Shown here piece by piece: positions 1-64,000 of a DNA stretch of 64,000 nucleotides. Origin of the DNA: Gammaproteobacteria bacterium (lineage in GTDB: Bacteria > Pseudomonadota > Gammaproteobacteria > SZUA-229); the NCBI GenBank assembly GCA_026195895.1, contig JAPHRO010000019.1:1-64000 (forward strand), in the 5' to 3' direction. The stretch's first letter is position 1. Each line of letters opens with the position of its first letter. The position numbers and the translations under genes were made by a program. The notes under the pieces are model-generated. The model was not told where the DNA came from, did no database searches, and saw only the letters and a program-made list of their open reading frames with translations.

Positions 1-482
1 AAATATCGCGCAGTCTTCGCAAGACGCTTAAAAAGAATCCTTTTGATGTGCGTATGGATACGGCCTTTATTCAGGTGATGAAAGCCTGTGCCGAAACAAG
101 GGCTGATCAGGAAGGCACATGGATTACGGATGCCATGCTGCAGGCCTATAGTAAAATGCACGCACTCGGCTATGCACACAGCGTTGAATGCTGGCAGGAT
201 GGCGAGCTGGTCGGCGGACTATATGGCATTGCAATTGGCAGTGTATTTTGTGGTGAATCGATGTTTAGTCGAAAAAGCGATGCTTCAAAAGTAGCGCTGG
301 TATATTTATGTGAATATCTGATCGAACACGGATATAAACTCATCGATTCGCAGGTTTATACACCACATCTGGAAAGCATGGGCGCAGTCATGATACCCAG
401 GATAGACTATGCCAGTTTACTTGAAAAATATTACCGTAAAGACAGGCCGGGTAAATGGCAACTCTCAACCACCGAAATGTAA
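1..482 (+). CDS. aat: Leucyl/phenylalanyl-tRNA--protein transferase, C-terminal part (cut by window edge)
   Basis: This enzyme transfers Leu or Phe from aminoacyl-tRNA to N-terminal Arg or Lys of proteins, which marks them for ClpS/ClpAP in the N-end rule pathway. The frame is open from the first bases of the window: residues reading SRSLRKTLKKNPFDVRMD lie upstream of the GTG at 48, so that codon is internal and not the start. Family hallmarks seen are the SRSLRK stretch, a WxxDGELVGGLYG-type region (about 189-230), the GESMFS motif (about 255-272) and the C-terminal IDSQVYTPHL segment. These define the acyl-transferase fold of Aat. The gene meets hom tail to tail across about 45 bases. The N-terminal third lies outside the window. 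Confidence 0.95.
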   Translation, partial: ISRSLRKTLKKNPFDVRMDTAFIQVMKACAETRADQEGTWITDAMLQAYSKMHALGYAHSVECWQDGELVGGLYGIAIGSVFCGESMFSRKSDASKVALVYLCEYLIEHGYKLIDSQVYTPHLESMGAVMIPRIDYASLLEKYYRKDRPGKWQLSTTEM

Positions 483-527
483 GCCGCAGATTTATAAAAA
501 AACTTACGGCCTACATTAGCGATATAG

Positions 528-1838
528 TTAGCCGAGATGCTCCATTCTTATTTTAGTTATCTCGCCTTCAATAGAATCGAGATTTTGAATTTCACTAATA
601 GCGCCATTCATATTCTTTTCAATAACCCGTGAAGTTAACAGGATCAATGGCACGCGGGTTTGATCTTTCTGTGGCTCTTTCTGGATAACGGCTTCAATAC
701 TAATATCATGATCGGCAAAAATACGGGTTACATCGGCTAATACGCCGGGACGATCTTCAGCCAGCAGACGTAGGTAATAAGCGGTTTCAAATGCGTCATG
801 CGCTAACACAGGCAAATTAGAAATCGCATCAGGCTGATAACCCAGCATGGCAACGCGATTTTCCTGATCGCTACCCATGGCTCGCGCCACATCAATTAAA
901 TCTGCCACGACGGCTGAGGCTGTAGGCTCGGCACCGGCACCGGCACCATAATAAAGCGTAGGTCCTACTGCATCCGCCTTAACAAGCACGGCATTCATGA
1001 CACCATCGACATTAGCGATTAAACGACGCTCAGGGATCAAGGTTGGATGTACGCGCATCTCGATACCTTTATCTGTTTTACGCGCAATCCCCAGATGTTT
1101 AATGCGGTAACCCAGTTCTTCAGCATATACGACATCTTCTGGCGTAATTTTGCTGATGCCTTCGGTAAACGTTTTATCAAACTGTAATTCAATACCGAAA
1201 GATAAAGAGGCCAGAATAGTCAGTTTGTGGGCAGCATCGATGCCTTCCACATCAAAGGTAGGATCGGCTTCTGCATACCCAAGCGCCTGCGCTTCCTTTA
1301 AAACATCATTAAAATCACGGCCTTTATCGCGCATTTCAGTCAGAATAAAGTTACCCGTGCCATTAATAATACCGGCAACCCATTCTATTTGATTAGCGGC
1401 GAGACCTTCACGTATTGCTTTAATGATGGGAATACCACCGGCTACCGCAGCTTCATAAGCAACGATGACGCCTTTTTCCTGGGCTGCCTTAAAAATTTCA
1501 CTACCGTGGATAGCAATCAATGCCTTATTCGCCGTAACGACATGCTTGCCATTTTCGATGGCTTTTAAAACCAGTTCACGGGCAGGTGAATAACCGCCAA
1601 TTAATTCGACGACAATATCCACATCTGGATCATTAACAACATCCTCAGCATTATCTGTAAGTTTTACTTTTGAAGCATCCAGAATTGTCTGGCTATCGAT
1701 CTCACGTGCTGCTGCATGCACAATTTCCAGACAGCGACCAACCCTGCGTGATATCTCTTCACCGTTTCTGAGTAAAACGCTGGCCGTACCACCGCCAACA
1801 GTACCTAATCCCATTAAACCAATCTTGACCGGTTGCAT
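528..1838 (-). CDS. hom: Homoserine dehydrogenase
   Basis: It reduces aspartate-4-semialdehyde to homoserine with NAD(P)H, the branch step toward threonine and methionine. At 436 residues it has the usual monofunctional size with a regulatory tail. A Rossmann motif GLGTVGGG sits at residues 10-17. The catalytic domain shows NKALIA near 105, GIINGTGNFI near 158 and the DPTFDVEGIDAAHK region near 193-206, which carries the catalytic Asp and Lys. A C-terminal ACT domain (about 350-425) begins with YYLRLLAEDRPGVLA, so feedback control by threonine is likely. It lies 60 bases downstream of alaC on the same strand, and both are probably read from the promoter upstream of alaC. thrC, the usual downstream partner, is absent here. 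Confidence 0.97.
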   Translation of the reverse strand: MQPVKIGLMGLGTVGGGTASVLLRNGEEISRRVGRCLEIVHAAAREIDSQTILDASKVKLTDNAEDVVNDPDVDIVVELIGGYSPARELVLKAIENGKHVVTANKALIAIHGSEIFKAAQEKGVIVAYEAAVAGGIPIIKAIREGLAANQIEWVAGIINGTGNFILTEMRDKGRDFNDVLKEAQALGYAEADPTFDVEGIDAAHKLTILASLSFGIELQFDKTFTEGISKITPEDVVYAEELGYRIKHLGIARKTDKGIEMRVHPTLIPERRLIANVDGVMNAVLVKADAVGPTLYYGAGAGAEPTASAVVADLIDVARAMGSDQENRVAMLGYQPDAISNLPVLAHDAFETAYYLRLLAEDRPGVLADVTRIFADHDISIEAVIQKEPQKDQTRVPLILLTSRVIEKNMNGAISEIQNLDSIEGEITKIRMEHLG

Positions 1839-1898
1839 TTGTTTCTAATCTCCAGATTCTAATTTCTGCACTACCCATTAATATGGGGATGTATGTAA

Positions 1899-3095
1899 TT
1901 ATTCAGTTTTCCTAAGCAGTTGCCTGATGCTTCGAATCGCCTGTCGAGTTCGATGTTCGTTTTCGATTAAACTGAATCGAACATGATCATCACCGTATTC
2001 TCCAAAACCGATACCCGGTGATACTGCTACTTTCGCTTCTTTAAGCAATAATTTTGAAAACTCCAGCGAGCCCAGCTCTCGATATTGCTCGGGAATTTTT
2101 GCCCAGACAAACATGGTTGCTTTCGGTGGTTCCACTATCCAGCCTGCATCATTTAAACCGTTACACAGGACATCTCTTCGATTCTGGTACATTTGCCGGA
2201 TTTCTTCGACGCAATCCTGAGGCCCTTCAAGTGCAGCTATAGCCGCTATCTGAATCGGCGTAAACATACCGTAGTCCAGATACGACTTCATTCTTGCCAG
2301 CGCCGCGACCAGGGCAGAATTACCACACATAAAACCCACTCGCCAACCCGGCATATTATAGGTCTTCGACAAGGAATAAAACTCTACCGCAACATCTTTT
2401 GCCCCTTTCACCTGTAAAATGGATGGTGGTTTATAACCATCAAATACAATTCCGGCGTAGGCTATATCGTGGATAACCCAGATTTCGTGTTCCTTTGCTA
2501 TCTGAATAACTTTTTCAAAAAAATCCAGTTCCACGCATTGCGCTGTCGGATTACCCGGAAAGTTAAGTACCAGCATTTTAGGCTTTGGCCAGGTATCTTT
2601 TATTGCCTTTTCAAGCTCTTCGAAGAAATCAACATCGGTCGTCATTGGTACATGGCGTATGTCAGCACCTGCAATGACGAAGCCATAGGGATGTATTGGA
2701 TAAGCCGGATTAGGCACCAGCACAGCATCACCAGGACCAACCGTTGCAAGCGCCAGATGGGCAAGCCCTTCTTTTGAACCAATTGTCACAATGGATTCAG
2801 TTTCAGGATCCAGAGCGACATCATAAGTACGTTGGTACCAGTCACATATCGCTTTTCTTAACCGCGGTATCCCCTTCGACATGGAATATCGATGAGTATC
2901 GCCTCTTTGCGCGGCTTCCGTTAATTTATCGACGATATGTTTCGGCGTGGGCTGATCGGGGTTGCCCATACCAAAATCAATAATATCTTCACCCCGGGTA
3001 CGCGCATCCGCCTTCAACTGGTTTACTATATTAAAAACATAAGGTGGCAATCGTTTAATTCTATGAAATTCGTCTTGCAATTCGAAGATTTCCAA
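1899..3095 (-). CDS. alaC: Alanine transaminase (AlaC/YfdZ-type aminotransferase)
   Basis: This is a PLP-dependent class I/II aminotransferase that probably makes alanine from pyruvate and glutamate. The 398-residue protein opens with a family-typical segment containing [13 protein letters not shown]. It carries NFPGNPTAQ near residue 180 (PLP and substrate contacts), DIAYAGI near 215 and the PLP Schiff-base Lys244 in [12 protein letters not shown]. The reading frame begins at TTG (3093-3095). No in-frame ATG lies nearby that would keep the conserved N-terminus, so TTG is taken as the start. No clear Shine-Dalgarno sequence is visible. The enzyme was long annotated as a possible succinyldiaminopimelate transaminase (DapC), and that role cannot be excluded, since dapE is elsewhere in the window. 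Confidence 0.9.
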
Positions 3096-3115
3096 ATGTA
3101 AATAACAAAGCGGGA

Positions 3116-3144
3116 AAACTACTGGTGAAACGCAGAACTGTCAA
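3116..3144 (-). promoter_or_regulatory. Predicted sigma-70 promoter for alaC-hom
   Basis: Read on the minus strand, a perfect -35 box TTGACA (plus-strand 3139-3144) is followed after exactly 17 bases by TAGTTT (3116-3121) as the -10. The expected start would lie only 10-15 bases upstream of the TTG start of alaC, giving a very short leader. The -35 and spacing are strong and the -10 is mediocre. Confidence 0.5.
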
Positions 3145-3172
3145 CGTTATTAGAAAAATAATCAGACAGGGT

Positions 3173-3178
3173 TATAAT
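3173..3178 (+). promoter_or_regulatory. Possible -10 box (TATAAT) upstream of the Mth938-domain gene
   Basis: A consensus TATAAT lies 34 bases before the ATG at 3212. No convincing -35 box is present at the right distance. The best hexamer is TTAGAA at 3149-3154, 18 bases upstream. It would be divergent from the alaC promoter. Confidence 0.35.
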
Positions 3179-3211
3179 TTACAATTCTTTGAGTGAATAA
3201 CCGATATCCCC

Positions 3212-3580
3212 ATGAAATTTAGCGAAGAACAATCCGCTGGCAGCAATGTCATTCGAGCTTACCAGCATGATCAAATTAATATTAACGGCGCCCTTTTTAG
3301 TCAAAGCCTGGTACTGAATGATCGCCAGATAATCAAAGACTGGCCGCTGACCGATATCAATCAACTAACAGCGGAGCATCTGGCTCCGATACTGGCGATG
3401 AAACCGGAGGTTATTTTAATTGGTACGGGTCAAAAATTAACCTTCCCACCGGCTAGCAGCTATGCTTCAGTCATACACCAGGGCATTGGAATAGAATTCA
3501 TGGATTCGGGTGCGGCCTGTAGGACATTTAATGTACTGGTATCTGAAAATCGCACAGTTGTGGCGGGAATCATTCTCTAA
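3212..3580 (+). CDS. Mth938-like domain protein (DUF498/NDUFAF3 family)
   Basis: A 122-residue protein made of one Mth938-like domain, the fold shared with the mitochondrial complex I assembly factor NDUFAF3 and bacterial Xcc1710-type proteins. Typical features are the EVILIGTGQKLTFP segment near residues 68-82, GIGIEFMDSGAACRTFNVL near 93-112 and the closing AGIIL. In bacteria the biochemical role is unknown. The gene stands alone, divergent from alaC and convergent with rpoS. There is no strong Shine-Dalgarno before the ATG, but this start matches the family length. Confidence 0.85.
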   Translation: MKFSEEQSAGSNVIRAYQHDQININGALFSQSLVLNDRQIIKDWPLTDINQLTAEHLAPILAMKPEVILIGTGQKLTFPPASSYASVIHQGIGIEFMDSGAACRTFNVLVSENRTVVAGIIL

Positions 3581-3654
3581 ATAGCAGCCTAAACAACCGG
3601 TCACCATGCCAAGGCCCGGCCGTTTCATACCATTAACAGAGAATTAGCCGAGCA

Positions 3655-3690
3655 TAAAAAAAGGCGAAAATATAAATTTTCGCCTTTAAT
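3655..3690 (-). terminator. Rho-independent terminator of rpoS
   Basis: A perfect 12-base-pair stem (3660-3671 with 3676-3687, AAAGGCGAAAAT pairing with ATTTTCGCCTTT) and a four-base loop lie just after the rpoS stop. On the minus strand it is followed by a run of U (plus-strand A's at 3655-3659). No T-tract follows on the plus side, so it serves rpoS. Confidence 0.85.
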
Positions 3691-3712
3691 AACAACTTAG
3701 AGAAATTATGAA

Positions 3713-4762
3713 TTATTCGTTAAGCAGCAATTCCTCAGAGAAGCCATGGCTCTCCAGTATTTTACGTAAATGACGCAGGGCATCCATCTGTATCTGACGT
3801 ACTCTTTCACGCGTAACACCTAACTCCCGACCCACTTCTTCTAATGTCGTGCGCTCATAACCATGTAGACCAAAACGACGCACAACAACCTGACGTTGCT
3901 TTTCTTCCAGCTGATTCAGCCACATTTCCAGATTAGCCATTACATCTTCATTTTGCAGAATAGCCGATGGTTCTGGATTGCTTTGATCAGGAATGATTTC
4001 CAGTAGCGGACGATCATTATCTTTGCCGACAGGAACATCAACAGAAGAAACGCGATCCCTCAAACCCAGCATTTTTTCAACATTCTGCACCGGCTTTTCA
4101 ACCATTTGTGCAATGTCTTCGGGTGAAGGCTCATGTTCCATCGTCTGTTCAAGCTTGCGTGCAGCTCGCAGATAAACATTGAGTTCTTTAATAACATGAA
4201 TCGGCAAGCGAATAGTACGCGTCTGATTCATCAGCGCACGCTCTACCGTCTGGCGGATCCACCAGGTTGCGTAGGTTGAAAAACGAAAGCCTTTTTCTGG
4301 ATCGAATTTTTCGACTGCACGAATCAATCCCAAATTACCTTCTTCAATCAGATCAAGCAGTGCTAGCCCGCGATTCATATAGCGACGCGCAATCTTCACC
4401 ACCAGGCGAAGGTTACATTCAATCATTTTCTTGCGTGCTGATTCGACACCTTTGCGAGACAGGCGCGAATAATAGACTTCTTCTTCTGCGGTTAGCAGCG
4501 GTGAATATTCGATTTCTCGTAGATACAGGCGTGTGGCATCAAGTTCTTTTCGACTGACACTGCCCGCTGCGTATTTCTTGGTTTTTTCTGCTTTTAGCCC
4601 TGCATCCTTACTATCTGATGTCTGATCTTCCGCTGAATCAACGACATTCAATTCTTCATCTTCAACGATATTATCCAGAAACATCTCTTCTTCATTCGTT
4701 TCTTTCGTATCGGCGTCGATGGTGCCTGTATTGGTTTCTTTCTTTTGGCAAACTGCATTCAT
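3713..4762 (-). CDS. rpoS: RNA polymerase sigma factor RpoS
   Basis: This is the stationary-phase/general stress sigma factor. The acidic N-terminus is followed by region 1.2 ([21 protein letters not shown]), region 2 with [12 protein letters not shown] and the [12 protein letters not shown] stretch that contacts the -10, region 3 with [13 protein letters not shown], and region 4 with [15 protein letters not shown]. This order and the sequence match RpoS more closely than RpoD or RpoH. The open frame extends to a GTG at 4777, but that codon lies inside the Shine-Dalgarno sequence (GGGGAGGA). The ATG at 4762, five bases after it, is the better start (349 residues). It follows nlpD as in enterics and pseudomonads, so a promoter within nlpD or in the 366-base AT-rich leader is expected. 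Confidence 0.97.
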
Positions 4763-5143
4763 GATGATCCTCCCCACGTGATCTCATGTTGTTATAATAG
4801 GGTTTAGGTTTTTTTTATTAGTGCCTCGCTATATAAGGAAAAGATAATAAATCCAGTGCAATCACAGACTTATGGTTCATATTTAATCTAAATAAATAAC
4901 AATTACAAGAAAAATATCAAAAAAATAGCAAATAAATTTAAATTTTTCTGTTTTACGTGCTTTTTGGTACTGAATTAATAATTATTTGGAGGGATACAGC
5001 AAAATATTTTTTAAGCGCTTCATAAATTATCAAAAGTTATACGCATGATGTCTCGACAAAAGTAAACCCCATTTTTAAATTAAATGTCGACGAGCGATAA
5101 TATAAGGCGACCACTTAATATTCGACAGGCTGCTGGCACGGCA
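4763..5143 (-). other. AT-rich rpoS leader / nlpD-rpoS intergenic stretch
   Basis: About 380 bases separate nlpD from rpoS and are visibly AT-rich, especially 4790-5040, including a self-complementary aaatttaaattt tract near 4936-4950. The only clear element is the strong rpoS ribosome binding site (plus-strand tcctcccc at 4768-4775). No gene or convincing terminator is visible. A long rpoS leader is a common place for post-transcriptional control by small RNAs and Hfq, but no specific site was identified here. Confidence 0.5.
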
Positions 5144-6145
5144 TTAGCCAGGTCTTTTGGGCAGGTATTTCAGCGGATTAACAGGTTTACCATTCTTTCT
5201 AATTTCAAAGTGTAGCCGCGCCCTGCCACTATCCGTTGTACCCATTTGGGCAATAGCCTGTCCTGCCCTGACCTCATCACCTTCTTTTACCAGTAATTTT
5301 CGATTATACGCATAGGCACTGAGATAGGCCCCGCTATGCTTGATAATAACCAGATTGCCATAACTTATTAACCCGTTACCGCTGTATACCACTTTACCCC
5401 TGGCAGCCGCCATTACAGCCTGACCGCGATTTCCTGCAATCCGAATACCTTTTCTACTCGGATCTTTGGTGCTAAAGGTTTTTACCAGTTTCCCTGTGGC
5501 TGGCCATTGCCAGGTTTTAACTTTTTGTGGTAATGGCTTAACCCGCGGCTTGCTGACGGGTGCAGGAATATTCACCGAAACTACCGGCCTGGGCTCTACA
5601 ATCGTACTTCTGCTACCTAATGAAGCCAGCGGGGGCTTCAGAACCAGGGTTTGACCGGGGTAAAGACGGTACGGGGATTTTAATGCGTTCCATCTGGCCA
5701 ATTGCTGTGGTGTCAGCCCTTGCTGTTGAGCGATTGAATACAACGTATCCCCTTTGCTTACGACTGCTGTTTCAGGCCTTTCCAGTTCTGTCGAAGCAAT
5801 GGGTTCGGGCTCAGAAATGCTGACAGTCTCCACCTCTGGAGACGGCTGATAAGCTTCGATTTCAGGCTTATCACCATGGTCTATGGTTCCCTCGGCACTG
5901 TCTGCCGCCATGCGAAGCCGCTGGCCCGGGTATATGGCATAAGGAGTGGAAATATTATTCCAGCTAGCAATATCTCGAAAATCCTTTTCATAGCGCCAGG
6001 CAATTGAATATAGCGTATCACCGCGTTTTACTGTGTAATCCTGCGGATCCCAGTTATTACGTATTTCTCCACATGCCGTAAGTAGCAACAGGAGAAAAAT
6101 AGTCGAAAAATATTTGATAGATTTATAAATACTTATGAATTGCAT
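5144..6145 (-). CDS. nlpD: Murein hydrolase activator NlpD (lipoprotein, LysM x2, degenerate LytM domain)
   Basis: This outer-membrane lipoprotein switches on the amidase AmiC at the septum. The lipobox LLTAC lies near residue 25. Two LysM modules follow (YTVKRGDTLYSIAWRY near 37 and VSKGDTLYSIAQQQG near 130), then a C-terminal LytM/M23 domain (about 215-333). Zinc ligands of active M23 enzymes are missing: the HLH motif reads RLH, and the AYAHN-type position reads AYAYN. That is normal for NlpD/EnvC activators, which do not cut peptidoglycan. The open frame reaches a TTG at 6151, and the ATG at 6145 is preferred. It overlaps the end of yqaA by 23 bases, which suggests translational coupling, and lies upstream of rpoS. 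Confidence 0.94.
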   Translation of the reverse strand: MQFISIYKSIKYFSTIFLLLLLTACGEIRNNWDPQDYTVKRGDTLYSIAWRYEKDFRDIASWNNISTPYAIYPGQRLRMAADSAEGTIDHGDKPEIEAYQPSPEVETVSISEPEPIASTELERPETAVVSKGDTLYSIAQQQGLTPQQLARWNALKSPYRLYPGQTLVLKPPLASLGSRSTIVEPRPVVSVNIPAPVSKPRVKPLPQKVKTWQWPATGKLVKTFSTKDPSRKGIRIAGNRGQAVMAAARGKVVYSGNGLISYGNLVIIKHSGAYLSAYAYNRKLLVKEGDEVRAGQAIAQMGTTDSGRARLHFEIRKNGKPVNPLKYLPKRPG

Positions 6146-6701
6146 AGGCAACTAGTGCTATTACTATAATCGACCAGCCCAACCATTCGATATACTTTCG
6201 CACAACGGGTTCCATTTTTGGTCCTGCCCAGGCCATTAATAAGGCAATCAGGTAAAAATGTGCCGCACGACCGATTAATGAAGCCAGGATAAATGGCAAA
6301 AAGCTCATCGACAGCATACCCGCGGTGATAGTAAACAGTTTAAAAGGCGCTGGAGTGAACGCACCAATAAGAACTGCCCATACGCCATAGACTGCGAATT
6401 CAGTCTGGGCGGCTATAAGCTGATCCCACCAGCCCATTTTTACTATCCAGGGCTCGATAGCAGCGATTGCACCATAGCCTAATAAATAACCAATAACTGC
6501 GCCCAGTACTGACATTAAGGTGGTAATAGTGGCCAGTCGTATTGCTTTATCCGGGGTCGAAATGACCATCGGGATCATTAACATAGCAGTCGGCAGTGGA
6601 AAAACAAATGACTCGAAGATGCTCACCCCAACCAGATAACGTTCCCGGTGGGGATGCCCAGCCCAGACCATACAACGTTTGTACAAACCCGCAAAAATCA
6701 T
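6123..6701 (-). CDS. yqaA: YqaA family membrane protein (VTT/DedA-related)
   Basis: A 192-residue inner-membrane protein with about five hydrophobic segments. It has the family pattern [16 protein letters not shown] (residues 28-43) and a reentrant-like [16 protein letters not shown] (about 112-127), which place it among YqaA proteins related to the VTT/DedA (SNARE-associated) superfamily. DedA relatives are linked to lipid or undecaprenyl-phosphate flipping, but YqaA itself has no established substrate. It overlaps pcm by four bases and nlpD by 23, inside the surE-pcm-yqaA-nlpD operon. Confidence 0.88.
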
Positions 6702-7375
6702 TTTCGAACCGCTCCATTCAATAAGGGCACAAACCGCACACCATCTAGCACTTCTTCATAAAATCCATCGGCCTCACGGGTAATTTGTAATAATTTTTGC
6801 ACACCCGTCTGGCTTCCCACGGGAATAACCATAACGCCACCGACAGCCAGTTGTTCCAGTAAAGCATCCGGCACCTCTTCCGGTGCAGCGGTAACCATTA
6901 TCGCTGGGAAAGGCCCGTACTGTGGCCAGCCCCAGGATCCATCTGAGTGCTTTAAAGCAATATTGTTAATGCCCAGGGCGTGATATCGCTCACGGGCCTG
7001 GGTCTGTAGCGCCACGATGCGCTCCACCGAATACACCTGAGGCACTAACTGAGAGAGTATGGCAGCCTGATAGCCCGATCCGGTACCAATTTCCAGTACT
7101 TTCTCTGGAACACCCCGGCCAAGTAGAACTTCGGTCATACGCGCGACGATAAATGGCTGGGATATGGTTTGACCATGTCCAATCGGCAACGATGAGTCTT
7201 CATACGAACGAGAACTCATCGCCTCGTCCACAAACAGATGTCGAGGCATAACGCGCATTACATTTAGTATATGCTCATTCTGGATGCCTTTATCACGCAG
7301 GCGAGCAATCAGACGATCACGTGTTCGCTGGGACGTCATGCCTATACCCTGGACACGGGGATCAGATAAATTCAC
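6698..7375 (-). CDS. pcm: Protein-L-isoaspartate O-methyltransferase
   Basis: This cytoplasmic repair enzyme methylates isoaspartyl residues with S-adenosylmethionine so that damaged Asn/Asp sites can revert. The 225-residue length is usual. The family motifs are [24 protein letters not shown] in the substrate-recognition region (about 50-73), the SAM motif [14 protein letters not shown] (about 94-107), VYSVERI, and [16 protein letters not shown]-type residues near 160-175 (here VTAAPEEVP). It abuts surE with no spacer and overlaps yqaA by four bases. The pairing with surE is conserved in proteobacteria. Confidence 0.97.
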
Positions 7376-8122
7376 TTAAATTTCTTTCAACCAATGGTTT
7401 AAATTCTGCAGGCTATCATACCGGGTTAGATCGATCTGCAAAGGGGTAACTGAAATAAAACCCTGACGCGTGGCATAAAAATCCGTACCCTCGCCAGCAT
7501 CCTGTTCGCCGCCGGGAGGCCCTACCCAGTACACGGATTTACCACGTGGGTCTTTCTGCTCAATGACACCTTTTGATTTATGACGTGCGCCGAGCCGGGT
7601 TGACTGGAATCCTTTTATTTCATTCCAGGGCAAGTCAGGAACATTAACATTCAGAATAGTCGTTGTAGCCAGCTCTAATTTGGAAATCTGTGCCAGCAAT
7701 ATATCGATGGCTTTGCAGGCCGAGTCATAATGCACGGGTTCATAAGAACACATAGAAACCGCGATGGTGGGAAAACCTAAAAACCGTCCTTCGGTTGCTG
7801 CAGCCACCGTGCCCGAGTACAGCACATCATCGCCCATATTAGGGCCATCATTGGGGCCTGAAATGACAATATCGGGCTCTTCCTCGAGCAATCCAGTAAT
7901 CGCCAGATGGACACAATCCGTGGGTGTGCCATCGACTTTGATAAATCCATTGTCGGCCTTGCTGGCACGAATTGGACGCCCCAGGGTCAATGAGTTACTG
8001 GCAGCACTTCGATTTCGATCAGGCACCACAACCGTGAGCCTTCCCTGTTTTTCCAGGCTGTCCGCCAGTATTTTGAGGCCAGGTGCCAGATAGCCATCAT
8101 CGTTGCTGAGTAATATATTCAC
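7376..8122 (-). CDS. surE: 5'/3'-nucleotidase SurE
   Basis: This metal-dependent survival phosphatase dephosphorylates nucleoside monophosphates and short polyphosphates. The N-terminal metal site LLSNDDGY (residues 4-11) is intact, followed by VVVPDRNRSAASNSLTL (about 32-48) and the GTPTDCVHLAI and SGPNDGPNMGDDVLYSGTVAAATEG motifs (about 65-112) that complete the metal and phosphate sites. At 248 residues it has the family length. It is first gene of the surE-pcm-yqaA-nlpD run, divergent from the Smr-domain gene with about 90 bases between the chosen starts. Confidence 0.97.
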   Translation of the reverse strand: MNILLSNDDGYLAPGLKILADSLEKQGRLTVVVPDRNRSAASNSLTLGRPIRASKADNGFIKVDGTPTDCVHLAITGLLEEEPDIVISGPNDGPNMGDDVLYSGTVAAATEGRFLGFPTIAVSMCSYEPVHYDSACKAIDILLAQISKLELATTTILNVNVPDLPWNEIKGFQSTRLGARHKSKGVIEQKDPRGKSVYWVGPPGGEQDAGEGTDFYATRQGFISVTPLQIDLTRYDSLQNLNHWLKEI

Positions 8123-8212
8123 TTTTATTATGAGTCAGAAATACAATTGGCTGATATTATATGGGAACTTCAGACTGGGCGTCACTTAATCTATAACTAC
8201 TATTCAATCAAA

Positions 8213-8758
8213 ATGGCAGATTCTGACGAGCAAAAAAATAAGCATAATGATTATGACCTGTTCAGACAGGCCATGTCGGATGTTACGCCAATCCAGCAGA
8301 ACAAGGTGTCTTTTAAAAAGAAACCCGGCCCGATAAAAAAACGCCCAGCGGAAAAACGACAATCCATTACAGACACCCTAAGCGATGACTTTATTCCTGA
8401 ATGCAATGAATACCTTGAATTCATGCGGCCAGGCATTCAGAAAACCATGCTGAAACAATTGCGCAACGGCAAATTACCGATTGAAGATCACCTGGATTTA
8501 CACGGCTATACACGCGATATGGCCAGAAAAACCTTATTAGAGTTTATTCATCATTCACAACATCAGGGATACAGGGTAGTTTGCCTGGTGCATGGTAAAG
8601 GATATAACTCTGATGACGGCCGGCCGGTGCTCAAGGCCATGGTCAATAAATGGTTACAAAACATTGACCAGGTGCTTGCTTTTACCAGTGCACAGCCTGG
8701 AGATGGGGGAACCGGTGCGGTATATGTACTCATAAAACGCGCCGTAAATGAAGCTTAA
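8213..8758 (+). CDS. Smr-domain protein (MutS2/SmrA-type endonuclease domain)
   Basis: A stand-alone Smr protein of 181 residues. The Smr domain occupies the C-terminal half: LDLHG near residue 97, VHGKG near 129 and PGDGGTGAVYVLIKR near 161-175, all of which match nicking-endonuclease Smr domains (SmrA/SmrB). In Escherichia coli SmrB cleaves mRNA at collided ribosomes. Whether this protein does so is unknown. The N-terminal 70 residues are basic and lysine/proline rich, typical of this group. The open frame extends to a TTG at 8147, but the ATG at 8213 gives a start typical of the family (MADSDEQK). The gene overlaps the convergent TPR lipoprotein gene by four bases at its stop. Confidence 0.88.
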   Translation: MADSDEQKNKHNDYDLFRQAMSDVTPIQQNKVSFKKKPGPIKKRPAEKRQSITDTLSDDFIPECNEYLEFMRPGIQKTMLKQLRNGKLPIEDHLDLHGYTRDMARKTLLEFIHHSQHQGYRVVCLVHGKGYNSDDGRPVLKAMVNKWLQNIDQVLAFTSAQPGDGGTGAVYVLIKRAVNEA

Positions 8759-9714
8759 ATCCCGGGTACTGGCATCACATACCACAGGTTTTTGTTTTTT
8801 TCGGTTATTACCGATTTCAAATGATCGACTTTTTTCTTGTTAACCGTTTTATCAAGCTTTAGATATAACCCTGATAACACATCCAGTATTTCTAGCACGG
8901 TAGATTTATCTTTAATTTTAAAACTGGCCAGTAAAGCATTTTCATAGTCATCGGCTGCACCATGCCAGTCCTGTTTTTTCAATTTAATTGCACCCAGCGC
9001 CTGCAGTGCAGAAGATACTCCTTTTGGATTTGCCTGCTGTCGATACAGTTCCAGCGCCTGCATTAACCATCGCTCACTGTCAGCATATTCATTGTTCAGG
9101 CTCGCTAGCTCTGCCTGAAATCGCAACCAGCGAGCGCGATAGCCAGGATCGTTCTTATCAATAGCCTGATAAAACCTGTCCATCCATTTTTTTTGCTCAT
9201 CACCCAGACCAAAAGCCACACGTACACGATTCAATATAACGGCAATATAAATAGCTGCGTCACGATTTTTGACAGCATTCATGTCCGACAGATAAGGCTC
9301 AAGATATGCAAGTGCTGACGCATAATTTTTCAATTGAATGGCCATCGATGAGCTCATAATATCGGCGAGTATCGTCAACTCACTGAGCTTATTGTCATCA
9401 ATTATTTGTCGGGCCAGCTTCAGGTTTTTATCTGCTTCATCATACTCACCCAATGCAATAGCTAGTTTTGCCAGATTTAATCGGCAACGAGCAATACCCG
9501 CCACATAATTGAAACCCTGATATTCATATAATGCCTTGGTGAATTGCGCCCTGGCTGACAGATATTCGTAATGCTGATAATACTCAACACCACTGGCCAT
9601 ATAGGATTCGGCACGTTCTAACAAATAGGGATTTTCTTTTTTATCAGGCGCCGATACACAGGCAGTTAATATCAGCATTAAATATACAAACAACAGGTAT
9701 TTTAACTTAATCAT
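8755..9714 (-). CDS. TPR-repeat lipoprotein of the MCE operon
   Basis: The 319-residue protein begins with a lipoprotein signal (hydrophobic core, then LTAC with the acylated Cys near residue 19). From about residue 30 to 285 it is built of TPR-like helical pairs, for example SGVEYYQHYEYLSARAQFTKALYEY, LAKLAIALGEYDEADKNLKLA and ALGAIKLKKQDWHGAADDYENAL. No catalytic motif is visible. Its start overlaps the end of the MCE gene by eight bases, so it is almost certainly the last member of that operon. The likely role is a periplasm-facing scaffold or an outer-membrane anchor for the lipid-transport complex. That role is inference from context, since E. coli Mla uses the OmpC-bound lipoprotein MlaA and soluble MlaC instead. 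Confidence 0.75.
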   Translation of the reverse strand: MIKLKYLLFVYLMLILTACVSAPDKKENPYLLERAESYMASGVEYYQHYEYLSARAQFTKALYEYQGFNYVAGIARCRLNLAKLAIALGEYDEADKNLKLARQIIDDNKLSELTILADIMSSSMAIQLKNYASALAYLEPYLSDMNAVKNRDAAIYIAVILNRVRVAFGLGDEQKKWMDRFYQAIDKNDPGYRARWLRFQAELASLNNEYADSERWLMQALELYRQQANPKGVSSALQALGAIKLKKQDWHGAADDYENALLASFKIKDKSTVLEILDVLSGLYLKLDKTVNKKKVDHLKSVITEKNKNLWYVMPVPGI

Positions 9715-10621
9715 TAGCAGGCATAGGATCGGTTATGAGTTGTTTATTATCTGAGCCAGACATGGCCGATGAAATTGGCCAGACGCGTTGTGTGGCCTTG
9801 ATAGTTTCGTCAGTGTCATCTATCACAGCATTTATACTTTCTAACATTAGCGGTATTTTTTGCACGTCGGTGTTTAAACTTTCAACCATTTGATTTATCT
9901 GCACCGTCGTTGCATGTAAATTTTCAATACCCTGCTTGAAATCCTGACTTGATTTATCATCATAAATCAGGGTACCAACAGGGCCCGCGCCGGTTTTTAT
10001 ATGTTCTGACATATCTTTTATATTCGTTGCAAGTTGTTGAAAAGCACTGATAGTATCCGCAATTTTTTTGGGTTCTACGGCTGCTACGACATTTGAAATA
10101 TCTTCTATGACAGAATTGACGGTTTGAATCGTCTCAGTTGCTTCAGCTATCACATCCTCCACCGACCTGGATTCCTGAACAGCCAGAGTAACACCTTCGT
10201 CTATCATTGCCAGATCTGGCGAACCTGCCGTTATCGATATTATTGATTTACCAATAATGGTTGCATTTAAACTACTGACTTTAATACGCGAATCGGTACG
10301 TAATAATTTATGATATCGCTTAACGATATTCATCGTCAGCAAAATATCGTTTTTATCTGTAATATCGATAGCTGATACATGTCCAACTTCAAAGCCTGAT
10401 ATCTGGACGATAGTCTCTTTACTAAGCCCCTCGGCTGAACTGAGCTTGCCATAAATAACGAAATATTCTTCAAATATATTCTGACTTTTTATTTGTGCAA
10501 ATAACATTGCCAGCAATAAGCCTACTGTTACCAGAATAAAAGCGCCGACTAATTGCTCCTGAAACCCATAACTGGTTCGATGAATATAGTGGGTAGCTTT
10601 TGTTTGTTCGTTATTTGGCAT
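9707..10621 (-). CDS. MCE-domain protein (MlaD family)
   Basis: An inner-membrane-anchored, periplasmic lipid-binding subunit. One transmembrane helix lies near residues 22-43 (VGAFILVTVGLLLAMLFAQI). A single MCE domain follows (about 45-125), with GLSKETIVQISGFEVGHVSAI and a DSRIKVSSLNATIIGKSIISITAG core. The rest (about 130-290) is predicted helical and carries the VEDVIAEATETIQTVN-like pattern common in MCE proteins with a needle-like or coiled tail. At 304 residues it is about twice the length of E. coli MlaD (183), so it resembles longer MCE proteins. It lies 14 bases after the ATPase gene and overlaps the TPR lipoprotein gene by eight bases. Confidence 0.88.
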   Translation of the reverse strand: MPNNEQTKATHYIHRTSYGFQEQLVGAFILVTVGLLLAMLFAQIKSQNIFEEYFVIYGKLSSAEGLSKETIVQISGFEVGHVSAIDITDKNDILLTMNIVKRYHKLLRTDSRIKVSSLNATIIGKSIISITAGSPDLAMIDEGVTLAVQESRSVEDVIAEATETIQTVNSVIEDISNVVAAVEPKKIADTISAFQQLATNIKDMSEHIKTGAGPVGTLIYDDKSSQDFKQGIENLHATTVQINQMVESLNTDVQKIPLMLESINAVIDDTDETIKATQRVWPISSAMSGSDNKQLITDPMPAND

Positions 10622-10635
10622 AAAAAAACATCAAC

Positions 10636-11379
10636 TTAATTCATATAATAGTTCTTCAGAAAATCTGATACGTCAGGGTCTGGAGATTGTTGCAGTTCAT
10701 TTTCGTTATTAAATACCAGCATATTCGATGGCGAAACAAAAACAATTGTATCCGAATAGCGGCAGGCAAATTCAATATTTCGAGTATTTAATACCACAGC
10801 CAGATTATTTTTCTGCATTTGATTTTCTAAAAACGTTCTGACCATCTGCTTTGCCTGGACACCTATGCGTGAAAATAAATTATCGATAAAAATCACTTTC
10901 GGTTCCAGCATCATCGCTCTGACCAACAGGGCCTGGTAGCGTTTTTCCGCATCCACATAAGCGGGTAGCTGCTGTAAACTTTGGAAATCCGTATAGCCGA
11001 TCTGGGATAACAGGCCCAGCGCCCTTTCTTCCAGTTGCGATGTACTTCCCTGCTTATGATATAAAGCGGGTGTAACAATATTGTCCATTATGTTCAGTAC
11101 CGACAATAATGCCGTACTGGTGCCTACATAGGCTATTTTTTTTCTACTATCCAGCCAGCCCTGACGTCCGATTGAATTGATATTCTTACCCATCAATTCC
11201 AGTTCTCCACCCTCGAAGTCTTCCAGACCTGCGAGTATTTTCAACCAGATAGATTTGTCAGCGGATTCCGGCCCGATGATACTGGTCATCGTGCCAGGCA
11301 TAATGGCAATATCAAACTGACTATATATATTCTCATTGCACTGGCGAATACCTTTGGCTTGTATCAGGATATTTTCCAC
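10636..11379 (-). CDS. MlaF-like ABC ATPase with degenerate catalytic motifs
   Basis: The 247-residue protein aligns along its whole length with ABC nucleotide-binding domains of MCE systems, yet nearly all catalytic motifs are altered. Walker A reads GPESADKS (36-43), with Asp41 in place of the invariant Gly before Lys. The Q-loop Gln is replaced by Thr87. The LSGGQ signature position reads YVDAE (141-145). Walker B reads VIFIDN with Asn167 in place of the catalytic Glu. The H-loop position falls on Arg200 (NTRNI) instead of His. The frame is intact, and spacing to both neighbours is tight (14 and 18 bases), so this is not simple gene decay. It may bind nucleotide without hydrolysing it, pair with a second active ATPase encoded elsewhere, or have become structural. 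Confidence 0.8.
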   Translation of the reverse strand: MENILIQAKGIRQCNENIYSQFDIAIMPGTMTSIIGPESADKSIWLKILAGLEDFEGGELELMGKNINSIGRQGWLDSRKKIAYVGTSTALLSVLNIMDNIVTPALYHKQGSTSQLEERALGLLSQIGYTDFQSLQQLPAYVDAEKRYQALLVRAMMLEPKVIFIDNLFSRIGVQAKQMVRTFLENQMQKNNLAVVLNTRNIEFACRYSDTIVFVSPSNMLVFNNENELQQSPDPDVSDFLKNYYMN

Positions 11380-11397
11380 GATTTTTGAATCACTCCT

Positions 11398-12186
11398 TTA
11401 GATCAGCAACAGGGCAAAAATACCATCAATCAAAAACAGCATAACCAGCGTATTTACAATTGCTTTTTGTGTTTGTTGTGGCACTTCAGTCGGCGATTTA
11501 TCGACTTTAAGCCCGTGATAACAGGCGGTAGCACCAATAATTAAGCCGAATAAAATATTCTTGGCAATAAATATTGGCAACACAATGGGATCTAAACCCT
11601 GTGCCAGTTGAGTCAGGTAATTAAAGTGTGTTTTTGAAAGCAGCAGGCCACTAAGCAATATTCCGGACACCATCGAGATCAAGGTAAAAAACACGGCAAC
11701 CGCCAGTTGCGAGATGGTTGCACCCAATATACGTGGTGCAATCATATATTCATTAATATCTATACCCATGTATTCCAGTGCTTCAATCTCTTTATGTAAC
11801 TTCATATTTCCTATATCAACTGCTATAGCTGAGCCAGTTCGGCTAATCAGAGTAAACGCTGACATCATGGGGCCGATTTCAAGTCCCACCAGATAAACGA
11901 GAATAGTCACTGTATCGCCGACGGAGTCAAATAAGGCAATTAATCGAAAAGTAAATACAAAACCAATTATTAATGCCAGTATGGTAATAACTGGCATGGC
12001 ATCTATTCCGGTAAAGATAATCTGGCTGACAAGCGGTCGATAACTGTCGCGGTTGAGTAATCGAATCTTTTTGAACCAGTCGCGAAGCGCAAAGACAGTA
12101 AACGTAGTGAGATTGAGCAAATATGACAAGCGCTTTAAAATAAAATAACCAGGCCATCCTAGAATTGTATTAATAGTGTTTGTCAT
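11398..12186 (-). CDS. MlaE-family ABC transporter permease
   Basis: An inner-membrane permease of the MCE transport system, 262 residues. The MlaE hallmark is clear: RTGSAIAVDIGNMKLHKEIEALEYMGI (about residues 114-140), which corresponds to the coupling-helix region RxGxAxAxELGxMxxxxQIDALxxMG of MlaE. It is followed by four to five hydrophobic segments. A hydrophilic N-terminal segment with FKKIRLLNRDSYRPLV precedes the first long membrane helix, as in MlaE. It is the first gene of the permease/ATPase/MCE/TPR operon, 86 bases downstream of dnaE on the same strand. Confidence 0.9.
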   Translation of the reverse strand: MTNTINTILGWPGYFILKRLSYLLNLTTFTVFALRDWFKKIRLLNRDSYRPLVSQIIFTGIDAMPVITILALIIGFVFTFRLIALFDSVGDTVTILVYLVGLEIGPMMSAFTLISRTGSAIAVDIGNMKLHKEIEALEYMGIDINEYMIAPRILGATISQLAVAVFFTLISMVSGILLSGLLLSKTHFNYLTQLAQGLDPIVLPIFIAKNILFGLIIGATACYHGLKVDKSPTEVPQQTQKAIVNTLVMLFLIDGIFALLLI

Positions 12187-12250
12187 ATTCCCTGCATTGA
12201 TGGTCGCGGCTAACTGAACCCTGTTGAGTATAGTACGTCAGAGCTGTTTA

Positions 12251-12268
12251 TATTGTCGGCTGACAATA
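12251..12268. repeat. 18-base inverted repeat between dnaE and the MCE operon
   Basis: TATTGTC (12251-12257) and GACAATA (12262-12268) form a perfect seven-base-pair inverted repeat around GGCT. It sits four bases after the dnaE stop and about 65 bases before the permease start. No clear U-tract follows on the minus strand, so a weak terminator and an operator are both possible. Confidence 0.45.
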
Positions 12269-12272
12269 ACAA

Positions 12273-15200
12273 CTAATAAATCATGCGAACCTGCTGTTCT
12301 CCTGCCAGATCAGTAAGTCGATTAATCAGCTCATCACTCGGCTGCACATGCCAGCTATCACCGAGTGACAGTTTGGCAGATGCGCCGTTCTTTTTATAAT
12401 TAATCCAGACCGGACAGTCACCTTCTCTAAATGGGTTTAGAATTGTATTAAGCTCATGGACAAATCCATTTTCTGTTTGCTTTTCATCCAGCGAAATTTC
12501 CAGACGTCTGGCAAATCGCTGCCGTGCTTCAGTAATATCGTAAATGGTATCGGCAGTAATCCGGTAGCCACCAAAATAGTCATCATAGACCACCTTGCCT
12601 TCGACAATAATGAGCTTGTCCTTATTGAGCAAATAGCCATATTGCTCGAACTTTTCTTCAAATATTCGCACTTCAATACGCGCGGTTCGATCATCCAGCA
12701 CGGCAGAGACGATCTTGCTACCGGTTTTAGTTTTACGCACCCGCATGCCAATCATCAGCCCCGCCAGCTTAAATTCTTTGGCATTTCGCTCGGCCATATA
12801 ACCACCACCCGAACTGGAGCCGACGATATCCCCCAGGTCGCCCAGTCGGCATTCGGTAAATTTGCGTAATTCCTGCTCATAGCGGTTGATCGGATGCCCG
12901 GTCAGGTACAAACCCAGGGTTTCTTTTTCCAGCGTGAGACGCTGTTCTTCTTCCCACTCCGGTACCGTTATCGCATCGACTGGCGCGATACAGTCCTCAT
13001 CCGTCGCCGAACCAAACATATCATCCTGTCCCATCTGGGCATTTTTCTGATATTGATCCGCCATCTGGATAGCATCCTGCAATCGTGCCATCAGGCTGGC
13101 CCGGTTCGGACCCAGCTTATCTAAAGCACCCGATCGAACTAAGGCCTCCATCACGCGCTTGTTAACCTTGCGGCTGTCAATGCGTCGACAGAAGTCGTAG
13201 AGGTCCTTAAATACCCCATTCAGTTGACGTTCTTCAATAATACCTAGCAAAGCGGCTTCACCAACCCCCTTAATCGCCCCCAGGCCATACAGCACCTGAC
13301 CATCATCGGGCACGCTAAATTTAATAATTGAGCTGTTGATATCCGGCGTCAGCACATTGAGCTGCATGCGTTTACAGTCTTCAATCAGCGTAACGACCTT
13401 GTCGGTATTGTCCATATCCGCGGACAATACCGCCGCCATAAACTCGGCAGGGTAATGAGACTTTAACCAACAGGTCTGGTAGGACAGTAGCGCATAGGCC
13501 GCCGAGTGTGACTTGTTAAATCCATAGCCGGCAAATTTTTCCACCAGATCAAAAATCTTTGTCGCCAGATCGGCATCAATACCATTCTCACTGGCGCCTT
13601 TGGCAAATACCGCCCGCTGCTCGGCCATGACTTCCGGCTTTTTCTTACCCATGGCGCGTCGCAACATATCCGCACCACCCAGGGTATAGCCCGCCAGTAC
13701 CTGGGCAATCTGCATAACCTGTTCCTGGTAAAGAATAATGCCGTAAGTGGGTTCGAGTATGGGTTTCAGGGAATCATGCTGATACTGCGCATCGGGATAG
13801 GACACTTCCTCACGCCCATGTTTACGATTGATGAAGTTATCTACCATGCCAGACTGCAATGGCCCCGGACGGAACAATGCCACCAGTGCGATGATGTCTT
13901 CGAAGCAGTCCGGCTGCAGGCGCTTGATCAAATCTTTCATGCCGCTGGATTCCAGCTGGAATACTGCGGTGGTTTCAGCCGCCAGCAGCAGTTCAAAGGC
14001 CTGCTTGTCATCCAGCGGCAGCAAATTAATATCCAGCTCGTGCTGATCGGGGTGGCGCGATTTTATATTCTCCACCGCCCAATCGATGATGGTGAGTGTG
14101 CGTAAGCCGAGGAAATCGAATTTAACCAGACCGATTGACTCGACATCATCCTTATCAAACTGGGTGACGATACTCTGGCCGCCCTGCTCACAGTAAAGCG
14201 GCGTAAAATCCGTTAATACCGACGGCGAGATTACCACCCCCCCGGCATGCTTACCCGCATTACGCGCACAGCCTTCTAAAGACAGGGCCATATCAATCAG
14301 CTCATGGACCTCCTCTTCATTCCTGTAGGCAGCAGCCAGATCTTCCGCTTCTTCCAGCGCCCGGGTCAGGGTCATGCCGATTTCAAACGGAATCATCTTG
14401 GCAATGCGGTCCACAAAGCCATAGGACAGGCCCATCACCCGCCCCACATCTCGGATGACCGCCTTTGCGGCCATGGTGCCGTAGGTAATAATTTGCGAAA
14501 CACGATCACGCCCATAGTGCTGCGCCACATAATCAATCACCCGATCACGACCTTCCATACAGAAGTCGACGTCGAAGTCAGGCAGGGAGACACGTTCCGG
14601 ATTCAGGAAACGTTCGAACAGCAGATCGAATTCCAGCGGATCCAGGTCGGTGATTAACATGGCGTAGGCCACCAGCGATCCAGCACCGGAGCCACGACCG
14701 GGCCCAACCGGAATATGGTTATCCTTGGACCACTGAATAAAATCCGCCACGATGAGGAAGTAGCCGGGAAAACCCATGTTGATAATGACGTCCAGCTCCA
14801 CCTGGAGTCGGTCAAAATAAAGCTGACGTTTTTGTTCCCGCTCGGGATCATCAGGTGCAATGATCACCTGCAGACGTTTTTCCAGACCTTCTCGAGCGAC
14901 GCGGATGAAATAACTATCAGTCGTCTCGCCTTCGGGTATCGGGAAATTGGGCAGAAAACTTTCGCCCAGCCGCACCGTTAAATTACAGCGGCGGGCTATT
15001 TCTACGGAATTCTCCAGTGCTTCAGGGATATCAGCAAACAACGCCAGCATTTCTTCTTCAGAACGAAGATATTGTTGCTCTGAGTAATGTTTGGGTCGTC
15101 TGGGATCATCCATGGCGCGGCCATCATGGATACAAACACGGACTTCATGACTGGCAAATTCACTGGCTTTGAGAAAATGCACATCATTGGTGGCGACCAC

Positions 15201-15782
15201 GGGTGTCTGTGTGGCCAGTGCCAGACTTACTGCAGCATGCAAATACTCCTCTTCGCCCTCACGCCCAGTACGCTGCAATTCGAGATAATAGCGATCTGGA
15301 AAGATCGCTTGCCAGGCCTTCAATAAAGCTTCCGCCTGTATCTGATTACCCGACAACAAAGAGCGGCCAACGTCGCCTTCACGGCCTCCGGATAGCGCAA
15401 TCAGACCACCGCTCAGTTCGCGCAACCAGTCGACTTCCATCATCGGAATACCACCGTGCTGTCCTTCAAGATATGCCTTGGACACTAGCTGAGTCAGATT
15501 CTGGTAGCCTTCATTATTCTGGCAAAGTAGCACCATGCGTGAAGGCTGCTCTGTTTCCACCGCCGGACGTATCCAGGCATCGACACCAATAATGGGTTTT
15601 ATACCCGCCGCCATAGCCGCCCGGTAAAACTTCACCATGGCAAACAGGTTGCTTTGATCGGTTAGCGCCAGGGCCGGCATGTTCTGTTCAGTGGCCATCT
15701 GCATCAAAGGTTTGATGCGCACAACACCGTTTACCAGTGAATATTCTGTGTGAATGCGAAGGTGTACAAAGCGGGGATTCAT
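12273..15782 (-). CDS. dnaE: DNA polymerase III subunit alpha
   Basis: The replicative polymerase catalytic subunit, 1169 residues, close to the E. coli length (1160). The N-terminal PHP domain begins [14 protein letters not shown]. The polymerase active site shows PDFDVDF with Asp402 and Asp404, and the third acidic residue lies in [12 protein letters not shown] near 560. [18 protein letters not shown] near 755-772 belongs to the fingers/beta-binding region. A helix-hairpin-helix ([14 protein letters not shown]) lies near 835, and a C-terminal OB-fold follows from about 990. It lies downstream of rnhB with a 333-base gap, unlike enterics where the two genes are nearly contiguous. Confidence 0.98.
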
Positions 15783-16115
15783 GCAGTAATCTTTAACTTA
15801 ATTAATATTTTAAATATGTTATATAACTTATTGTTTTAATAAGATTATTACTGTCATCGAATATGATAGTACTGAAGCCCGGTTATTATGAAACAGATTA
15901 GTGCCTTTGCCAAGGCAGATGATTCAAATTCCATATTTAACTTGGTCAGCAGTTCATTTTTGAGCAAATCTACCACTTCAGCCAACATATCGAGCAATAA
16001 TCAGAGCCGTTTTACCACTTTTGCACATATAGTATGTAAAACATGCCAGTTTAGTGATCTAGCACCGGACAAAAGCCACATATTTAACTTTAAGAGAGAA
16101 ATATATACTATTGTT
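15783..16115. other. Gene-poor gap between rnhB and dnaE
   Basis: This 333-base AT-rich stretch holds no gene I can support. The first 80 bases upstream of dnaE are strongly AT-rich and are the likely place of a dnaE promoter, although no good -35/-10 pair stands out. A 77-codon plus-strand frame (15888-16121) lacks a ribosome binding site and any recognisable motif, and was not called. Confidence 0.5.
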
Positions 16116-16718
16116 TTATAATAATTTTTTAACCGGTGCGAACGATTTCCGATGTAACGGACAGGGGCCATGTTGTTGCAGCAGCTCCATGTGCAGTTTT
16201 GTTGGATAGCCCTTATGCCGATCAAATTCGTATTGCGGGTATTGCTCATGTAATTGGTACATTTGCTGATCCCGATCCACCTTGGCCAGAATCGAGGCAG
16301 CCGCGATGGCACTCACCCGCGCATCACCTTTCACTATGGCGGCAGTTTTACACGACAGCTCGGGGCATTTATTGCCATCTATCAATGCAATATCAGGCTC
16401 GATTTCCAGGCGTTCAACTGCCTGTTTCATCGCCATTAAACTGGCCTGCAGAATATTGATCTGATCAATTTCTGCCGCTGCAACCGACACAATCTTCCAG
16501 CACAGGGCATGGTTTTTGATTTGTTCTGCCAGTACATTGCGCTTTTTTTCACTGAGTTTTTTTGAATCGTTTAAACCGACTATGGGTTTCGCCGGATCAA
16601 GAATAACCGCGGCTGCAACGACAGCACCAACCAGCGGCCCTCTCCCCGCTTCATCTACGCCCGCAATAAATTTGTAAGGGCTTAAGTCAATCTCTATATC
16701 ATTAGCAATATCGTCCAC
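16116..16718 (-). CDS. rnhB: Ribonuclease HII
   Basis: It cuts RNA in RNA/DNA hybrids and at single ribonucleotides in DNA. The 200-residue length is standard. Active-site motifs are [22 protein letters not shown] (about 18-39, with the catalytic Asp-Glu pair), [12 protein letters not shown] near 49, ALIDGN near 113 (third acidic residue) and [12 protein letters not shown] near 139 (fourth). It keeps its classic neighbourhood, except that lpxB, which normally precedes it on the same strand, is here divergent with 67 bases between the starts. Confidence 0.97.
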
Positions 16719-16785
16719 AGATCACTTCCGGTACAATTCAAAACTCGCTCATCATAATCTGTTACTTCTTATACGCAAGCCAAAC

Positions 16786-17925
16786 ATGAACAAAACCATA
16801 ATGATTAGCGCTGGAGAAGCATCTGGCGATTTACATGCTGCCAATATGATCAGGGCACTGCAGCAACTCGATCCCGATTTAAAATTCACCGGTATGGGCG
16901 CCAGTAAAATGCACAAGGCCGGGGCTGAACTGCTGGTTGACTGTACTGATATTGCAGTGATGGGCATAGTCGAAGTGTTACTCAAATATCGCCAGATCAT
17001 GAAAGCGCTGAATATTCTTCGCGACGCCATTAAACAAAATCCACCTGATCTGCTGGTACTGGTTGATTATCAGGAATTTAATTTTAAATTGGCGCAGACA
17101 GCTAAAGCCTGCGGCGTCAAAGTCCTGTTTTATATCAGCCCCCAGGTATGGGCCTGGCGTCCACACCGAGTAAAGAAAATGGGTGAACGTATCGATATGA
17201 TGGCGGTACTCTTTCCTTTTGAAGAGAAATTTTATAAGAATGCCAATGTACCGGTCAGGTTTGTCGGTAATCCCCTGGTCGACCAGGCCCAGTCATCCCT
17301 GACCAGAGTCGAGGCGCTTGAGCATTTCCAGCTACAGCAGGACCGGAGAACCATCGGACTATTCCCTGGCAGTCGTAAAACCGAAATTCAACGCTTACTG
17401 CCCACACTGTTACAGGCAAGTCGTCTGTTATACAGGAAGCACAACGATTTACAGTTTATTTTACCCGTTGCAAGCACCTTGGGTATCGATGAAGTCGAGC
17501 CTTATTTAGCTGATTTTGATGACATCAGTATAAAACTGGTACAGGATAATCCATACGACGTAATGCAGGCCTGCGATGCTATTATGACTGCATCCGGCAC
17601 AGCTACTCTGGAAATTGCCTTGCTGGGCATACCGAATGTTATTACCTATCGCATCTCACCCATCTCATACTTTATTTTAAAACGACTGGTTAGCATCAGG
17701 CATATCGGGCTGGTAAATATCGTGGCCGAAAAAGAAATTGTGAAGGAATTTATTCAGCACGAGGCAACGCCGCAAAATCTGTATACTGAAATTGACAGAC
17801 TGTTAACCGATCAGAATTACCGAGAGAATATGATTAGAGAACTTAATCAGGTGAAAGCCCTGCTGGGAAAAGAAGGCGGCTCACAAAATATCGCGCGACT
17901 TGCTATGGAAATGCTGGCGGATTGA
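16786..17925 (+). CDS. lpxB: Lipid-A-disaccharide synthase (inverted relative to its usual operon)
   Basis: This membrane-associated GT19 glycosyltransferase joins UDP-2,3-diacylglucosamine and lipid X into the lipid A disaccharide. At 379 residues it has the usual length. Motifs seen are ISAGEASGDLHAANMI near residues 6-22, FTGMGASKM, VDYQEFNFKLA near 90, YISPQVWAWRPHRVKK near 117-132, LFPGSRKTEI near 194 and ASGTATLEIALLGIPNVI near 266-283. It sits between rnhB and lpxA, where lpxB normally is, but on the opposite strand: divergent from rnhB and convergent with lpxA, whose end lies 19 bases away. It therefore needs its own promoter, which must lie in the 67-base rnhB-lpxB gap or within rnhB. 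Confidence 0.97.
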   Translation: MNKTIMISAGEASGDLHAANMIRALQQLDPDLKFTGMGASKMHKAGAELLVDCTDIAVMGIVEVLLKYRQIMKALNILRDAIKQNPPDLLVLVDYQEFNFKLAQTAKACGVKVLFYISPQVWAWRPHRVKKMGERIDMMAVLFPFEEKFYKNANVPVRFVGNPLVDQAQSSLTRVEALEHFQLQQDRRTIGLFPGSRKTEIQRLLPTLLQASRLLYRKHNDLQFILPVASTLGIDEVEPYLADFDDISIKLVQDNPYDVMQACDAIMTASGTATLEIALLGIPNVITYRISPISYFILKRLVSIRHIGLVNIVAEKEIVKEFIQHEATPQNLYTEIDRLLTDQNYRENMIRELNQVKALLGKEGGSQNIARLAMEMLAD

Positions 17926-17944
17926 CACTCGCTTAAATAAGTTT

Positions 17945-18718
17945 TTAGCGAACCACTCCACGCTCACTGGAAACAATAAAATCCACCATCAGCTTTACTT
18001 CAGGAAACTCATCGACCAGGGGTTGAACTTTTTGCAGCGACTCCTCGCGCGGGGCACGGGATCGGATCATAATTTTGTAAGCATTAGTAATGGCTCGAAT
18101 GGCCTTGTCAGAAAAACCTCGGCGTTTTAACCCAACTTTATTAATGCCTTTGGCTTTGGCAAAACTGCCTGCGACGATCACGTAGGGCGCCACATCCATA
18201 TTCACCGCCGAGCCCATGCTGGTAAAGCAGTGAGATCCAATTTTTGAAAATTGGTGCACCAGGGTAAAACCACCTAAAATCGCATGATCCCCCACTTCCA
18301 CATGGCCGGCCAGTGAAGCTGAGTTGGCCAATATTACATGATTCCCGATCTGGCAATCATGCGCGACATGGACATAAGCCATGAACAAATTATCACTGCC
18401 AATTCGCGTTATTGAACCACCGTCTTCTGTACCACGATGAAAAGTCACAAATTCACGAATCGTATTATTGTCACCGATTTCTAACCAGGTGGTTTCCTTC
18501 GGGCTAAACTTAAGGTCCTGAGGATCTTCGCCAATTGATGCGAATTGAAATATTTTATTATTTTTGCCAATTTTGCCTGGCCCCTTGATCACGACGTGCG
18601 GGCCAATCCAGGTGCCCTCACCAATTTCGACATCTGCACCTACGATACTGTAGGGGCCTATTTCTACATCGCCTGCAATGTTTGCAGATGGGTCGATAAT
18701 CGCAGTTTGGTGAATCAT
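17945..18718 (-). CDS. lpxA: UDP-N-acetylglucosamine O-acyltransferase
   Basis: It performs the first lipid A step, transferring a 3-hydroxyacyl chain from ACP to UDP-GlcNAc in the cytoplasm. The 257-residue protein has the left-handed beta-helix hexapeptide repeats (IHQTAIIDPSANIAGDVEIGP and onward). The catalytic His lies in MAYVHVAHDCQIGNH, near residue 121-124. The C-terminal helical domain contains GLKRRGFSDKAIRAI, typical of LpxA. It follows fabZ by 20 bases and is the last gene of the bamA-skp-lpxD-fabZ-lpxA run because lpxB is inverted. Confidence 0.98.
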   Translation of the reverse strand: MIHQTAIIDPSANIAGDVEIGPYSIVGADVEIGEGTWIGPHVVIKGPGKIGKNNKIFQFASIGEDPQDLKFSPKETTWLEIGDNNTIREFVTFHRGTEDGGSITRIGSDNLFMAYVHVAHDCQIGNHVILANSASLAGHVEVGDHAILGGFTLVHQFSKIGSHCFTSMGSAVNMDVAPYVIVAGSFAKAKGINKVGLKRRGFSDKAIRAITNAYKIMIRSRAPREESLQKVQPLVDEFPEVKLMVDFIVSSERGVVR

Positions 18719-18738
18719 TTTATTCTTTCAAAACCCTG

Positions 18739-19185
18739 CTATGAAATACGAGAGGCGGCACACATTATTTCGGCACTTGCAGCCAGTTTGTCATCAACTC
18801 TGGCTTCACATTCAAACTTCCAGATATCTCGTCTGCGTTTTAATAATTTAACATGCAAGGTCAATACATCGCCAGGTATCACCTGCCTCTTGAACCGTGC
18901 TTTATCCGCTCCGGCAAATAAATACAGCATATCCTCGCTAGGCTGATCATCCATTGTTTTAAACCCAAGCAAGCCTGTCGCCTGAGCCATGGCTTCTATA
19001 ATTAGCACACCAGGCATCACTGGAAAATCGGGGAAATGTCCCTGAAAAAACGGTTCATTTACGGTTACATTTTTTACCGCAGTTAGCCACTCACCTGACT
19101 TATAATCGACAACTTTATCGACTAATAGAAATGGATATCTGTGAGCCAGGTATTTTTTTATTTCGTTTACATTCATTGTGTTCAA
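18739..19185 (-). CDS. fabZ: 3-hydroxyacyl-ACP dehydratase FabZ
   Basis: A hot-dog-fold dehydratase that forms trans-2-enoyl-ACP in fatty acid elongation and competes with LpxA/LpxD for 3-hydroxyacyl-ACP. The 148-residue length is usual. The N-terminus has [13 protein letters not shown]. The catalytic His and Glu are in [19 protein letters not shown] (about residues 50-68). It lies ten bases after lpxD and 20 bases before lpxA, which keeps the supply of acyl-ACP and its use in lipid A under shared transcription. Confidence 0.97.
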
Positions 19186-19195
19186 GGAACTTTCC

Positions 19196-20215
19196 TCAGT
19201 TACTTTCCAGCTTTTTTTCTAATTGCTTAAGCCGACGCGCCATTTCATCTAATTGTCTAAATCTTGCCGTATTCTTACGCCAGGCCCGGGTATCGTCTAT
19301 CGGTGTATTTGAAGAATACGAACCCGCTTTAGTTAATGACTTTGAAACCAGTGACATAGCAGTAATCATTACGTTATCGGTAATTTCTATATGATCACGT
19401 ATCCCCGTCATACCGCCGATCAGACAGTTTTTGCCAATGCTAGTACTGCCCGCCACACCAACACCATTTGACATGACTGTATTGGCCCCAACCTTCACAT
19501 TATGTGCAATCTGGATGTGGTTATCTAATTTTACGCCGTCATCAATGACCGTATGATTTAAAGCACCGCGATCGACTGTAGAACAGGCGCCGATTTCTAC
19601 ATTATTGCCAATCCGCACGCCGCCAACCTGCGGTATTTTAACCCATTCCCCCGCATCATGCTCAAAACCAAAACCATCGGCGCCGATAGTGGTACCGGAA
19701 TGAACGATGCAGTTCTCGCCCAGATGGCAATCATGATAAATACTCACGTTCGCATTTATCACAGTATGCGCCCCAATACGTGAATCTCGGCCAATAACAC
19801 AGCCTGGTCCGATATAAGCATTTTCATAAATTGCTGCGCCGGCTTCTATTACGGCATGTGGTCCAATAAAAGCGGTCTCTGCAACATGGGCTGATGCATC
19901 AATAACGGCACTTGTATGAATCTGGGGTGCTGGCTGATAAGCGGGATAAAGCAATGCAACAATTCGGGCATATACAGCTCTGGGATTTTTTACTACTAAA
20001 GAAGCTACCGGTGATGCATCGACCAGTTCTTCAGTAAGAATGACTGCCTCTGCTTTTGTCGACTGAAGATGCTTTGCATACTTCGAGCTTGATAGAAAGG
20101 TAATTTCTTCTGCACCCGCATCCTGAATTGAAGCAACACGTCTTATTGTGACATCACCATTACCAACGACTTTACCGCCGACTTCATCCGATAGCTGTGA
20201 AAGTGTATATTGCAT
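19196..20215 (-). CDS. lpxD: UDP-3-O-(3-hydroxyacyl)glucosamine N-acyltransferase
   Basis: It adds the N-linked 3-hydroxyacyl chain in the third lipid A step. The 339-residue protein has the N-terminal uridine-binding domain ([13 protein letters not shown] near residues 37-49), then a hexapeptide-repeat beta-helix with the catalytic His in [14 protein letters not shown] near 236-244. A C-terminal helix contains arginine- and lysine-rich segments ending [11 protein letters not shown]. The start codon overlaps the stop of skp by one base (TAATG type), indicating coupled translation. Confidence 0.97.
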
Positions 20216-20748
20216 TACTGCTTTTTATTTTCTTCTGCTTTTTGTTTATCGTATTCTTTTTTTAATATACTTAATACTTTATCTGTAACATCATGCTCAG
20301 GATTCGCATAAATAACCCCCTCATGCAGAATGAGATCATATTTTTCATCCTGTGCCAGTTTATTCACTGCAGTTAGTACTATTTTTCCAAATACGCTTGA
20401 AGCTCGCGTCTGGGCATTTTGAACGCCCTGATTAAAAGCCAGCTCTTTTTCCTTAAACGCTACAATTTTCTCGCGATATTCTTTATTAAGATTTTCCAGG
20501 CGACTAGGCGCCATCATAAGCTCATCTTTTTTAATCTTTTTTCCCATGGCTTTTATTTCATCTGACAGCCTGGTCAATTCTTCTTTGGGCTCACTGACAG
20601 CTGCCTGCAGCTGTTTATTAATATCTATTGCCTGGGGTGCATCAGATGATAATTTCCCCATGCTTACAAAACCTATTTTTAGTTCGGCCGCTGACAGGTT
20701 TATTGAAAATATGGATGCAATTACTAATAAAGAGAATTTTTTAATCAT
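20215..20748 (-). CDS. skp: Periplasmic chaperone Skp/OmpH
   Basis: A trimeric periplasmic holdase that carries unfolded outer-membrane proteins to the BAM complex. The frame is open up to 20805, but the ATG at 20748 gives a clean signal peptide (MIKKFSLLVIASIFSINLSA, cleavage after about residue 20) and avoids overlap with bamA, so it is chosen (177 residues). The mature part starts with AELKIGFVSMGKL and continues into the long charged helical tentacles. The C-terminus contains YDLILHEGVIYANPEHDVTD, the conserved end of Skp. It lies ten bases after bamA. Confidence 0.94.
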   Translation of the reverse strand: MIKKFSLLVIASIFSINLSAAELKIGFVSMGKLSSDAPQAIDINKQLQAAVSEPKEELTRLSDEIKAMGKKIKKDELMMAPSRLENLNKEYREKIVAFKEKELAFNQGVQNAQTRASSVFGKIVLTAVNKLAQDEKYDLILHEGVIYANPEHDVTDKVLSILKKEYDKQKAEENKKQ

Positions 20749-20758
20749 GTGTTTTATC

Positions 20759-23137
20759 CTAAAAAAATGATCCAATACTAAATTGAAAATGTTCTGACTG
20801 ATCACCGTCTTTGTTCTCTACCGGTCTCGCCCAACTAAAACGCAATGGCCCTATTGGTGCCAACCAGACAAAGGAGACGCCAATAGAACTTCTCAACTCG
20901 TCTTTGTCAAAACCGCCGCGATTCGGCAACCCGGGCAGCCCTGGGTAATCATCTTTCAAAAAGACATTACCAATATCGTAGAATGCGCTAAATCGTACCG
21001 ATCGAGGCGACTGTTCTAAAAATGGAACCGGGAAGATAACCTCGGCTCCCGCCACAGTTCTAATATCACCACCTACAGGGTCCCCGGTCGCTTGCGAGAC
21101 AGGACCGAGAGAATTGGATTCAAAACCACGCACAGTTCTAAGGCCACCGGCAAAGAATCTTTCATAAAACGGAAAAGTTTCAGTATCTTTGTAGCCATCA
21201 CCATAAGCCAGATCGGTTCTCAACAGCAAAGTATAATTCGTAGTTAATGGAAAATAAAATTTGGTTCGATAGTTTACTTTGTAGTACTGCAAATCGCTAC
21301 CCGGGGTAGTCAGGTCAAGAACAACAGTTTGAGAACTGCCCTGATTTGCAAAAACTGTACGATTTCGAGTATCGTGCGAATAACTTGCGACCAGCGTAAA
21401 GGCATCTATAGCAGCTTCCAGGAAATCGCCATTAACATCCACTTCGCCTTCACCATAAGCCGCCAGAAAATCTTCAACTTCTTCTGTTACAGTATCCGTA
21501 CCCCGAATAATATCTGTATGCTCAAATCCAACACCAAGACGAATACTGTCATACTCTGTTAGTGGGATACCATAGGTCACGCTGGCACCATATGTGTTTT
21601 CCAGATAATTAACAATATCCTCTTCTTCAGTATCACGCTCTCGATAGGAAAAATTAAACGTCCGACTGATACCATCCACCGTGTAATACGGGTCGGTAAA
21701 GGCAAGACTGTAAATTTTATTAGCACTGTCATTATTAAAATTCAGAGATAATTTTTGGCCAGTTCCCATGAGGTTATCCATTTCCAAACCAAGATTAAAG
21801 ACAAAGCCCTGATTCTGAGAAAAACCTGCACCAATATTAAAACTACCCGACAGACGTTCTTTAATTGTTATTTTGATATCAACAAGATCATCAGTACCAG
21901 GCACTGGCAATTTATCTACTTCAACTTCTTCAACATAAGCCAGGCGCTGCAAACGCACTTTCGATCGTTCAAGTTTACTATTCGATAATTCGGCACCTTC
22001 CATGAGACGCATTTCACGTCTTAAAACTTCATCATGGGTTTTATAATTACCATCAAAGCTTATACGCCTTACATATACTTTTTTCCCAGGGTGAATGGAA
22101 TAGGTCAAATTCACTGATTTAGTTTCATCGTCAATTTCCGGTAAAACCCGCACTTTTGCAAATGCATAACCTTCATTGCCAAGAAGCTTGGTTATTAGAT
22201 CCTGACCTTCTACCATTTTGCGTCGGGAAAAAAGCTCATTCGATTTAACTAACATTAAAGCGCGAATCTTTTCCTCTTCCACAATTAATTCACCGGCGAG
22301 ATTTATTTCATTGATCTTATAAACATCGCCTTCTGTTACATTGATATTGATATATATATCTTTCTTGTCCGGAGTAATACTGACCTGTGTCGAGTCAATT
22401 TTAAAGCGCACATAGCCTCTATCCTGATAATAAGAATTTATAGCCTCTAGATCCGCAGATAATTTTGGCTTGGCATACTCGTCTTCGCTTGAAAACCATT
22501 CCCAAAAACCCGGAACACCAAGCTGCAATTCGGATAAAAGCCGGTCATCATCATAGACTTTATTACCAGCTATATTGATCTGCTTAATTCTTGCGATAAC
22601 GCCTTCAGAAATATCTATCTCTATTTTTACTCGATTCCTTTCTAGCTCAGTCACTTTTGTGTCAATGCGAACACCGTATTTGCCCTGACTGAAATACGCC
22701 TGCTGTTTAAGTCCCTGTTCAATTTTATCCAGCGCAGAAGGGTTAAACACCCTGCCTTTAACAATGCCTATATCCTTAAGAATTTCTTCAAGTTGTTCGT
22801 CATCTATATCATTATTACCGTCAAACTTAACCTCGGCTATCGCCGGGCGTTCAACCACCTGGACCACCAGCACATTATCATCACGCGCTAACTTTACATC
22901 TTTAAAAAAACCGGTTTTATAGAGTTCCTGAATAGCATATCCAGTTTGCTCGACATCAAAGGAGTCCCCTATATGTACTGGCAAATAATTTAATAAAGTA
23001 CCATCTGCAATACGTTCCAGGCCTTCAATACGAATGTCAGACACTACAAAACTTTCCCTGGCCTGCACTGCTGAAGAAAACACATTTAGAACAACAAGGA
23101 AAACCAACCAGCGCGGATTTACTAACTGAATTATCAT
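20759..23137 (-). CDS. bamA: Outer membrane protein assembly factor BamA
   Basis: The central Omp85 protein of the BAM complex that inserts beta-barrels into the outer membrane. It has 792 residues, close to the usual 800-810. A signal peptide ends near VQA (residue 26). Five POTRA domains follow (about 30-430), beginning FVVSDIRIEGLERIADGTLLNYLP. The 16-strand barrel contains the lid-loop motif VRGF (in LRTVRGFESNSLGP near 660) and ends with a C-terminal aromatic signature, FQFSIGSFF. It lies between rseP (eight bases upstream) and skp (ten bases downstream). Confidence 0.98.
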   Translation of the reverse strand: MIIQLVNPRWLVFLVVLNVFSSAVQARESFVVSDIRIEGLERIADGTLLNYLPVHIGDSFDVEQTGYAIQELYKTGFFKDVKLARDDNVLVVQVVERPAIAEVKFDGNNDIDDEQLEEILKDIGIVKGRVFNPSALDKIEQGLKQQAYFSQGKYGVRIDTKVTELERNRVKIEIDISEGVIARIKQINIAGNKVYDDDRLLSELQLGVPGFWEWFSSEDEYAKPKLSADLEAINSYYQDRGYVRFKIDSTQVSITPDKKDIYININVTEGDVYKINEINLAGELIVEEEKIRALMLVKSNELFSRRKMVEGQDLITKLLGNEGYAFAKVRVLPEIDDETKSVNLTYSIHPGKKVYVRRISFDGNYKTHDEVLRREMRLMEGAELSNSKLERSKVRLQRLAYVEEVEVDKLPVPGTDDLVDIKITIKERLSGSFNIGAGFSQNQGFVFNLGLEMDNLMGTGQKLSLNFNNDSANKIYSLAFTDPYYTVDGISRTFNFSYRERDTEEEDIVNYLENTYGASVTYGIPLTEYDSIRLGVGFEHTDIIRGTDTVTEEVEDFLAAYGEGEVDVNGDFLEAAIDAFTLVASYSHDTRNRTVFANQGSSQTVVLDLTTPGSDLQYYKVNYRTKFYFPLTTNYTLLLRTDLAYGDGYKDTETFPFYERFFAGGLRTVRGFESNSLGPVSQATGDPVGGDIRTVAGAEVIFPVPFLEQSPRSVRFSAFYDIGNVFLKDDYPGLPGLPNRGGFDKDELRSSIGVSFVWLAPIGPLRFSWARPVENKDGDQSEHFQFSIGSFF

Positions 23138-23145
23138 CTACCGTC

Positions 23146-24522
23146 TCAATTTATTAATCGCTGGATATCATTAAAGATAGCAAGCCCCATAAGCATCAAT
23201 AACAATGCCAACCCTATTTGCTGCCCCAACTCCTCGAAACGTTCGGATACTGGAGAGCCTTTTATCATTTCAATTAAGTAATAAAACAGGTGACCGCCAT
23301 CCAGCATAGGAACCGGCAGTAAATTCAAAACACCTAAACTGACGGATATAATCGCCAGGAAACTCAAATAGGTGGTTACGCCGATACTGGCGGTCATCCC
23401 TGCATAGGTCGCTATGGTGATTGGGCCACTGATATTTTCCAGTGCCGCTTCACCTAAAAGCATTTTACCCAATACTCGCAGCGTCAGCGCAGACATGGAC
23501 CAGGTTTTCTCAACCGCTTTAAACAATGCCTCAACCGGACCGTATTCTATCCTGGTTTTAAATTTGCTCAGCAGTTCTTCAGGTGTATCAGGGTAAGCCC
23601 CCATAAATCCTGTTTTTTTACCATTTTTTTCTCTACTGCCAAGATGTACGGTAATAAGTTTTTCGGTGCCCGCACGGTTGATCAAAAATTCTCTGGTTTG
23701 ATCAGGACTTTTCTGTACCAGCTGAACTAACTGATCCCAGTTTGGAATTCCCGTGTCGTCTACAGCTAGTATCAGATCGCCTTGCAGTAGACCTGCACTA
23801 TGCGCAGCGCCATCGGATGTTGTACCGCCAATGACCGGCAATATATCCACTTGCACAGGATTGAACCCCATTTGATCAATGACATCATTCTTATCATCAA
23901 GGATATGTCGATCACCAATGGTTAACACGCGTGTCACAACATTCAGTTCACGGGTTTTTACCTGAATGTTCAGGTTTCCCCCATCAATACCCTGATCAAT
24001 CAGCGCCAATCTGAATGCCTGCCAGGTTTGTACCCTGGTATTTCCTAAAGACAGTATTTCATCTTCTTCCTGAAACCCGGCAAGAGCCGCTGGTGTATCC
24101 ACATCTGGCGCACCTATTAAAGGACGAGTACCGTCCACACCATTAATAAATACGATCCAGTATAATGCTATTGCAAGAATGAAATTAAATATTGGCCCCG
24201 CAGCCACAATAGCTATGCGATTGATAACGGGCTGAGCGTTAAAAGCTCGATGTTTTATTTTATCATCGACAGGCGCTTCCCGCTCATCGAGCATTTTGAC
24301 ATAGCCACCCAAGGGAATAGCCGCGATGACGAACTCGATATCATCTTCACCTTTTCGTCTGGTCCATTTAACTAACGGCTTGCCAAAACCCACTGAAAAA
24401 CGAATCACTTTTACATTTAATAAACGCGCCACCCAGTAATGACCAAACTCGTGAAAGGTGACCAGCACACCAATGGCAATGGCAAAAAATATTATGTTAT
24501 GGAGCAAACCGCCAGAACTCAT
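23146..24522 (-). CDS. rseP: RIP metalloprotease RseP
   Basis: A site-2 intramembrane protease that cuts the anti-sigma factor RseA and signal peptide remnants. The 458-residue protein contains the zinc motif HEFGH near residues 24-28 in the first membrane helix and the second zinc-site motif NLLPVPMLDGGH near 395. Two periplasmic PDZ domains lie between about 115 and 310 (the second near SAGLLQGDLILAVDD). Membrane helices lie at both ends. It overlaps dxr by four bases (ATGA) and precedes bamA, the standard arrangement that ties the sigma-E pathway to outer-membrane assembly. Confidence 0.97.
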   Translation of the reverse strand: MSSGGLLHNIIFFAIAIGVLVTFHEFGHYWVARLLNVKVIRFSVGFGKPLVKWTRRKGEDDIEFVIAAIPLGGYVKMLDEREAPVDDKIKHRAFNAQPVINRIAIVAAGPIFNFILAIALYWIVFINGVDGTRPLIGAPDVDTPAALAGFQEEDEILSLGNTRVQTWQAFRLALIDQGIDGGNLNIQVKTRELNVVTRVLTIGDRHILDDKNDVIDQMGFNPVQVDILPVIGGTTSDGAAHSAGLLQGDLILAVDDTGIPNWDQLVQLVQKSPDQTREFLINRAGTEKLITVHLGSREKNGKKTGFMGAYPDTPEELLSKFKTRIEYGPVEALFKAVEKTWSMSALTLRVLGKMLLGEAALENISGPITIATYAGMTASIGVTTYLSFLAIISVSLGVLNLLPVPMLDGGHLFYYLIEMIKGSPVSERFEELGQQIGLALLLMLMGLAIFNDIQRLIN

Positions 24523-25715
24523 GCGCTGACTCCTGTTTTCAATATATGCTCTTCAGCATATTGGCGTGAAATTTTATCAGCCTGTAAGATGACATCCAGA
24601 CTTGTCGCTTTTTCAACAGATACTGTTTCAAGTGTTTTCTCGATCACTGATGCTATTCCGGTAAATGCCAGTCGTTTGTTTAAAAAAGCATCGACGGCTA
24701 TTTCATTGGCGGCATTTAATATGGTGGTTGCAGTACCACCAATCTGTAAAGATTCATAGGCCATTTTTAAACATGGAAACCGATTAAAATCCGGTTGTTC
24801 AAATTCTAGCTTTGCGACATCGAAAATATTCAGAGGTTCAACACCGGAACTTATTCGTTTTGGCCAGGCCAGGGCATGGGCTATCGGTGTTCGCATATCT
24901 GGATTACCCATTTGAGCCAAAACCGACCCGTCATTATAACTGACCATTGAGTGAATAATACTCTGTGGATGTATAACTACCTGAATCTTATTGTGATCGG
25001 TATTAAACAACCAGCAAGCCTCAATAACTTCAAGCCCCTTATTCATCATGGTGGCTGAATCGACAGATATTTTGCGCCCCATGACCCAATTTGGATGCGC
25101 GACGGCCTGCTCCGGTGTTACTGAAGAAAGCTCACTAACAGGTTTATTTCTGAATGGCCCGCCGCTGGCTGTCAATAAAATTCTATCAACGCCGGTCTCA
25201 TCAAACCCTTTGGTAAAATCGTTAGGCATACACTGAAAAATAGCATTGTGTTCACTGTCTATGGGCAGTAGTTCAGCGCCATGCTTTTTGATTTCATCCA
25301 TAAAAATAGCACCCGACATAACCAGTGCTTCTTTATTGGCCAGCAATACACGCTTACCTGCTCGTGCTGCGGCAAGTGTCGGCAGTAATCCGGCTGCACC
25401 GACTATTGCTGCCATTACATAATCAACCTGGTCCAGTGAAGCCACGGATTCAAGGCCTTTCAATCCCGATAACACCTGAGTTGCAGAGCCCACCGATTTA
25501 AGTTTCTTTTCCAGTTGCTCAGCAGATGACGAGTCGGCCATGGCTGCATATTCGGGCTGATAGTCAATGCATTGCTGAAATAGCCGTTCAACACCCGTGT
25601 TGGCCGTTAAAGCGACCAGTTGATAATCTGCCGGATGACGCGCAACAACATCTAGCGTATTGACGCCGATCGTGCCGGTGGATCCAAGTATGGTGATGGC
25701 TTTAGCGTTAGACAT
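24519..25715 (-). CDS. dxr: 1-deoxy-D-xylulose-5-phosphate reductoisomerase
   Basis: It catalyses the committed step of the MEP isoprenoid pathway, making 2-C-methyl-D-erythritol 4-phosphate with NADPH. The 398-residue protein begins with the NADPH motif ILGSTGTIGVNTLDVV (residues 9-24). It has LLANKEALVMSG near 123, the metal/substrate motif LLPIDSEHNAIFQ near 148 and KISVDSATMMNKGLEVIEA near 215. The start overlaps the cdsA stop by one base. Its product ultimately feeds UppS two genes upstream. Confidence 0.98.
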   Translation of the reverse strand: MSNAKAITILGSTGTIGVNTLDVVARHPADYQLVALTANTGVERLFQQCIDYQPEYAAMADSSSAEQLEKKLKSVGSATQVLSGLKGLESVASLDQVDYVMAAIVGAAGLLPTLAAARAGKRVLLANKEALVMSGAIFMDEIKKHGAELLPIDSEHNAIFQCMPNDFTKGFDETGVDRILLTASGGPFRNKPVSELSSVTPEQAVAHPNWVMGRKISVDSATMMNKGLEVIEACWLFNTDHNKIQVVIHPQSIIHSMVSYNDGSVLAQMGNPDMRTPIAHALAWPKRISSGVEPLNIFDVAKLEFEQPDFNRFPCLKMAYESLQIGGTATTILNAANEIAVDAFLNKRLAFTGIASVIEKTLETVSVEKATSLDVILQADKISRQYAEEHILKTGVSA

Positions 25716-26530
25716 TATAAAATCACTAAATTCAGCATCAGCACGAAAAAAGGCGCTGATGAAGTAACGCTATCGATTCGATCCAGTACACCGCCATGAC
25801 CTGGCAAAATATGACTACTATCTTTTATACCGCGTTCACGCTTATACAAACTGATAAACAGGTCACCTACCACAGACAGTAAGCTTGCAAAAAATGCCGC
25901 AATCAATAGCAGCAACATCTGAATAAAATCAAGATTAAAATAAGCTGCAGCCAGCAGGGTATAGAGAGACGTTAATAACACTCCACCATATAGCCCTTCT
26001 CGCGTTTTCCCTGGACTGATATCAGGCGCCAGCTTATTTTTGCCAAAACGCCTGCCCGAAAAATAAGCACCTATATCCGCTATCCAGACAATACTCATGA
26101 CATAAAACAACCAGAAAGGTCCCTGCTCCACACTATGGATATTGACCAGGGCAATAATGGGGGGAACCAGCGTTATCAATCCTATAAATAATTTTTTATA
26201 CGATATATTCTGAGATACTGGCTGCGGTGATATCACCGTCATTTTATAAGTTATATAAAACCACCAAACTATCGCGCCAGTCATTAACCAGACAAAAAAG
26301 TCGCCATGCGCCATAAACTGATTAACTATAAAAACAACAGCACCGATAACCATTCCATATACTATTCGGAATAAATTGTTTTCTATGCCTGCAAGCCGTG
26401 CCCATTCCCAACCTGCAATAACACTCACTAATAAAAACGCATAGAACAAAACGTCAGATGATTGAAAAAATATCAACCAACCGACTAATAATGCGAGTGG
26501 TATTGCAGTTAATACACGTTGCCAGAGCAT
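25715..26530 (-). CDS. cdsA: Phosphatidate cytidylyltransferase
   Basis: This integral membrane enzyme makes CDP-diacylglycerol from phosphatidic acid and CTP for phospholipid synthesis. It has 271 residues and about eight hydrophobic segments. The signature near the C-terminus, SLYKRERGIKDSSHILPGHGGVLDRIDS (about residues 225-252), is complete, including the Asp pair that binds metal. It lies ten bases after uppS. Confidence 0.97.
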   Translation of the reverse strand: MLWQRVLTAIPLALLVGWLIFFQSSDVLFYAFLLVSVIAGWEWARLAGIENNLFRIVYGMVIGAVVFIVNQFMAHGDFFVWLMTGAIVWWFYITYKMTVISPQPVSQNISYKKLFIGLITLVPPIIALVNIHSVEQGPFWLFYVMSIVWIADIGAYFSGRRFGKNKLAPDISPGKTREGLYGGVLLTSLYTLLAAAYFNLDFIQMLLLLIAAFFASLLSVVGDLFISLYKRERGIKDSSHILPGHGGVLDRIDSVTSSAPFFVLMLNLVIL

Positions 26531-26539
26531 TTAATAAAC

Positions 26540-27301
26540 CTATACCAGATTGGTAAGTTGTTCACCGGTTTTACCAAAACGTCGTTGTCGACCGCTAAAC
26601 CAGTGAATCGCCTTTTCAAGTTCTTTTTGATCAAAATCTGGCCATAATACATCGGAAAAATATAACTCAGTATATGCCAACTGCCAGATAAGGAAATTGC
26701 TAATGCGCTTTTCTCCGCCAGTGCGAATAAATAAATCAGGTTCAGGTAAATCAGCCAGGCAAACATACTGGCTGAGCAGTTCTGCATTTATATCAGAAAC
26801 ATCCAGTTTTTTATCAACGATTTTTTCAGCAATTATTTTGCACGCCTGGGCAATATCCCAACGTCCACCATAACTCACCGCTATATTCAGCACCATGCCA
26901 GTATTTTCATGTGTTAATTCACTGGCCTGTCGAATTTTTTCCTGTAACTTTTCTGAAAAAGCGGAGCACTCGCCAATAAAACATATTTTGATATTTTGTT
27001 TATGCAGTTCTTTAACTTCAGCCTGTAAGGCAGATACAAACAATTCCATCAAACTATTAACTTCCTGTTCAGGGCGTTTCCAGTTTTCACTACTGAATGC
27101 AAACAGGGTTAATACTTTAATATTATTTACCAGACAATTTTCAACTGTTTTTCGGGTGGCTTTAACACCCGCATGATGCCCTGCCGATCGAGGCATATAG
27201 CGCTTCTTCGCCCATCGACCATTTCCATCCATCACAATCACAACATGCCTTGGCAGAACAAGGTCTGTATTTTTATTTTTATCAATAGACGTGATAGACA
27301 T
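26540..27301 (-). CDS. uppS: Undecaprenyl diphosphate synthase
   Basis: A cis-prenyltransferase that builds the C55 lipid carrier for peptidoglycan and O-antigen. The 253-residue protein has the substrate motif VMDGNGRWAKKR (residues 23-34), GHHAGVKATRKTV near 41, TLFAFSSENWKRP near 66-78 and the C-terminal DLFIRTGGEKRISNFL and ELYFSD motifs. It lies 12 bases after frr. On the same strand its upstream partners are translation genes, the classic frr-uppS-cdsA order. Confidence 0.98.
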   Translation of the reverse strand: MSITSIDKNKNTDLVLPRHVVIVMDGNGRWAKKRYMPRSAGHHAGVKATRKTVENCLVNNIKVLTLFAFSSENWKRPEQEVNSLMELFVSALQAEVKELHKQNIKICFIGECSAFSEKLQEKIRQASELTHENTGMVLNIAVSYGGRWDIAQACKIIAEKIVDKKLDVSDINAELLSQYVCLADLPEPDLFIRTGGEKRISNFLIWQLAYTELYFSDVLWPDFDQKELEKAIHWFSGRQRRFGKTGEQLTNLV

Positions 27302-27312
27302 AATCCTGGCCG

Positions 27313-27870
27313 TTAGATTTCCATCATTTCCTTTTCTTTGGCAGCTAGTGCCTCATCGACTTTAGCAATATATTTATCAGTGAGTTTTTGAATATCATCT
27401 TCAGCATTACGAGCAGCATCTTCTGAAATTTCTTTCTCTTTGAGTAAATCTTTAAAGTCACTGTTGGCATCGCGACGAATATTGCGAATCGCAACACGTG
27501 CGCCTTCCGCTTCCTGTTTTACTATTTTTACCAGGTCACGACGACGCTCTTCTGTTAGCGGCGGCATCGGCACACGAATCACGGTGCCGGCGGAAGCCGG
27601 ATTTAGTCCTAAATCCGCTGTCATAATAGCTTTTTCAATAACCTGCACCATGGGTTTTTCCCAGGGTGTAACGGCCAGTGTGCGTGAATCTTCCACGACA
27701 ACATTTGCCACCTGTTTAATGGGTGTGGGCGTACCGTAATAGTCAACCATTACGTGATCCAGCAAACTTGGATGAGCCCTGCCTGTACGAATCTTTGCCA
27801 GATCTGTATGCAGCGATTCAACGCTTTTCTGCATGCGTCGCCCAGCATCCTGTTTTATTTCTTCGATCAT
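27313..27870 (-). CDS. frr: Ribosome recycling factor
   Basis: With EF-G it splits post-termination ribosomes. The 185-residue length is exact for the family. Characteristic segments are [15 protein letters not shown] (about 25-39), [14 protein letters not shown], the [14 protein letters not shown] region near 117-130 and [21 protein letters not shown] near 139-158. It overlaps pyrH by four bases (ATGA), so the two are translated together. Confidence 0.98.
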
Positions 27871-28601
27871 GTTTTGTCTCCGGGAATAACTGATGTACCG
27901 ATCGATTTATCATGAACCACTCGGGTTAAATCACCTTCATTGTTCAAATTAAATATTCTTAATGGCATATTCTGTTCTTTACACAATACAATTGCAGTGG
28001 CATCCATAACGCCAAGATTTTTCTGTAAAACATCATCATAAGTTAACTGCTCAAAACGTTTGGCATCGGGATTTTTCATTGGATCCGAATCATAAACACC
28101 ATCGACTTTGGTTGCCTTGATCAAGGCATCGGCGTTAATTTCGATGGCACGCAGGCTACCTGCACTATCCGTGGTAAAAAATGGATTGCCGGTACCGGCA
28201 CCAAATATAACAATACGGCCTTTTTCCAGATGACGTATCGCTCGGCGGCGCACATAATCTTCACAGACCTGATGAATGCTTAAGGCCGACATAACACGGC
28301 AAACTCCGCCCTCATGTTCAATCGCATCCTGCAGTGCCAGGCAGTTCATGACGGTGGCCAGCATGCCCATATGATCGCCGGTAACTCGATCCATACCTCC
28401 ATCAGCCAGGCCTTTACCCCGGAAAATATTACCTGCACCGATGACTATGCCAACTTCGACACCATTGTCTGCGATGGCTTTTACTTCTTTGGCGATTCGA
28501 TGGAGGATTTGAGTATCAATGCCATAAGATTGATCACCCATCAGCGCTTCACCACTGAGTTTAAGCAAAACACGTTTATATAATGGGTTTTGTTGTGTCA
28601 T
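27867..28601 (-). CDS. pyrH: UMP kinase
   Basis: A hexameric amino-acid-kinase-fold enzyme that phosphorylates UMP to UDP, activated by GTP and inhibited by UTP. It has 244 residues. Motifs are [14 protein letters not shown] (residues 9-22), [35 protein letters not shown] (about 53-87, phosphate and UMP binding) and [15 protein letters not shown] near 136. It is separated from tsf by a terminator, so it probably starts its own transcript, which continues into frr and uppS. Confidence 0.98.
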
Positions 28602-28640
28602 ATTCGTGGCCGCTTTCTATGCTTTTCAATTCTTGTTCGA

Positions 28641-28704
28641 CCTGATTCAGGATTTTACCCACGATAATCAGGAATTAATAACAGTCAGACTCCGGTGAAT
28701 CAGG
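28641..28704 (-). promoter_or_regulatory. Repeated CCTGAT/ATCAGG elements in the pyrH leader
   Basis: In the 190-base tsf-pyrH gap, CCTGATTC (28641-28648) and GAATCAGG (28697-28704) are perfect complements, and a third ATCAGG lies near 28667-28672 between them. The elements could form alternative hairpins or be binding sites upstream of pyrH. No function is established from the sequence. Confidence 0.3.
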
Positions 28705-28732
28705 CTGCAATGCGTATAACTATTTATTATTA

Positions 28733-28768
28733 CACAAAAAACCGGGATACGATTCCCGGTTTTTTGTG
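28733..28768 (-). terminator. Rho-independent terminator after tsf
   Basis: A near-perfect hairpin with arms AAAAAACCGGGA and TCCCGGTTTTTT lies just beyond the tsf stop. On the minus strand it ends in a run of U. It separates the rpsB-tsf unit from pyrH. Confidence 0.85.
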
Positions 28769-28792
28769 ATCCTTAACTCAGTATTAGTTGCC

Positions 28793-29671
28793 TTAGCCGT
28801 TAATCTGAGCCATGACTTCGTCAGCGAAGTTCTCCTGTTTCTTCTCGATGCCTTCACCGACTTCATAACGGAAGAAGCTGTTTACATTCGCGTTGGCAGA
28901 TTTAAGAAGTTGACCGACTGTTTGATCAGGGTCTTTAACAAAAGGCTGGCCAATCAGGGTGATTTCAGCCAGGTATTTACGCACCCGACCTTCAATCATT
29001 TTCTCGATGATGCTATCAGGCTTGCCCGATTCTTTAGCTTGAGCAATCAAAATTTCTTTTTCTTTCTCCAGCATTTCAGTGGGCACCTGATCCTCGTTTA
29101 CACAGGCCGGGTTGCTCGCAGCAATATGCATCGCCACATCCTTAATAAGGTCGGCATTGTCCACGTCCATTTCAACCAGAACGCCAATACGAACACCATG
29201 CAGATAAGAGCCAAAGGCACCGTCTGTAGACACGCGCTGGAAACGACGTACCTGGATATTCTCACCAATTTTGGCAATCATTTCCTGACGAGTTTCTTCG
29301 ATTGATTTGCCACCGTCTTCTAATGGCATCGCCGTCAGCGCTGCTACGTCGGCGGGAGAATCGGCAAGCACGCGATTTGCAACAGCAGTCGTGAACGCTT
29401 TAAAGTCATCACCACCGGAAACGAAATCGGTTTCACAGTTAACTTCAACAATTGCCGCTTCTTTTTTGTCGTCGCTAAGCGCGATAACAACCAGACCTTC
29501 GGCAGCAGTACGACCCGACTTTTTGTCTGCTTTTGCCAGGCCCGACTTACGCATGTCTTCGATGGCTTTTTCCATATCACCATCAGCCGCCTGCAGGGCC
29601 TTCTTACATTCCATCATACCTGAGCCAGTACGCTCACGCAGTTCTTTAACCATAGCAGCAGTAATCTGCAT
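28793..29671 (-). CDS. tsf: Elongation factor Ts
   Basis: The guanine-nucleotide exchange factor for EF-Tu. The 292-residue protein has the N-terminal UBA-like module (AAMVKELRERTGSGMMECKKAL), the TDFV motif in VEVNCETDFVSGGDDF near residue 75-90 that inserts into EF-Tu, and the coiled-coil and dimer domains up to the C-terminal FFRYEVGEGIEKK. It lies 55 bases after rpsB and is followed by a strong terminator, forming the standard rpsB-tsf unit. Confidence 0.98.
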   Translation of the reverse strand: MQITAAMVKELRERTGSGMMECKKALQAADGDMEKAIEDMRKSGLAKADKKSGRTAAEGLVVIALSDDKKEAAIVEVNCETDFVSGGDDFKAFTTAVANRVLADSPADVAALTAMPLEDGGKSIEETRQEMIAKIGENIQVRRFQRVSTDGAFGSYLHGVRIGVLVEMDVDNADLIKDVAMHIAASNPACVNEDQVPTEMLEKEKEILIAQAKESGKPDSIIEKMIEGRVRKYLAEITLIGQPFVKDPDQTVGQLLKSANANVNSFFRYEVGEGIEKKQENFADEVMAQING

Positions 29672-29726
29672 TGCTTTTCACCTCATAAAAAAGTATTAAA
29701 AACGCTACTCGTTAACTATGTAGCTA

Positions 29727-30590
29727 TTATTTATCGCCTTCTGCTTCAGCAGGTGCGGCTTCGTCCTCAGCTTTTGGAGCTGCTTTTTTCTTTGGTGCAG
29801 CTTTTTTCACAGTCGCCTTTTTCTTGGGCACTGCTTTTTTCTTTGGCGCGGGCTTTGCTTCAGCGCTGTCCACTTCTACATATTCACTGTCCCCACCGGC
29901 GGTCAGGGAAGCGGCCTTGCCTTCGATGATCGCATCGGCGATGCCTTCAACATATAACTTGATGGCACGAATAGCATCGTCATTACCAGGGATAACATAA
30001 TCAACTGAATCAGGCTGATTGTTAGTATCAACAACGCCGATAACTGGAATATTCAGGATACTGGCTTCATGAACAGCAATTTTTTCGTGGCCTACATCGA
30101 CAACGAATACTGCGTCTGGAACACCGCCCATGTCTTTAATACCGCCAAGGGTTTTTTCCAGTTTTTCCATTTCGCGAGTCAGGTTCAATGCTTCTTTTTT
30201 GATCAGACGCTCAAAAGAACCATCGGTAGACATCTGCTCCAGCTCTTTCAGACGGCGAATAGACTGGCGTACTGTATTGAAGTTGGTCAGCATACCGCCT
30301 AACCAGCGATGGTTTACATAAGGCATGCCACATCGTTCGGCTTCTTCACGCATAATTTTAGAAGCCGCACGTTTAGTACCGACGAATAAAACTTTACCGT
30401 TGCTCGCTGCGATCTTACTGATGGCATTCAAAGCATCGTGGAACATTGGAAGGGTTTTTTCCAGATTAATGATATGGATTTTGTTACGTTCACCAAAGAT
30501 ATACTCTGCCATCTTTGGGTTCCAGAAACGGGTTTGGTGACCGAAATGAATTCCAGCCTCCAGCATTTGACGCATGGTCGCTTTTGCCAT
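29727..30590 (-). CDS. rpsB: 30S ribosomal protein S2 with lysine-rich C-terminal tail
   Basis: The core (residues 1-229) is standard S2: [22 protein letters not shown] at the start, [33 protein letters not shown] and the closing [12 protein letters not shown]. The protein is 287 residues long, against about 241 in E. coli. The extra 58 residues form a low-complexity tail: a basic block with repeated APKKK-type units (about 245-275) and a final acidic [14 protein letters not shown] segment. The tail resembles histone-H1-like or RNA-binding tails rather than a known domain. Its function is unknown. The gene heads the rpsB-tsf operon and has a conserved-looking leader. Confidence 0.97.
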
Positions 30591-30731
30591 TGGATATCTC
30601 CTGACGGGTTAAGCCTCCACCTACCCCATGTAGCAACCCATTTCAGGGCTCATTTAGAGCCATTCGGGCACCCAGTTACACGTGTCGGTAAGTGTGAGTA
30701 TTTAAAAATAAAATTAAGTTTGCGCTAAGCG
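30591..30731 (-). promoter_or_regulatory. rpsB mRNA leader, candidate S2 autoregulatory region
   Basis: The 140-base leader is GC-richer than other gaps here and can fold. On the minus strand it holds a hairpin GGCTC/GAGCC (plus 30647-30661) and the segment GGGTTGCTACATGGGGTAGG followed by TGGAGG (plus 30614-30639) near the start codon. In enterobacteria S2 represses rpsB-tsf through a conserved structured leader. The position and the G-rich pattern fit that, but I judged the match from memory only. Confidence 0.5.
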
Positions 30732-30738
30732 CGGCGGC

Positions 30739-30767
30739 TTTATACCATACCCGGGTTTATGACACAA
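30739..30767 (-). promoter_or_regulatory. Predicted sigma-70 promoter for rpsB-tsf
   Basis: On the minus strand TTGTGT (plus 30762-30767) and TATAAA (plus 30739-30744) are 17 bases apart. The discriminator downstream of the -10 is GC-rich (GCCGCCGCGC), a feature of promoters under stringent control, as expected for ribosomal protein genes. Confidence 0.6.
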
Positions 30768-30862
30768 CAAAAATACATCTTAGAGATGAAATGGCTTTAA
30801 CGCTAAGTCACCGAAATATAAAGTAAAATAGCCCACTTAACAGGTGCGGGCGCAGGAAATTA

Positions 30863-31630
30863 ATGAGCATAAAAATCAAAACCGCTGAAGAAATCGAAAA
30901 AATGCGTATTGCAGGTCGCCTGGCGGCTGAAGTGCTGCACATGATTCGCCCTCATGTGAAAGCCGGCATTAGCACCGACGAACTGGATCGCATCTGCCAC
31001 GATTATATCGTCAATGAACAACAGGCTATTCCTGCACCACTCAACTACCATGGCTTCCCCAAATCGATTTGCACCTCGATCAATCACCAGGTATGCCATG
31101 GCATTCCCAGCGAAAAGAAACTCAAAAAAGGCGATATCATTAATATTGACATCACGGTCATCAAAGATGGCTATCATGGTGATACCAGCAAGATGTTCTA
31201 TGTCGGCGAACCGAGCATCAAGGCCAGACGAGTATCTGAAATCGCCCATCAGTGTATGGTAAAAGGCATTGAACAGGTAAAACCGGGCGCACACCTGGGT
31301 GATATTGGCGCCGTGATTCAGCAACATGCCGAAGCTAATGGTTGCTCCGTGGTGCGTGAATACTGCGGCCATGGCATTGGTGTGGAATTTCACGAAGAGC
31401 CACAGGTACTGCATTATGGCAAAGCCGGTACCGGGGTTAAACTGGAACCCGGCATGGTGTTCACTATTGAGCCGATGATTAATATTGGTAAACGCCAGGT
31501 CAAATTGCTGAATGACCAGTGGACCGTGGTCACCAAAGACCACAGTCTATCCGCCCAGTGGGAGCATACGCTGGTGGTCACCGATAGTGGCTATGAGGTG
31601 CTTACTATCTGTCCAGGCGACGATATTTAA
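30863..31630 (+). CDS. map: Type I methionine aminopeptidase
   Basis: It removes the initiator Met from nascent proteins. The 255-residue protein has the pita-bread-fold metal ligands: Asp in INIDITVIKDGYHGDTSKMF (two Asp), His in EYCGHGIGVEFHEEP, Glu in FTIEPMIN, and Glu in WEHTLVVT. A start at ATG 30863 follows an AGGA ribosome binding site (30853-30860 region, gcaggaaatta). It is divergent from rpsB and directly precedes glnD, both conserved arrangements in proteobacteria. Confidence 0.97.
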   Translation: MSIKIKTAEEIEKMRIAGRLAAEVLHMIRPHVKAGISTDELDRICHDYIVNEQQAIPAPLNYHGFPKSICTSINHQVCHGIPSEKKLKKGDIINIDITVIKDGYHGDTSKMFYVGEPSIKARRVSEIAHQCMVKGIEQVKPGAHLGDIGAVIQQHAEANGCSVVREYCGHGIGVEFHEEPQVLHYGKAGTGVKLEPGMVFTIEPMINIGKRQVKLLNDQWTVVTKDHSLSAQWEHTLVVTDSGYEVLTICPGDDI

Positions 31631-31652
31631 CCAGGGATACCCGAGTTCAACT

Positions 31653-34301
31653 TTGAATACTATTTCTGCTTTCGATGCTGCCAGTTTTCAACAGGCGCTG
31701 CAAAATACCCCCGCCAATAGCCTGCAGCTATTTAAACAGGCGGTAGCCGCCGGCAATGAAACACTTAAAACCGCTTTTGAGCAGGGTGCCGATACCATTG
31801 AACTGGTGCATGCCCGAGCGGATTTTATTGATCAAATTTTACAGCAGGCCTTCATTCACTGCTTTCATAACAGTGAACAGAATATCGCTTTAATCGCGGT
31901 TGGCGGCTACGGACGGGGCGAACTGCACCCGGTGTCTGATATCGACCTGATGCTGCTACTGGATCAAGCAGAATCAGCCGAAACTAAAAGCGCACTCGAA
32001 CAGTTCCTCATGCTGCTATGGGATATCAAACTGGAGATCGGCCACAGCGTTCGTACCCTCACTGAATGCATAGACGAAGCTAAAGCCGACATCACGGTTG
32101 CTACAAATATCATGGAAGCCCGGTTGCTATACGGTGACCAGCAGCTATTCGAGGCGATGAAACAGGCAACTGGCCCCGACAAAATCTGGGATAGCCAGGC
32201 CTTCTTCCAGGCGAAACTGGACGAACAGGTAAAACGGCATCGGAAATTCCATGACACTGCCTACAATCTGGAACCGAATATTAAGGAAAATTCCGGCGGT
32301 TTACGTGACATCCAGATGATCGGCTGGGTAGCCAAACGCCACTTTGGCGCCCAGACGCTGGAAGAACTGATCGATCATGGGTTTTTAACCCGATCTGAAT
32401 TCAACACCCTGCAGGAAGGACAAACCCTGCTCTGGCGTATTCGCATGTGCCTGCATTACCTGACGGGACGGCGTGAAGACAGGTTGTTATTTGACCTGCA
32501 ACGCCAATTAGCACAGCAGTTTGGCTATGAAGATGGTGAAAATAACCTGGCCATCGAACAGTTCATGCAAACCTATTACCGCACCGTGATGCAATTAGAG
32601 CGTTTAAATGAGCTGCTACTCCAGTTATTCAGGGAAGCCATTCTGTATGCGGATAAATCCGGCGAACCGGAAATTCTTAACCAGCGCTTCCAGCTGGTTA
32701 ATGGCTATATTGAAGCCCGCTATCCAGAAATGTTCCAGGAACATCCCTCAGCATTGCTGGAAATCTTTTTACTCATGGAGACGCGCGCCGATATTTGCGG
32801 TGTGCGGGCGGAGACCATCCGTCTCATTCGGGAACACCTGTATCTGATCGATGACAAATTTCGCCAATCCGATACATCCAAACAGTTATTTATGGATATC
32901 ATCCGCCAACCCAGGGGCGTCACCCACGAAATGCGCCGGATGAATCGCTACGGCATCCTCGCGGCCTATATCCCGGCATTTGAGAAAATCACCGGTCGCA
33001 TGCAATATGACCTGTTCCACGCCTATACCGTCGATCAACATACCTTATTCGTGGTACGTAACATGCGCCGCCTGTCGGTACCCCAGTTCGCCCATGAATT
33101 TCCGCTGGCCAGCGGCATCTTCCATCACTTACCCAAGCCCGAACTGCTCTACCTGGCCGGTCTGTTTCACGATATCGCGAAAGGTCGCGGCGGCAACCAT
33201 GCCGAACTGGGCGCCATTGATGGCAAGGAGTTCTGCCTGTCCCATGGCAAATCAGAGGAAGACAGCGAACTGGTTGCCTGGTTGATTAAAAATCACCTGC
33301 TAATGTCGATGGTGGCGCAGCGCAAAGACTTGAGTGATCCGGAAGTCATATCAGTATTTGCCGAACAGGCTGGTAATCAAATACGCCTTGATTACCTCTA
33401 TTTGCTGACACTGTGTGATATTCGCGCAACGAATCCTACCCAGTGGAACTCCTGGAAAGATAATCTGCTGGCCGAGCTCTATCACAAAGCTTCCACCAAC
33501 CTGCATATGGGCGATGAAAATCCAATAAATCGCGAAATGGCCATGCAGGCAGCACAGACATCTGCCTTACGTTTATTATCCCAGCGGGGCTACAGTCCGG
33601 AAGTGATCAATGATCTGTGGCAGCATTTCACCAGCGATTACTTCCTGCACCATGCACCCTATGAAATACGCTGGCATACGCAAACCATACTTGGCGCCAG
33701 AACGTCGGACTATCCTCTGGTCAATGCTCGGATCAGTGACGACACAGGCAGAATTGAAATTTTCATATTTGCCAGGGAAGCACCCGACCTGTTTGCTCGC
33801 GTCGCCTCCACCATCGACCAGCTAGGTCTGACAACAGTCGATGCACAATTGATGGCCACCGATAATGGACTGAAACTGGAAACCTTCAAGGTACTGGAAG
33901 AAGATGGCAGTATTTCCAACGCGGAATATCGCATACAGGAAATAATTGACCGCCTGAAAAAAGAACTTGGTAGTGAAAAAGCCACCACCGGCAACGCCTG
34001 GCGCCCAAAACCACGCACGCTGAAGCACTTCAGCGTTAAAACCCGAATACGGTTTGAACAGCTACCGGGTAAAGACTTAACCGCGTTGAATATCATTACT
34101 ACTGACCGTCCGGGCCTGTTAGCCAGCCTCGCGCAGGCCTTTGTCGAATGCAATATTCGCATTCACAACGCCAAAATCTCCACCGCAGGGGAAAAAGTCA
34201 ACGACACCTTCCACATTACCGATAGCCAGAACCAGCCTCTGCTGAATGACGATGTGAATCAACAGCTAAAAAAGACCATACTCAAACACCTTGGCGAATA
34301 A
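31653..34301 (+). CDS. glnD: [Protein-PII] uridylyltransferase / uridylyl-removing enzyme GlnD
   Basis: This bifunctional nitrogen sensor uridylylates PII (GlnB/GlnK) when glutamine is low and removes UMP when it is high. The nucleotidyltransferase motif GGYGRGELHPVSDIDL (about residues 84-99) is intact, as are the central HD domain (LFHDIAKGRGGNH, near 507-519) and two C-terminal ACT domains (about 695-775 and 810-880, the latter starting at LNIITTDRPGLLA). The open frame runs back to 31512 inside map. No ATG lies near the expected N-terminus, so the TTG at 31653 (about 882 residues, against 890 in E. coli) is proposed. The gap after map is 22 bases, so the two are cotranscribed. Confidence 0.96.
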   Translation: MNTISAFDAASFQQALQNTPANSLQLFKQAVAAGNETLKTAFEQGADTIELVHARADFIDQILQQAFIHCFHNSEQNIALIAVGGYGRGELHPVSDIDLMLLLDQAESAETKSALEQFLMLLWDIKLEIGHSVRTLTECIDEAKADITVATNIMEARLLYGDQQLFEAMKQATGPDKIWDSQAFFQAKLDEQVKRHRKFHDTAYNLEPNIKENSGGLRDIQMIGWVAKRHFGAQTLEELIDHGFLTRSEFNTLQEGQTLLWRIRMCLHYLTGRREDRLLFDLQRQLAQQFGYEDGENNLAIEQFMQTYYRTVMQLERLNELLLQLFREAILYADKSGEPEILNQRFQLVNGYIEARYPEMFQEHPSALLEIFLLMETRADICGVRAETIRLIREHLYLIDDKFRQSDTSKQLFMDIIRQPRGVTHEMRRMNRYGILAAYIPAFEKITGRMQYDLFHAYTVDQHTLFVVRNMRRLSVPQFAHEFPLASGIFHHLPKPELLYLAGLFHDIAKGRGGNHAELGAIDGKEFCLSHGKSEEDSELVAWLIKNHLLMSMVAQRKDLSDPEVISVFAEQAGNQIRLDYLYLLTLCDIRATNPTQWNSWKDNLLAELYHKASTNLHMGDENPINREMAMQAAQTSALRLLSQRGYSPEVINDLWQHFTSDYFLHHAPYEIRWHTQTILGARTSDYPLVNARISDDTGRIEIFIFAREAPDLFARVASTIDQLGLTTVDAQLMATDNGLKLETFKVLEEDGSISNAEYRIQEIIDRLKKELGSEKATTGNAWRPKPRTLKHFSVKTRIRFEQLPGKDLTALNIITTDRPGLLASLAQAFVECNIRIHNAKISTAGEKVNDTFHITDSQNQPLLNDDVNQQLKKTILKHLGE

Positions 34302-34308
34302 GCGATGT

Positions 34309-34342
34309 GCAATGTAGAGAAAACCATAATTCTCTGCATTGC
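34309..34342 (+). repeat. 13-base-pair hairpin after glnD
   Basis: GCAATGTAGAGAA (34309-34321) pairs over its full length, with one G-U pair, to TTCTCTGCATTGC (34330-34342) around an eight-base loop. It sits seven bases after the glnD stop. The downstream tract is AAAAATAC rather than U-rich, so it is not a classic terminator. It may protect the 3' end of the glnD transcript. Confidence 0.6.
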
Positions 34343-34424
34343 AAAAATACTGTACTACAATAAAACAATGGCTTAGCGTAGATTGTTAATCTAGAACTAT
34401 AGCCGCTGTTGATAAATTAACTCT

Positions 34425-35921
34425 GTGGGCAGTTGGGTGAAAAGAATTAAAAACAAACATTTATTGGGCATCGTACTGGGTCTATTTATTGCTGCAACGG
34501 GCCTGCACAACGCTCTGGCTACTCAGAAATCACCGCTGGACGCGCTGGTCATCATGGATAGCTCGGGCAGCATGAAAAAAACCGATCCCAGGGAATTACG
34601 CAAACCGGCGGCCAAACTATTCATTACCCTGCTGGGTAATGAAGATAAGCTCAGCGTCGTTAGTTTTAGTTCCCAGGCCTGGCCGATCACCTTCCTCACC
34701 CAGCTCAACACTGAAACAAACAAAGACAAGGCCATCAAGGCTACCGACCGGGTGTCATCTAAAGGCATCTATACCAACATTCACGCCGCCATTGTTAAAG
34801 GCATAGACATGCTGAAAGCAAGCAAGGCACTGGATCGAGATCCGATTATTGTGCTGATGTCGGATGGCAAAATGGATGTGGGCGATGCAAACAAATCCAC
34901 TGAACTACGCCAGCAAATATTCGATGAACTGATTCCCCAACTAAAACAGCACCATATTAAAATCTACAGCATTGCGTTTACCGAAAACTCGGATCAGACA
35001 CTGCTGCAGGAGATTGCAGATGCCACTGAAGGTCGCTATGCACTGGCTGCCAGTGATGATGTGCTGCATAAAGTCTTCGCAAAAATATTCGAACAAAGCA
35101 AAGAACCTAATTTGCTCCCCTTATCCGAAAATCAATTTGTTGTTGACCCCAGTATTCGGGAAATAACCATTATTGCGAATAAAAAATCCGACCAGAGCAA
35201 AATTTATCTGGAATCTCCAGGGGGTCACCGCTACAACTCAAACTTCAAAAAACAGGGTCTGAAATGGTTTGAATCCCCTGGTTTCGACATGATCACCTTG
35301 AGCAAACCCGAAGCAGGCAACTGGAAAATTCTGTTCAGTGATGATGACAATAAGGCCTATATCGTGGCAGATATAAAACTGCGCACACAGTTTGAATACA
35401 ACACTGAAAGTTATTATCCAGAATTGATGATTAAAACCTGGTTTGATAAAGACGATGCGACGGTGTCGAACAATGAACTGCTGAATAATATGGAACTGGT
35501 TCTTGAAATAGAGCACCCCGATGGCTCTATAGATAAACAGGACATTGATGCTGCCAATGCCGATGGCATATTTACAACGCGGTATAAACCGACTATGGAT
35601 GGTATTTACGCAGCCAGTATCATCGCCACGTCCAAAACATTTCAGCGTCAGCAGATATTCTCTTTCCGAGCAGTTATTCCTAAACAGCCCCCGCCGGAAC
35701 CAGAACCTGAAATAGAAACAACTGAAGAAATTAAGTCCGTAGACGAAACTAAAACGGAAGTTGTGCCGATAGCTGAACCCGCACCGGCTCAGCAAGAACC
35801 CGAAGACGATCTGACACAGGCATTAATTTATTTTTTGATTGGCAATTTAATTCTGTTATTTCTTGGTGTAAATGGTTTTCTGATATTCCGCATGATGAAA
35901 AATAAAAAGACCAGTCAATAA
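34425..35921 (+). CDS. Membrane-anchored von Willebrand factor A domain protein
   Basis: A 498-residue protein with an N-terminal signal or membrane segment (about 12-31) and a VWA domain from about 38 to 215. The complete MIDAS motif is D45-S-S47-G-S49, with a Thr in GIYTNIHAA and an Asp in VLMSDGKMD. Two beta-rich segments follow (about 225-415), then a Pro/Glu-rich linker (PPPEPEPEIE and onward) and one C-terminal transmembrane helix (about 463-490). Most of the chain should lie in the periplasm. The annotated start is GTG 34425, and GTG 34437 is equally possible, since neither has a strong ribosome binding site. Its stop is two bases before the next gene, so the two form a unit. The function is unknown. 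MIDAS domains usually bind a protein partner through Mg2+. Confidence 0.8.
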   Translation: MGSWVKRIKNKHLLGIVLGLFIAATGLHNALATQKSPLDALVIMDSSGSMKKTDPRELRKPAAKLFITLLGNEDKLSVVSFSSQAWPITFLTQLNTETNKDKAIKATDRVSSKGIYTNIHAAIVKGIDMLKASKALDRDPIIVLMSDGKMDVGDANKSTELRQQIFDELIPQLKQHHIKIYSIAFTENSDQTLLQEIADATEGRYALAASDDVLHKVFAKIFEQSKEPNLLPLSENQFVVDPSIREITIIANKKSDQSKIYLESPGGHRYNSNFKKQGLKWFESPGFDMITLSKPEAGNWKILFSDDDNKAYIVADIKLRTQFEYNTESYYPELMIKTWFDKDDATVSNNELLNNMELVLEIEHPDGSIDKQDIDAANADGIFTTRYKPTMDGIYAASIIATSKTFQRQQIFSFRAVIPKQPPPEPEPEIETTEEIKSVDETKTEVVPIAEPAPAQQEPEDDLTQALIYFLIGNLILLFLGVNGFLIFRMMKNKKTSQ

Positions 35922-35923
35922 AT

Positions 35924-37180
35924 ATGTACATCCCAAGCATTTACATTTTATTTTTGGCCGAATTCCTGCTTCTCCTGCTTGGAGCCTGTATAGTTCTGGT
36001 CATTTATGTTTTCAAATCAAAGTCAGCCAGTTCGGAACCCGAAACCCCTCAGCTTGATGAAGCTGAAAAACAGATTAATCCTGGCACCAGCTACAGCGAA
36101 TACATTGAACAGGAACAGCTAAGAAACGAAATAAAAACCAGCCAGCAGGCACGCATAGAATCTGAAGAGATTACCGAAAATGAACAACCGACTGAGGACA
36201 ATATTGAAAACCTGTCCCAAGCACCCAATGAACAGCAAAGCGAATTACTCAATGCTCGTCACTTATTCCTGGACGTGGAAAGACAGGCGGCCGAACACAG
36301 TGAAAATGATATTACTTTCTGGGAAACACTTTATGGGGGTATGCAAAAGGTCCTGGAACAGCTTAAAACATCTGAAATTGTTTATACTGAAACAACAGAA
36401 GAACATGAGCCAGTTCATACACAGACCGAAACCAGAGAAAAAATATTCTACATTGAAGCCCAGGGCAAAAATATCGATGGTGAAGTAACCAAGTTAAAAG
36501 ACATTGTATTTGAACAGGAAAACAGCCTGAATAGCCTGAGAAAGGCGCTCAAAAATGCTGAAGGCGTGTCACCTGACATAGCAGAACAACTCACCGAACT
36601 ATTCTCACAAATTGATAATTTCGAACGCCAGCTAAACGATTCTAAAATGTGTATCGAAGTTCTTGAGATGGAGAACGATAAACTACAGAAAGAAGTTGGT
36701 AAACTTGAAAAACGGCATTCGGAGTTATTCGAACAGGATGGCGAGAAAGAGACAGAGACAGATTCTGAAGCTGAAGCATCATCAATGATAGATTTGGCCG
36801 AGATGAAGGAAGTGCTGGATAAACAGGAACAGCAAATCAATGAATTGCTAACTACGATTGATAATCTGTCTCTTGAAGCAGAACAGGCTGAAAAACTAAA
36901 GGCCACGATTCATGATTTCACACGCACCAGCCATGAAATGATGGGATGCATTTCCATCCTGGAAGAAGACAACGAGCGCCTGAAAGAACAACTCAGCCAT
37001 GTCGGCGTTACTTCTCCAGAAGACGAATCAAATGGCGATACCGAACAGCTACAAAGCCAGATAAGCACACTGGAAGAAGACCTTATCAAAAAAGATGTAG
37101 CTTATGCGCAACTGCAGGATGAGTTCAATTCCATGGAAAAAGAATATCTCTCTATGTATGAGGCATTACATGGAGATTAA
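35924..37180 (+). CDS. Acidic coiled-coil protein with N-terminal membrane anchor
   Basis: A 418-residue protein of unknown family. One hydrophobic helix occupies residues 5-28, followed by KSKS, so the body probably faces the cytoplasm. The rest is strongly acidic and Gln/Glu rich. Heptad-like coiled-coil stretches occur near 185-285 and 295-415 (for example LEMENDKLQKEVGKLEKRHS, LEEDNERLKEQL and LEEDLIKKDVAYAQLQDEF). No catalytic motif is seen. It starts two bases after the VWA gene, so the two are translated together. The VWA protein may be the periplasmic part and this the cytoplasmic part of one assembly (inference). The next gene, dapE, is 94 bases downstream. Confidence 0.75.
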   Translation: MYIPSIYILFLAEFLLLLLGACIVLVIYVFKSKSASSEPETPQLDEAEKQINPGTSYSEYIEQEQLRNEIKTSQQARIESEEITENEQPTEDNIENLSQAPNEQQSELLNARHLFLDVERQAAEHSENDITFWETLYGGMQKVLEQLKTSEIVYTETTEEHEPVHTQTETREKIFYIEAQGKNIDGEVTKLKDIVFEQENSLNSLRKALKNAEGVSPDIAEQLTELFSQIDNFERQLNDSKMCIEVLEMENDKLQKEVGKLEKRHSELFEQDGEKETETDSEAEASSMIDLAEMKEVLDKQEQQINELLTTIDNLSLEAEQAEKLKATIHDFTRTSHEMMGCISILEEDNERLKEQLSHVGVTSPEDESNGDTEQLQSQISTLEEDLIKKDVAYAQLQDEFNSMEKEYLSMYEALHGD

Positions 37181-37202
37181 TTATTAGAAAGCAAACAAAT
37201 GA

Positions 37203-38402
<1,200 letters not shown>

Positions 38403-38432
38403 AACATATACATCTGAAAAAGGCATAGAAAA

Positions 38433-38816
38433 ATGAACCGGGAAAAAGTCGTCTTTAGTTTTTTTATGATACTGGCCCTGACCTTGAATTTTGGTTTCTT
38501 CGCTGGCTCAGTTGATAATCCAGAGCACCACAATGTCTACGAGCTTTATGCTGTTGTAATTGTCAATCTCATTGCAACCATATTAAAATTTGGCGATCGG
38601 TCACAAATGGGCGCAATGCTACTAGCGACTAGCCTGGTCGCTCTGGTTCAACTACTTTCTGCCTCTCTTGTCTGGGCCGTTGCGGTCCATGTAAACGAAA
38701 CCGGCTTAACACCCAATACCATGGCGACGATAGTTTCCCTCAGTGGAGGTGCCATGGTCGCAAACATTATATCTGTGGTGCTGCTAATAATTGAAACAGC
38801 CATGATGCGTCACTAA
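38433..38816 (+). CDS. Small membrane protein (DUF6394-like) next to a potassium channel
   Basis: A 127-residue protein with about four hydrophobic segments (near 8-25, 38-54, 60-85 and 98-122) and conserved-looking loops DNPEHHNVYELYAV and KFGDRSQMGA. I recall an uncharacterised family (DUF6394) with this pattern, though I could not check it. It lies 12 bases before the TrkA-type channel gene, so the two are probably one transcript, and it may be an accessory subunit. No enzymatic motif is visible. Confidence 0.7.
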   Translation: MNREKVVFSFFMILALTLNFGFFAGSVDNPEHHNVYELYAVVIVNLIATILKFGDRSQMGAMLLATSLVALVQLLSASLVWAVAVHVNETGLTPNTMATIVSLSGGAMVANIISVVLLIIETAMMRH

Positions 38817-38828
38817 AAGGCATCACCC

Positions 38829-40607
38829 ATGTCAGTGGTGACTTCCATCATACTGCGCCAGATGCGCGCACCTTTTATTATCCTTATTATGGGGTACAGT
38901 ATTGCTATCCTCGGTATGGTGCTCACACCAGGGATTGATGACCAAGGTAATGAATGGCATATGAGCATCTTCGATGCCATCTATTTTGTCAGCTATACCG
39001 CAACCACCATCGGCTTTGGAGAAATACCCTATCCACTTAGCAGTGCACAACGCATGTGGGCACTTGTCACCATCTATGTCACTGTTACTTCATGGTTTTA
39101 TGCACTTGGAAAAACGCTATCCTTAATTCAGGATCCCACGTTTAGAGAAGCCTTAACAAAAAATACTTTTTCCCGAAATCTGAAGAAAATTAACGAGTCA
39201 TTTATTCTGATTTGCGGATTTGGAGAAACCGGTACAGCACTGGCCCATGCCTTAACAGAAAGGAATATTCGTGCAGTCATCATTGAACGAGATAATGACA
39301 AACTACAAACCTTACCACTCGCCGATTTCCCCGTCTTTGTTCCAGGTATACAGGGTGATGCCCGAGATCCCGAGCAACTCATACGGGCCGGACTTCAACA
39401 TAAAAAATGTGCTGCGATTATCGCTGTAACCGCTTCTGATGAAACCAATCTCAAAATTGCAATTTCAAGTAAATTACTAAACCCTAAAATTTGTGTTATT
39501 TGTCGCTCAGAATTAAGGGACTTTGAAGAAAACATGTTTTCTTTTGGTACCGACTTTGTCATTAACCCTTTTCAAACCTTTGCAAATATCTTTGCCATGG
39601 CCATGCATTCGCCTTCACTACACCTGCTTTATGACTGGTTAACCGGTGTTCCTAATACCAGTTTAACCAACCCTGTATATATACAGGAAGGACACTGGAT
39701 TATTTGCGGCTTTGGTCGATTTGGGCAAAGCCTGTATAAACAATTAATCAGATATGAAACCCCTGTAACGATCATTGATCCATCTGAGGCGAAGCGAGAA
39801 AAGTTTTTAAATAAACCTGAAAATAAAAACAATGATTTTATTATTGGCTCAGGCTTTGACGCCCACACACTTAAACTAGCGGGTGTCGAAGAAGCAGCGG
39901 GTCTGATTTCCGGCAGCGATAATGACTCGAATAATTTATCGATTATTATGACGGCGCGTGAACTTAATCCTGAATTATTTACTGTGGCCCGGCAAAATAA
40001 AAAGGCCAACGAAAAATTATTTATTGCTACACATGCCAATATCCTGATGCAACCGAGTGAAATAATTGCCCGCAAAATACGCACCCTTCTAAACTCCCCA
40101 TTAATGATTGCCTTTCTTAACAAAGCGCGTCATCAGGATCCTGAATGGGCTAATATCGCAATCAGTCGTTTGAGTGGCGTTTTAGGCGAAGAAAGACCGA
40201 ACATATGGACCATAAGTGTTACCAAAAAAGAAGCAAAAGCACTTCATCTTACGCTTAATCTTGGCAGGGTTATTCGTGTTGGCAATTTGTTACAAGATCC
40301 AAGAGCGCGCGAAAACAGTTTAAAAAGCGTTGCTCTGCTGCTAAAGCGAAATAATAAGTTACTACTAATGCCAACCGATGACATCGCCATAAAAGCCGAT
40401 GATCAAATCCTTTATTGTGGCACTCCCGTAGCCGAACGCAGTATGAAATGGACGCTGAATGATATTCATAGCCTGAATTACATAATGACTTATGAAGACA
40501 CTCCTGATTCCTTTGTCTGGCGAAAACTACATAGCTATATAAAAAGAAACGATCGCCGACGCCGGCCTCGTGCGCAACGACATCTGGATCACTCCAAAAA
40601 ACATTAA
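38829..40607 (+). CDS. Potassium channel protein with two TrkA-N/RCK modules
   Basis: A 592-residue channel-type protein. The first 100 residues form a two-helix pore unit (helices about 13-33 and 73-95). Its selectivity-filter sequence is TTIGFGE (59-65), a variant of the canonical TVGYGD. Two Rossmann-like RCK/TrkA-N domains follow, starting ILICGFGETGTALA (about 125) and WIICGFGRFGQSL (about 290), with a TrkA-C-like segment near 460-545. The C-terminus is very basic (RNDRRRRPRAQR). Likely a ligand-gated K+ channel regulated by nucleotides or NAD(H). The tandem RCK arrangement in one chain resembles TrkA or BK-type gating rings. Confidence 0.85.
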   Translation: MSVVTSIILRQMRAPFIILIMGYSIAILGMVLTPGIDDQGNEWHMSIFDAIYFVSYTATTIGFGEIPYPLSSAQRMWALVTIYVTVTSWFYALGKTLSLIQDPTFREALTKNTFSRNLKKINESFILICGFGETGTALAHALTERNIRAVIIERDNDKLQTLPLADFPVFVPGIQGDARDPEQLIRAGLQHKKCAAIIAVTASDETNLKIAISSKLLNPKICVICRSELRDFEENMFSFGTDFVINPFQTFANIFAMAMHSPSLHLLYDWLTGVPNTSLTNPVYIQEGHWIICGFGRFGQSLYKQLIRYETPVTIIDPSEAKREKFLNKPENKNNDFIIGSGFDAHTLKLAGVEEAAGLISGSDNDSNNLSIIMTARELNPELFTVARQNKKANEKLFIATHANILMQPSEIIARKIRTLLNSPLMIAFLNKARHQDPEWANIAISRLSGVLGEERPNIWTISVTKKEAKALHLTLNLGRVIRVGNLLQDPRARENSLKSVALLLKRNNKLLLMPTDDIAIKADDQILYCGTPVAERSMKWTLNDIHSLNYIMTYEDTPDSFVWRKLHSYIKRNDRRRRPRAQRHLDHSKKH

Positions 40608-40681
40608 CTCAGGACTACATAATAAGCATCACTCATTGTATGATACGCAAGCTAAATTAAATTTGCTCTGACAGCTGTTGA

Positions 40682-40687
40682 TATAAT
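40682..40687 (+). promoter_or_regulatory. -10 box upstream of tRNA-Arg
   Basis: A consensus TATAAT lies 22 bases before the mature tRNA 5' end. The -35 is poorly defined (TTTGC-like sequence about 15 bases upstream). Confidence 0.4.
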
Positions 40688-40709
40688 ATGCCTGTTTTAG
40701 CTAAAAACT

Positions 40710-40785
40710 GTCCTCGTAGCATAACGGATAATGCAACTCCCTCCTAAGGAGTAGATTGCAGGTTCGAATCCTGCCGAGGACGCCA
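40710..40785 (+). tRNA. tRNA-Arg (anticodon CCT)
   Basis: A 76-base cloverleaf. The acceptor stem GTCCTCG pairs with CGAGGAC, followed by the discriminator G and an encoded CCA. The anticodon stem ACTCC/GGAGT encloses the loop CTCCTAA with anticodon CCT, reading AGG. The T-arm carries GGTTCGAATCC. It lies 26 bases before ppiB and could share its transcript. Genomic islands often use this tRNA as an attachment site, but no integrase or duplicated 3' end was seen nearby. Confidence 0.97.
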
Positions 40786-40811
40786 TTTCCTTAACCATGA
40801 GATAGTAAACA

Positions 40812-41312
40812 ATGTCTGAAAAAGTCTGCCTTGATACCAACCACGGAAAAATTATCATAGAACTGGATACTGAAAAAGCACCCATTACTACTGAAAATTT
40901 TCTGAATTATGTCAAAGATGAATTCTATAACGCAACAATATTCCATCGTGTTATTCCAGGATTCATGATCCAGGGTGGTGGCTTTCTTGAAGGCATGATT
41001 CAAAAATCCACTAACGATCCAGTCAAAAATGAAGCTGACAATGGCCTGCCCAACAAACGCGGCACTATTGCAATGGCTCGCACGCCCGATCCAGATTCGG
41101 CCAGCTCACAGTTTTTCATTAATCTGAAAGACAATGATTTTTTGAACTATACCGCGCCTACTTCACAGGGCTGGGGCTATTGCGTGTTTGGTGAAGTAAC
41201 TGAAGGTATGGATATTGTTGACAGCATTGCCCAGGTTGCAACGGGCAGCAGCATGGGACACGGTGATGTGCCAGTGGAAACTGTTGTCATCAACAGTGCT
41301 AGCATAGTTTAA
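40812..41312 (+). CDS. ppiB: Cytoplasmic peptidyl-prolyl cis-trans isomerase (cyclophilin)
   Basis: A 166-residue cyclophilin without a signal peptide. Signature residues are [15 protein letters not shown] (about 49-63, with the catalytic Arg), [20 protein letters not shown] (about 90-109) and [17 protein letters not shown] (about 121-137). The YCVFG segment carries the Phe of the proline pocket. It is followed after 17 bases by lpxH, the common ppiB-lpxH arrangement. Confidence 0.96.
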
Positions 41313-41329
41313 AATTATGCATCGATATT

Positions 41330-42055
41330 ATGTCGAAAATTCTTTTTATTTCTGATCTGCATCTGGCGCCTGAACGGCCTGACATCATCCAGCTTTTTAT
41401 AAAATTCCTTGATGAGCAGGCCAGTGCCGCCAGCGCACTATATATTCTTGGCGATCTCGTTGAATACTGGCTGGGCGATGATGATCAGGCCGCAGGTCTC
41501 GACGATGCATTTGGAAAGTTAAAAGAAACATCCGATAAAGGCATTAACATTTATCTCATGCATGGCAACCGTGATTTTCTGATGGGAGAACGGCTGGCAA
41601 ACAAATGTGGTTGCACTCTCATCCATGAGCCTTACATCGCTGATCTCAATAAAACTCCTGCATTGTTATTGCATGGTGACACTTTATGTACCGATGATAC
41701 TGGCTATCAGCAATTGCGACAGATGCTAAGAAACCCTGCCTGGCAAAAAGATTTTCTGGCCAAGCCGCTTACAGAACGGGAACAAATGGCTCAGGCACTA
41801 CGTGAACAGAGCAAGCAGGAAACGCAATCTAAATCTGCTGAAATTATGGATGTGAATGCCGATGCAGTAGCCGCAGCTTTTAAAGACCATGGGATTTCAC
41901 TGATCATTCATGGCCATACTCATCGTCCAGATATTCACTATTATAAAATTGATAATCGACAACTGACGCGTATTGTACTGGGCGACTGGTATAAATCAGG
42001 CAACGTGCTGGAATTCGAAGACATCAACAATTACAGACTCAGAGAATTTAATTAA
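41330..42055 (+). CDS. lpxH: UDP-2,3-diacylglucosamine diphosphatase
   Basis: A Mn2+-dependent calcineurin-like phosphoesterase that makes lipid X from UDP-2,3-diacylglucosamine, the lipid A step just before LpxB. It has 241 residues. Metal-site motifs are FISDLHL (residues 5-11), LGDLVEYWLGDDD (about 40-52), MHGNRDFLMG (about 78-87) and HGHTHRPD (about 194-201). It is a supporting member of the lipid A genes further upstream in the window. Confidence 0.97.
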   Translation: MSKILFISDLHLAPERPDIIQLFIKFLDEQASAASALYILGDLVEYWLGDDDQAAGLDDAFGKLKETSDKGINIYLMHGNRDFLMGERLANKCGCTLIHEPYIADLNKTPALLLHGDTLCTDDTGYQQLRQMLRNPAWQKDFLAKPLTEREQMAQALREQSKQETQSKSAEIMDVNADAVAAAFKDHGISLIIHGHTHRPDIHYYKIDNRQLTRIVLGDWYKSGNVLEFEDINNYRLREFN

Positions 42056-42070
42056 TATATTTTTTGTCTC

Positions 42071-42775
42071 TTACTCAGGCACAAAAGCCGCATATTTCCG
42101 GTAGGACTCGGGCAATTTAAATAAACTATTAGCCACAGATATTTTTTGATAATTTTTTAAAATTTTTGCATAACCTCGCGCATGCCATTCCTGCACGGGC
42201 AAACCTAAATCATAATACTCACCATTATTGTAAATCTGAGCCAGTAAAAAACAGGGTGTCTGCATCTCTTTTGGGGTGTTTTTCATCATTCTGCTTTGCT
42301 GACCGGAAAGAATATTTTGATAAGATTTAAAAACGGCCATTTCATCTGTATATATATTGGGTATCAACTGTACATCCATACATATTTCATCATCTGCTTT
42401 TAAGTGCATTGTTTTCAGATGTTTACCCGCAATGGTCGGCGCATCTTTCAATTCGTTTATCTCAATTTTCCTGTTGAAATTAAACATCGGCATTTTCCAT
42501 AGGAATTTATTGATAAATAAAATTGTCCGATCTTCCCGGTTTACGCTATAAATGATCTCTGCGGATTTATCATAAAGAATAAAATCATCGTCCGCATCAC
42601 CATAGTCAATCCGCAGAAAATCAGGCGTCACCAGGTAGCGCATCTCAGTCTGACCTGCATCTTTTTCAATCTCATCGTAAAAAAATGCCATGGCTGAAAT
42701 AAACTGCTTATCATCCTGTGCAAATACCGGTGTGCTATGCAGAGCTATCAATAATATAGCCATTATTTTTTTCAT
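42071..42775 (-). CDS. Secreted protein of unknown function
   Basis: A 234-residue protein with a clear signal peptide (MKKIMAILLIALHSTPVFA, then AQDD). The mature part has beta-rich segments such as TEMRYLVTPDFLRIDYGDADDDFILYDKSAEIIYSVNREDRTILFI, a pattern reminiscent of periplasmic DUF4412- or LolA-like lipid-binding folds. The resemblance is weak. Two Cys residues (CMDV near 132 and CFLL near 175) could form a disulfide. The gene is convergent with lpxH. The next minus-strand gene upstream is the DUF455 protein, about 30 bases away, so the two may be cotranscribed. Confidence 0.7.
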   Translation of the reverse strand: MKKIMAILLIALHSTPVFAQDDKQFISAMAFFYDEIEKDAGQTEMRYLVTPDFLRIDYGDADDDFILYDKSAEIIYSVNREDRTILFINKFLWKMPMFNFNRKIEINELKDAPTIAGKHLKTMHLKADDEICMDVQLIPNIYTDEMAVFKSYQNILSGQQSRMMKNTPKEMQTPCFLLAQIYNNGEYYDLGLPVQEWHARGYAKILKNYQKISVANSLFKLPESYRKYAAFVPE

Positions 42776-42805
42776 AAGTTTATAACCACTACGTTAACCA
42801 GTAAT

Positions 42806-43609
42806 TCATAATTCGAGAGCCTTCAGGTCAGCGATTTCCTGCTCGGTAAAACCGGCCTGTTTGCGAGCAACTTCATCATAAGGACCGCGCAATGATCCTT
42901 TCATATAATCGTTGATTAGTTGTTTGAAAGTCTCTCTGGATTCAAGTTGCCGCTGGGCGCACAAATATTTAAACCAGTGATTGCCAATAGCCACATGCCC
43001 TATTTCATCACGCTGAATGATTTTTAAATGCTCGACAAACTCCATGTCGTGCACCTGCTGTAACTTAGCCATAATTCCCGGGGTGACATCCAGTCCCCTG
43101 GCTTCCAGCACCCGTGGCACCAGTGCCATCCGTATCATTACATCATGGGCCGTTTTCTGGGCCATTTCCCAGAGACCATTGTGCGCATCGTAGTCGCCAT
43201 AAGCATGACCACGATCTTTTAGATATTGTTCTAACAGGCTGAAATGATAAGCTTCTTCGTCGGCAACCCTGATCCAGTCGCTATAGAATTTTCGCGGCAT
43301 ATCCCGAAAACGATACACTGCATCAAGCGCCAGGTTGATGGCATTAAACTCAATGTGAGCCAGTGCATGCGCCAGTATTATTCTACCTGACTCAGAATTG
43401 ACACTGCGTCTGGGTAAATTTTTAGGTGAAACCAGATGAGGTTTGTCAGGTCGCCCCGCTTCACCAATCGGCTCGACCGGTTCAGTACTATCCAGACTTA
43501 GCTCACCAGCACGCCAGGCCCGGGCCAGGGCACGGGTCAGTGTATATTTGTCGTTGCAGTCAGAGGACTGTAAACACCGATTAGCCTGCTGAAAAAGTGA
43601 TAATGACAT
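42806..43609 (-). CDS. DUF455 family ferritin-like protein
   Basis: A 267-residue protein of the DUF455 family, which has a ferritin-like four-helix fold. Putative diiron ligands are present: Glu in LAHIEFNAI, Glu and His in ADEEAYHF, Glu in MEFVEHLKII and Glu plus His in RDEIGHVAIG. This is the Ex...ExxH...E...ExxH pattern of oxygen-activating ferritin-like proteins. The substrate is unknown. It is not part of an obvious pathway cluster. The neighbouring small gene (43680-43964) is 70 bases upstream. Confidence 0.88.
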   Translation of the reverse strand: MSLSLFQQANRCLQSSDCNDKYTLTRALARAWRAGELSLDSTEPVEPIGEAGRPDKPHLVSPKNLPRRSVNSESGRIILAHALAHIEFNAINLALDAVYRFRDMPRKFYSDWIRVADEEAYHFSLLEQYLKDRGHAYGDYDAHNGLWEMAQKTAHDVMIRMALVPRVLEARGLDVTPGIMAKLQQVHDMEFVEHLKIIQRDEIGHVAIGNHWFKYLCAQRQLESRETFKQLINDYMKGSLRGPYDEVARKQAGFTEQEIADLKALEL

Positions 43610-43679
43610 TAGAGTGGCACAAGATTAAAACGCCATTATCGCCTAATGCCTAAATCACTACCAGATGCAGGGGTATTAA

Positions 43680-43964
43680 TTATTTCGGCTTCCAGACACC
43701 GAAGGCGTCCTGTGCAGGTGGTGCCACCTGGGGTTTTTGTGATTCCATATACTCAAAAACATGCTTCATAAATCCTGACAGATCCCCAAGCGCATTCTGT
43801 TTGTCCATTTGAGGATTAGCATAATTTGATAGCAACATGCCCGCTGCTGCGACCAGATACTGCATGGCCAGTACATCATCTTTTGATCTTGGGTCCTGCT
43901 TCATCATGGCTTCGCGTAAATCGTCCATCAGCTGGGGTGAAAGCTGGATACCATCATCACTCAT
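43680..43964 (-). CDS. Small conserved-looking protein, function unknown
   Basis: A 94-residue soluble protein, predicted helical in its first 75 residues (SPQLMDDLREAMMKQDP, then DVLAMQYLVAAAGMLLSNY), ending in a Pro-rich tail and FGVWKPK. No family recognised. The opposite-strand frame at 43826-44053 overlaps it and looks like its shadow. It lies on the same strand as the DUF455 gene, about 70 bases before it. Confidence 0.65.
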   Translation of the reverse strand: MSDDGIQLSPQLMDDLREAMMKQDPRSKDDVLAMQYLVAAAGMLLSNYANPQMDKQNALGDLSGFMKHVFEYMESQKPQVAPPAQDAFGVWKPK

Positions 43965-44055
43965 TTTTAAAATCCCGGTTCATTATTAATAAAGAAGGCA
44001 GTATTCTACATGAACTTAAGCAAATAATTCATCAGCCTTTATCTGGGATTTAATA

Positions 44056-44367
44056 ATGTACAAAATCAGCACATTTATACCCCTGTCCCATCTTGAAGCC
44101 GTGAAAACAGCCATGTTTGAAGCCGGTGCTGGCCGTATAGGCGATTATGACTGCTGTTGCTGGCAAACCCCGGGAACCGGCCAGTTCAGACCGCTGGACA
44201 GAGCTCAACCCTTCATCGGCCAGCCAGGCAAGATTGAATCAGTCGAAGAATATAAAGTTGAAATGGTCTGCGCTGACGACCATATTGAGCAGACTATAAC
44301 GGCCTTGAAACAGGCCCACCCCTACGAAGAACCCGCATACGATGTGTGGAAGCTGGAAGATCTATAA
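44056..44367 (+). CDS. YqfO/NIF3-associated CutA-like domain protein
   Basis: A 103-residue single-domain protein of the YqfO family, the domain found inserted in NIF3-type proteins and related to CutA/PII folds. The defining pattern is clear: KISTFIPLSHLEAVKTAMFEAGAGRIGDY at the start, then GQFRPLDRAQPFIGQPGKIE and the C-terminal ALKQAHPYEEPAYDVWKL. The role is unknown; metal binding is possible. The start is the ATG at 44056, 92 bases from the divergent small gene. Confidence 0.88.
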   Translation: MYKISTFIPLSHLEAVKTAMFEAGAGRIGDYDCCCWQTPGTGQFRPLDRAQPFIGQPGKIESVEEYKVEMVCADDHIEQTITALKQAHPYEEPAYDVWKLEDL

Positions 44368-44428
44368 ACTATACAATTAGATTGTGCTAATATTTGGCCA
44401 ATTTATTTTTTGAATCGGGAGAATCAAC

Positions 44429-44812
44429 ATGTACGGTTTTAATGTCACTCTAAAAACATCGATGGCAGATGCTGAAGCAAAAGTTCGGGAAGCACTCATG
44501 GCCGAGGGATTTGGTGTATTAACTGAAATCGATGTACAGAAAGTTATGAAAGCAAAACTGGACGTCGACCGTAGCGGCTATAAAATACTGGGCGCCTGTA
44601 ATCCTAATCTTGCCCACCAGGCCATCGAAGCCGAACCCGACATCGGCTTGTTATTACCCTGCAATGTTTTATTGCGGGAAGAAAGCAATGGCGATATCAC
44701 TGTTGGCTTCATGGATCCCGTCGCTGTACTGGGCATGATCGACAACCCGGCTATTGCCGAGGTGGCCCCGATCGTGCGAGGAAAACTTCAGCAGGTAGCA
44801 AATTCTTTGTAA
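44429..44812 (+). CDS. DUF302 domain protein
   Basis: A 127-residue protein with one DUF302 domain. It shows AKVREALMAEGFGVLTEIDVQ (about 17-37), the YKILGACNPNLAHQA motif (about 51-65) and LLPCNVLLREE (about 76-86). The structure is known for the family but the function is not. A strong ribosome binding site (GGGAGA, 44417-44422) precedes the ATG, and a strong terminator follows, so it is a single-gene unit or the end of a short one with the YqfO gene. Confidence 0.9.
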   Translation: MYGFNVTLKTSMADAEAKVREALMAEGFGVLTEIDVQKVMKAKLDVDRSGYKILGACNPNLAHQAIEAEPDIGLLLPCNVLLREESNGDITVGFMDPVAVLGMIDNPAIAEVAPIVRGKLQQVANSL

Positions 44813-44833
44813 TTCACAACAAACTTTACTGTT

Positions 44834-44872
44834 AAAAAACCTGGATGCATTAATTGTTTCCAGGTTTTTTTT
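44834..44872 (+). terminator. Rho-independent terminator after the DUF302 gene
   Basis: A perfect 12-base-pair stem, AAAAAACCTGGA with TCCAGGTTTTTT, and a 13-base loop, followed by two further T's. It lies 22 bases after the DUF302 stop. Confidence 0.85.
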
Positions 44873-44908
44873 AATACCAGCGATTTTTCAGGGCCAGCAA
44901 AACCCGCG

Positions 44909-45841
44909 TCAGTCCGGTTTTATTTTCCATTCATTATTTTCAAAAACGACTTCGTGTTTAGCCCAACGCGCAAATGCAGCTCGAGTAGTCGATTCGGTTT
45001 TTTTACGGTCTGGTCCGGTGATAACTTTATAAATAATCATATCCTTGTTGTCTTCCGATGCATCAATAATTCTGCGTATTACACCGGTATCATCGTTTTT
45101 TCCATGCAAATAATAATGGCCCAGTTTTATATCTTCTGAGCTCAGGGATGTGGCTCGGCCGTGTTCAGTAGCCGTCTCATAAATTTTTTCAAGTTCCTCC
45201 TCGGAAATATCCGCGAATGAACGCATGGATTTCAATGCATACTCCAGGTCTTTTCGAGGTATTCGGCCCAACTGTCCATGCTTTTCTTTTTCAGTCTGTT
45301 TGGGTCGGTAAACTTCAGCCAGAGCAGTAGGATAGCGTCGCCAGTCGAAAGGATAATTAACTAAAATGGCAGCGCACAGTATGACCAGCGCATTGAACAA
45401 TACCGGTGTTATCACGAACATGAAACCTAGCGCATGAACTTCGGGTCCACTGACGACTGCCGCCAGCGCCGATGCGCCCCCCGGGGGATGAATACATCGC
45501 AGGTAATACATCGCGCCGATACTGACACCAACGGCAACAGCACCTGCGACAAACATATCCGGTATAAGCAAACGGCAGCTTACGCCGATACAGGCGGAGA
45601 TCACATGACCACCTACCAGTGGCCAGGGCTGTGATAATGGTCCGTGAGGCACTGCAAATAACAAAACCGCCGAGGCCCCCATGGAAGCGACAATTAAGGC
45701 GGCACCCTGGGCGCCGACAAAATGATGCGTAATTTGCAATATTAAAAAAATACCGATAAATCCACCGATGGCGGAAATAAATTTTTCTTTGTGGGGTGTG
45801 GTATCGAGCTGAATACCCAGGAGTTCAATAAATCGTTTCAT
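44909..45841 (-). CDS. HPP family membrane protein with extra C-terminal domain
   Basis: A 310-residue protein. Residues 25-170 hold the HPP membrane domain: four to five helices, GASAVLLFAVPHGPLSQPWPLVGGHVISA near 53-81 and the defining HPPGGASAL near 117-125. HPP proteins are linked to nitrite transport in plants and cyanobacteria. The remaining 130 residues are soluble and charged (IPRKDLEYALKSMRSFADISEEELEKIYE and onward to the end) and do not look like the CBS domains often attached to HPP. It may be a small regulatory domain. It lies ten bases downstream of the methyltransferase gene, on the same strand. Confidence 0.85.
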   Translation of the reverse strand: MKRFIELLGIQLDTTPHKEKFISAIGGFIGIFLILQITHHFVGAQGAALIVASMGASAVLLFAVPHGPLSQPWPLVGGHVISACIGVSCRLLIPDMFVAGAVAVGVSIGAMYYLRCIHPPGGASALAAVVSGPEVHALGFMFVITPVLFNALVILCAAILVNYPFDWRRYPTALAEVYRPKQTEKEKHGQLGRIPRKDLEYALKSMRSFADISEEELEKIYETATEHGRATSLSSEDIKLGHYYLHGKNDDTGVIRRIIDASEDNKDMIIYKVITGPDRKKTESTTRAAFARWAKHEVVFENNEWKIKPD

Positions 45842-45850
45842 AAAATCGGG

Positions 45851-46465
45851 TTAATTAATTTTTTTATAGTGAAAATAAATAAATTTTTGTTCTTTATTAT
45901 CAGGAGTGATGTGAATTTCATGATGTACATCCTGCAGCTCATAATCCGGTCCCAATTCATTCGACATTCTGGATTCGTCATATTGAACAATATCCAGGCC
46001 ACTGCATTTTTCAGGTCCACCAATAGCAAAGGTCGCTATGATTAAGTGCCCATTTGTACGCAGGCCATGATTCAAACTGGTCAGATATTTAGCACGATCG
46101 GCTGCTTCGGTTAAAAAATGAAATACCGCCCGATCGTGCCAGAGTTCGAATTTACGTGGGGATTCAAAGCCAGTTACATCACTAACAAACCATTCAACCT
46201 GTTCCTGTTGATGCCCCAGTCTGGATTGGGCATGTTCAATCGCCGACGCCGAAATATCCAGCACAGCGAGATTGTCGTAACCGGCTTCTAGCAAGTGGTC
46301 GACCAGGCGCGAGGCACCGCCCCCCACGTCAATAATGGCGGAATTTTTGTTGACGCCGGAGGCATTAATTAGCTGTAAAGACATTGATGGCTCATTCTGA
46401 AACCAGCTAACTTCCAGCGGTAACTTATCGGTATAAACTTTATTCCAGTGTTTTTCTCGACTCAT
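45851..46465 (-). CDS. Class I SAM-dependent methyltransferase
   Basis: A 204-residue Rossmann-fold methyltransferase. The SAM motif I is IIDVGGGASRLVDHLLEAGY (about 39-58), followed by LAVLDISASAIEHAQSRL (motif II) and FELWHDRAVFHFL (motif IV/post region). The N-terminus, HWNKVYTDKLPLEVSWFQ, is common in a family of small-molecule methyltransferases that includes TehB- and thiol-type enzymes, but the substrate is not clear. It is ten bases upstream of the HPP gene, so the two are cotranscribed. The promoter should be in the long gap upstream (46466-47022). Confidence 0.85.
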   Translation of the reverse strand: MSREKHWNKVYTDKLPLEVSWFQNEPSMSLQLINASGVNKNSAIIDVGGGASRLVDHLLEAGYDNLAVLDISASAIEHAQSRLGHQQEQVEWFVSDVTGFESPRKFELWHDRAVFHFLTEAADRAKYLTSLNHGLRTNGHLIIATFAIGGPEKCSGLDIVQYDESRMSNELGPDYELQDVHHEIHITPDNKEQKFIYFHYKKIN

Positions 46466-47022
46466 TTCATATAACCTTGATAGGATTTGAGCGCCACTAT
46501 ATCAGGACTGACACTGCTGCAACAATCCCTTTAATAGAGAAATGCAGGAACCACAATGATATGAAATATTGCGCCTGGCCTGATTACCCCGGGCCGGCTT
46601 TAAGTTCAACAATAAGCCCGGCGCTTACGCATAATTATGAATAACTGGTGCGTAAAATATTGGACATTTATCAAAATATGCCTGTTTAGTATTCAAAAGC
46701 CACATGCTTTAATATGTTTACCCTGTTCCCATCACCAAATAATCCTTATGAGCGATTTCAGAATAACAGGGCCCCAGGAGGTAAATGAATTGCTCCAGAA
46801 TGGGTAAACAATAACTTAGCGAACACTTCTGAGCTTCAGACATAATAAAATTAACGCCTCATAAATACAGTCAATCAAGCTCACTAATTTCTGTCAGCCT
46901 GATAAATTAATTCGATTAGGCTCTTTGCCAGGCGCCCCCTATATTGATAAAACATCGTAAATAACAATGGAGCACACAGCATCAATCTCATTATTTAAAT
47001 TATTTTCATTGAGGAGCACCTT
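46466..47022. other. 557-base intergenic region without a supported gene
   Basis: Divergent promoters for the methyltransferase and the host-attachment gene must lie here. Visible elements are a GC-rich imperfect hairpin (GCCGGCTT at 46593-46600 with AAGCCCGGC at 46614-46622) and a strong Shine-Dalgarno-like AGGAGG at 46776-46781 immediately before an ATG at 46785 that opens only nine codons. A small RNA or leader peptide is possible, but the sequence does not establish either. Confidence 0.5.
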
Positions 47023-47445
47023 ATGCCAAAAACCTGGGTTGTTGTAGCCGAAAGCAGTCGCGCTAAAATTTTTGAACTGGATAAAAAAAATTCACCCCTG
47101 AAAGAACTCCAAGGACTTGCTCATACGTGTTCACGAATTCACGAAAAAAAACTAACCTCGACCCTCTCGGGATGGGTTCCCGAAAAACACAAATTAACAT
47201 CACGAACATCCATTAAACAACATGAAAGCCAGGTGTTTGCCAGAACTATCGGTAAACATCTTGACAACGCCTATAACCGGGGCAAATTCAGCAAGCTGAT
47301 TATTATGTCATCACCCGGTTTTTTAGGTCAGCTACGTAAACAAATCGGCACTCAAATTCACAAACAGATCATTACGGCCATAGACAAAAACCTGGTTCGC
47401 CATAACACTACCGATATACAGGCTCACCTGCCCTATTCTTTCTAG
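47023..47445 (+). CDS. Host attachment family protein (baeRF-like)
   Basis: A 140-residue protein of the family named for a protein required for attachment to host cells, whose fold is related to bacterial/archaeal eRF1-like domains. It begins TWVVVAESSRAKIFEL and has a middle basic segment (HESQVFARTIGKHLDNAYNRGKFSKLIIMSSPGFLGQLRKQI) and a C-terminal ITAIDKNLVRHNTTDIQAHL. The family name comes from plant-associated bacteria and says little about its role here. A good ribosome binding site (GAGGAG, 47010-47015) precedes the ATG. Confidence 0.88.
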   Translation: MPKTWVVVAESSRAKIFELDKKNSPLKELQGLAHTCSRIHEKKLTSTLSGWVPEKHKLTSRTSIKQHESQVFARTIGKHLDNAYNRGKFSKLIIMSSPGFLGQLRKQIGTQIHKQIITAIDKNLVRHNTTDIQAHLPYSF

Positions 47446-47460
47446 ACATTTAACACTGAC

Positions 47461-47494
47461 ACAAAAAAACCCGAATTAATTCGGGTTTTTTTGT
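47461..47494. terminator. Bidirectional terminator between host-attachment and SulP genes
   Basis: A perfect 34-base palindrome with A-tracts on the left and T-tracts on the right (ACAAAAAAACCCGAATT and its complement). It serves both the plus-strand gene ending at 47445 and the minus-strand gene ending at 47511. Confidence 0.9.
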
Positions 47495-47510
47495 GGGCAT
47501 TTTTACGGCA

Positions 47511-49040
47511 TCAGGCCAACTGATCATCGGCCACATGATATTTTGGATCTTCCATCATATTTACTTCTACCAGATCACCGGCTTTTTCCAGTAACAAAAC
47601 ACATTCTGGACTCAGATGTCTAAAATGCAATGTCTTGCCTGCCTTGATATATTTTTCCGCGAGGGAATCTATTGCTTCGATGGCGGAATGATCTGCAACA
47701 CGAGAATTCTGAAATTCAATAATTACTTCCTGTGGATCATTTTCCGGATCAAATAAATCCATGAAATGTTTTACCGATCCGAAAAATAACGGGCCATTCA
47801 GTTCATAGATGCGAATACCGTATTTATTATCATAAGTTTTTACATTGATATGCTTGGCATGCTCCCAGGCAAACACCAGGGCTGACACAATAACGCCGAC
47901 CACAACCGCCATAGCAAGATCAGTGGCGACCGTCACAGCAGATACCAGAATTAATACAAATGCATCATGACGAGGAATCTTGCCCATGATACGGAAACTG
48001 GACCATTCAAAGGTTCCCATTACTACGATGAACATAACGCCCACCAGGGCTGCCATCGGTATTTGTTCAATAAGGTTGGAAGCAAACAAAATAAAGCCCA
48101 GCAGAAATAATGCCGCCGATATGCCCGATAAACGCTGATGACCGCCAGAATTCACATTGATCATACTCTGGCCTATCATGGCGCAACCGCCCATACCACC
48201 GAAGAAGCCCGTTACGGTATTGGCAATACCCTGGCCAACACATTCGCGGTTTCCACGGCCACGGGTGTTGGTTACTTCATCGATCAGACTCAAGGTCAGT
48301 AGTGATTCGATAAGGCCGACCGCCGCCAGAATGAATGAATAAGGCAAAATAATCATCAGGGTTTCCAGCGTAAAAGGTACCTCTGGAATACTGAAGCTGG
48401 GTAATCCCCCCTCGATGGATGCCAGATCACCAACCGTATTTGTATCAATATTGAGCCCAATCACCAGCAATGAAACCACCAGAATAGCGGCCAATGATGA
48501 TGGAATCGCCGTGGTAAGTTTTGGTAGATACCGAATAATTGCCATGGTCAAAATAATCAGCCCGGCAAAGATAAACAGCGGTGAGCCGGTCATCCACTCT
48601 TTAGTTCCATCGGGGGCGGCAAACTGGAAATGCTGGATCTGTGCCAGGAAAATAACAATTGCCAGACCATTCACAAATCCCAGCATAACTGGATAGGGCA
48701 CGATTCGAATAAATTTACCCAGCTTTAACACACCTGCGCTTATCTGGATCAATCCGGTTAGCACCACCGCTGCAAACAGGTATTCAACGCCATGATCGGC
48801 CACCAGCGACACCATAACCACCGCCATGGCGCCGGTTGCACCTGAAATCATGCCGGGGCGGCCACCAAAAATGGCAGCCAGCAACCCCACCATGAACGCG
48901 GCATAGAGCCCCACCAGCGGATCAACGCCAGCTACAAAAGCAAATGCCACAGCCTCGGGCACCAGCGCTAGAGCGACTGTTAATCCGGATAAAATTTCGT
49001 TTTGAACACAAACACGGTTTTTACAACCTAGCTGAAACAT
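47511..49040 (-). CDS. SulP family anion permease with STAS domain
   Basis: A 509-residue SLC26/SulP transporter with ten or more membrane helices and a C-terminal STAS domain (about 395-495, containing [19 protein letters not shown] and [17 protein letters not shown]). Typical pieces are [31 protein letters not shown] (about 19-49), [19 protein letters not shown], and [27 protein letters not shown] (about 274-300). Substrates in the family are sulfate, bicarbonate and other anions. The sequence alone does not distinguish them. It is a single-gene unit ending in a bidirectional terminator. Confidence 0.9.
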
Positions 49041-49252
49041 AGATTTCCTTGGTGAATCTGGGGGAATAAACGGCTGCGGAGTTTAGCAGAATCCGTCCAT
49101 TTTTGACACCACGGCTTAGGCTAGCGCCCAGACCTTAATGTGTTTAACGCACATATATCCCTTGATTTATATACTATTATTATATTGAGCCTGGCTGACA
49201 TAGATATACAGAGACAAAAATATGAATTTGTCCAAAACCAACCTGATAGCAG

Positions 49253-52200
49253 ATGAAACATCTAAAAGCACATAAATTTCCGAAACCCCTGCACCGGCAG
49301 CAATCGATTGAACCAAACCGTATCAGGATCAAGAGATGGTCTTTAATAATGATGGGTATATGGACAATATCAATTGTTAGCTCATTTTTACTGAATAACC
49401 ACCAGATTCGCACGCTCATCATGGATCAGGCGCGCTCTGAACTCAGGGCCAGCTTTTTCAAAGACCTCACCTTTCGCCAGTGGGGTACAAAACATGGCGG
49501 CGTATACGTGCCGGTAACCGAAGACACACAGCCGGATCCTTACATAGACTATCTGCCTGAGCGGGATATAACCACACCGTCCGGGCGAGTGCTGACATTG
49601 ATTAACCCTGCACTTATGGTGCGAAAATTCAACGAAATGGCAAAACAAACCAACGCAACACAAGGCCATATCAGCAGCCTGCGCCCGCTTAATCCGATAA
49701 ACCGCCCCGACCCCTGGGAAGCGAAAGCATTAACATTATTTGAATCAGGCACCAATGAAATCACTGAAGTTTCAACAATTGAGGGCAATCCCTATTTGAG
49801 ACTGATCAGGGCACTCACCATGTCCGAGAAGTGCCTTTTGTGTCACCAGCAACAGGGCTATAAAGAAGGAGATGTTGCGGGTGGTGTTAGTGTGTCTGTA
49901 CCTTTATTAGAACTCGAACAAACGGCGGACAAAAAAATAGCTTTTATTGGTCTCGGCCATGGTGCTTTATGGATGCTTGGCATAGCCGGCATCATTCTCG
50001 GCAGCCGCAAATTAATACAGGGTTTTGATGATAGCAATCGAGCCTATATAGCACTGGGTGAAAATGAGGCACGCACCCGATCCATTTTGAGTACGTCATT
50101 AGATGCAATCATCACCATAGATTCGTCAAACATCATCACTGACTGGAACAGGCAAGCTGAAAATATTTTTGGCTGGCCCCGCAGCGACGCAATTGGCAAA
50201 GACCTCGCCGACCTCATCATTCCACCGCAATATCGTGAACAGCATCGCAAAGGCATCGCAACATTTCTTGAAACGGGTGAAGGTCGAGTAATAAATCAGA
50301 GAATGGAAGTCTCTGCCCTGAAAAGCGATGGCACTGAATTCCCAATAGAACTAACCATCGCCCCGATCATTATAGAAGGACAGCCTGCTTTCAGTTCATT
50401 CATTCGGGATATTAGTGAGCAAAAAAAAGCGGCTGTACAAATCAACAACGACTATCATTCTCAACGGGTTATTGCTTCGGTACTGGAAATCTCAACACGT
50501 TCAATACCCTTCAAAGAAAAACTGGAACAATCACTGGATGCGATTTTGTCCACGCCCTGGCTAAGCCTACAGGGCACAGGCATGGTTTTTGTTGTCGATA
50601 AAGAAGCTGAAAATTTAATTTTAACCGCCGAACGAGGCGTTTCTGAAACCATTCAGCTCAGGTGTAGCCAGGTCAAATTTGGTGAATGTCTGTGCGGTCA
50701 AACAGCACAAACACAACAGGAGATCTACACGTACTGTCTCGATGAAAAACACACGGTAAAATATGAGGGCATGCAGGAACATGGCCACTACTGTATCCCA
50801 ATAAATTCTGCAGACCGGCTTATGGGTGTGCTCAATTTATATCTGGATCATGGCCATAAAAAAAATGATGAGGAATTAAAATTTCTTAAAGCGATAGCCA
50901 ACACCCTGGGCAATATAATCCAGCAACAGCAAAATGAAGAAAAACTACAGCACTATGCCTATTATGATGAATTAACTGAACTGCCCAATCGCACCCTGTT
51001 TGTTAATCGCTTAAATCAGTGCATTAAACAAACCAGACGTGATCCATCTTATATCTATGCCGTATTGTTTCTCGATCTTGATCGATTTAAAAACATTAAT
51101 GACAGTCTGGGCCACACGGTAGGTGATCAGGTGCTGGACAATGTTGCCGAACGGCTAAATAAATGTGTCCGTCAAACAGATACTGTCGCCAGATTAGGCG
51201 GTGACGAATTCGCAATACTATTAGATAATATTGAGAATATTTCTGTTTCATATCGTACCGCCAGTCGAATTCATCAGGAACTGGTTAACCCATTGAAGCT
51301 AGCTCGCCACGAAGTCTACACTTCCACCAGCATCGGTATAGTTCCCGGTCTGGTTACTTATGAAACTCCCAGCGATTTACTACGTGATGCGGATATCGCC
51401 ATGTATCGCGCAAAGAAAAAAGGCAATGGTCATACTGAAATTTTTGATGAAAAAATGCATGCCCAGGCCGTTAAAACATTAGGTATTGAAACCGAATTAC
51501 GTCGGGCGCTGGAACGACAGGAATTCAATATTTATTTACAGCCGATTATATCCCTGCAAAACAATCGACTGATTGGTTTTGAATCATTATTACGCTGGAA
51601 CAACCCAGAACGCGGACTGGTCTCCCCGGTAGATTTCATTCCCATTGCGGAAGAAACCGGTCTGATTAATGAAATAGGATTATGGGTGCTACAGGAATCA
51701 TGCAGACAAGTCCAGCTCTGGAATAACAATTACCCGGAACACAAGTCACTTTATGTTAGTGTTAATTTATCCCCTGTCCAGTTCCTTAAAAAAGATCTTA
51801 TTTCTCAAATCGATAATCATTTGAATTCAATTTCATTTGATACAGCTAATTTACGTCTGGAGATTACCGAAAGTATATTAATGGAGAATCCTGAAACAGC
51901 AGCGCAAATACTTCAGGACCTAAAGAACCGGAATATTCGTTTATACCTGGATGATTTTGGGACAGGCTATTCTTCGCTAAGTTACCTGCATAACTTTCCT
52001 TTCGACACATTAAAAATAGACCGAAGTTTTATATCTAAACTCGCTACGGGCAATGAACATATTGGTATGGTTAAGACCATTATCGCGGTAGCGAAAAACT
52101 TCGGTATGGATGTAATTGCTGAAGGTGTAGAAACGACAGAAGAATTAGCAATACTAAAAAACCTGGGCTGCCATAATATACAGGGCTACTATTTTTCGCC

Positions 52201-52261
52201 GCCGGTCACAATAAGCGATGCAGAAAAAATGTTAGTCAACCCGGTTTTGTATAACAGTTAG
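49253..52261 (+). CDS. Haem-sensor GGDEF-EAL protein (DUF3365-PAS-GAF-GGDEF-EAL)
   Basis: A 1002-residue inner-membrane c-di-GMP enzyme. Two transmembrane helices (about 30-50 and 228-252) flank a periplasmic domain of the DUF3365/Tll0287 type, whose C194-L-L-C197-H198 motif binds c-type haem. A PAS domain (about 275-395), a Cys-rich GAF domain (about 400-555), a GGDEF domain with intact GGDEF (649-653) and an EAL domain follow. The EAL motif reads ESL (777-779), a common variant. Other phosphodiesterase residues are present: NLSPVQF, EITES, DDFGTGYSS, KIDRSF, EGVET, and QGYYFSPP. It may both make and break c-di-GMP in response to redox or gas signals (inference). A 17-codon frame (49222-49275) overlaps its start and could couple translation. 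Confidence 0.92.
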   Translation: MKHLKAHKFPKPLHRQQSIEPNRIRIKRWSLIMMGIWTISIVSSFLLNNHQIRTLIMDQARSELRASFFKDLTFRQWGTKHGGVYVPVTEDTQPDPYIDYLPERDITTPSGRVLTLINPALMVRKFNEMAKQTNATQGHISSLRPLNPINRPDPWEAKALTLFESGTNEITEVSTIEGNPYLRLIRALTMSEKCLLCHQQQGYKEGDVAGGVSVSVPLLELEQTADKKIAFIGLGHGALWMLGIAGIILGSRKLIQGFDDSNRAYIALGENEARTRSILSTSLDAIITIDSSNIITDWNRQAENIFGWPRSDAIGKDLADLIIPPQYREQHRKGIATFLETGEGRVINQRMEVSALKSDGTEFPIELTIAPIIIEGQPAFSSFIRDISEQKKAAVQINNDYHSQRVIASVLEISTRSIPFKEKLEQSLDAILSTPWLSLQGTGMVFVVDKEAENLILTAERGVSETIQLRCSQVKFGECLCGQTAQTQQEIYTYCLDEKHTVKYEGMQEHGHYCIPINSADRLMGVLNLYLDHGHKKNDEELKFLKAIANTLGNIIQQQQNEEKLQHYAYYDELTELPNRTLFVNRLNQCIKQTRRDPSYIYAVLFLDLDRFKNINDSLGHTVGDQVLDNVAERLNKCVRQTDTVARLGGDEFAILLDNIENISVSYRTASRIHQELVNPLKLARHEVYTSTSIGIVPGLVTYETPSDLLRDADIAMYRAKKKGNGHTEIFDEKMHAQAVKTLGIETELRRALERQEFNIYLQPIISLQNNRLIGFESLLRWNNPERGLVSPVDFIPIAEETGLINEIGLWVLQESCRQVQLWNNNYPEHKSLYVSVNLSPVQFLKKDLISQIDNHLNSISFDTANLRLEITESILMENPETAAQILQDLKNRNIRLYLDDFGTGYSSLSYLHNFPFDTLKIDRSFISKLATGNEHIGMVKTIIAVAKNFGMDVIAEGVETTEELAILKNLGCHNIQGYYFSPPVTISDAEKMLVNPVLYNS

Positions 52262-52281
52262 TTTTTAAAAAATTCCGGACA

Positions 52282-52320
52282 AAAAAAAGCCGCCACCTTG
52301 AATAGGCAGCGGCTTTTTAT
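52282..52320. terminator. Bidirectional terminator between the GGDEF-EAL gene and adk
   Basis: A perfect ten-base-pair stem (AAAAAGCCGC with GCGGCTTTTT) and a 15-base loop, with A-run before and T-run after. It ends both the plus-strand GGDEF-EAL gene and the minus-strand adk. Confidence 0.85.
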
Positions 52321-52335
52321 CTAGCAATACCGGAT

Positions 52336-52977
52336 TTATTTACCCAGTTTTTTCTTGATAGCATCAATTACTGCATCAGATGAAGTTGCAGTCACCGTCA
52401 GTAACATGCCTTCTTTTTCATAGAAACCAGCCAGTGGCGCTGTTTTCTCATTGTATACATCCAGACGATTACTGATAGCTTCTTCAGTTTCATCATCACG
52501 TTGTACAACCGGGCCACCACACTTGTCACATTTGCCTTCTTCTTTTGGTGGGTTAGATTTGACGTTGTAAATCTCGCCACAATCAGTACAGGTACGACGT
52601 GTTGTCAGGCGATCCAGGATCACATCACGTGGCACATCGATGTTCACAACACAATCCAGCTCTTCACCCATCTCAGCCAGCAGTACTTTAAGTGCTTCGG
52701 CCTGAGGAATAGTACGAGGAAAACCGTCTAACAGGTAACCTGCTTTGCAATCGTCTTCTTTCAGGCGTTCACCCATGATGCCCATGATCAGATCATCAGA
52801 AACCAGGTCACCGGCTTTCATCGCAGCTTCGGCTTTTTTGCCCAGCTCGGTGCCCGCGGCTACCGCAGCGCGCAGAATGTCGCCCGTTGAAATTTGAACA
52901 GAGCCGTCCATTTTAGTCAGTAATTTTGCAACAGTGCCTTTACCTGCACCAGGCGCACCTAAAAGAATCAGTTTCAT
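52336..52977 (-). CDS. adk: Adenylate kinase with zinc-type LID
   Basis: It interconverts ATP plus AMP and two ADP. The 213-residue protein has the P-loop GAPGAGKGT (residues 7-15), the AMP-binding segment ISTGDILRAAVAAGTELG and the GYLLDGFPRT signature (about 80-89). The LID (about 125-155) carries four Cys in a CxxC...CxxC arrangement (CTDCGEIYN and KCDKCGGP), the structural zinc site found in Gram-positive and some proteobacterial enzymes. E. coli lacks these Cys. It is a single-gene unit with a terminator at its end. Confidence 0.97.
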   Translation of the reverse strand: MKLILLGAPGAGKGTVAKLLTKMDGSVQISTGDILRAAVAAGTELGKKAEAAMKAGDLVSDDLIMGIMGERLKEDDCKAGYLLDGFPRTIPQAEALKVLLAEMGEELDCVVNIDVPRDVILDRLTTRRTCTDCGEIYNVKSNPPKEEGKCDKCGGPVVQRDDETEEAISNRLDVYNEKTAPLAGFYEKEGMLLTVTATSSDAVIDAIKKKLGK

Positions 52978-53176
52978 GGGATATCCTCAGAAATATATAA
53001 AATCCGGTTCATGGCCTGTTAGCAGACACATGGGCTTAAAAATTCAGGGGCGTATTTTGCGGTTTTCGGGAGTTTAAAGCAAATAAAATTAGACGGATCA
53101 CCAGCGATGGCTCGTTCCCGACAGCATAGCACCGCAAAAAACCGGCTTTTTGCTTATAAAACCGGCCGATCTTGCG

Positions 53177-54841
53177 CTAACCCCCTTTCAGTGGCCGATT
53201 GGCCTTGTAATAGTTGATCAGTCCGTTGGTCGAGCTATCATGGCTACGCACCGGCTGCAGGTCGTTTAATTCATGTAAAATACTGGTCGCCAGATGCTTA
53301 CCCAGTTCAACGCCCCACTGATCGAATGAATTTAGATTCCAGATAACCCCCTGCACGAAAATCTTGTGTTCATAGAGTGCGATGAGAGATCCAAGCGTTT
53401 TCGGATCCAGCGTCTTAAACAGGAAAGTATTGGTCGGGCGGTTTCCTGGAAATATTTTATAGGGTAGTAATTTTTCTATCTCCTGCTCATTCAGGCCGGT
53501 GGCCTTGAGCTCCGCATAGACTTCATCCCGTGTTTTACCTTTCATCATAGCTTCAGTCTGGGCGAACACATTCGACATCAGCGCCCGATGATGCTCTGCA
53601 ATACATCGGAAATTGGAAATTGGCGCCAGCATATCTGCGGGCACCAGCTTGGTACCCTGGTGCAATAGCTGATAAAAAGCATGCTGGCTGGCAATGCCAA
53701 TCTCACCAAACAGGATCGGGCCGGTCGAATAATCCACCGCCTGGCCGTCACGATCGACAGCCTTGCCATTGCTCTCCATATCCGCCTGTTGCAGATAAGC
53801 AGGAAAACGGTGCAGATGTTGATCATAAGGCAAAATAGCAATCGCTTCCGAGCCAAAGAAATTGTTATACCAGATGCCCAGCAAAGCCATGATGACAGGA
53901 ATATTCTGCTCGAATGGCGTATGACGGAAGTGCTGATCGGCTGCATAGGCACCCTGCAGCAAGGCATCGAAATTCTCTGAGCCGATGGCAATGACAATGC
54001 TCAGGCCAATGGCAGACCACATCGAATAACGGCCACCGACCCAGTCCCACATTTTAAAGACATTAGCTTCAGCGATACCAAATGCCATCGCCGCTTCAAT
54101 ATTGGCGGTTACGGCGACAAAATGCCGGTGCAACTCACTTTCATCCTCAATTTTCCTGAGCAACCATTTACGGGCGGTCATAGCATTGACCATGGTGTCC
54201 TGGGTAGTAAAGCTTTTTGAGGACACAATAAAGAGTGTGGTTTCCGGATTCAGTGTTTCCAGCGTATCGTTGATATGATTCTCATCGATGTTGGACACAT
54301 AGTGAATATGTAAATCCCTGATCGCATAAGGCCGCAACGCCTCTGTGGCCATTAACGGCCCGAGATGGGAGCCGCCAATACCGATATTGACCACATCGGT
54401 GATCGGTTGGCCAGTCACCCCACGCCAGCAACGAGTACGCACGGATTCAGCCAGTTGTTTCACCCGTTTAAGCTCACCGCAGACTTCTGGCATCACATCT
54501 TCACCGCCGATGGTCATGGGCTCGCTGCCGCTCTGTGGGCAATTTCTTAAGGCCACATGAAGGACTGCCCTTTGCTCGGTATGGTTAATGATTTCGCCAC
54601 CGAACATCCGCTTGATCCAGTTTTCCAGATCAGAGTCCCTGGCAAGCTGGAGCAACAAATCCATTGTTTCACTGGAGATTCGATTTTTTGAATAGTCGAA
54701 CAGGATATCGTTCAGTTTCAGTGAAAATTGTTCAAAGCGCTGCGCATCCTGCTCGAACATATCACGCATATGTACATCTTTTATCATCTGGTAATGCTGC
54801 TGCAACTTCGACCAGATGTGTCGTTCTGATAATTTTGTCAT
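53177..54841 (-). CDS. pgi: Glucose-6-phosphate isomerase
   Basis: It interconverts glucose-6-phosphate and fructose-6-phosphate. The 554-residue protein is the long proteobacterial form. Motifs are VNIGIGGSHLGPLMATEAL (about residues 147-165), VSSKSFTTQDTMVNA, the catalytic VGGRYSMWSAIGLSI (about 268-282), and GVELGKHLA with the catalytic Lys near 510. It lies on the minus strand, divergent from pgm. Confidence 0.98.
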   Translation of the reverse strand: MTKLSERHIWSKLQQHYQMIKDVHMRDMFEQDAQRFEQFSLKLNDILFDYSKNRISSETMDLLLQLARDSDLENWIKRMFGGEIINHTEQRAVLHVALRNCPQSGSEPMTIGGEDVMPEVCGELKRVKQLAESVRTRCWRGVTGQPITDVVNIGIGGSHLGPLMATEALRPYAIRDLHIHYVSNIDENHINDTLETLNPETTLFIVSSKSFTTQDTMVNAMTARKWLLRKIEDESELHRHFVAVTANIEAAMAFGIAEANVFKMWDWVGGRYSMWSAIGLSIVIAIGSENFDALLQGAYAADQHFRHTPFEQNIPVIMALLGIWYNNFFGSEAIAILPYDQHLHRFPAYLQQADMESNGKAVDRDGQAVDYSTGPILFGEIGIASQHAFYQLLHQGTKLVPADMLAPISNFRCIAEHHRALMSNVFAQTEAMMKGKTRDEVYAELKATGLNEQEIEKLLPYKIFPGNRPTNTFLFKTLDPKTLGSLIALYEHKIFVQGVIWNLNSFDQWGVELGKHLATSILHELNDLQPVRSHDSSTNGLINYYKANRPLKGG

Positions 54842-56816
<1,975 letters not shown>

Positions 56817-56927
56817 GGCACCTCTGATTAATTATATCGACCATATTTGCCTGTTAGCAGAGGCATACAAATATTTTCGTTTAAAAAATTATAATCACAA
56901 CAATAAAAACACTTTTCTGGATACTGA

Positions 56928-59492
56928 ATGATGAACGAAACAATCTACGAATTAGAAGTCCGACCCTTTATACCTGACGAATTGTTTGGTCTGATTGAGT
57001 TATCAAATAACCTGCTATACAGTTGGGATAGAAACGCCCGTGGTTTATTTTATCGACTTGACCCAAAACTTTGGGAACAATGCGACCACAATCCAAAAGT
57101 ATTTCTTCGCCGTGTTTCACAGCGTGTCCTGGAAGAAGCCATTCAGGACAACGTGTTTATGGAAGAATACTCACGCGTTATCTCTACTTTTGAATCTTAT
57201 CTGGCAAAAAACACCCACCATGATATTGATGAATACCTTGATGTCGACAATGACCTGATCGCCTACTTTTGTGCTGAATTTGGTTTACATGAAAGTTTTC
57301 CAATTTACTCCGGCGGCCTGGGTATTTTAGCCGGCGATCATTGCAAGGCAGTCAGCGATCTGGGCGTCCCTTTTGTGGCCATTGGCCTGCTGTATCGCCA
57401 GGGTTATTTCAGCCAGGAAATCGATGCCTGTGGCAATCAGGTCGCAATTTATAACACCACTCGCTTTAGTGAATTACCCATTGAACGCGCAGTAAATAGC
57501 AAAGGCGAAAAAATTACAATAACAGTCGATATGGCTGGACATGAAGTTAAATTAAAAGCCTGGAAAGCCATGACTGGCCACACCACAATGTATTTTCTGG
57601 ACAGCAATGTGGCAGAAAATAGTGAACAGGATCGACAGATTACTTTCCGCCTCTACGGCGGCGATAAAACCACGCGTATACAGCAGGAAATCGTGCTAGG
57701 TATCGGTGGTGTCAGATTAATTCGTGAACTCGGATTAACTCCAACCGCATGGCATATTAATGAAGGGCATGCTGCATTTCAAATTATTGAACGATGCCGA
57801 GAAATACTTGGCGATGATATGGATTTTGCATCCGCGCTGGAACAGGTTGCTGCAGGCACCGTATTTACCACGCATACTCCAGTACCTGCGGGACATGATA
57901 TTTTCGATAAAAATTTAATGATCGAATATTTTTCTAACTGCTGTAAACGTCTAAATATTGATTTTGATGATTTCATGTCTTTTGGTCATTCACCAATCGC
58001 TGAAAACAGTTTTAACATGACAGCTTTTGCGCTACGTGGATCACGTTTTCACAACGGCGTTAGTCAAATCCACGGTAATGTTGCATCAAACATGGAATCC
58101 TATGTCTGGCCACAAATACCTGTGAATGAAAACCCCATACGCTATGTCACCAATGGCGTACACGCGCCTACTTTTCTGGCCAGAGAATGGTTAAATCTAT
58201 TCGACATGCGCTTTCGTGAGTGGCGCAATAAATTACTGGATGACGACTACTGGGCATGTATAGATGAAATCCCCGATCATCGTTTCTGGAGTTTGCGTCA
58301 GGAATTAAAAAGTCAAATGCTAAACGAAACGCTTAAACGCACTAACAAACGTTACAAGCGCAATCATAGCAACGACGCCTTAATTAGCCACGTTACGCAA
58401 AGCATTGTCGAATCTGAGAGCGATGTACTTGTGTTAGGTTTCGCGCGTCGTTTTGCTACCTATAAAAGAGCAACCCTGTTATTTTCAGATCCCGAACGAC
58501 TGGCGCGTTTATTAAACGATCCAGAAAGACCGGTGGTTCTCATGTTTGCCGGTAAAGCGCATCCAAAAGATGATCCTGGCCAGACTTTGATACGCACCAT
58601 TCATGAGTTTGCCCATCGCCCAGAATTCTTAGGCAAAATAATATTGCTCGAAGGCTACAACATGGCCATGGCTAGAAACCTGGTAACCGGGGTAGATGTC
58701 TGGATTAACACACCCGAATATCCAATGGAAGCCAGCGGAACATCAGGACAAAAAGCAGCCATCAATGGTGTTTTAAATTTAAGTGTGCTGGATGGCTGGT
58801 GGGGCGAAGGCTTCAATGGCAAAAATGGCTGGGGAATTTCACCTCATGGCCCAGAAACGACAGCTGACGTTCGTGATCGCGAAGAAGCAAACGAATTGCT
58901 GGAAATTCTGGAATATGAAATTATCCCCACGTTTTATAACCGCGGCAAACAGGGATATTCAAAAGACTGGGTAAAACTATCCAAAGAATCCATGAAATCA
59001 TGCATTCCACAGTTCAATGCCTCACGCATGGTAATGGACTATGTAAAGAACTTTTATACACCGGCGACGATCCAGTATCGACGAATGAAAGAAAATAATT
59101 CAGCTCCGGCAAAAGAACTGGCGAAATGGAAAGCTAAAATACATGCTCAATGGCACAATATCAAAATTGAAAGGGTCGATGATGCAGCAACAGCTATTAA
59201 TGATGGTGAAGCTTTATCAATAAATATCAAAGCCTATCTTAATGGCCTGTCACCAGAAGACGTTGCAGTGGAATGCATGGTTGATACCAGCCCAGATCAA
59301 ATCGATGAAAATCTATTCGATAATCCTACCTGCTACCGGCTGAATTATGTACGTGAAGAAAATGGCTCACATATTTTCTCGCTCGATTTACAACCGGTTA
59401 ACTCGGGTATAAATTATTATAAGATCCGTATTTTTCCCTACCACGAACTGCTAAGCCACCCATTGGAAACTGGCTACATGATATGGTTATAA
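56928..59492 (+). CDS. glgP: Alpha-glucan (glycogen/maltodextrin) phosphorylase
   Basis: It releases glucose-1-phosphate from alpha-1,4-glucans using PLP. At 854 residues it belongs to the archaeal/bacterial-type alpha-glucan phosphorylase subfamily. The start contains LYSWDRNARGLFYRLDP; then AEFGLHESFPIYSGGLGILAGDHCKAVSDL (about 113-142), WHINEGHAAFQ (about 272-282), FTTHTPVPAGHD (about 312-323) and the PLP segment EASGTSGQKAAINGVLNLS (about 602-620) with the Schiff-base Lys. It follows pgm after 111 bases, is followed by a hairpin terminator, and runs toward malQ. Confidence 0.95.
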   Translation: MMNETIYELEVRPFIPDELFGLIELSNNLLYSWDRNARGLFYRLDPKLWEQCDHNPKVFLRRVSQRVLEEAIQDNVFMEEYSRVISTFESYLAKNTHHDIDEYLDVDNDLIAYFCAEFGLHESFPIYSGGLGILAGDHCKAVSDLGVPFVAIGLLYRQGYFSQEIDACGNQVAIYNTTRFSELPIERAVNSKGEKITITVDMAGHEVKLKAWKAMTGHTTMYFLDSNVAENSEQDRQITFRLYGGDKTTRIQQEIVLGIGGVRLIRELGLTPTAWHINEGHAAFQIIERCREILGDDMDFASALEQVAAGTVFTTHTPVPAGHDIFDKNLMIEYFSNCCKRLNIDFDDFMSFGHSPIAENSFNMTAFALRGSRFHNGVSQIHGNVASNMESYVWPQIPVNENPIRYVTNGVHAPTFLAREWLNLFDMRFREWRNKLLDDDYWACIDEIPDHRFWSLRQELKSQMLNETLKRTNKRYKRNHSNDALISHVTQSIVESESDVLVLGFARRFATYKRATLLFSDPERLARLLNDPERPVVLMFAGKAHPKDDPGQTLIRTIHEFAHRPEFLGKIILLEGYNMAMARNLVTGVDVWINTPEYPMEASGTSGQKAAINGVLNLSVLDGWWGEGFNGKNGWGISPHGPETTADVRDREEANELLEILEYEIIPTFYNRGKQGYSKDWVKLSKESMKSCIPQFNASRMVMDYVKNFYTPATIQYRRMKENNSAPAKELAKWKAKIHAQWHNIKIERVDDAATAINDGEALSINIKAYLNGLSPEDVAVECMVDTSPDQIDENLFDNPTCYRLNYVREENGSHIFSLDLQPVNSGINYYKIRIFPYHELLSHPLETGYMIWL

Positions 59493-59524
59493 ATTCCTGA
59501 TAGAAAAGCCAAAAAATCCGTGTA

Positions 59525-59559
59525 GAATCGCCATGCCTTGCATGGTGATTCTTTATTAT
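59525..59559 (+). terminator. Hairpin terminator between glgP and malQ
   Basis: GAATCGCCATGC (59525-59536) pairs with GCATGGTGATTC (59540-59551) with one G-U pair and a CTT loop, followed by TTTATTAT. It lies 33 bases after glgP and probably ends that transcript. Confidence 0.65.
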
Positions 59560-59583
59560 CTGCTTTAATATTCTGGCTGCCTT

Positions 59584-61068
59584 TTAAATTCGACCATAAA
59601 TTTCGTTCAACTTTCTTAAATCTGCGGGTAATCCCGCCCAGATTTGTTCCCAGTTGAAACGCCATTGCCAGTTGTTCTCTGTTGTACCCGGTATATTCAT
59701 GCGGCTGTCAGAACCCAGACTTAAAATATCCTGCATCGGTAATATGGCTAAATTAGCCACAGACGCCAGAGCCATCCGATTCAAAATCCAGGGCATATCC
59801 AGCTTTTTAGATTCCTGCACACCCAGATATTCATGCAAATAACGTTTCACATGCGGCTCAATATTTAAATACCAGCCGAGACTCGTGTCATTATCATGGG
59901 TGCCCGTATAAACAACCGATAACTGTTCATGATTATGTGGTAGATATATATTATTGTTATCACCATCGAATGCGAACTGAAGTATTTTCATTCCTGGCAA
60001 ATCAAATTCCTGCCGTAAGTTAATGACTTCTTCTGTAATCAAACCCAGATCTTCAGCAACCAGCGGCAAGGATTTAAATTTTCGGTATAAAGCCTTCAAT
60101 AATTGACGTCCCGGACTTTTCACCCATTTACCATTTATAGCGGTTTCTTCATCGGCCGCTATTTGCCAAAACGCCTCAAACCCCCTGAAATGATCAATAC
60201 GCATCAAGTCAAATAATTCCAGTTGGGTGACAAATCGCTGAATCCACCAATTGAATTTTTTTGACTGCATATATTGCCAGTCATATAATGGATTACCCCA
60301 TCGCTGACCTTCATCAGAAAAAGCATCCGGTGGCACACCTGCAACATAATTTGCTTCACCATTTTCATCCAGCAGAAAATTTTCTCTACAGGCCCAGACA
60401 TCTGCACTGTCATAAGCGACAAACATAGGTATGTCGCCAAATAAATAGACACCCTGCTCATGCGCATAATTCTTTAGCTCATGCCATTGTGTAAAAAACA
60501 CAAATTGTTCAAATTGAATCTGAGCTATTTGATCGGCATATTGTTTACCGACCTTATTTAACGCCTTTGTTTCCCGGTTTGCCAGCGCATCCGGCCAGTC
60601 ATTCCAGGACGCACCATGATGAGCCTCTTTGATGGCGACAAACAAAGCATAATCATTCAACCAATGTTTATGCTCTGTAATAAACTCATGTAATTTTTTA
60701 TGCCAGTGGGCATCATTTTTTTCTACAAATGTCTGGTATGCTATATGTAAAGATTTTATTCGGTAACTGGAAAAATCCTGCGGCTCATGAACTTTAGCAA
60801 AATCCAGCCAGCCTTGTTCGACCAGCCAGTCCAGACTTATCAGCTTCGGATTTCCCGCATGAACTGAAAGACATTGATAAGGAGAAGCATCGGAATGGGT
60901 AGACCCCAGCGGCAGCATCTGCCAAACGGTGCAACCACTACTGACCAGAAAATCCACAAACCGATATGCGGAAGAACCAATATCACCATTGGCATAAGGA
61001 CCCGGTAATGATGTGGGATGCAGTAGTAAACCTGCCCTTCTTTTATTCAGTATATGCGCATCCGTCAC
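59584..61068 (-). CDS. malQ: 4-alpha-glucanotransferase (amylomaltase)
   Basis: A GH77 enzyme that transfers maltosyl and longer glucans between maltodextrins. The 494-residue length is that of the short, one-domain bacterial type. Motifs are RAGLLLHPTSLPGPYANGDIG (about 11-31), VWQMLPLGST, GDIPMFVAYDSADVWA, the nucleophile region LMRIDHFRGFEAFW, the acid/base region LVAEDLGLIT and THDNDTSLGWY. It overlaps the GH57 gene by four bases, in the glgC-GH57-malQ operon. Confidence 0.97.
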   Translation of the reverse strand: MTDAHILNKRRAGLLLHPTSLPGPYANGDIGSSAYRFVDFLVSSGCTVWQMLPLGSTHSDASPYQCLSVHAGNPKLISLDWLVEQGWLDFAKVHEPQDFSSYRIKSLHIAYQTFVEKNDAHWHKKLHEFITEHKHWLNDYALFVAIKEAHHGASWNDWPDALANRETKALNKVGKQYADQIAQIQFEQFVFFTQWHELKNYAHEQGVYLFGDIPMFVAYDSADVWACRENFLLDENGEANYVAGVPPDAFSDEGQRWGNPLYDWQYMQSKKFNWWIQRFVTQLELFDLMRIDHFRGFEAFWQIAADEETAINGKWVKSPGRQLLKALYRKFKSLPLVAEDLGLITEEVINLRQEFDLPGMKILQFAFDGDNNNIYLPHNHEQLSVVYTGTHDNDTSLGWYLNIEPHVKRYLHEYLGVQESKKLDMPWILNRMALASVANLAILPMQDILSLGSDSRMNIPGTTENNWQWRFNWEQIWAGLPADLRKLNEIYGRI

Positions 61069-62780
61069 TGTTGCTTACCGGGCAACATCACACCGCCCAT
61101 TGCCGGGGAACCACTGCCATGAGAAAAAGCATGAGATAAATACTCTGGTGATTCTTTACCCAGAATACTGTACAAATTACTTAGATGCATTCGATACTGC
61201 TCATCAAATGCCTCTACTGAATCAGTAGGATTATAGTCACCAAACCACCAGAACCAGTCAGAACCTTCACATATCGCTAATTGCAATTCTGCTCTTTCCC
61301 TGTCTTCATCAGTTAAACGCCCCGATTCCATCACCTGATCATAGACCTGCTTGGCGTCAGCCAGCATATCCCACGCTCGATTTTTATCTTCCTCGCCAAT
61401 CCAGGTAGAAAAGGTACCGTATACCCAACTTCCCGCAACCATTTCAGTAAGCTTATTTGTTTGCGGATACTGATCCATATACTCACTGTATGTGGTTAGA
61501 TTAATCACATCATGGGCAGCTAATTTTTCATACAATGCTGATAAAAAGTAATAACCATTCTCTGGATAATACTCCCAGGCATTTTCACCATCGAGAATAA
61601 TAGATACGATAGTAGCCGGGTTATCTGCACAGGAGCTGGCAATATTTTCTATATGATGAATAAGATTTGCCACTGCATCGTCAGCATGCCAGTCAGAATA
61701 TTTAAAACCGATTAGATCAGACAAACCATCGTCTCGAAAAAAACAAACCGCACTATTATCTGCATACTTATAGCCAGAATGAATACAGATGTCTGCATCC
61801 ATAGTCGATGCTGCTAGAGAATTTTTTAATACTGTCTCACCACTTGCCAGCCAGCGAATATTAGACTCTGATAACAATTCTACCGTAGCACCACTCACAC
61901 TTCCCTCGGATGGCCAGCAGCCATGCGGCGTAAAACCGAAGGATCGTTGAAATGTTTCCAGGCCTTTTTTCATATGCCATAAACTTCGCTGCTCACCACC
62001 GGGATAGTTTTTAGTTGCTGGCAAAAGCGCATCAGGCATTGCCTCTCTGGCACTTTCAATATCCAGTAAAAGCGGCACAATAGGATGCGCATAAGGCGTC
62101 ATTGATAATTCAATGCGTTTTTCTTCAGCCAGTTTTTTATAGCGGCCAATAACGCCAGATACAAGTTTATAGATAATTTCTACCAGTGTCCGTCTGTCAT
62201 GTATGGTAAACATATGGCCTTTATCCATTAAGGCTTTTATACGGCTGTCTTTTCTGCGTTCGGTTTCCGCCATCCATGCCAGGTGATACCACATCAGCAG
62301 GTCACTCAGAAATTGATCGTCATAATAGGCAATGGTTTGAGGATTTTCTATAATCGTTTTTGCCATATCGGCAAGTTTTCTATAATTGGCAAAACGATCA
62401 ATAAGTCGCAGTTCATTAGCACGCAAACAATCTTTTATCAGTGAAATTCTTTTGTGCGTTTTTTTCGTAATGACGGGTTCGGCCAGCGCCCTAAGCAAAG
62501 GATCACGCAAAGCACGTCCGTGATTGAGATAGCCATTAAGTTGCTGGCTATAATCTTCAATCTGTTCCAGCAATACGGGAGCGAAATTCACTACTGCTTT
62601 TGCAGTGGGCACGGCTTCAAGATGCGCCGCCATATCGACATAATCTTTAATGGTGTGTAAATAAGTCCATGGAAGATTGTACTCACCATTGCGGAGATCA
62701 CGATATTCTGGTTGATGCATGTGCCAATAGAGCACCAGGTTTATTTTCTTCTTTTTTTTAGGCTCTGGATTATCGGACAT
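61065..62780 (-). CDS. Glycoside hydrolase family 57 protein (amylase-type)
   Basis: A 571-residue GH57 enzyme with all key regions. The N-terminal motif is [12 protein letters not shown] (about 17-28), the nucleophile region is [18 protein letters not shown] (about 288-305, Glu as nucleophile) and the acid/base region is [13 protein letters not shown] (about 395-407, Asp as acid/base). The N-terminal HMHQP resembles amylases and 4-alpha-glucanotransferases, not the HLPxVRHPE of GH57 branching enzymes. It probably hydrolyses or rearranges alpha-glucans. It overlaps malQ by four bases and glgC by 11, so it is an operon member of glycogen metabolism. Confidence 0.88.
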
Positions 62781-64000
62781 AGCGCAATTCCTGACCTAAC
62801 ATGTCTGGTGTTACCAGCACGACACCATTTGGAGTCACCGTAAATCGATTTTTGTCATCCTCCGTACTGACCCCAATTTTCATGCCTTCAGGAATGCGAC
62901 AGCCTTTGTCGATAACTGCATTTCGTATTTCACAATGTTTGCCAATAGTCACATCGGGCAGGACTACCGTATCTTCAATATTGCTGTAATCGTCAACACA
63001 GACATTTGAAAACAGCAAGGAATGTCTGACTATGGAACCTGAGATAATACAGCCACCCGAGACCATGGAATCAACCGCCATGCCACGACGATCATTCTCA
63101 TCAAAGATAAACTTGGCGGGCGGCAACTGTTCCTGATAGGTCCATATAGGCCAGTCACTATCATATAAATTAAGTTCCGGGGTAACGCCGATCAATTCAA
63201 GATTCGCCTTCCAGTAAGCATCGACGGTACCGACATCGCGCCAGTAGGATTGCTCGCCACTTTGCACGTCCCTGAATGGATAAGCAAAAACCCGGTATTT
63301 ATCTATGGCCCCAGGAATAATATCTTTACCGAAATCACGCGACGATCCTGGCGTATCACAATCACGGATTAACTGCTCAAACAGAAAATCGGTATTGAAT
63401 ATATAAATCCCCATGGAGCATAGGGCTGACTTATCATTGCCTGGCATGGTCTCTGGATGTTCGGGCTTTTCAAGAAAGCTATGAATACGGGTATCTTCAT
63501 CTACCCCCATAACACCAAAGGCCCTGGCCTCTTCGATAGGCACTTCGATACAACCCACGGTAATATCAGCCTGATTTTCCACATGCTGCGCAATCATCGG
63601 GCCATAATCCATTTTATATATATGATCGCCCGCTAAAATGAGGACATATTTAGGTCCGTGTGAACGAATAATATCCATGTTCTGATAGATCGAATCCGCC
63701 GTACCCGCATACCAGGATGTTTCATCAACCCGTTGCTGCGCAGGTAACAGTTCAACAAATTCGCCAAACTCGCCTCGCAAATGCCCCCACCCCCGCTGAA
63801 TATGCATTAATAGAGAATGCGCTTTATATTGTGTGATAACACCTATCTGCCGGATACCGGAATTAACACAATTTGATAAGGGGAAATCAATAATTCTAAA
63901 TTTACCCCCAAATGGTACAGCAGGCTTTGCTCGCCATTGAGTAAGCTGCTGAAGTCGCGAGCCTCGCCCACCCGCCATAATCAGCGCCAGTGTATCTCGA
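62770..64000 (-). CDS. glgC: Glucose-1-phosphate adenylyltransferase (N-terminus cut by window edge)
   Basis: It makes ADP-glucose for glycogen synthesis, the regulated step. The frame stays open past the ATG at 63978 to the window edge: residues RDTLALI precede MAGGRGSRL, so the gene begins beyond the window. Visible motifs are [41 protein letters not shown] in the nucleotide site, [14 protein letters not shown] near 115 (counting from the ATG at 63978) and the C-terminal left-handed beta-helix with [19 protein letters not shown]. It is the first gene in view of the glgC-GH57-malQ operon. Confidence 0.97.

Follow-up and report, generated by a model that had tools for sequence, protein, structure and literature searches.

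A four-gene MCE operon with a degenerate ABC gene

The window, the whole stretch of 64,000 nucleotides analyzed here, contains an operon of four minus-strand genes encoding, in order, a permease, an ABC protein, an MCE protein and a TPR lipoprotein; the next gene upstream is dnaE-like. The first gene (11398–12186, minus strand) encodes an MlaE-like permease of 262 residues (Pfam MlaE, 157.5 bits) that has kept its coupling-helix region, MKLHKEIEALEYMG. The ABC gene (10636–11379, minus strand), an uninterrupted open reading frame for 247 residues, starts 18 nt after the end of the permease gene and lies upstream of the MCE gene, 14 nt from it, as the preliminary description had said in calling it intact and closely spaced with its partners. 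The MCE gene (9707–10621, minus strand) encodes an MlaD-like protein of 304 residues (Pfam MlaD, 45.3 bits) with one N-terminal hydrophobic helix, a single MCE domain and a long C-terminal part. Residues 10–22 of this protein (THYIHRxSY..QE), ahead of the hydrophobic helix, are nearly invariant in the family; they are presumably cytoplasmic and could touch the ABC protein or the permease. The last gene (8755–9714, minus strand), which shares 8 nt with the end of the MCE gene, encodes a lipoprotein with TPR matches and a lipobox-like LTAC motif. A like gene lies downstream in most relatives read, and its product would form the outer-membrane end of the system.

As in MlaFEDB of E. coli, A. baumannii and P. 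aeruginosa, an MlaE-type permease and an MCE protein share the operon with an ABC protein, and the permease, the ABC fold and the MCE protein are homologous between the two systems. The window operon differs in having no MlaC and no MlaB/STAS gene or domain (no STAS match in the four operon proteins, and a dnaE-like upstream neighbor), and in its additional TPR lipoprotein. The Brucella Mpc system, an MlaEF-like pair with an MCE needle and a PqiC-like lipoprotein that has been proposed to act as a bridge (PMC12436622), shares the permease, the ABC protein, an MCE protein with a long C-terminal part and an outer-membrane lipoprotein. However, MpcF is by description a well conserved ATPase, MpcE carries a STAS domain, and the Mpc lipoprotein is not of the TPR type. 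PqiABC and LetAB (YebST) are MCE bridges without an ATPase domain, but they combine PqiA/LetA membrane proteins with tunnels of several MCE domains and have neither an MlaE permease nor a nucleotide-binding domain (NBD), whereas the window operon encodes a single MlaD domain together with an MlaE permease.

The ABC protein is recognizable as an NBD by its Pfam ABC_tran match (PF00005; 40.3 bits against a cut-off of 25), and it falls far below the curated cut-off of the MlaF equivalog NF008809 (65.3 bits against 441). AlphaFold predicted a complete NBD (pLDDT 94.2, pTM 0.91), for which the best Foldseek match, and the nearest solved structure, was E. coli MlaF (TM 0.88, 21% identity), in agreement with the fold-level pattern noticed earlier. 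In alignments, the Walker A position (residues 36–44, GPESADKSI; 11248–11274 on the minus strand, computed from residue numbers) reads GPESADKS, with Asp41 replacing the last and Ser39 the middle Gly. Thr87 occupies the position of the Q-loop Gln, Arg200 that of the H-loop His, and Walker B ends in Asp-Asn, without the catalytic Glu; Lys42, Ser43 and the Walker B Asp are retained. All of these replacements had been listed in the preliminary description except Ser39, which the alignments added. Its report that the LSGGQ signature is lost also stands, with one correction: the LSGGQ/M columns hold VDAEK, so that the YVDAE originally given lies one residue too far left, which leaves the conclusion the same. 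The window protein, an MlaF-like ABC subunit, has neither a functional Walker A nor a functional signature, and the Q-loop Gln, the catalytic Glu and the H-loop His are all missing; by these five motifs it does not qualify as a catalytically competent ABC ATPase. E. coli MlaF has and needs all of them, and a K47R exchange in its Walker A rendered the ATPase activity of MlaFEB undetectable and abolished complementation (PMC5016091). As this one exchange suffices to abolish the E. coli activity, a subunit damaged in all five motifs is not expected to drive transport.

Motif loss among relatives and genomic context

Used as a query, the ABC protein retrieved nine orthologues in the family, 31–37% identical, all degenerate and all in a matching operon. 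Wide searches were keyed on the MCE protein rather than the ABC protein; they found the operon in 16 of 54 family genomes and in 13 further genomes among 369 sampled from the class, and a wider MCE profile added operons in the class and phylum. Altogether, about 60 genomes, distributed over a bacterial phylum, have a degenerate ABC gene in a like operon. All ABC proteins readable beside the retrieved MCE genes are degenerate, and such a protein adjoins the MCE gene in each operon read to its upstream side. MCE matches of about 93 bits or more have a degenerate ABC neighbor and those of about 91 bits or less a canonical one, a boundary noted after the fact and not preset, so the MCE clade and the state of the ABC protein coincide. 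A search for orthologues with canonical motifs, the case that the preliminary description had named as telling against it, found none. Since the same operon with a degenerate ABC gene recurs in the family, class and phylum, we rejected an isolated sequencing error as the source of the motif loss in the window. A contig scan with short ABC peptides returned distant ABC proteins at 22–25% identity only and no orthologue, and a plasmid search returned other MlaE permeases at about 30% identity only. We found no report of an MCE clade with degenerate ABC proteins in the literature searched, which included few subscription papers; a literature search on Pseudomonas PA3211–PA3214 yielded nothing useful.

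Among 54 related ABC proteins tallied, none has the Q-loop Gln, the signature GG or a complete motif set, and a full Walker A is present in 10. Nine more relatives beyond these also lack the Q-loop Gln and the GG (0 of 63 in total). An LSGGL string at one locus (L153) was dismissed as a signature, as it is a chance match ahead of the P-loop. In canonical systems, the motif set is complete in 29 of 32 cases, the remainder being two proteins cut by contig ends and one without the Gln. A minority of the degenerate proteins (L040, L079, L048) retain the Walker A Lys, the Walker B Glu and the H-loop His, so that some relatives may still bind ATP. The P-loop Lys is gone in several relatives, and the entire Walker A is gone in one lineage of the same phylum (family f207), in which neither of two members tested gave a Pfam match. 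Even L083, a relative without a P-loop, was modeled with an NBD-like fold (pLDDT 84.8; TM of about 0.7 to several NBDs).

The loci of some relatives have features of their own. In L088 and L091 (180–720, minus strand), from the Walker A-less lineage, the gene for the TPR lipoprotein is followed immediately by one for an RsbW-like kinase. In some MCE proteins (L035, L033, L047), the helical part is repeated internally, which would make for a longer periplasmic needle. L164 (G763) is rearranged, with the genes for the pseudo-ABC, MCE and TPR proteins following dnaB; its permease, at first thought lost, is present about 4 kb downstream. In G425, G453, G434 and G437 (L146, L147, L149, L155, L158, L159, L161, L163), about 5 kb separate the degenerate operon from a canonical MlaE/MlaF operon.

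MlaE loci and MCE loci number three each in the window genome, and both other MlaE loci have canonical ATPases. RsbU/RsbW-like genes flank its canonical MCE operon L002 (2601–3628, minus strand). In 11 other genomes scanned for MlaE permeases, the canonical-type loci with an ABC gene in reach all have intact motifs, alongside the degenerate operon. Such company would allow the degenerate subunit to pair in trans with an active ATPase such as the MlaF of another operon, in the manner of heterodimeric ABC transporters with one degenerate site; joint action with another active ATPase was among the options of the preliminary description. Canonical MlaF/MlaE operons are present in most of these genomes, and ABC exporters in which one site has degenerated are a familiar type (PMC7756269). 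TM287/288 and CFTR, for instance, have also lost the signature and the catalytic Glu in a site kept for structural reasons. However, these transporters each keep one active site, whereas the window operon encodes only one ABC gene and thus supplies a degenerate NBD only. In addition, the window genome yielded no orphan MlaF-like protein, its only two others each lying beside their own permease. The only MlaE permease of a further genome (G262, 98% complete) is accompanied by a degenerate ABC protein, which argues against an ATPase lent by another operon. We therefore regard a partner in trans as quite unlikely.

Selection on the ABC protein and its permease

The degenerate ABC protein is the fastest-evolving product of the operon; within the family, its median pairwise identity is 37.6%, compared to 65.4% for its own permease, whereas canonical ABC proteins and permeases diverge to a similar degree (76.9% and 78.7%). 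Its dN/dS is about 0.13–0.19 for pairs with measurable dS, dS being near saturation in most, as compared to 0.02–0.05 for the canonical ABC gene. Selection is relaxed relative to canonical systems yet still purifying, and together with the clade-wide conservation of the operon this upholds the earlier suggestion that the protein is maintained. Rapid evolution might also be expected of a gene that has lost its function and is decaying toward loss, and two relatives could be read in this way: L121, reduced to a stub of about 154 residues, and L043 (G387), whose ABC gene is divided over two reading frames close to a short near-duplicate (about 2746–3330 and 2411–3214, minus strand), by a lesion or an assembly error. 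Against decay, which we consider highly improbable, the frame is open in 14 of 14 family members read, dN/dS is well below 1, an ABC-type protein keeps its place next to the MCE gene, and the segment described below is kept even in the stub and in P-loop-less forms.

Selection has acted very differently on two parts of the protein. The ATP-site columns have a mean pairwise identity of 0.27 in the clade, compared to 0.30 for columns drawn at random from that alignment; in canonical MlaF from mostly the same genomes, the same columns reach 0.98. The segment following the Q-loop (residues 90–108, ALLSVLNIMDNIVTPALYH; 11056–11112 on the minus strand, from residue numbers), with its N...P...H pattern, is the top conserved block (rank 1 of 225), and it survives where Pfam misses the ABC domain. 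We take this segment to be the coupling-helix contact, as expected from general ABC architecture. In the permease, the end of TM2 together with the coupling helix ranks 4 of 233 blocks, but the helix core alone only 29 of 245. These patterns bear on the idea that the protein binds nucleotide without hydrolyzing it, as a regulatory sensor or a gate of the permease. Lys42, Ser43 and the Walker B Asp, and the full Walker A in 10 of 54 relatives, would fit such a role; but Asp41 sits in the phosphate loop, relatives have dispensed with the P-loop Lys or the whole Walker A, and the ATP-site columns are conserved no more than random ones. A nucleotide sensor therefore appears unlikely to us.

In a permease tree, a single branch (SH-aLRT 98) parts degenerate from canonical operons; the tree is quick and unrooted, with some long branches and limited canonical sampling. 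Mapped onto it, loss of Walker A requires 7 changes, or at least 4 when only well-supported branches are counted. The simplest history would be that the Q-loop Gln and the signature were lost early and that the other motifs eroded independently later.

A probable structural role in a proposed ATP-independent MCE bridge

Release of the ATP site combined with retention of the presumed permease-contact segment favors a structural subunit of an ATP-independent system, two of the readings put forward in the preliminary description. Several findings on related systems led us to this proposal: besides the effect of K47R, MlaE contacts MlaF through its coupling helix (PMC7790496), in the absence of ATP it stands open toward the MlaD channel, MlaD-to-MlaC transfer has been observed without ATP hydrolysis (both PMC10212509), and PqiA and LetA show that MCE systems can do without an ATPase domain (PMC12436622). 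We suggest that the protein is probably a pseudo-ATPase, an MlaF-type NBD that has lost ATP hydrolysis and now serves as a structural subunit on the cytoplasmic side of an MCE lipid-transport complex, docking on the permease and propping it. Most likely as a homodimer, it would bind to the coupling helices of the dimeric MlaE-like permease and hold the permease open toward the MCE ring, while the MCE protein and the TPR lipoprotein would bridge to the outer membrane. By homology, the substrate would be lipid, which would flow passively down its gradient, not powered by ATP and probably from the inner to the outer membrane. A broader proposal, to which we give about even weight, is that one ancient, phylum-wide clade of MCE bridges gave up ATP. 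Its members would have kept the ABC frame while the NBD prop eroded repeatedly and independently, and would pass phospholipid without ATP, probably from the inner to the outer membrane.

Both the power source and the direction of phospholipid movement in MCE systems are disputed. A natural MlaE/MCE clade without ATPase motifs separates the NBD as an engine from the NBD as a scaffold, and offers a direct way to test ATP-independent MCE transport. As the ABC proteins of several members escape Pfam, annotation has probably overlooked systems of this kind or mislabeled them as ATPases. Our observations suggest a class of lipid bridges that retain their motor solely as a structural piece.
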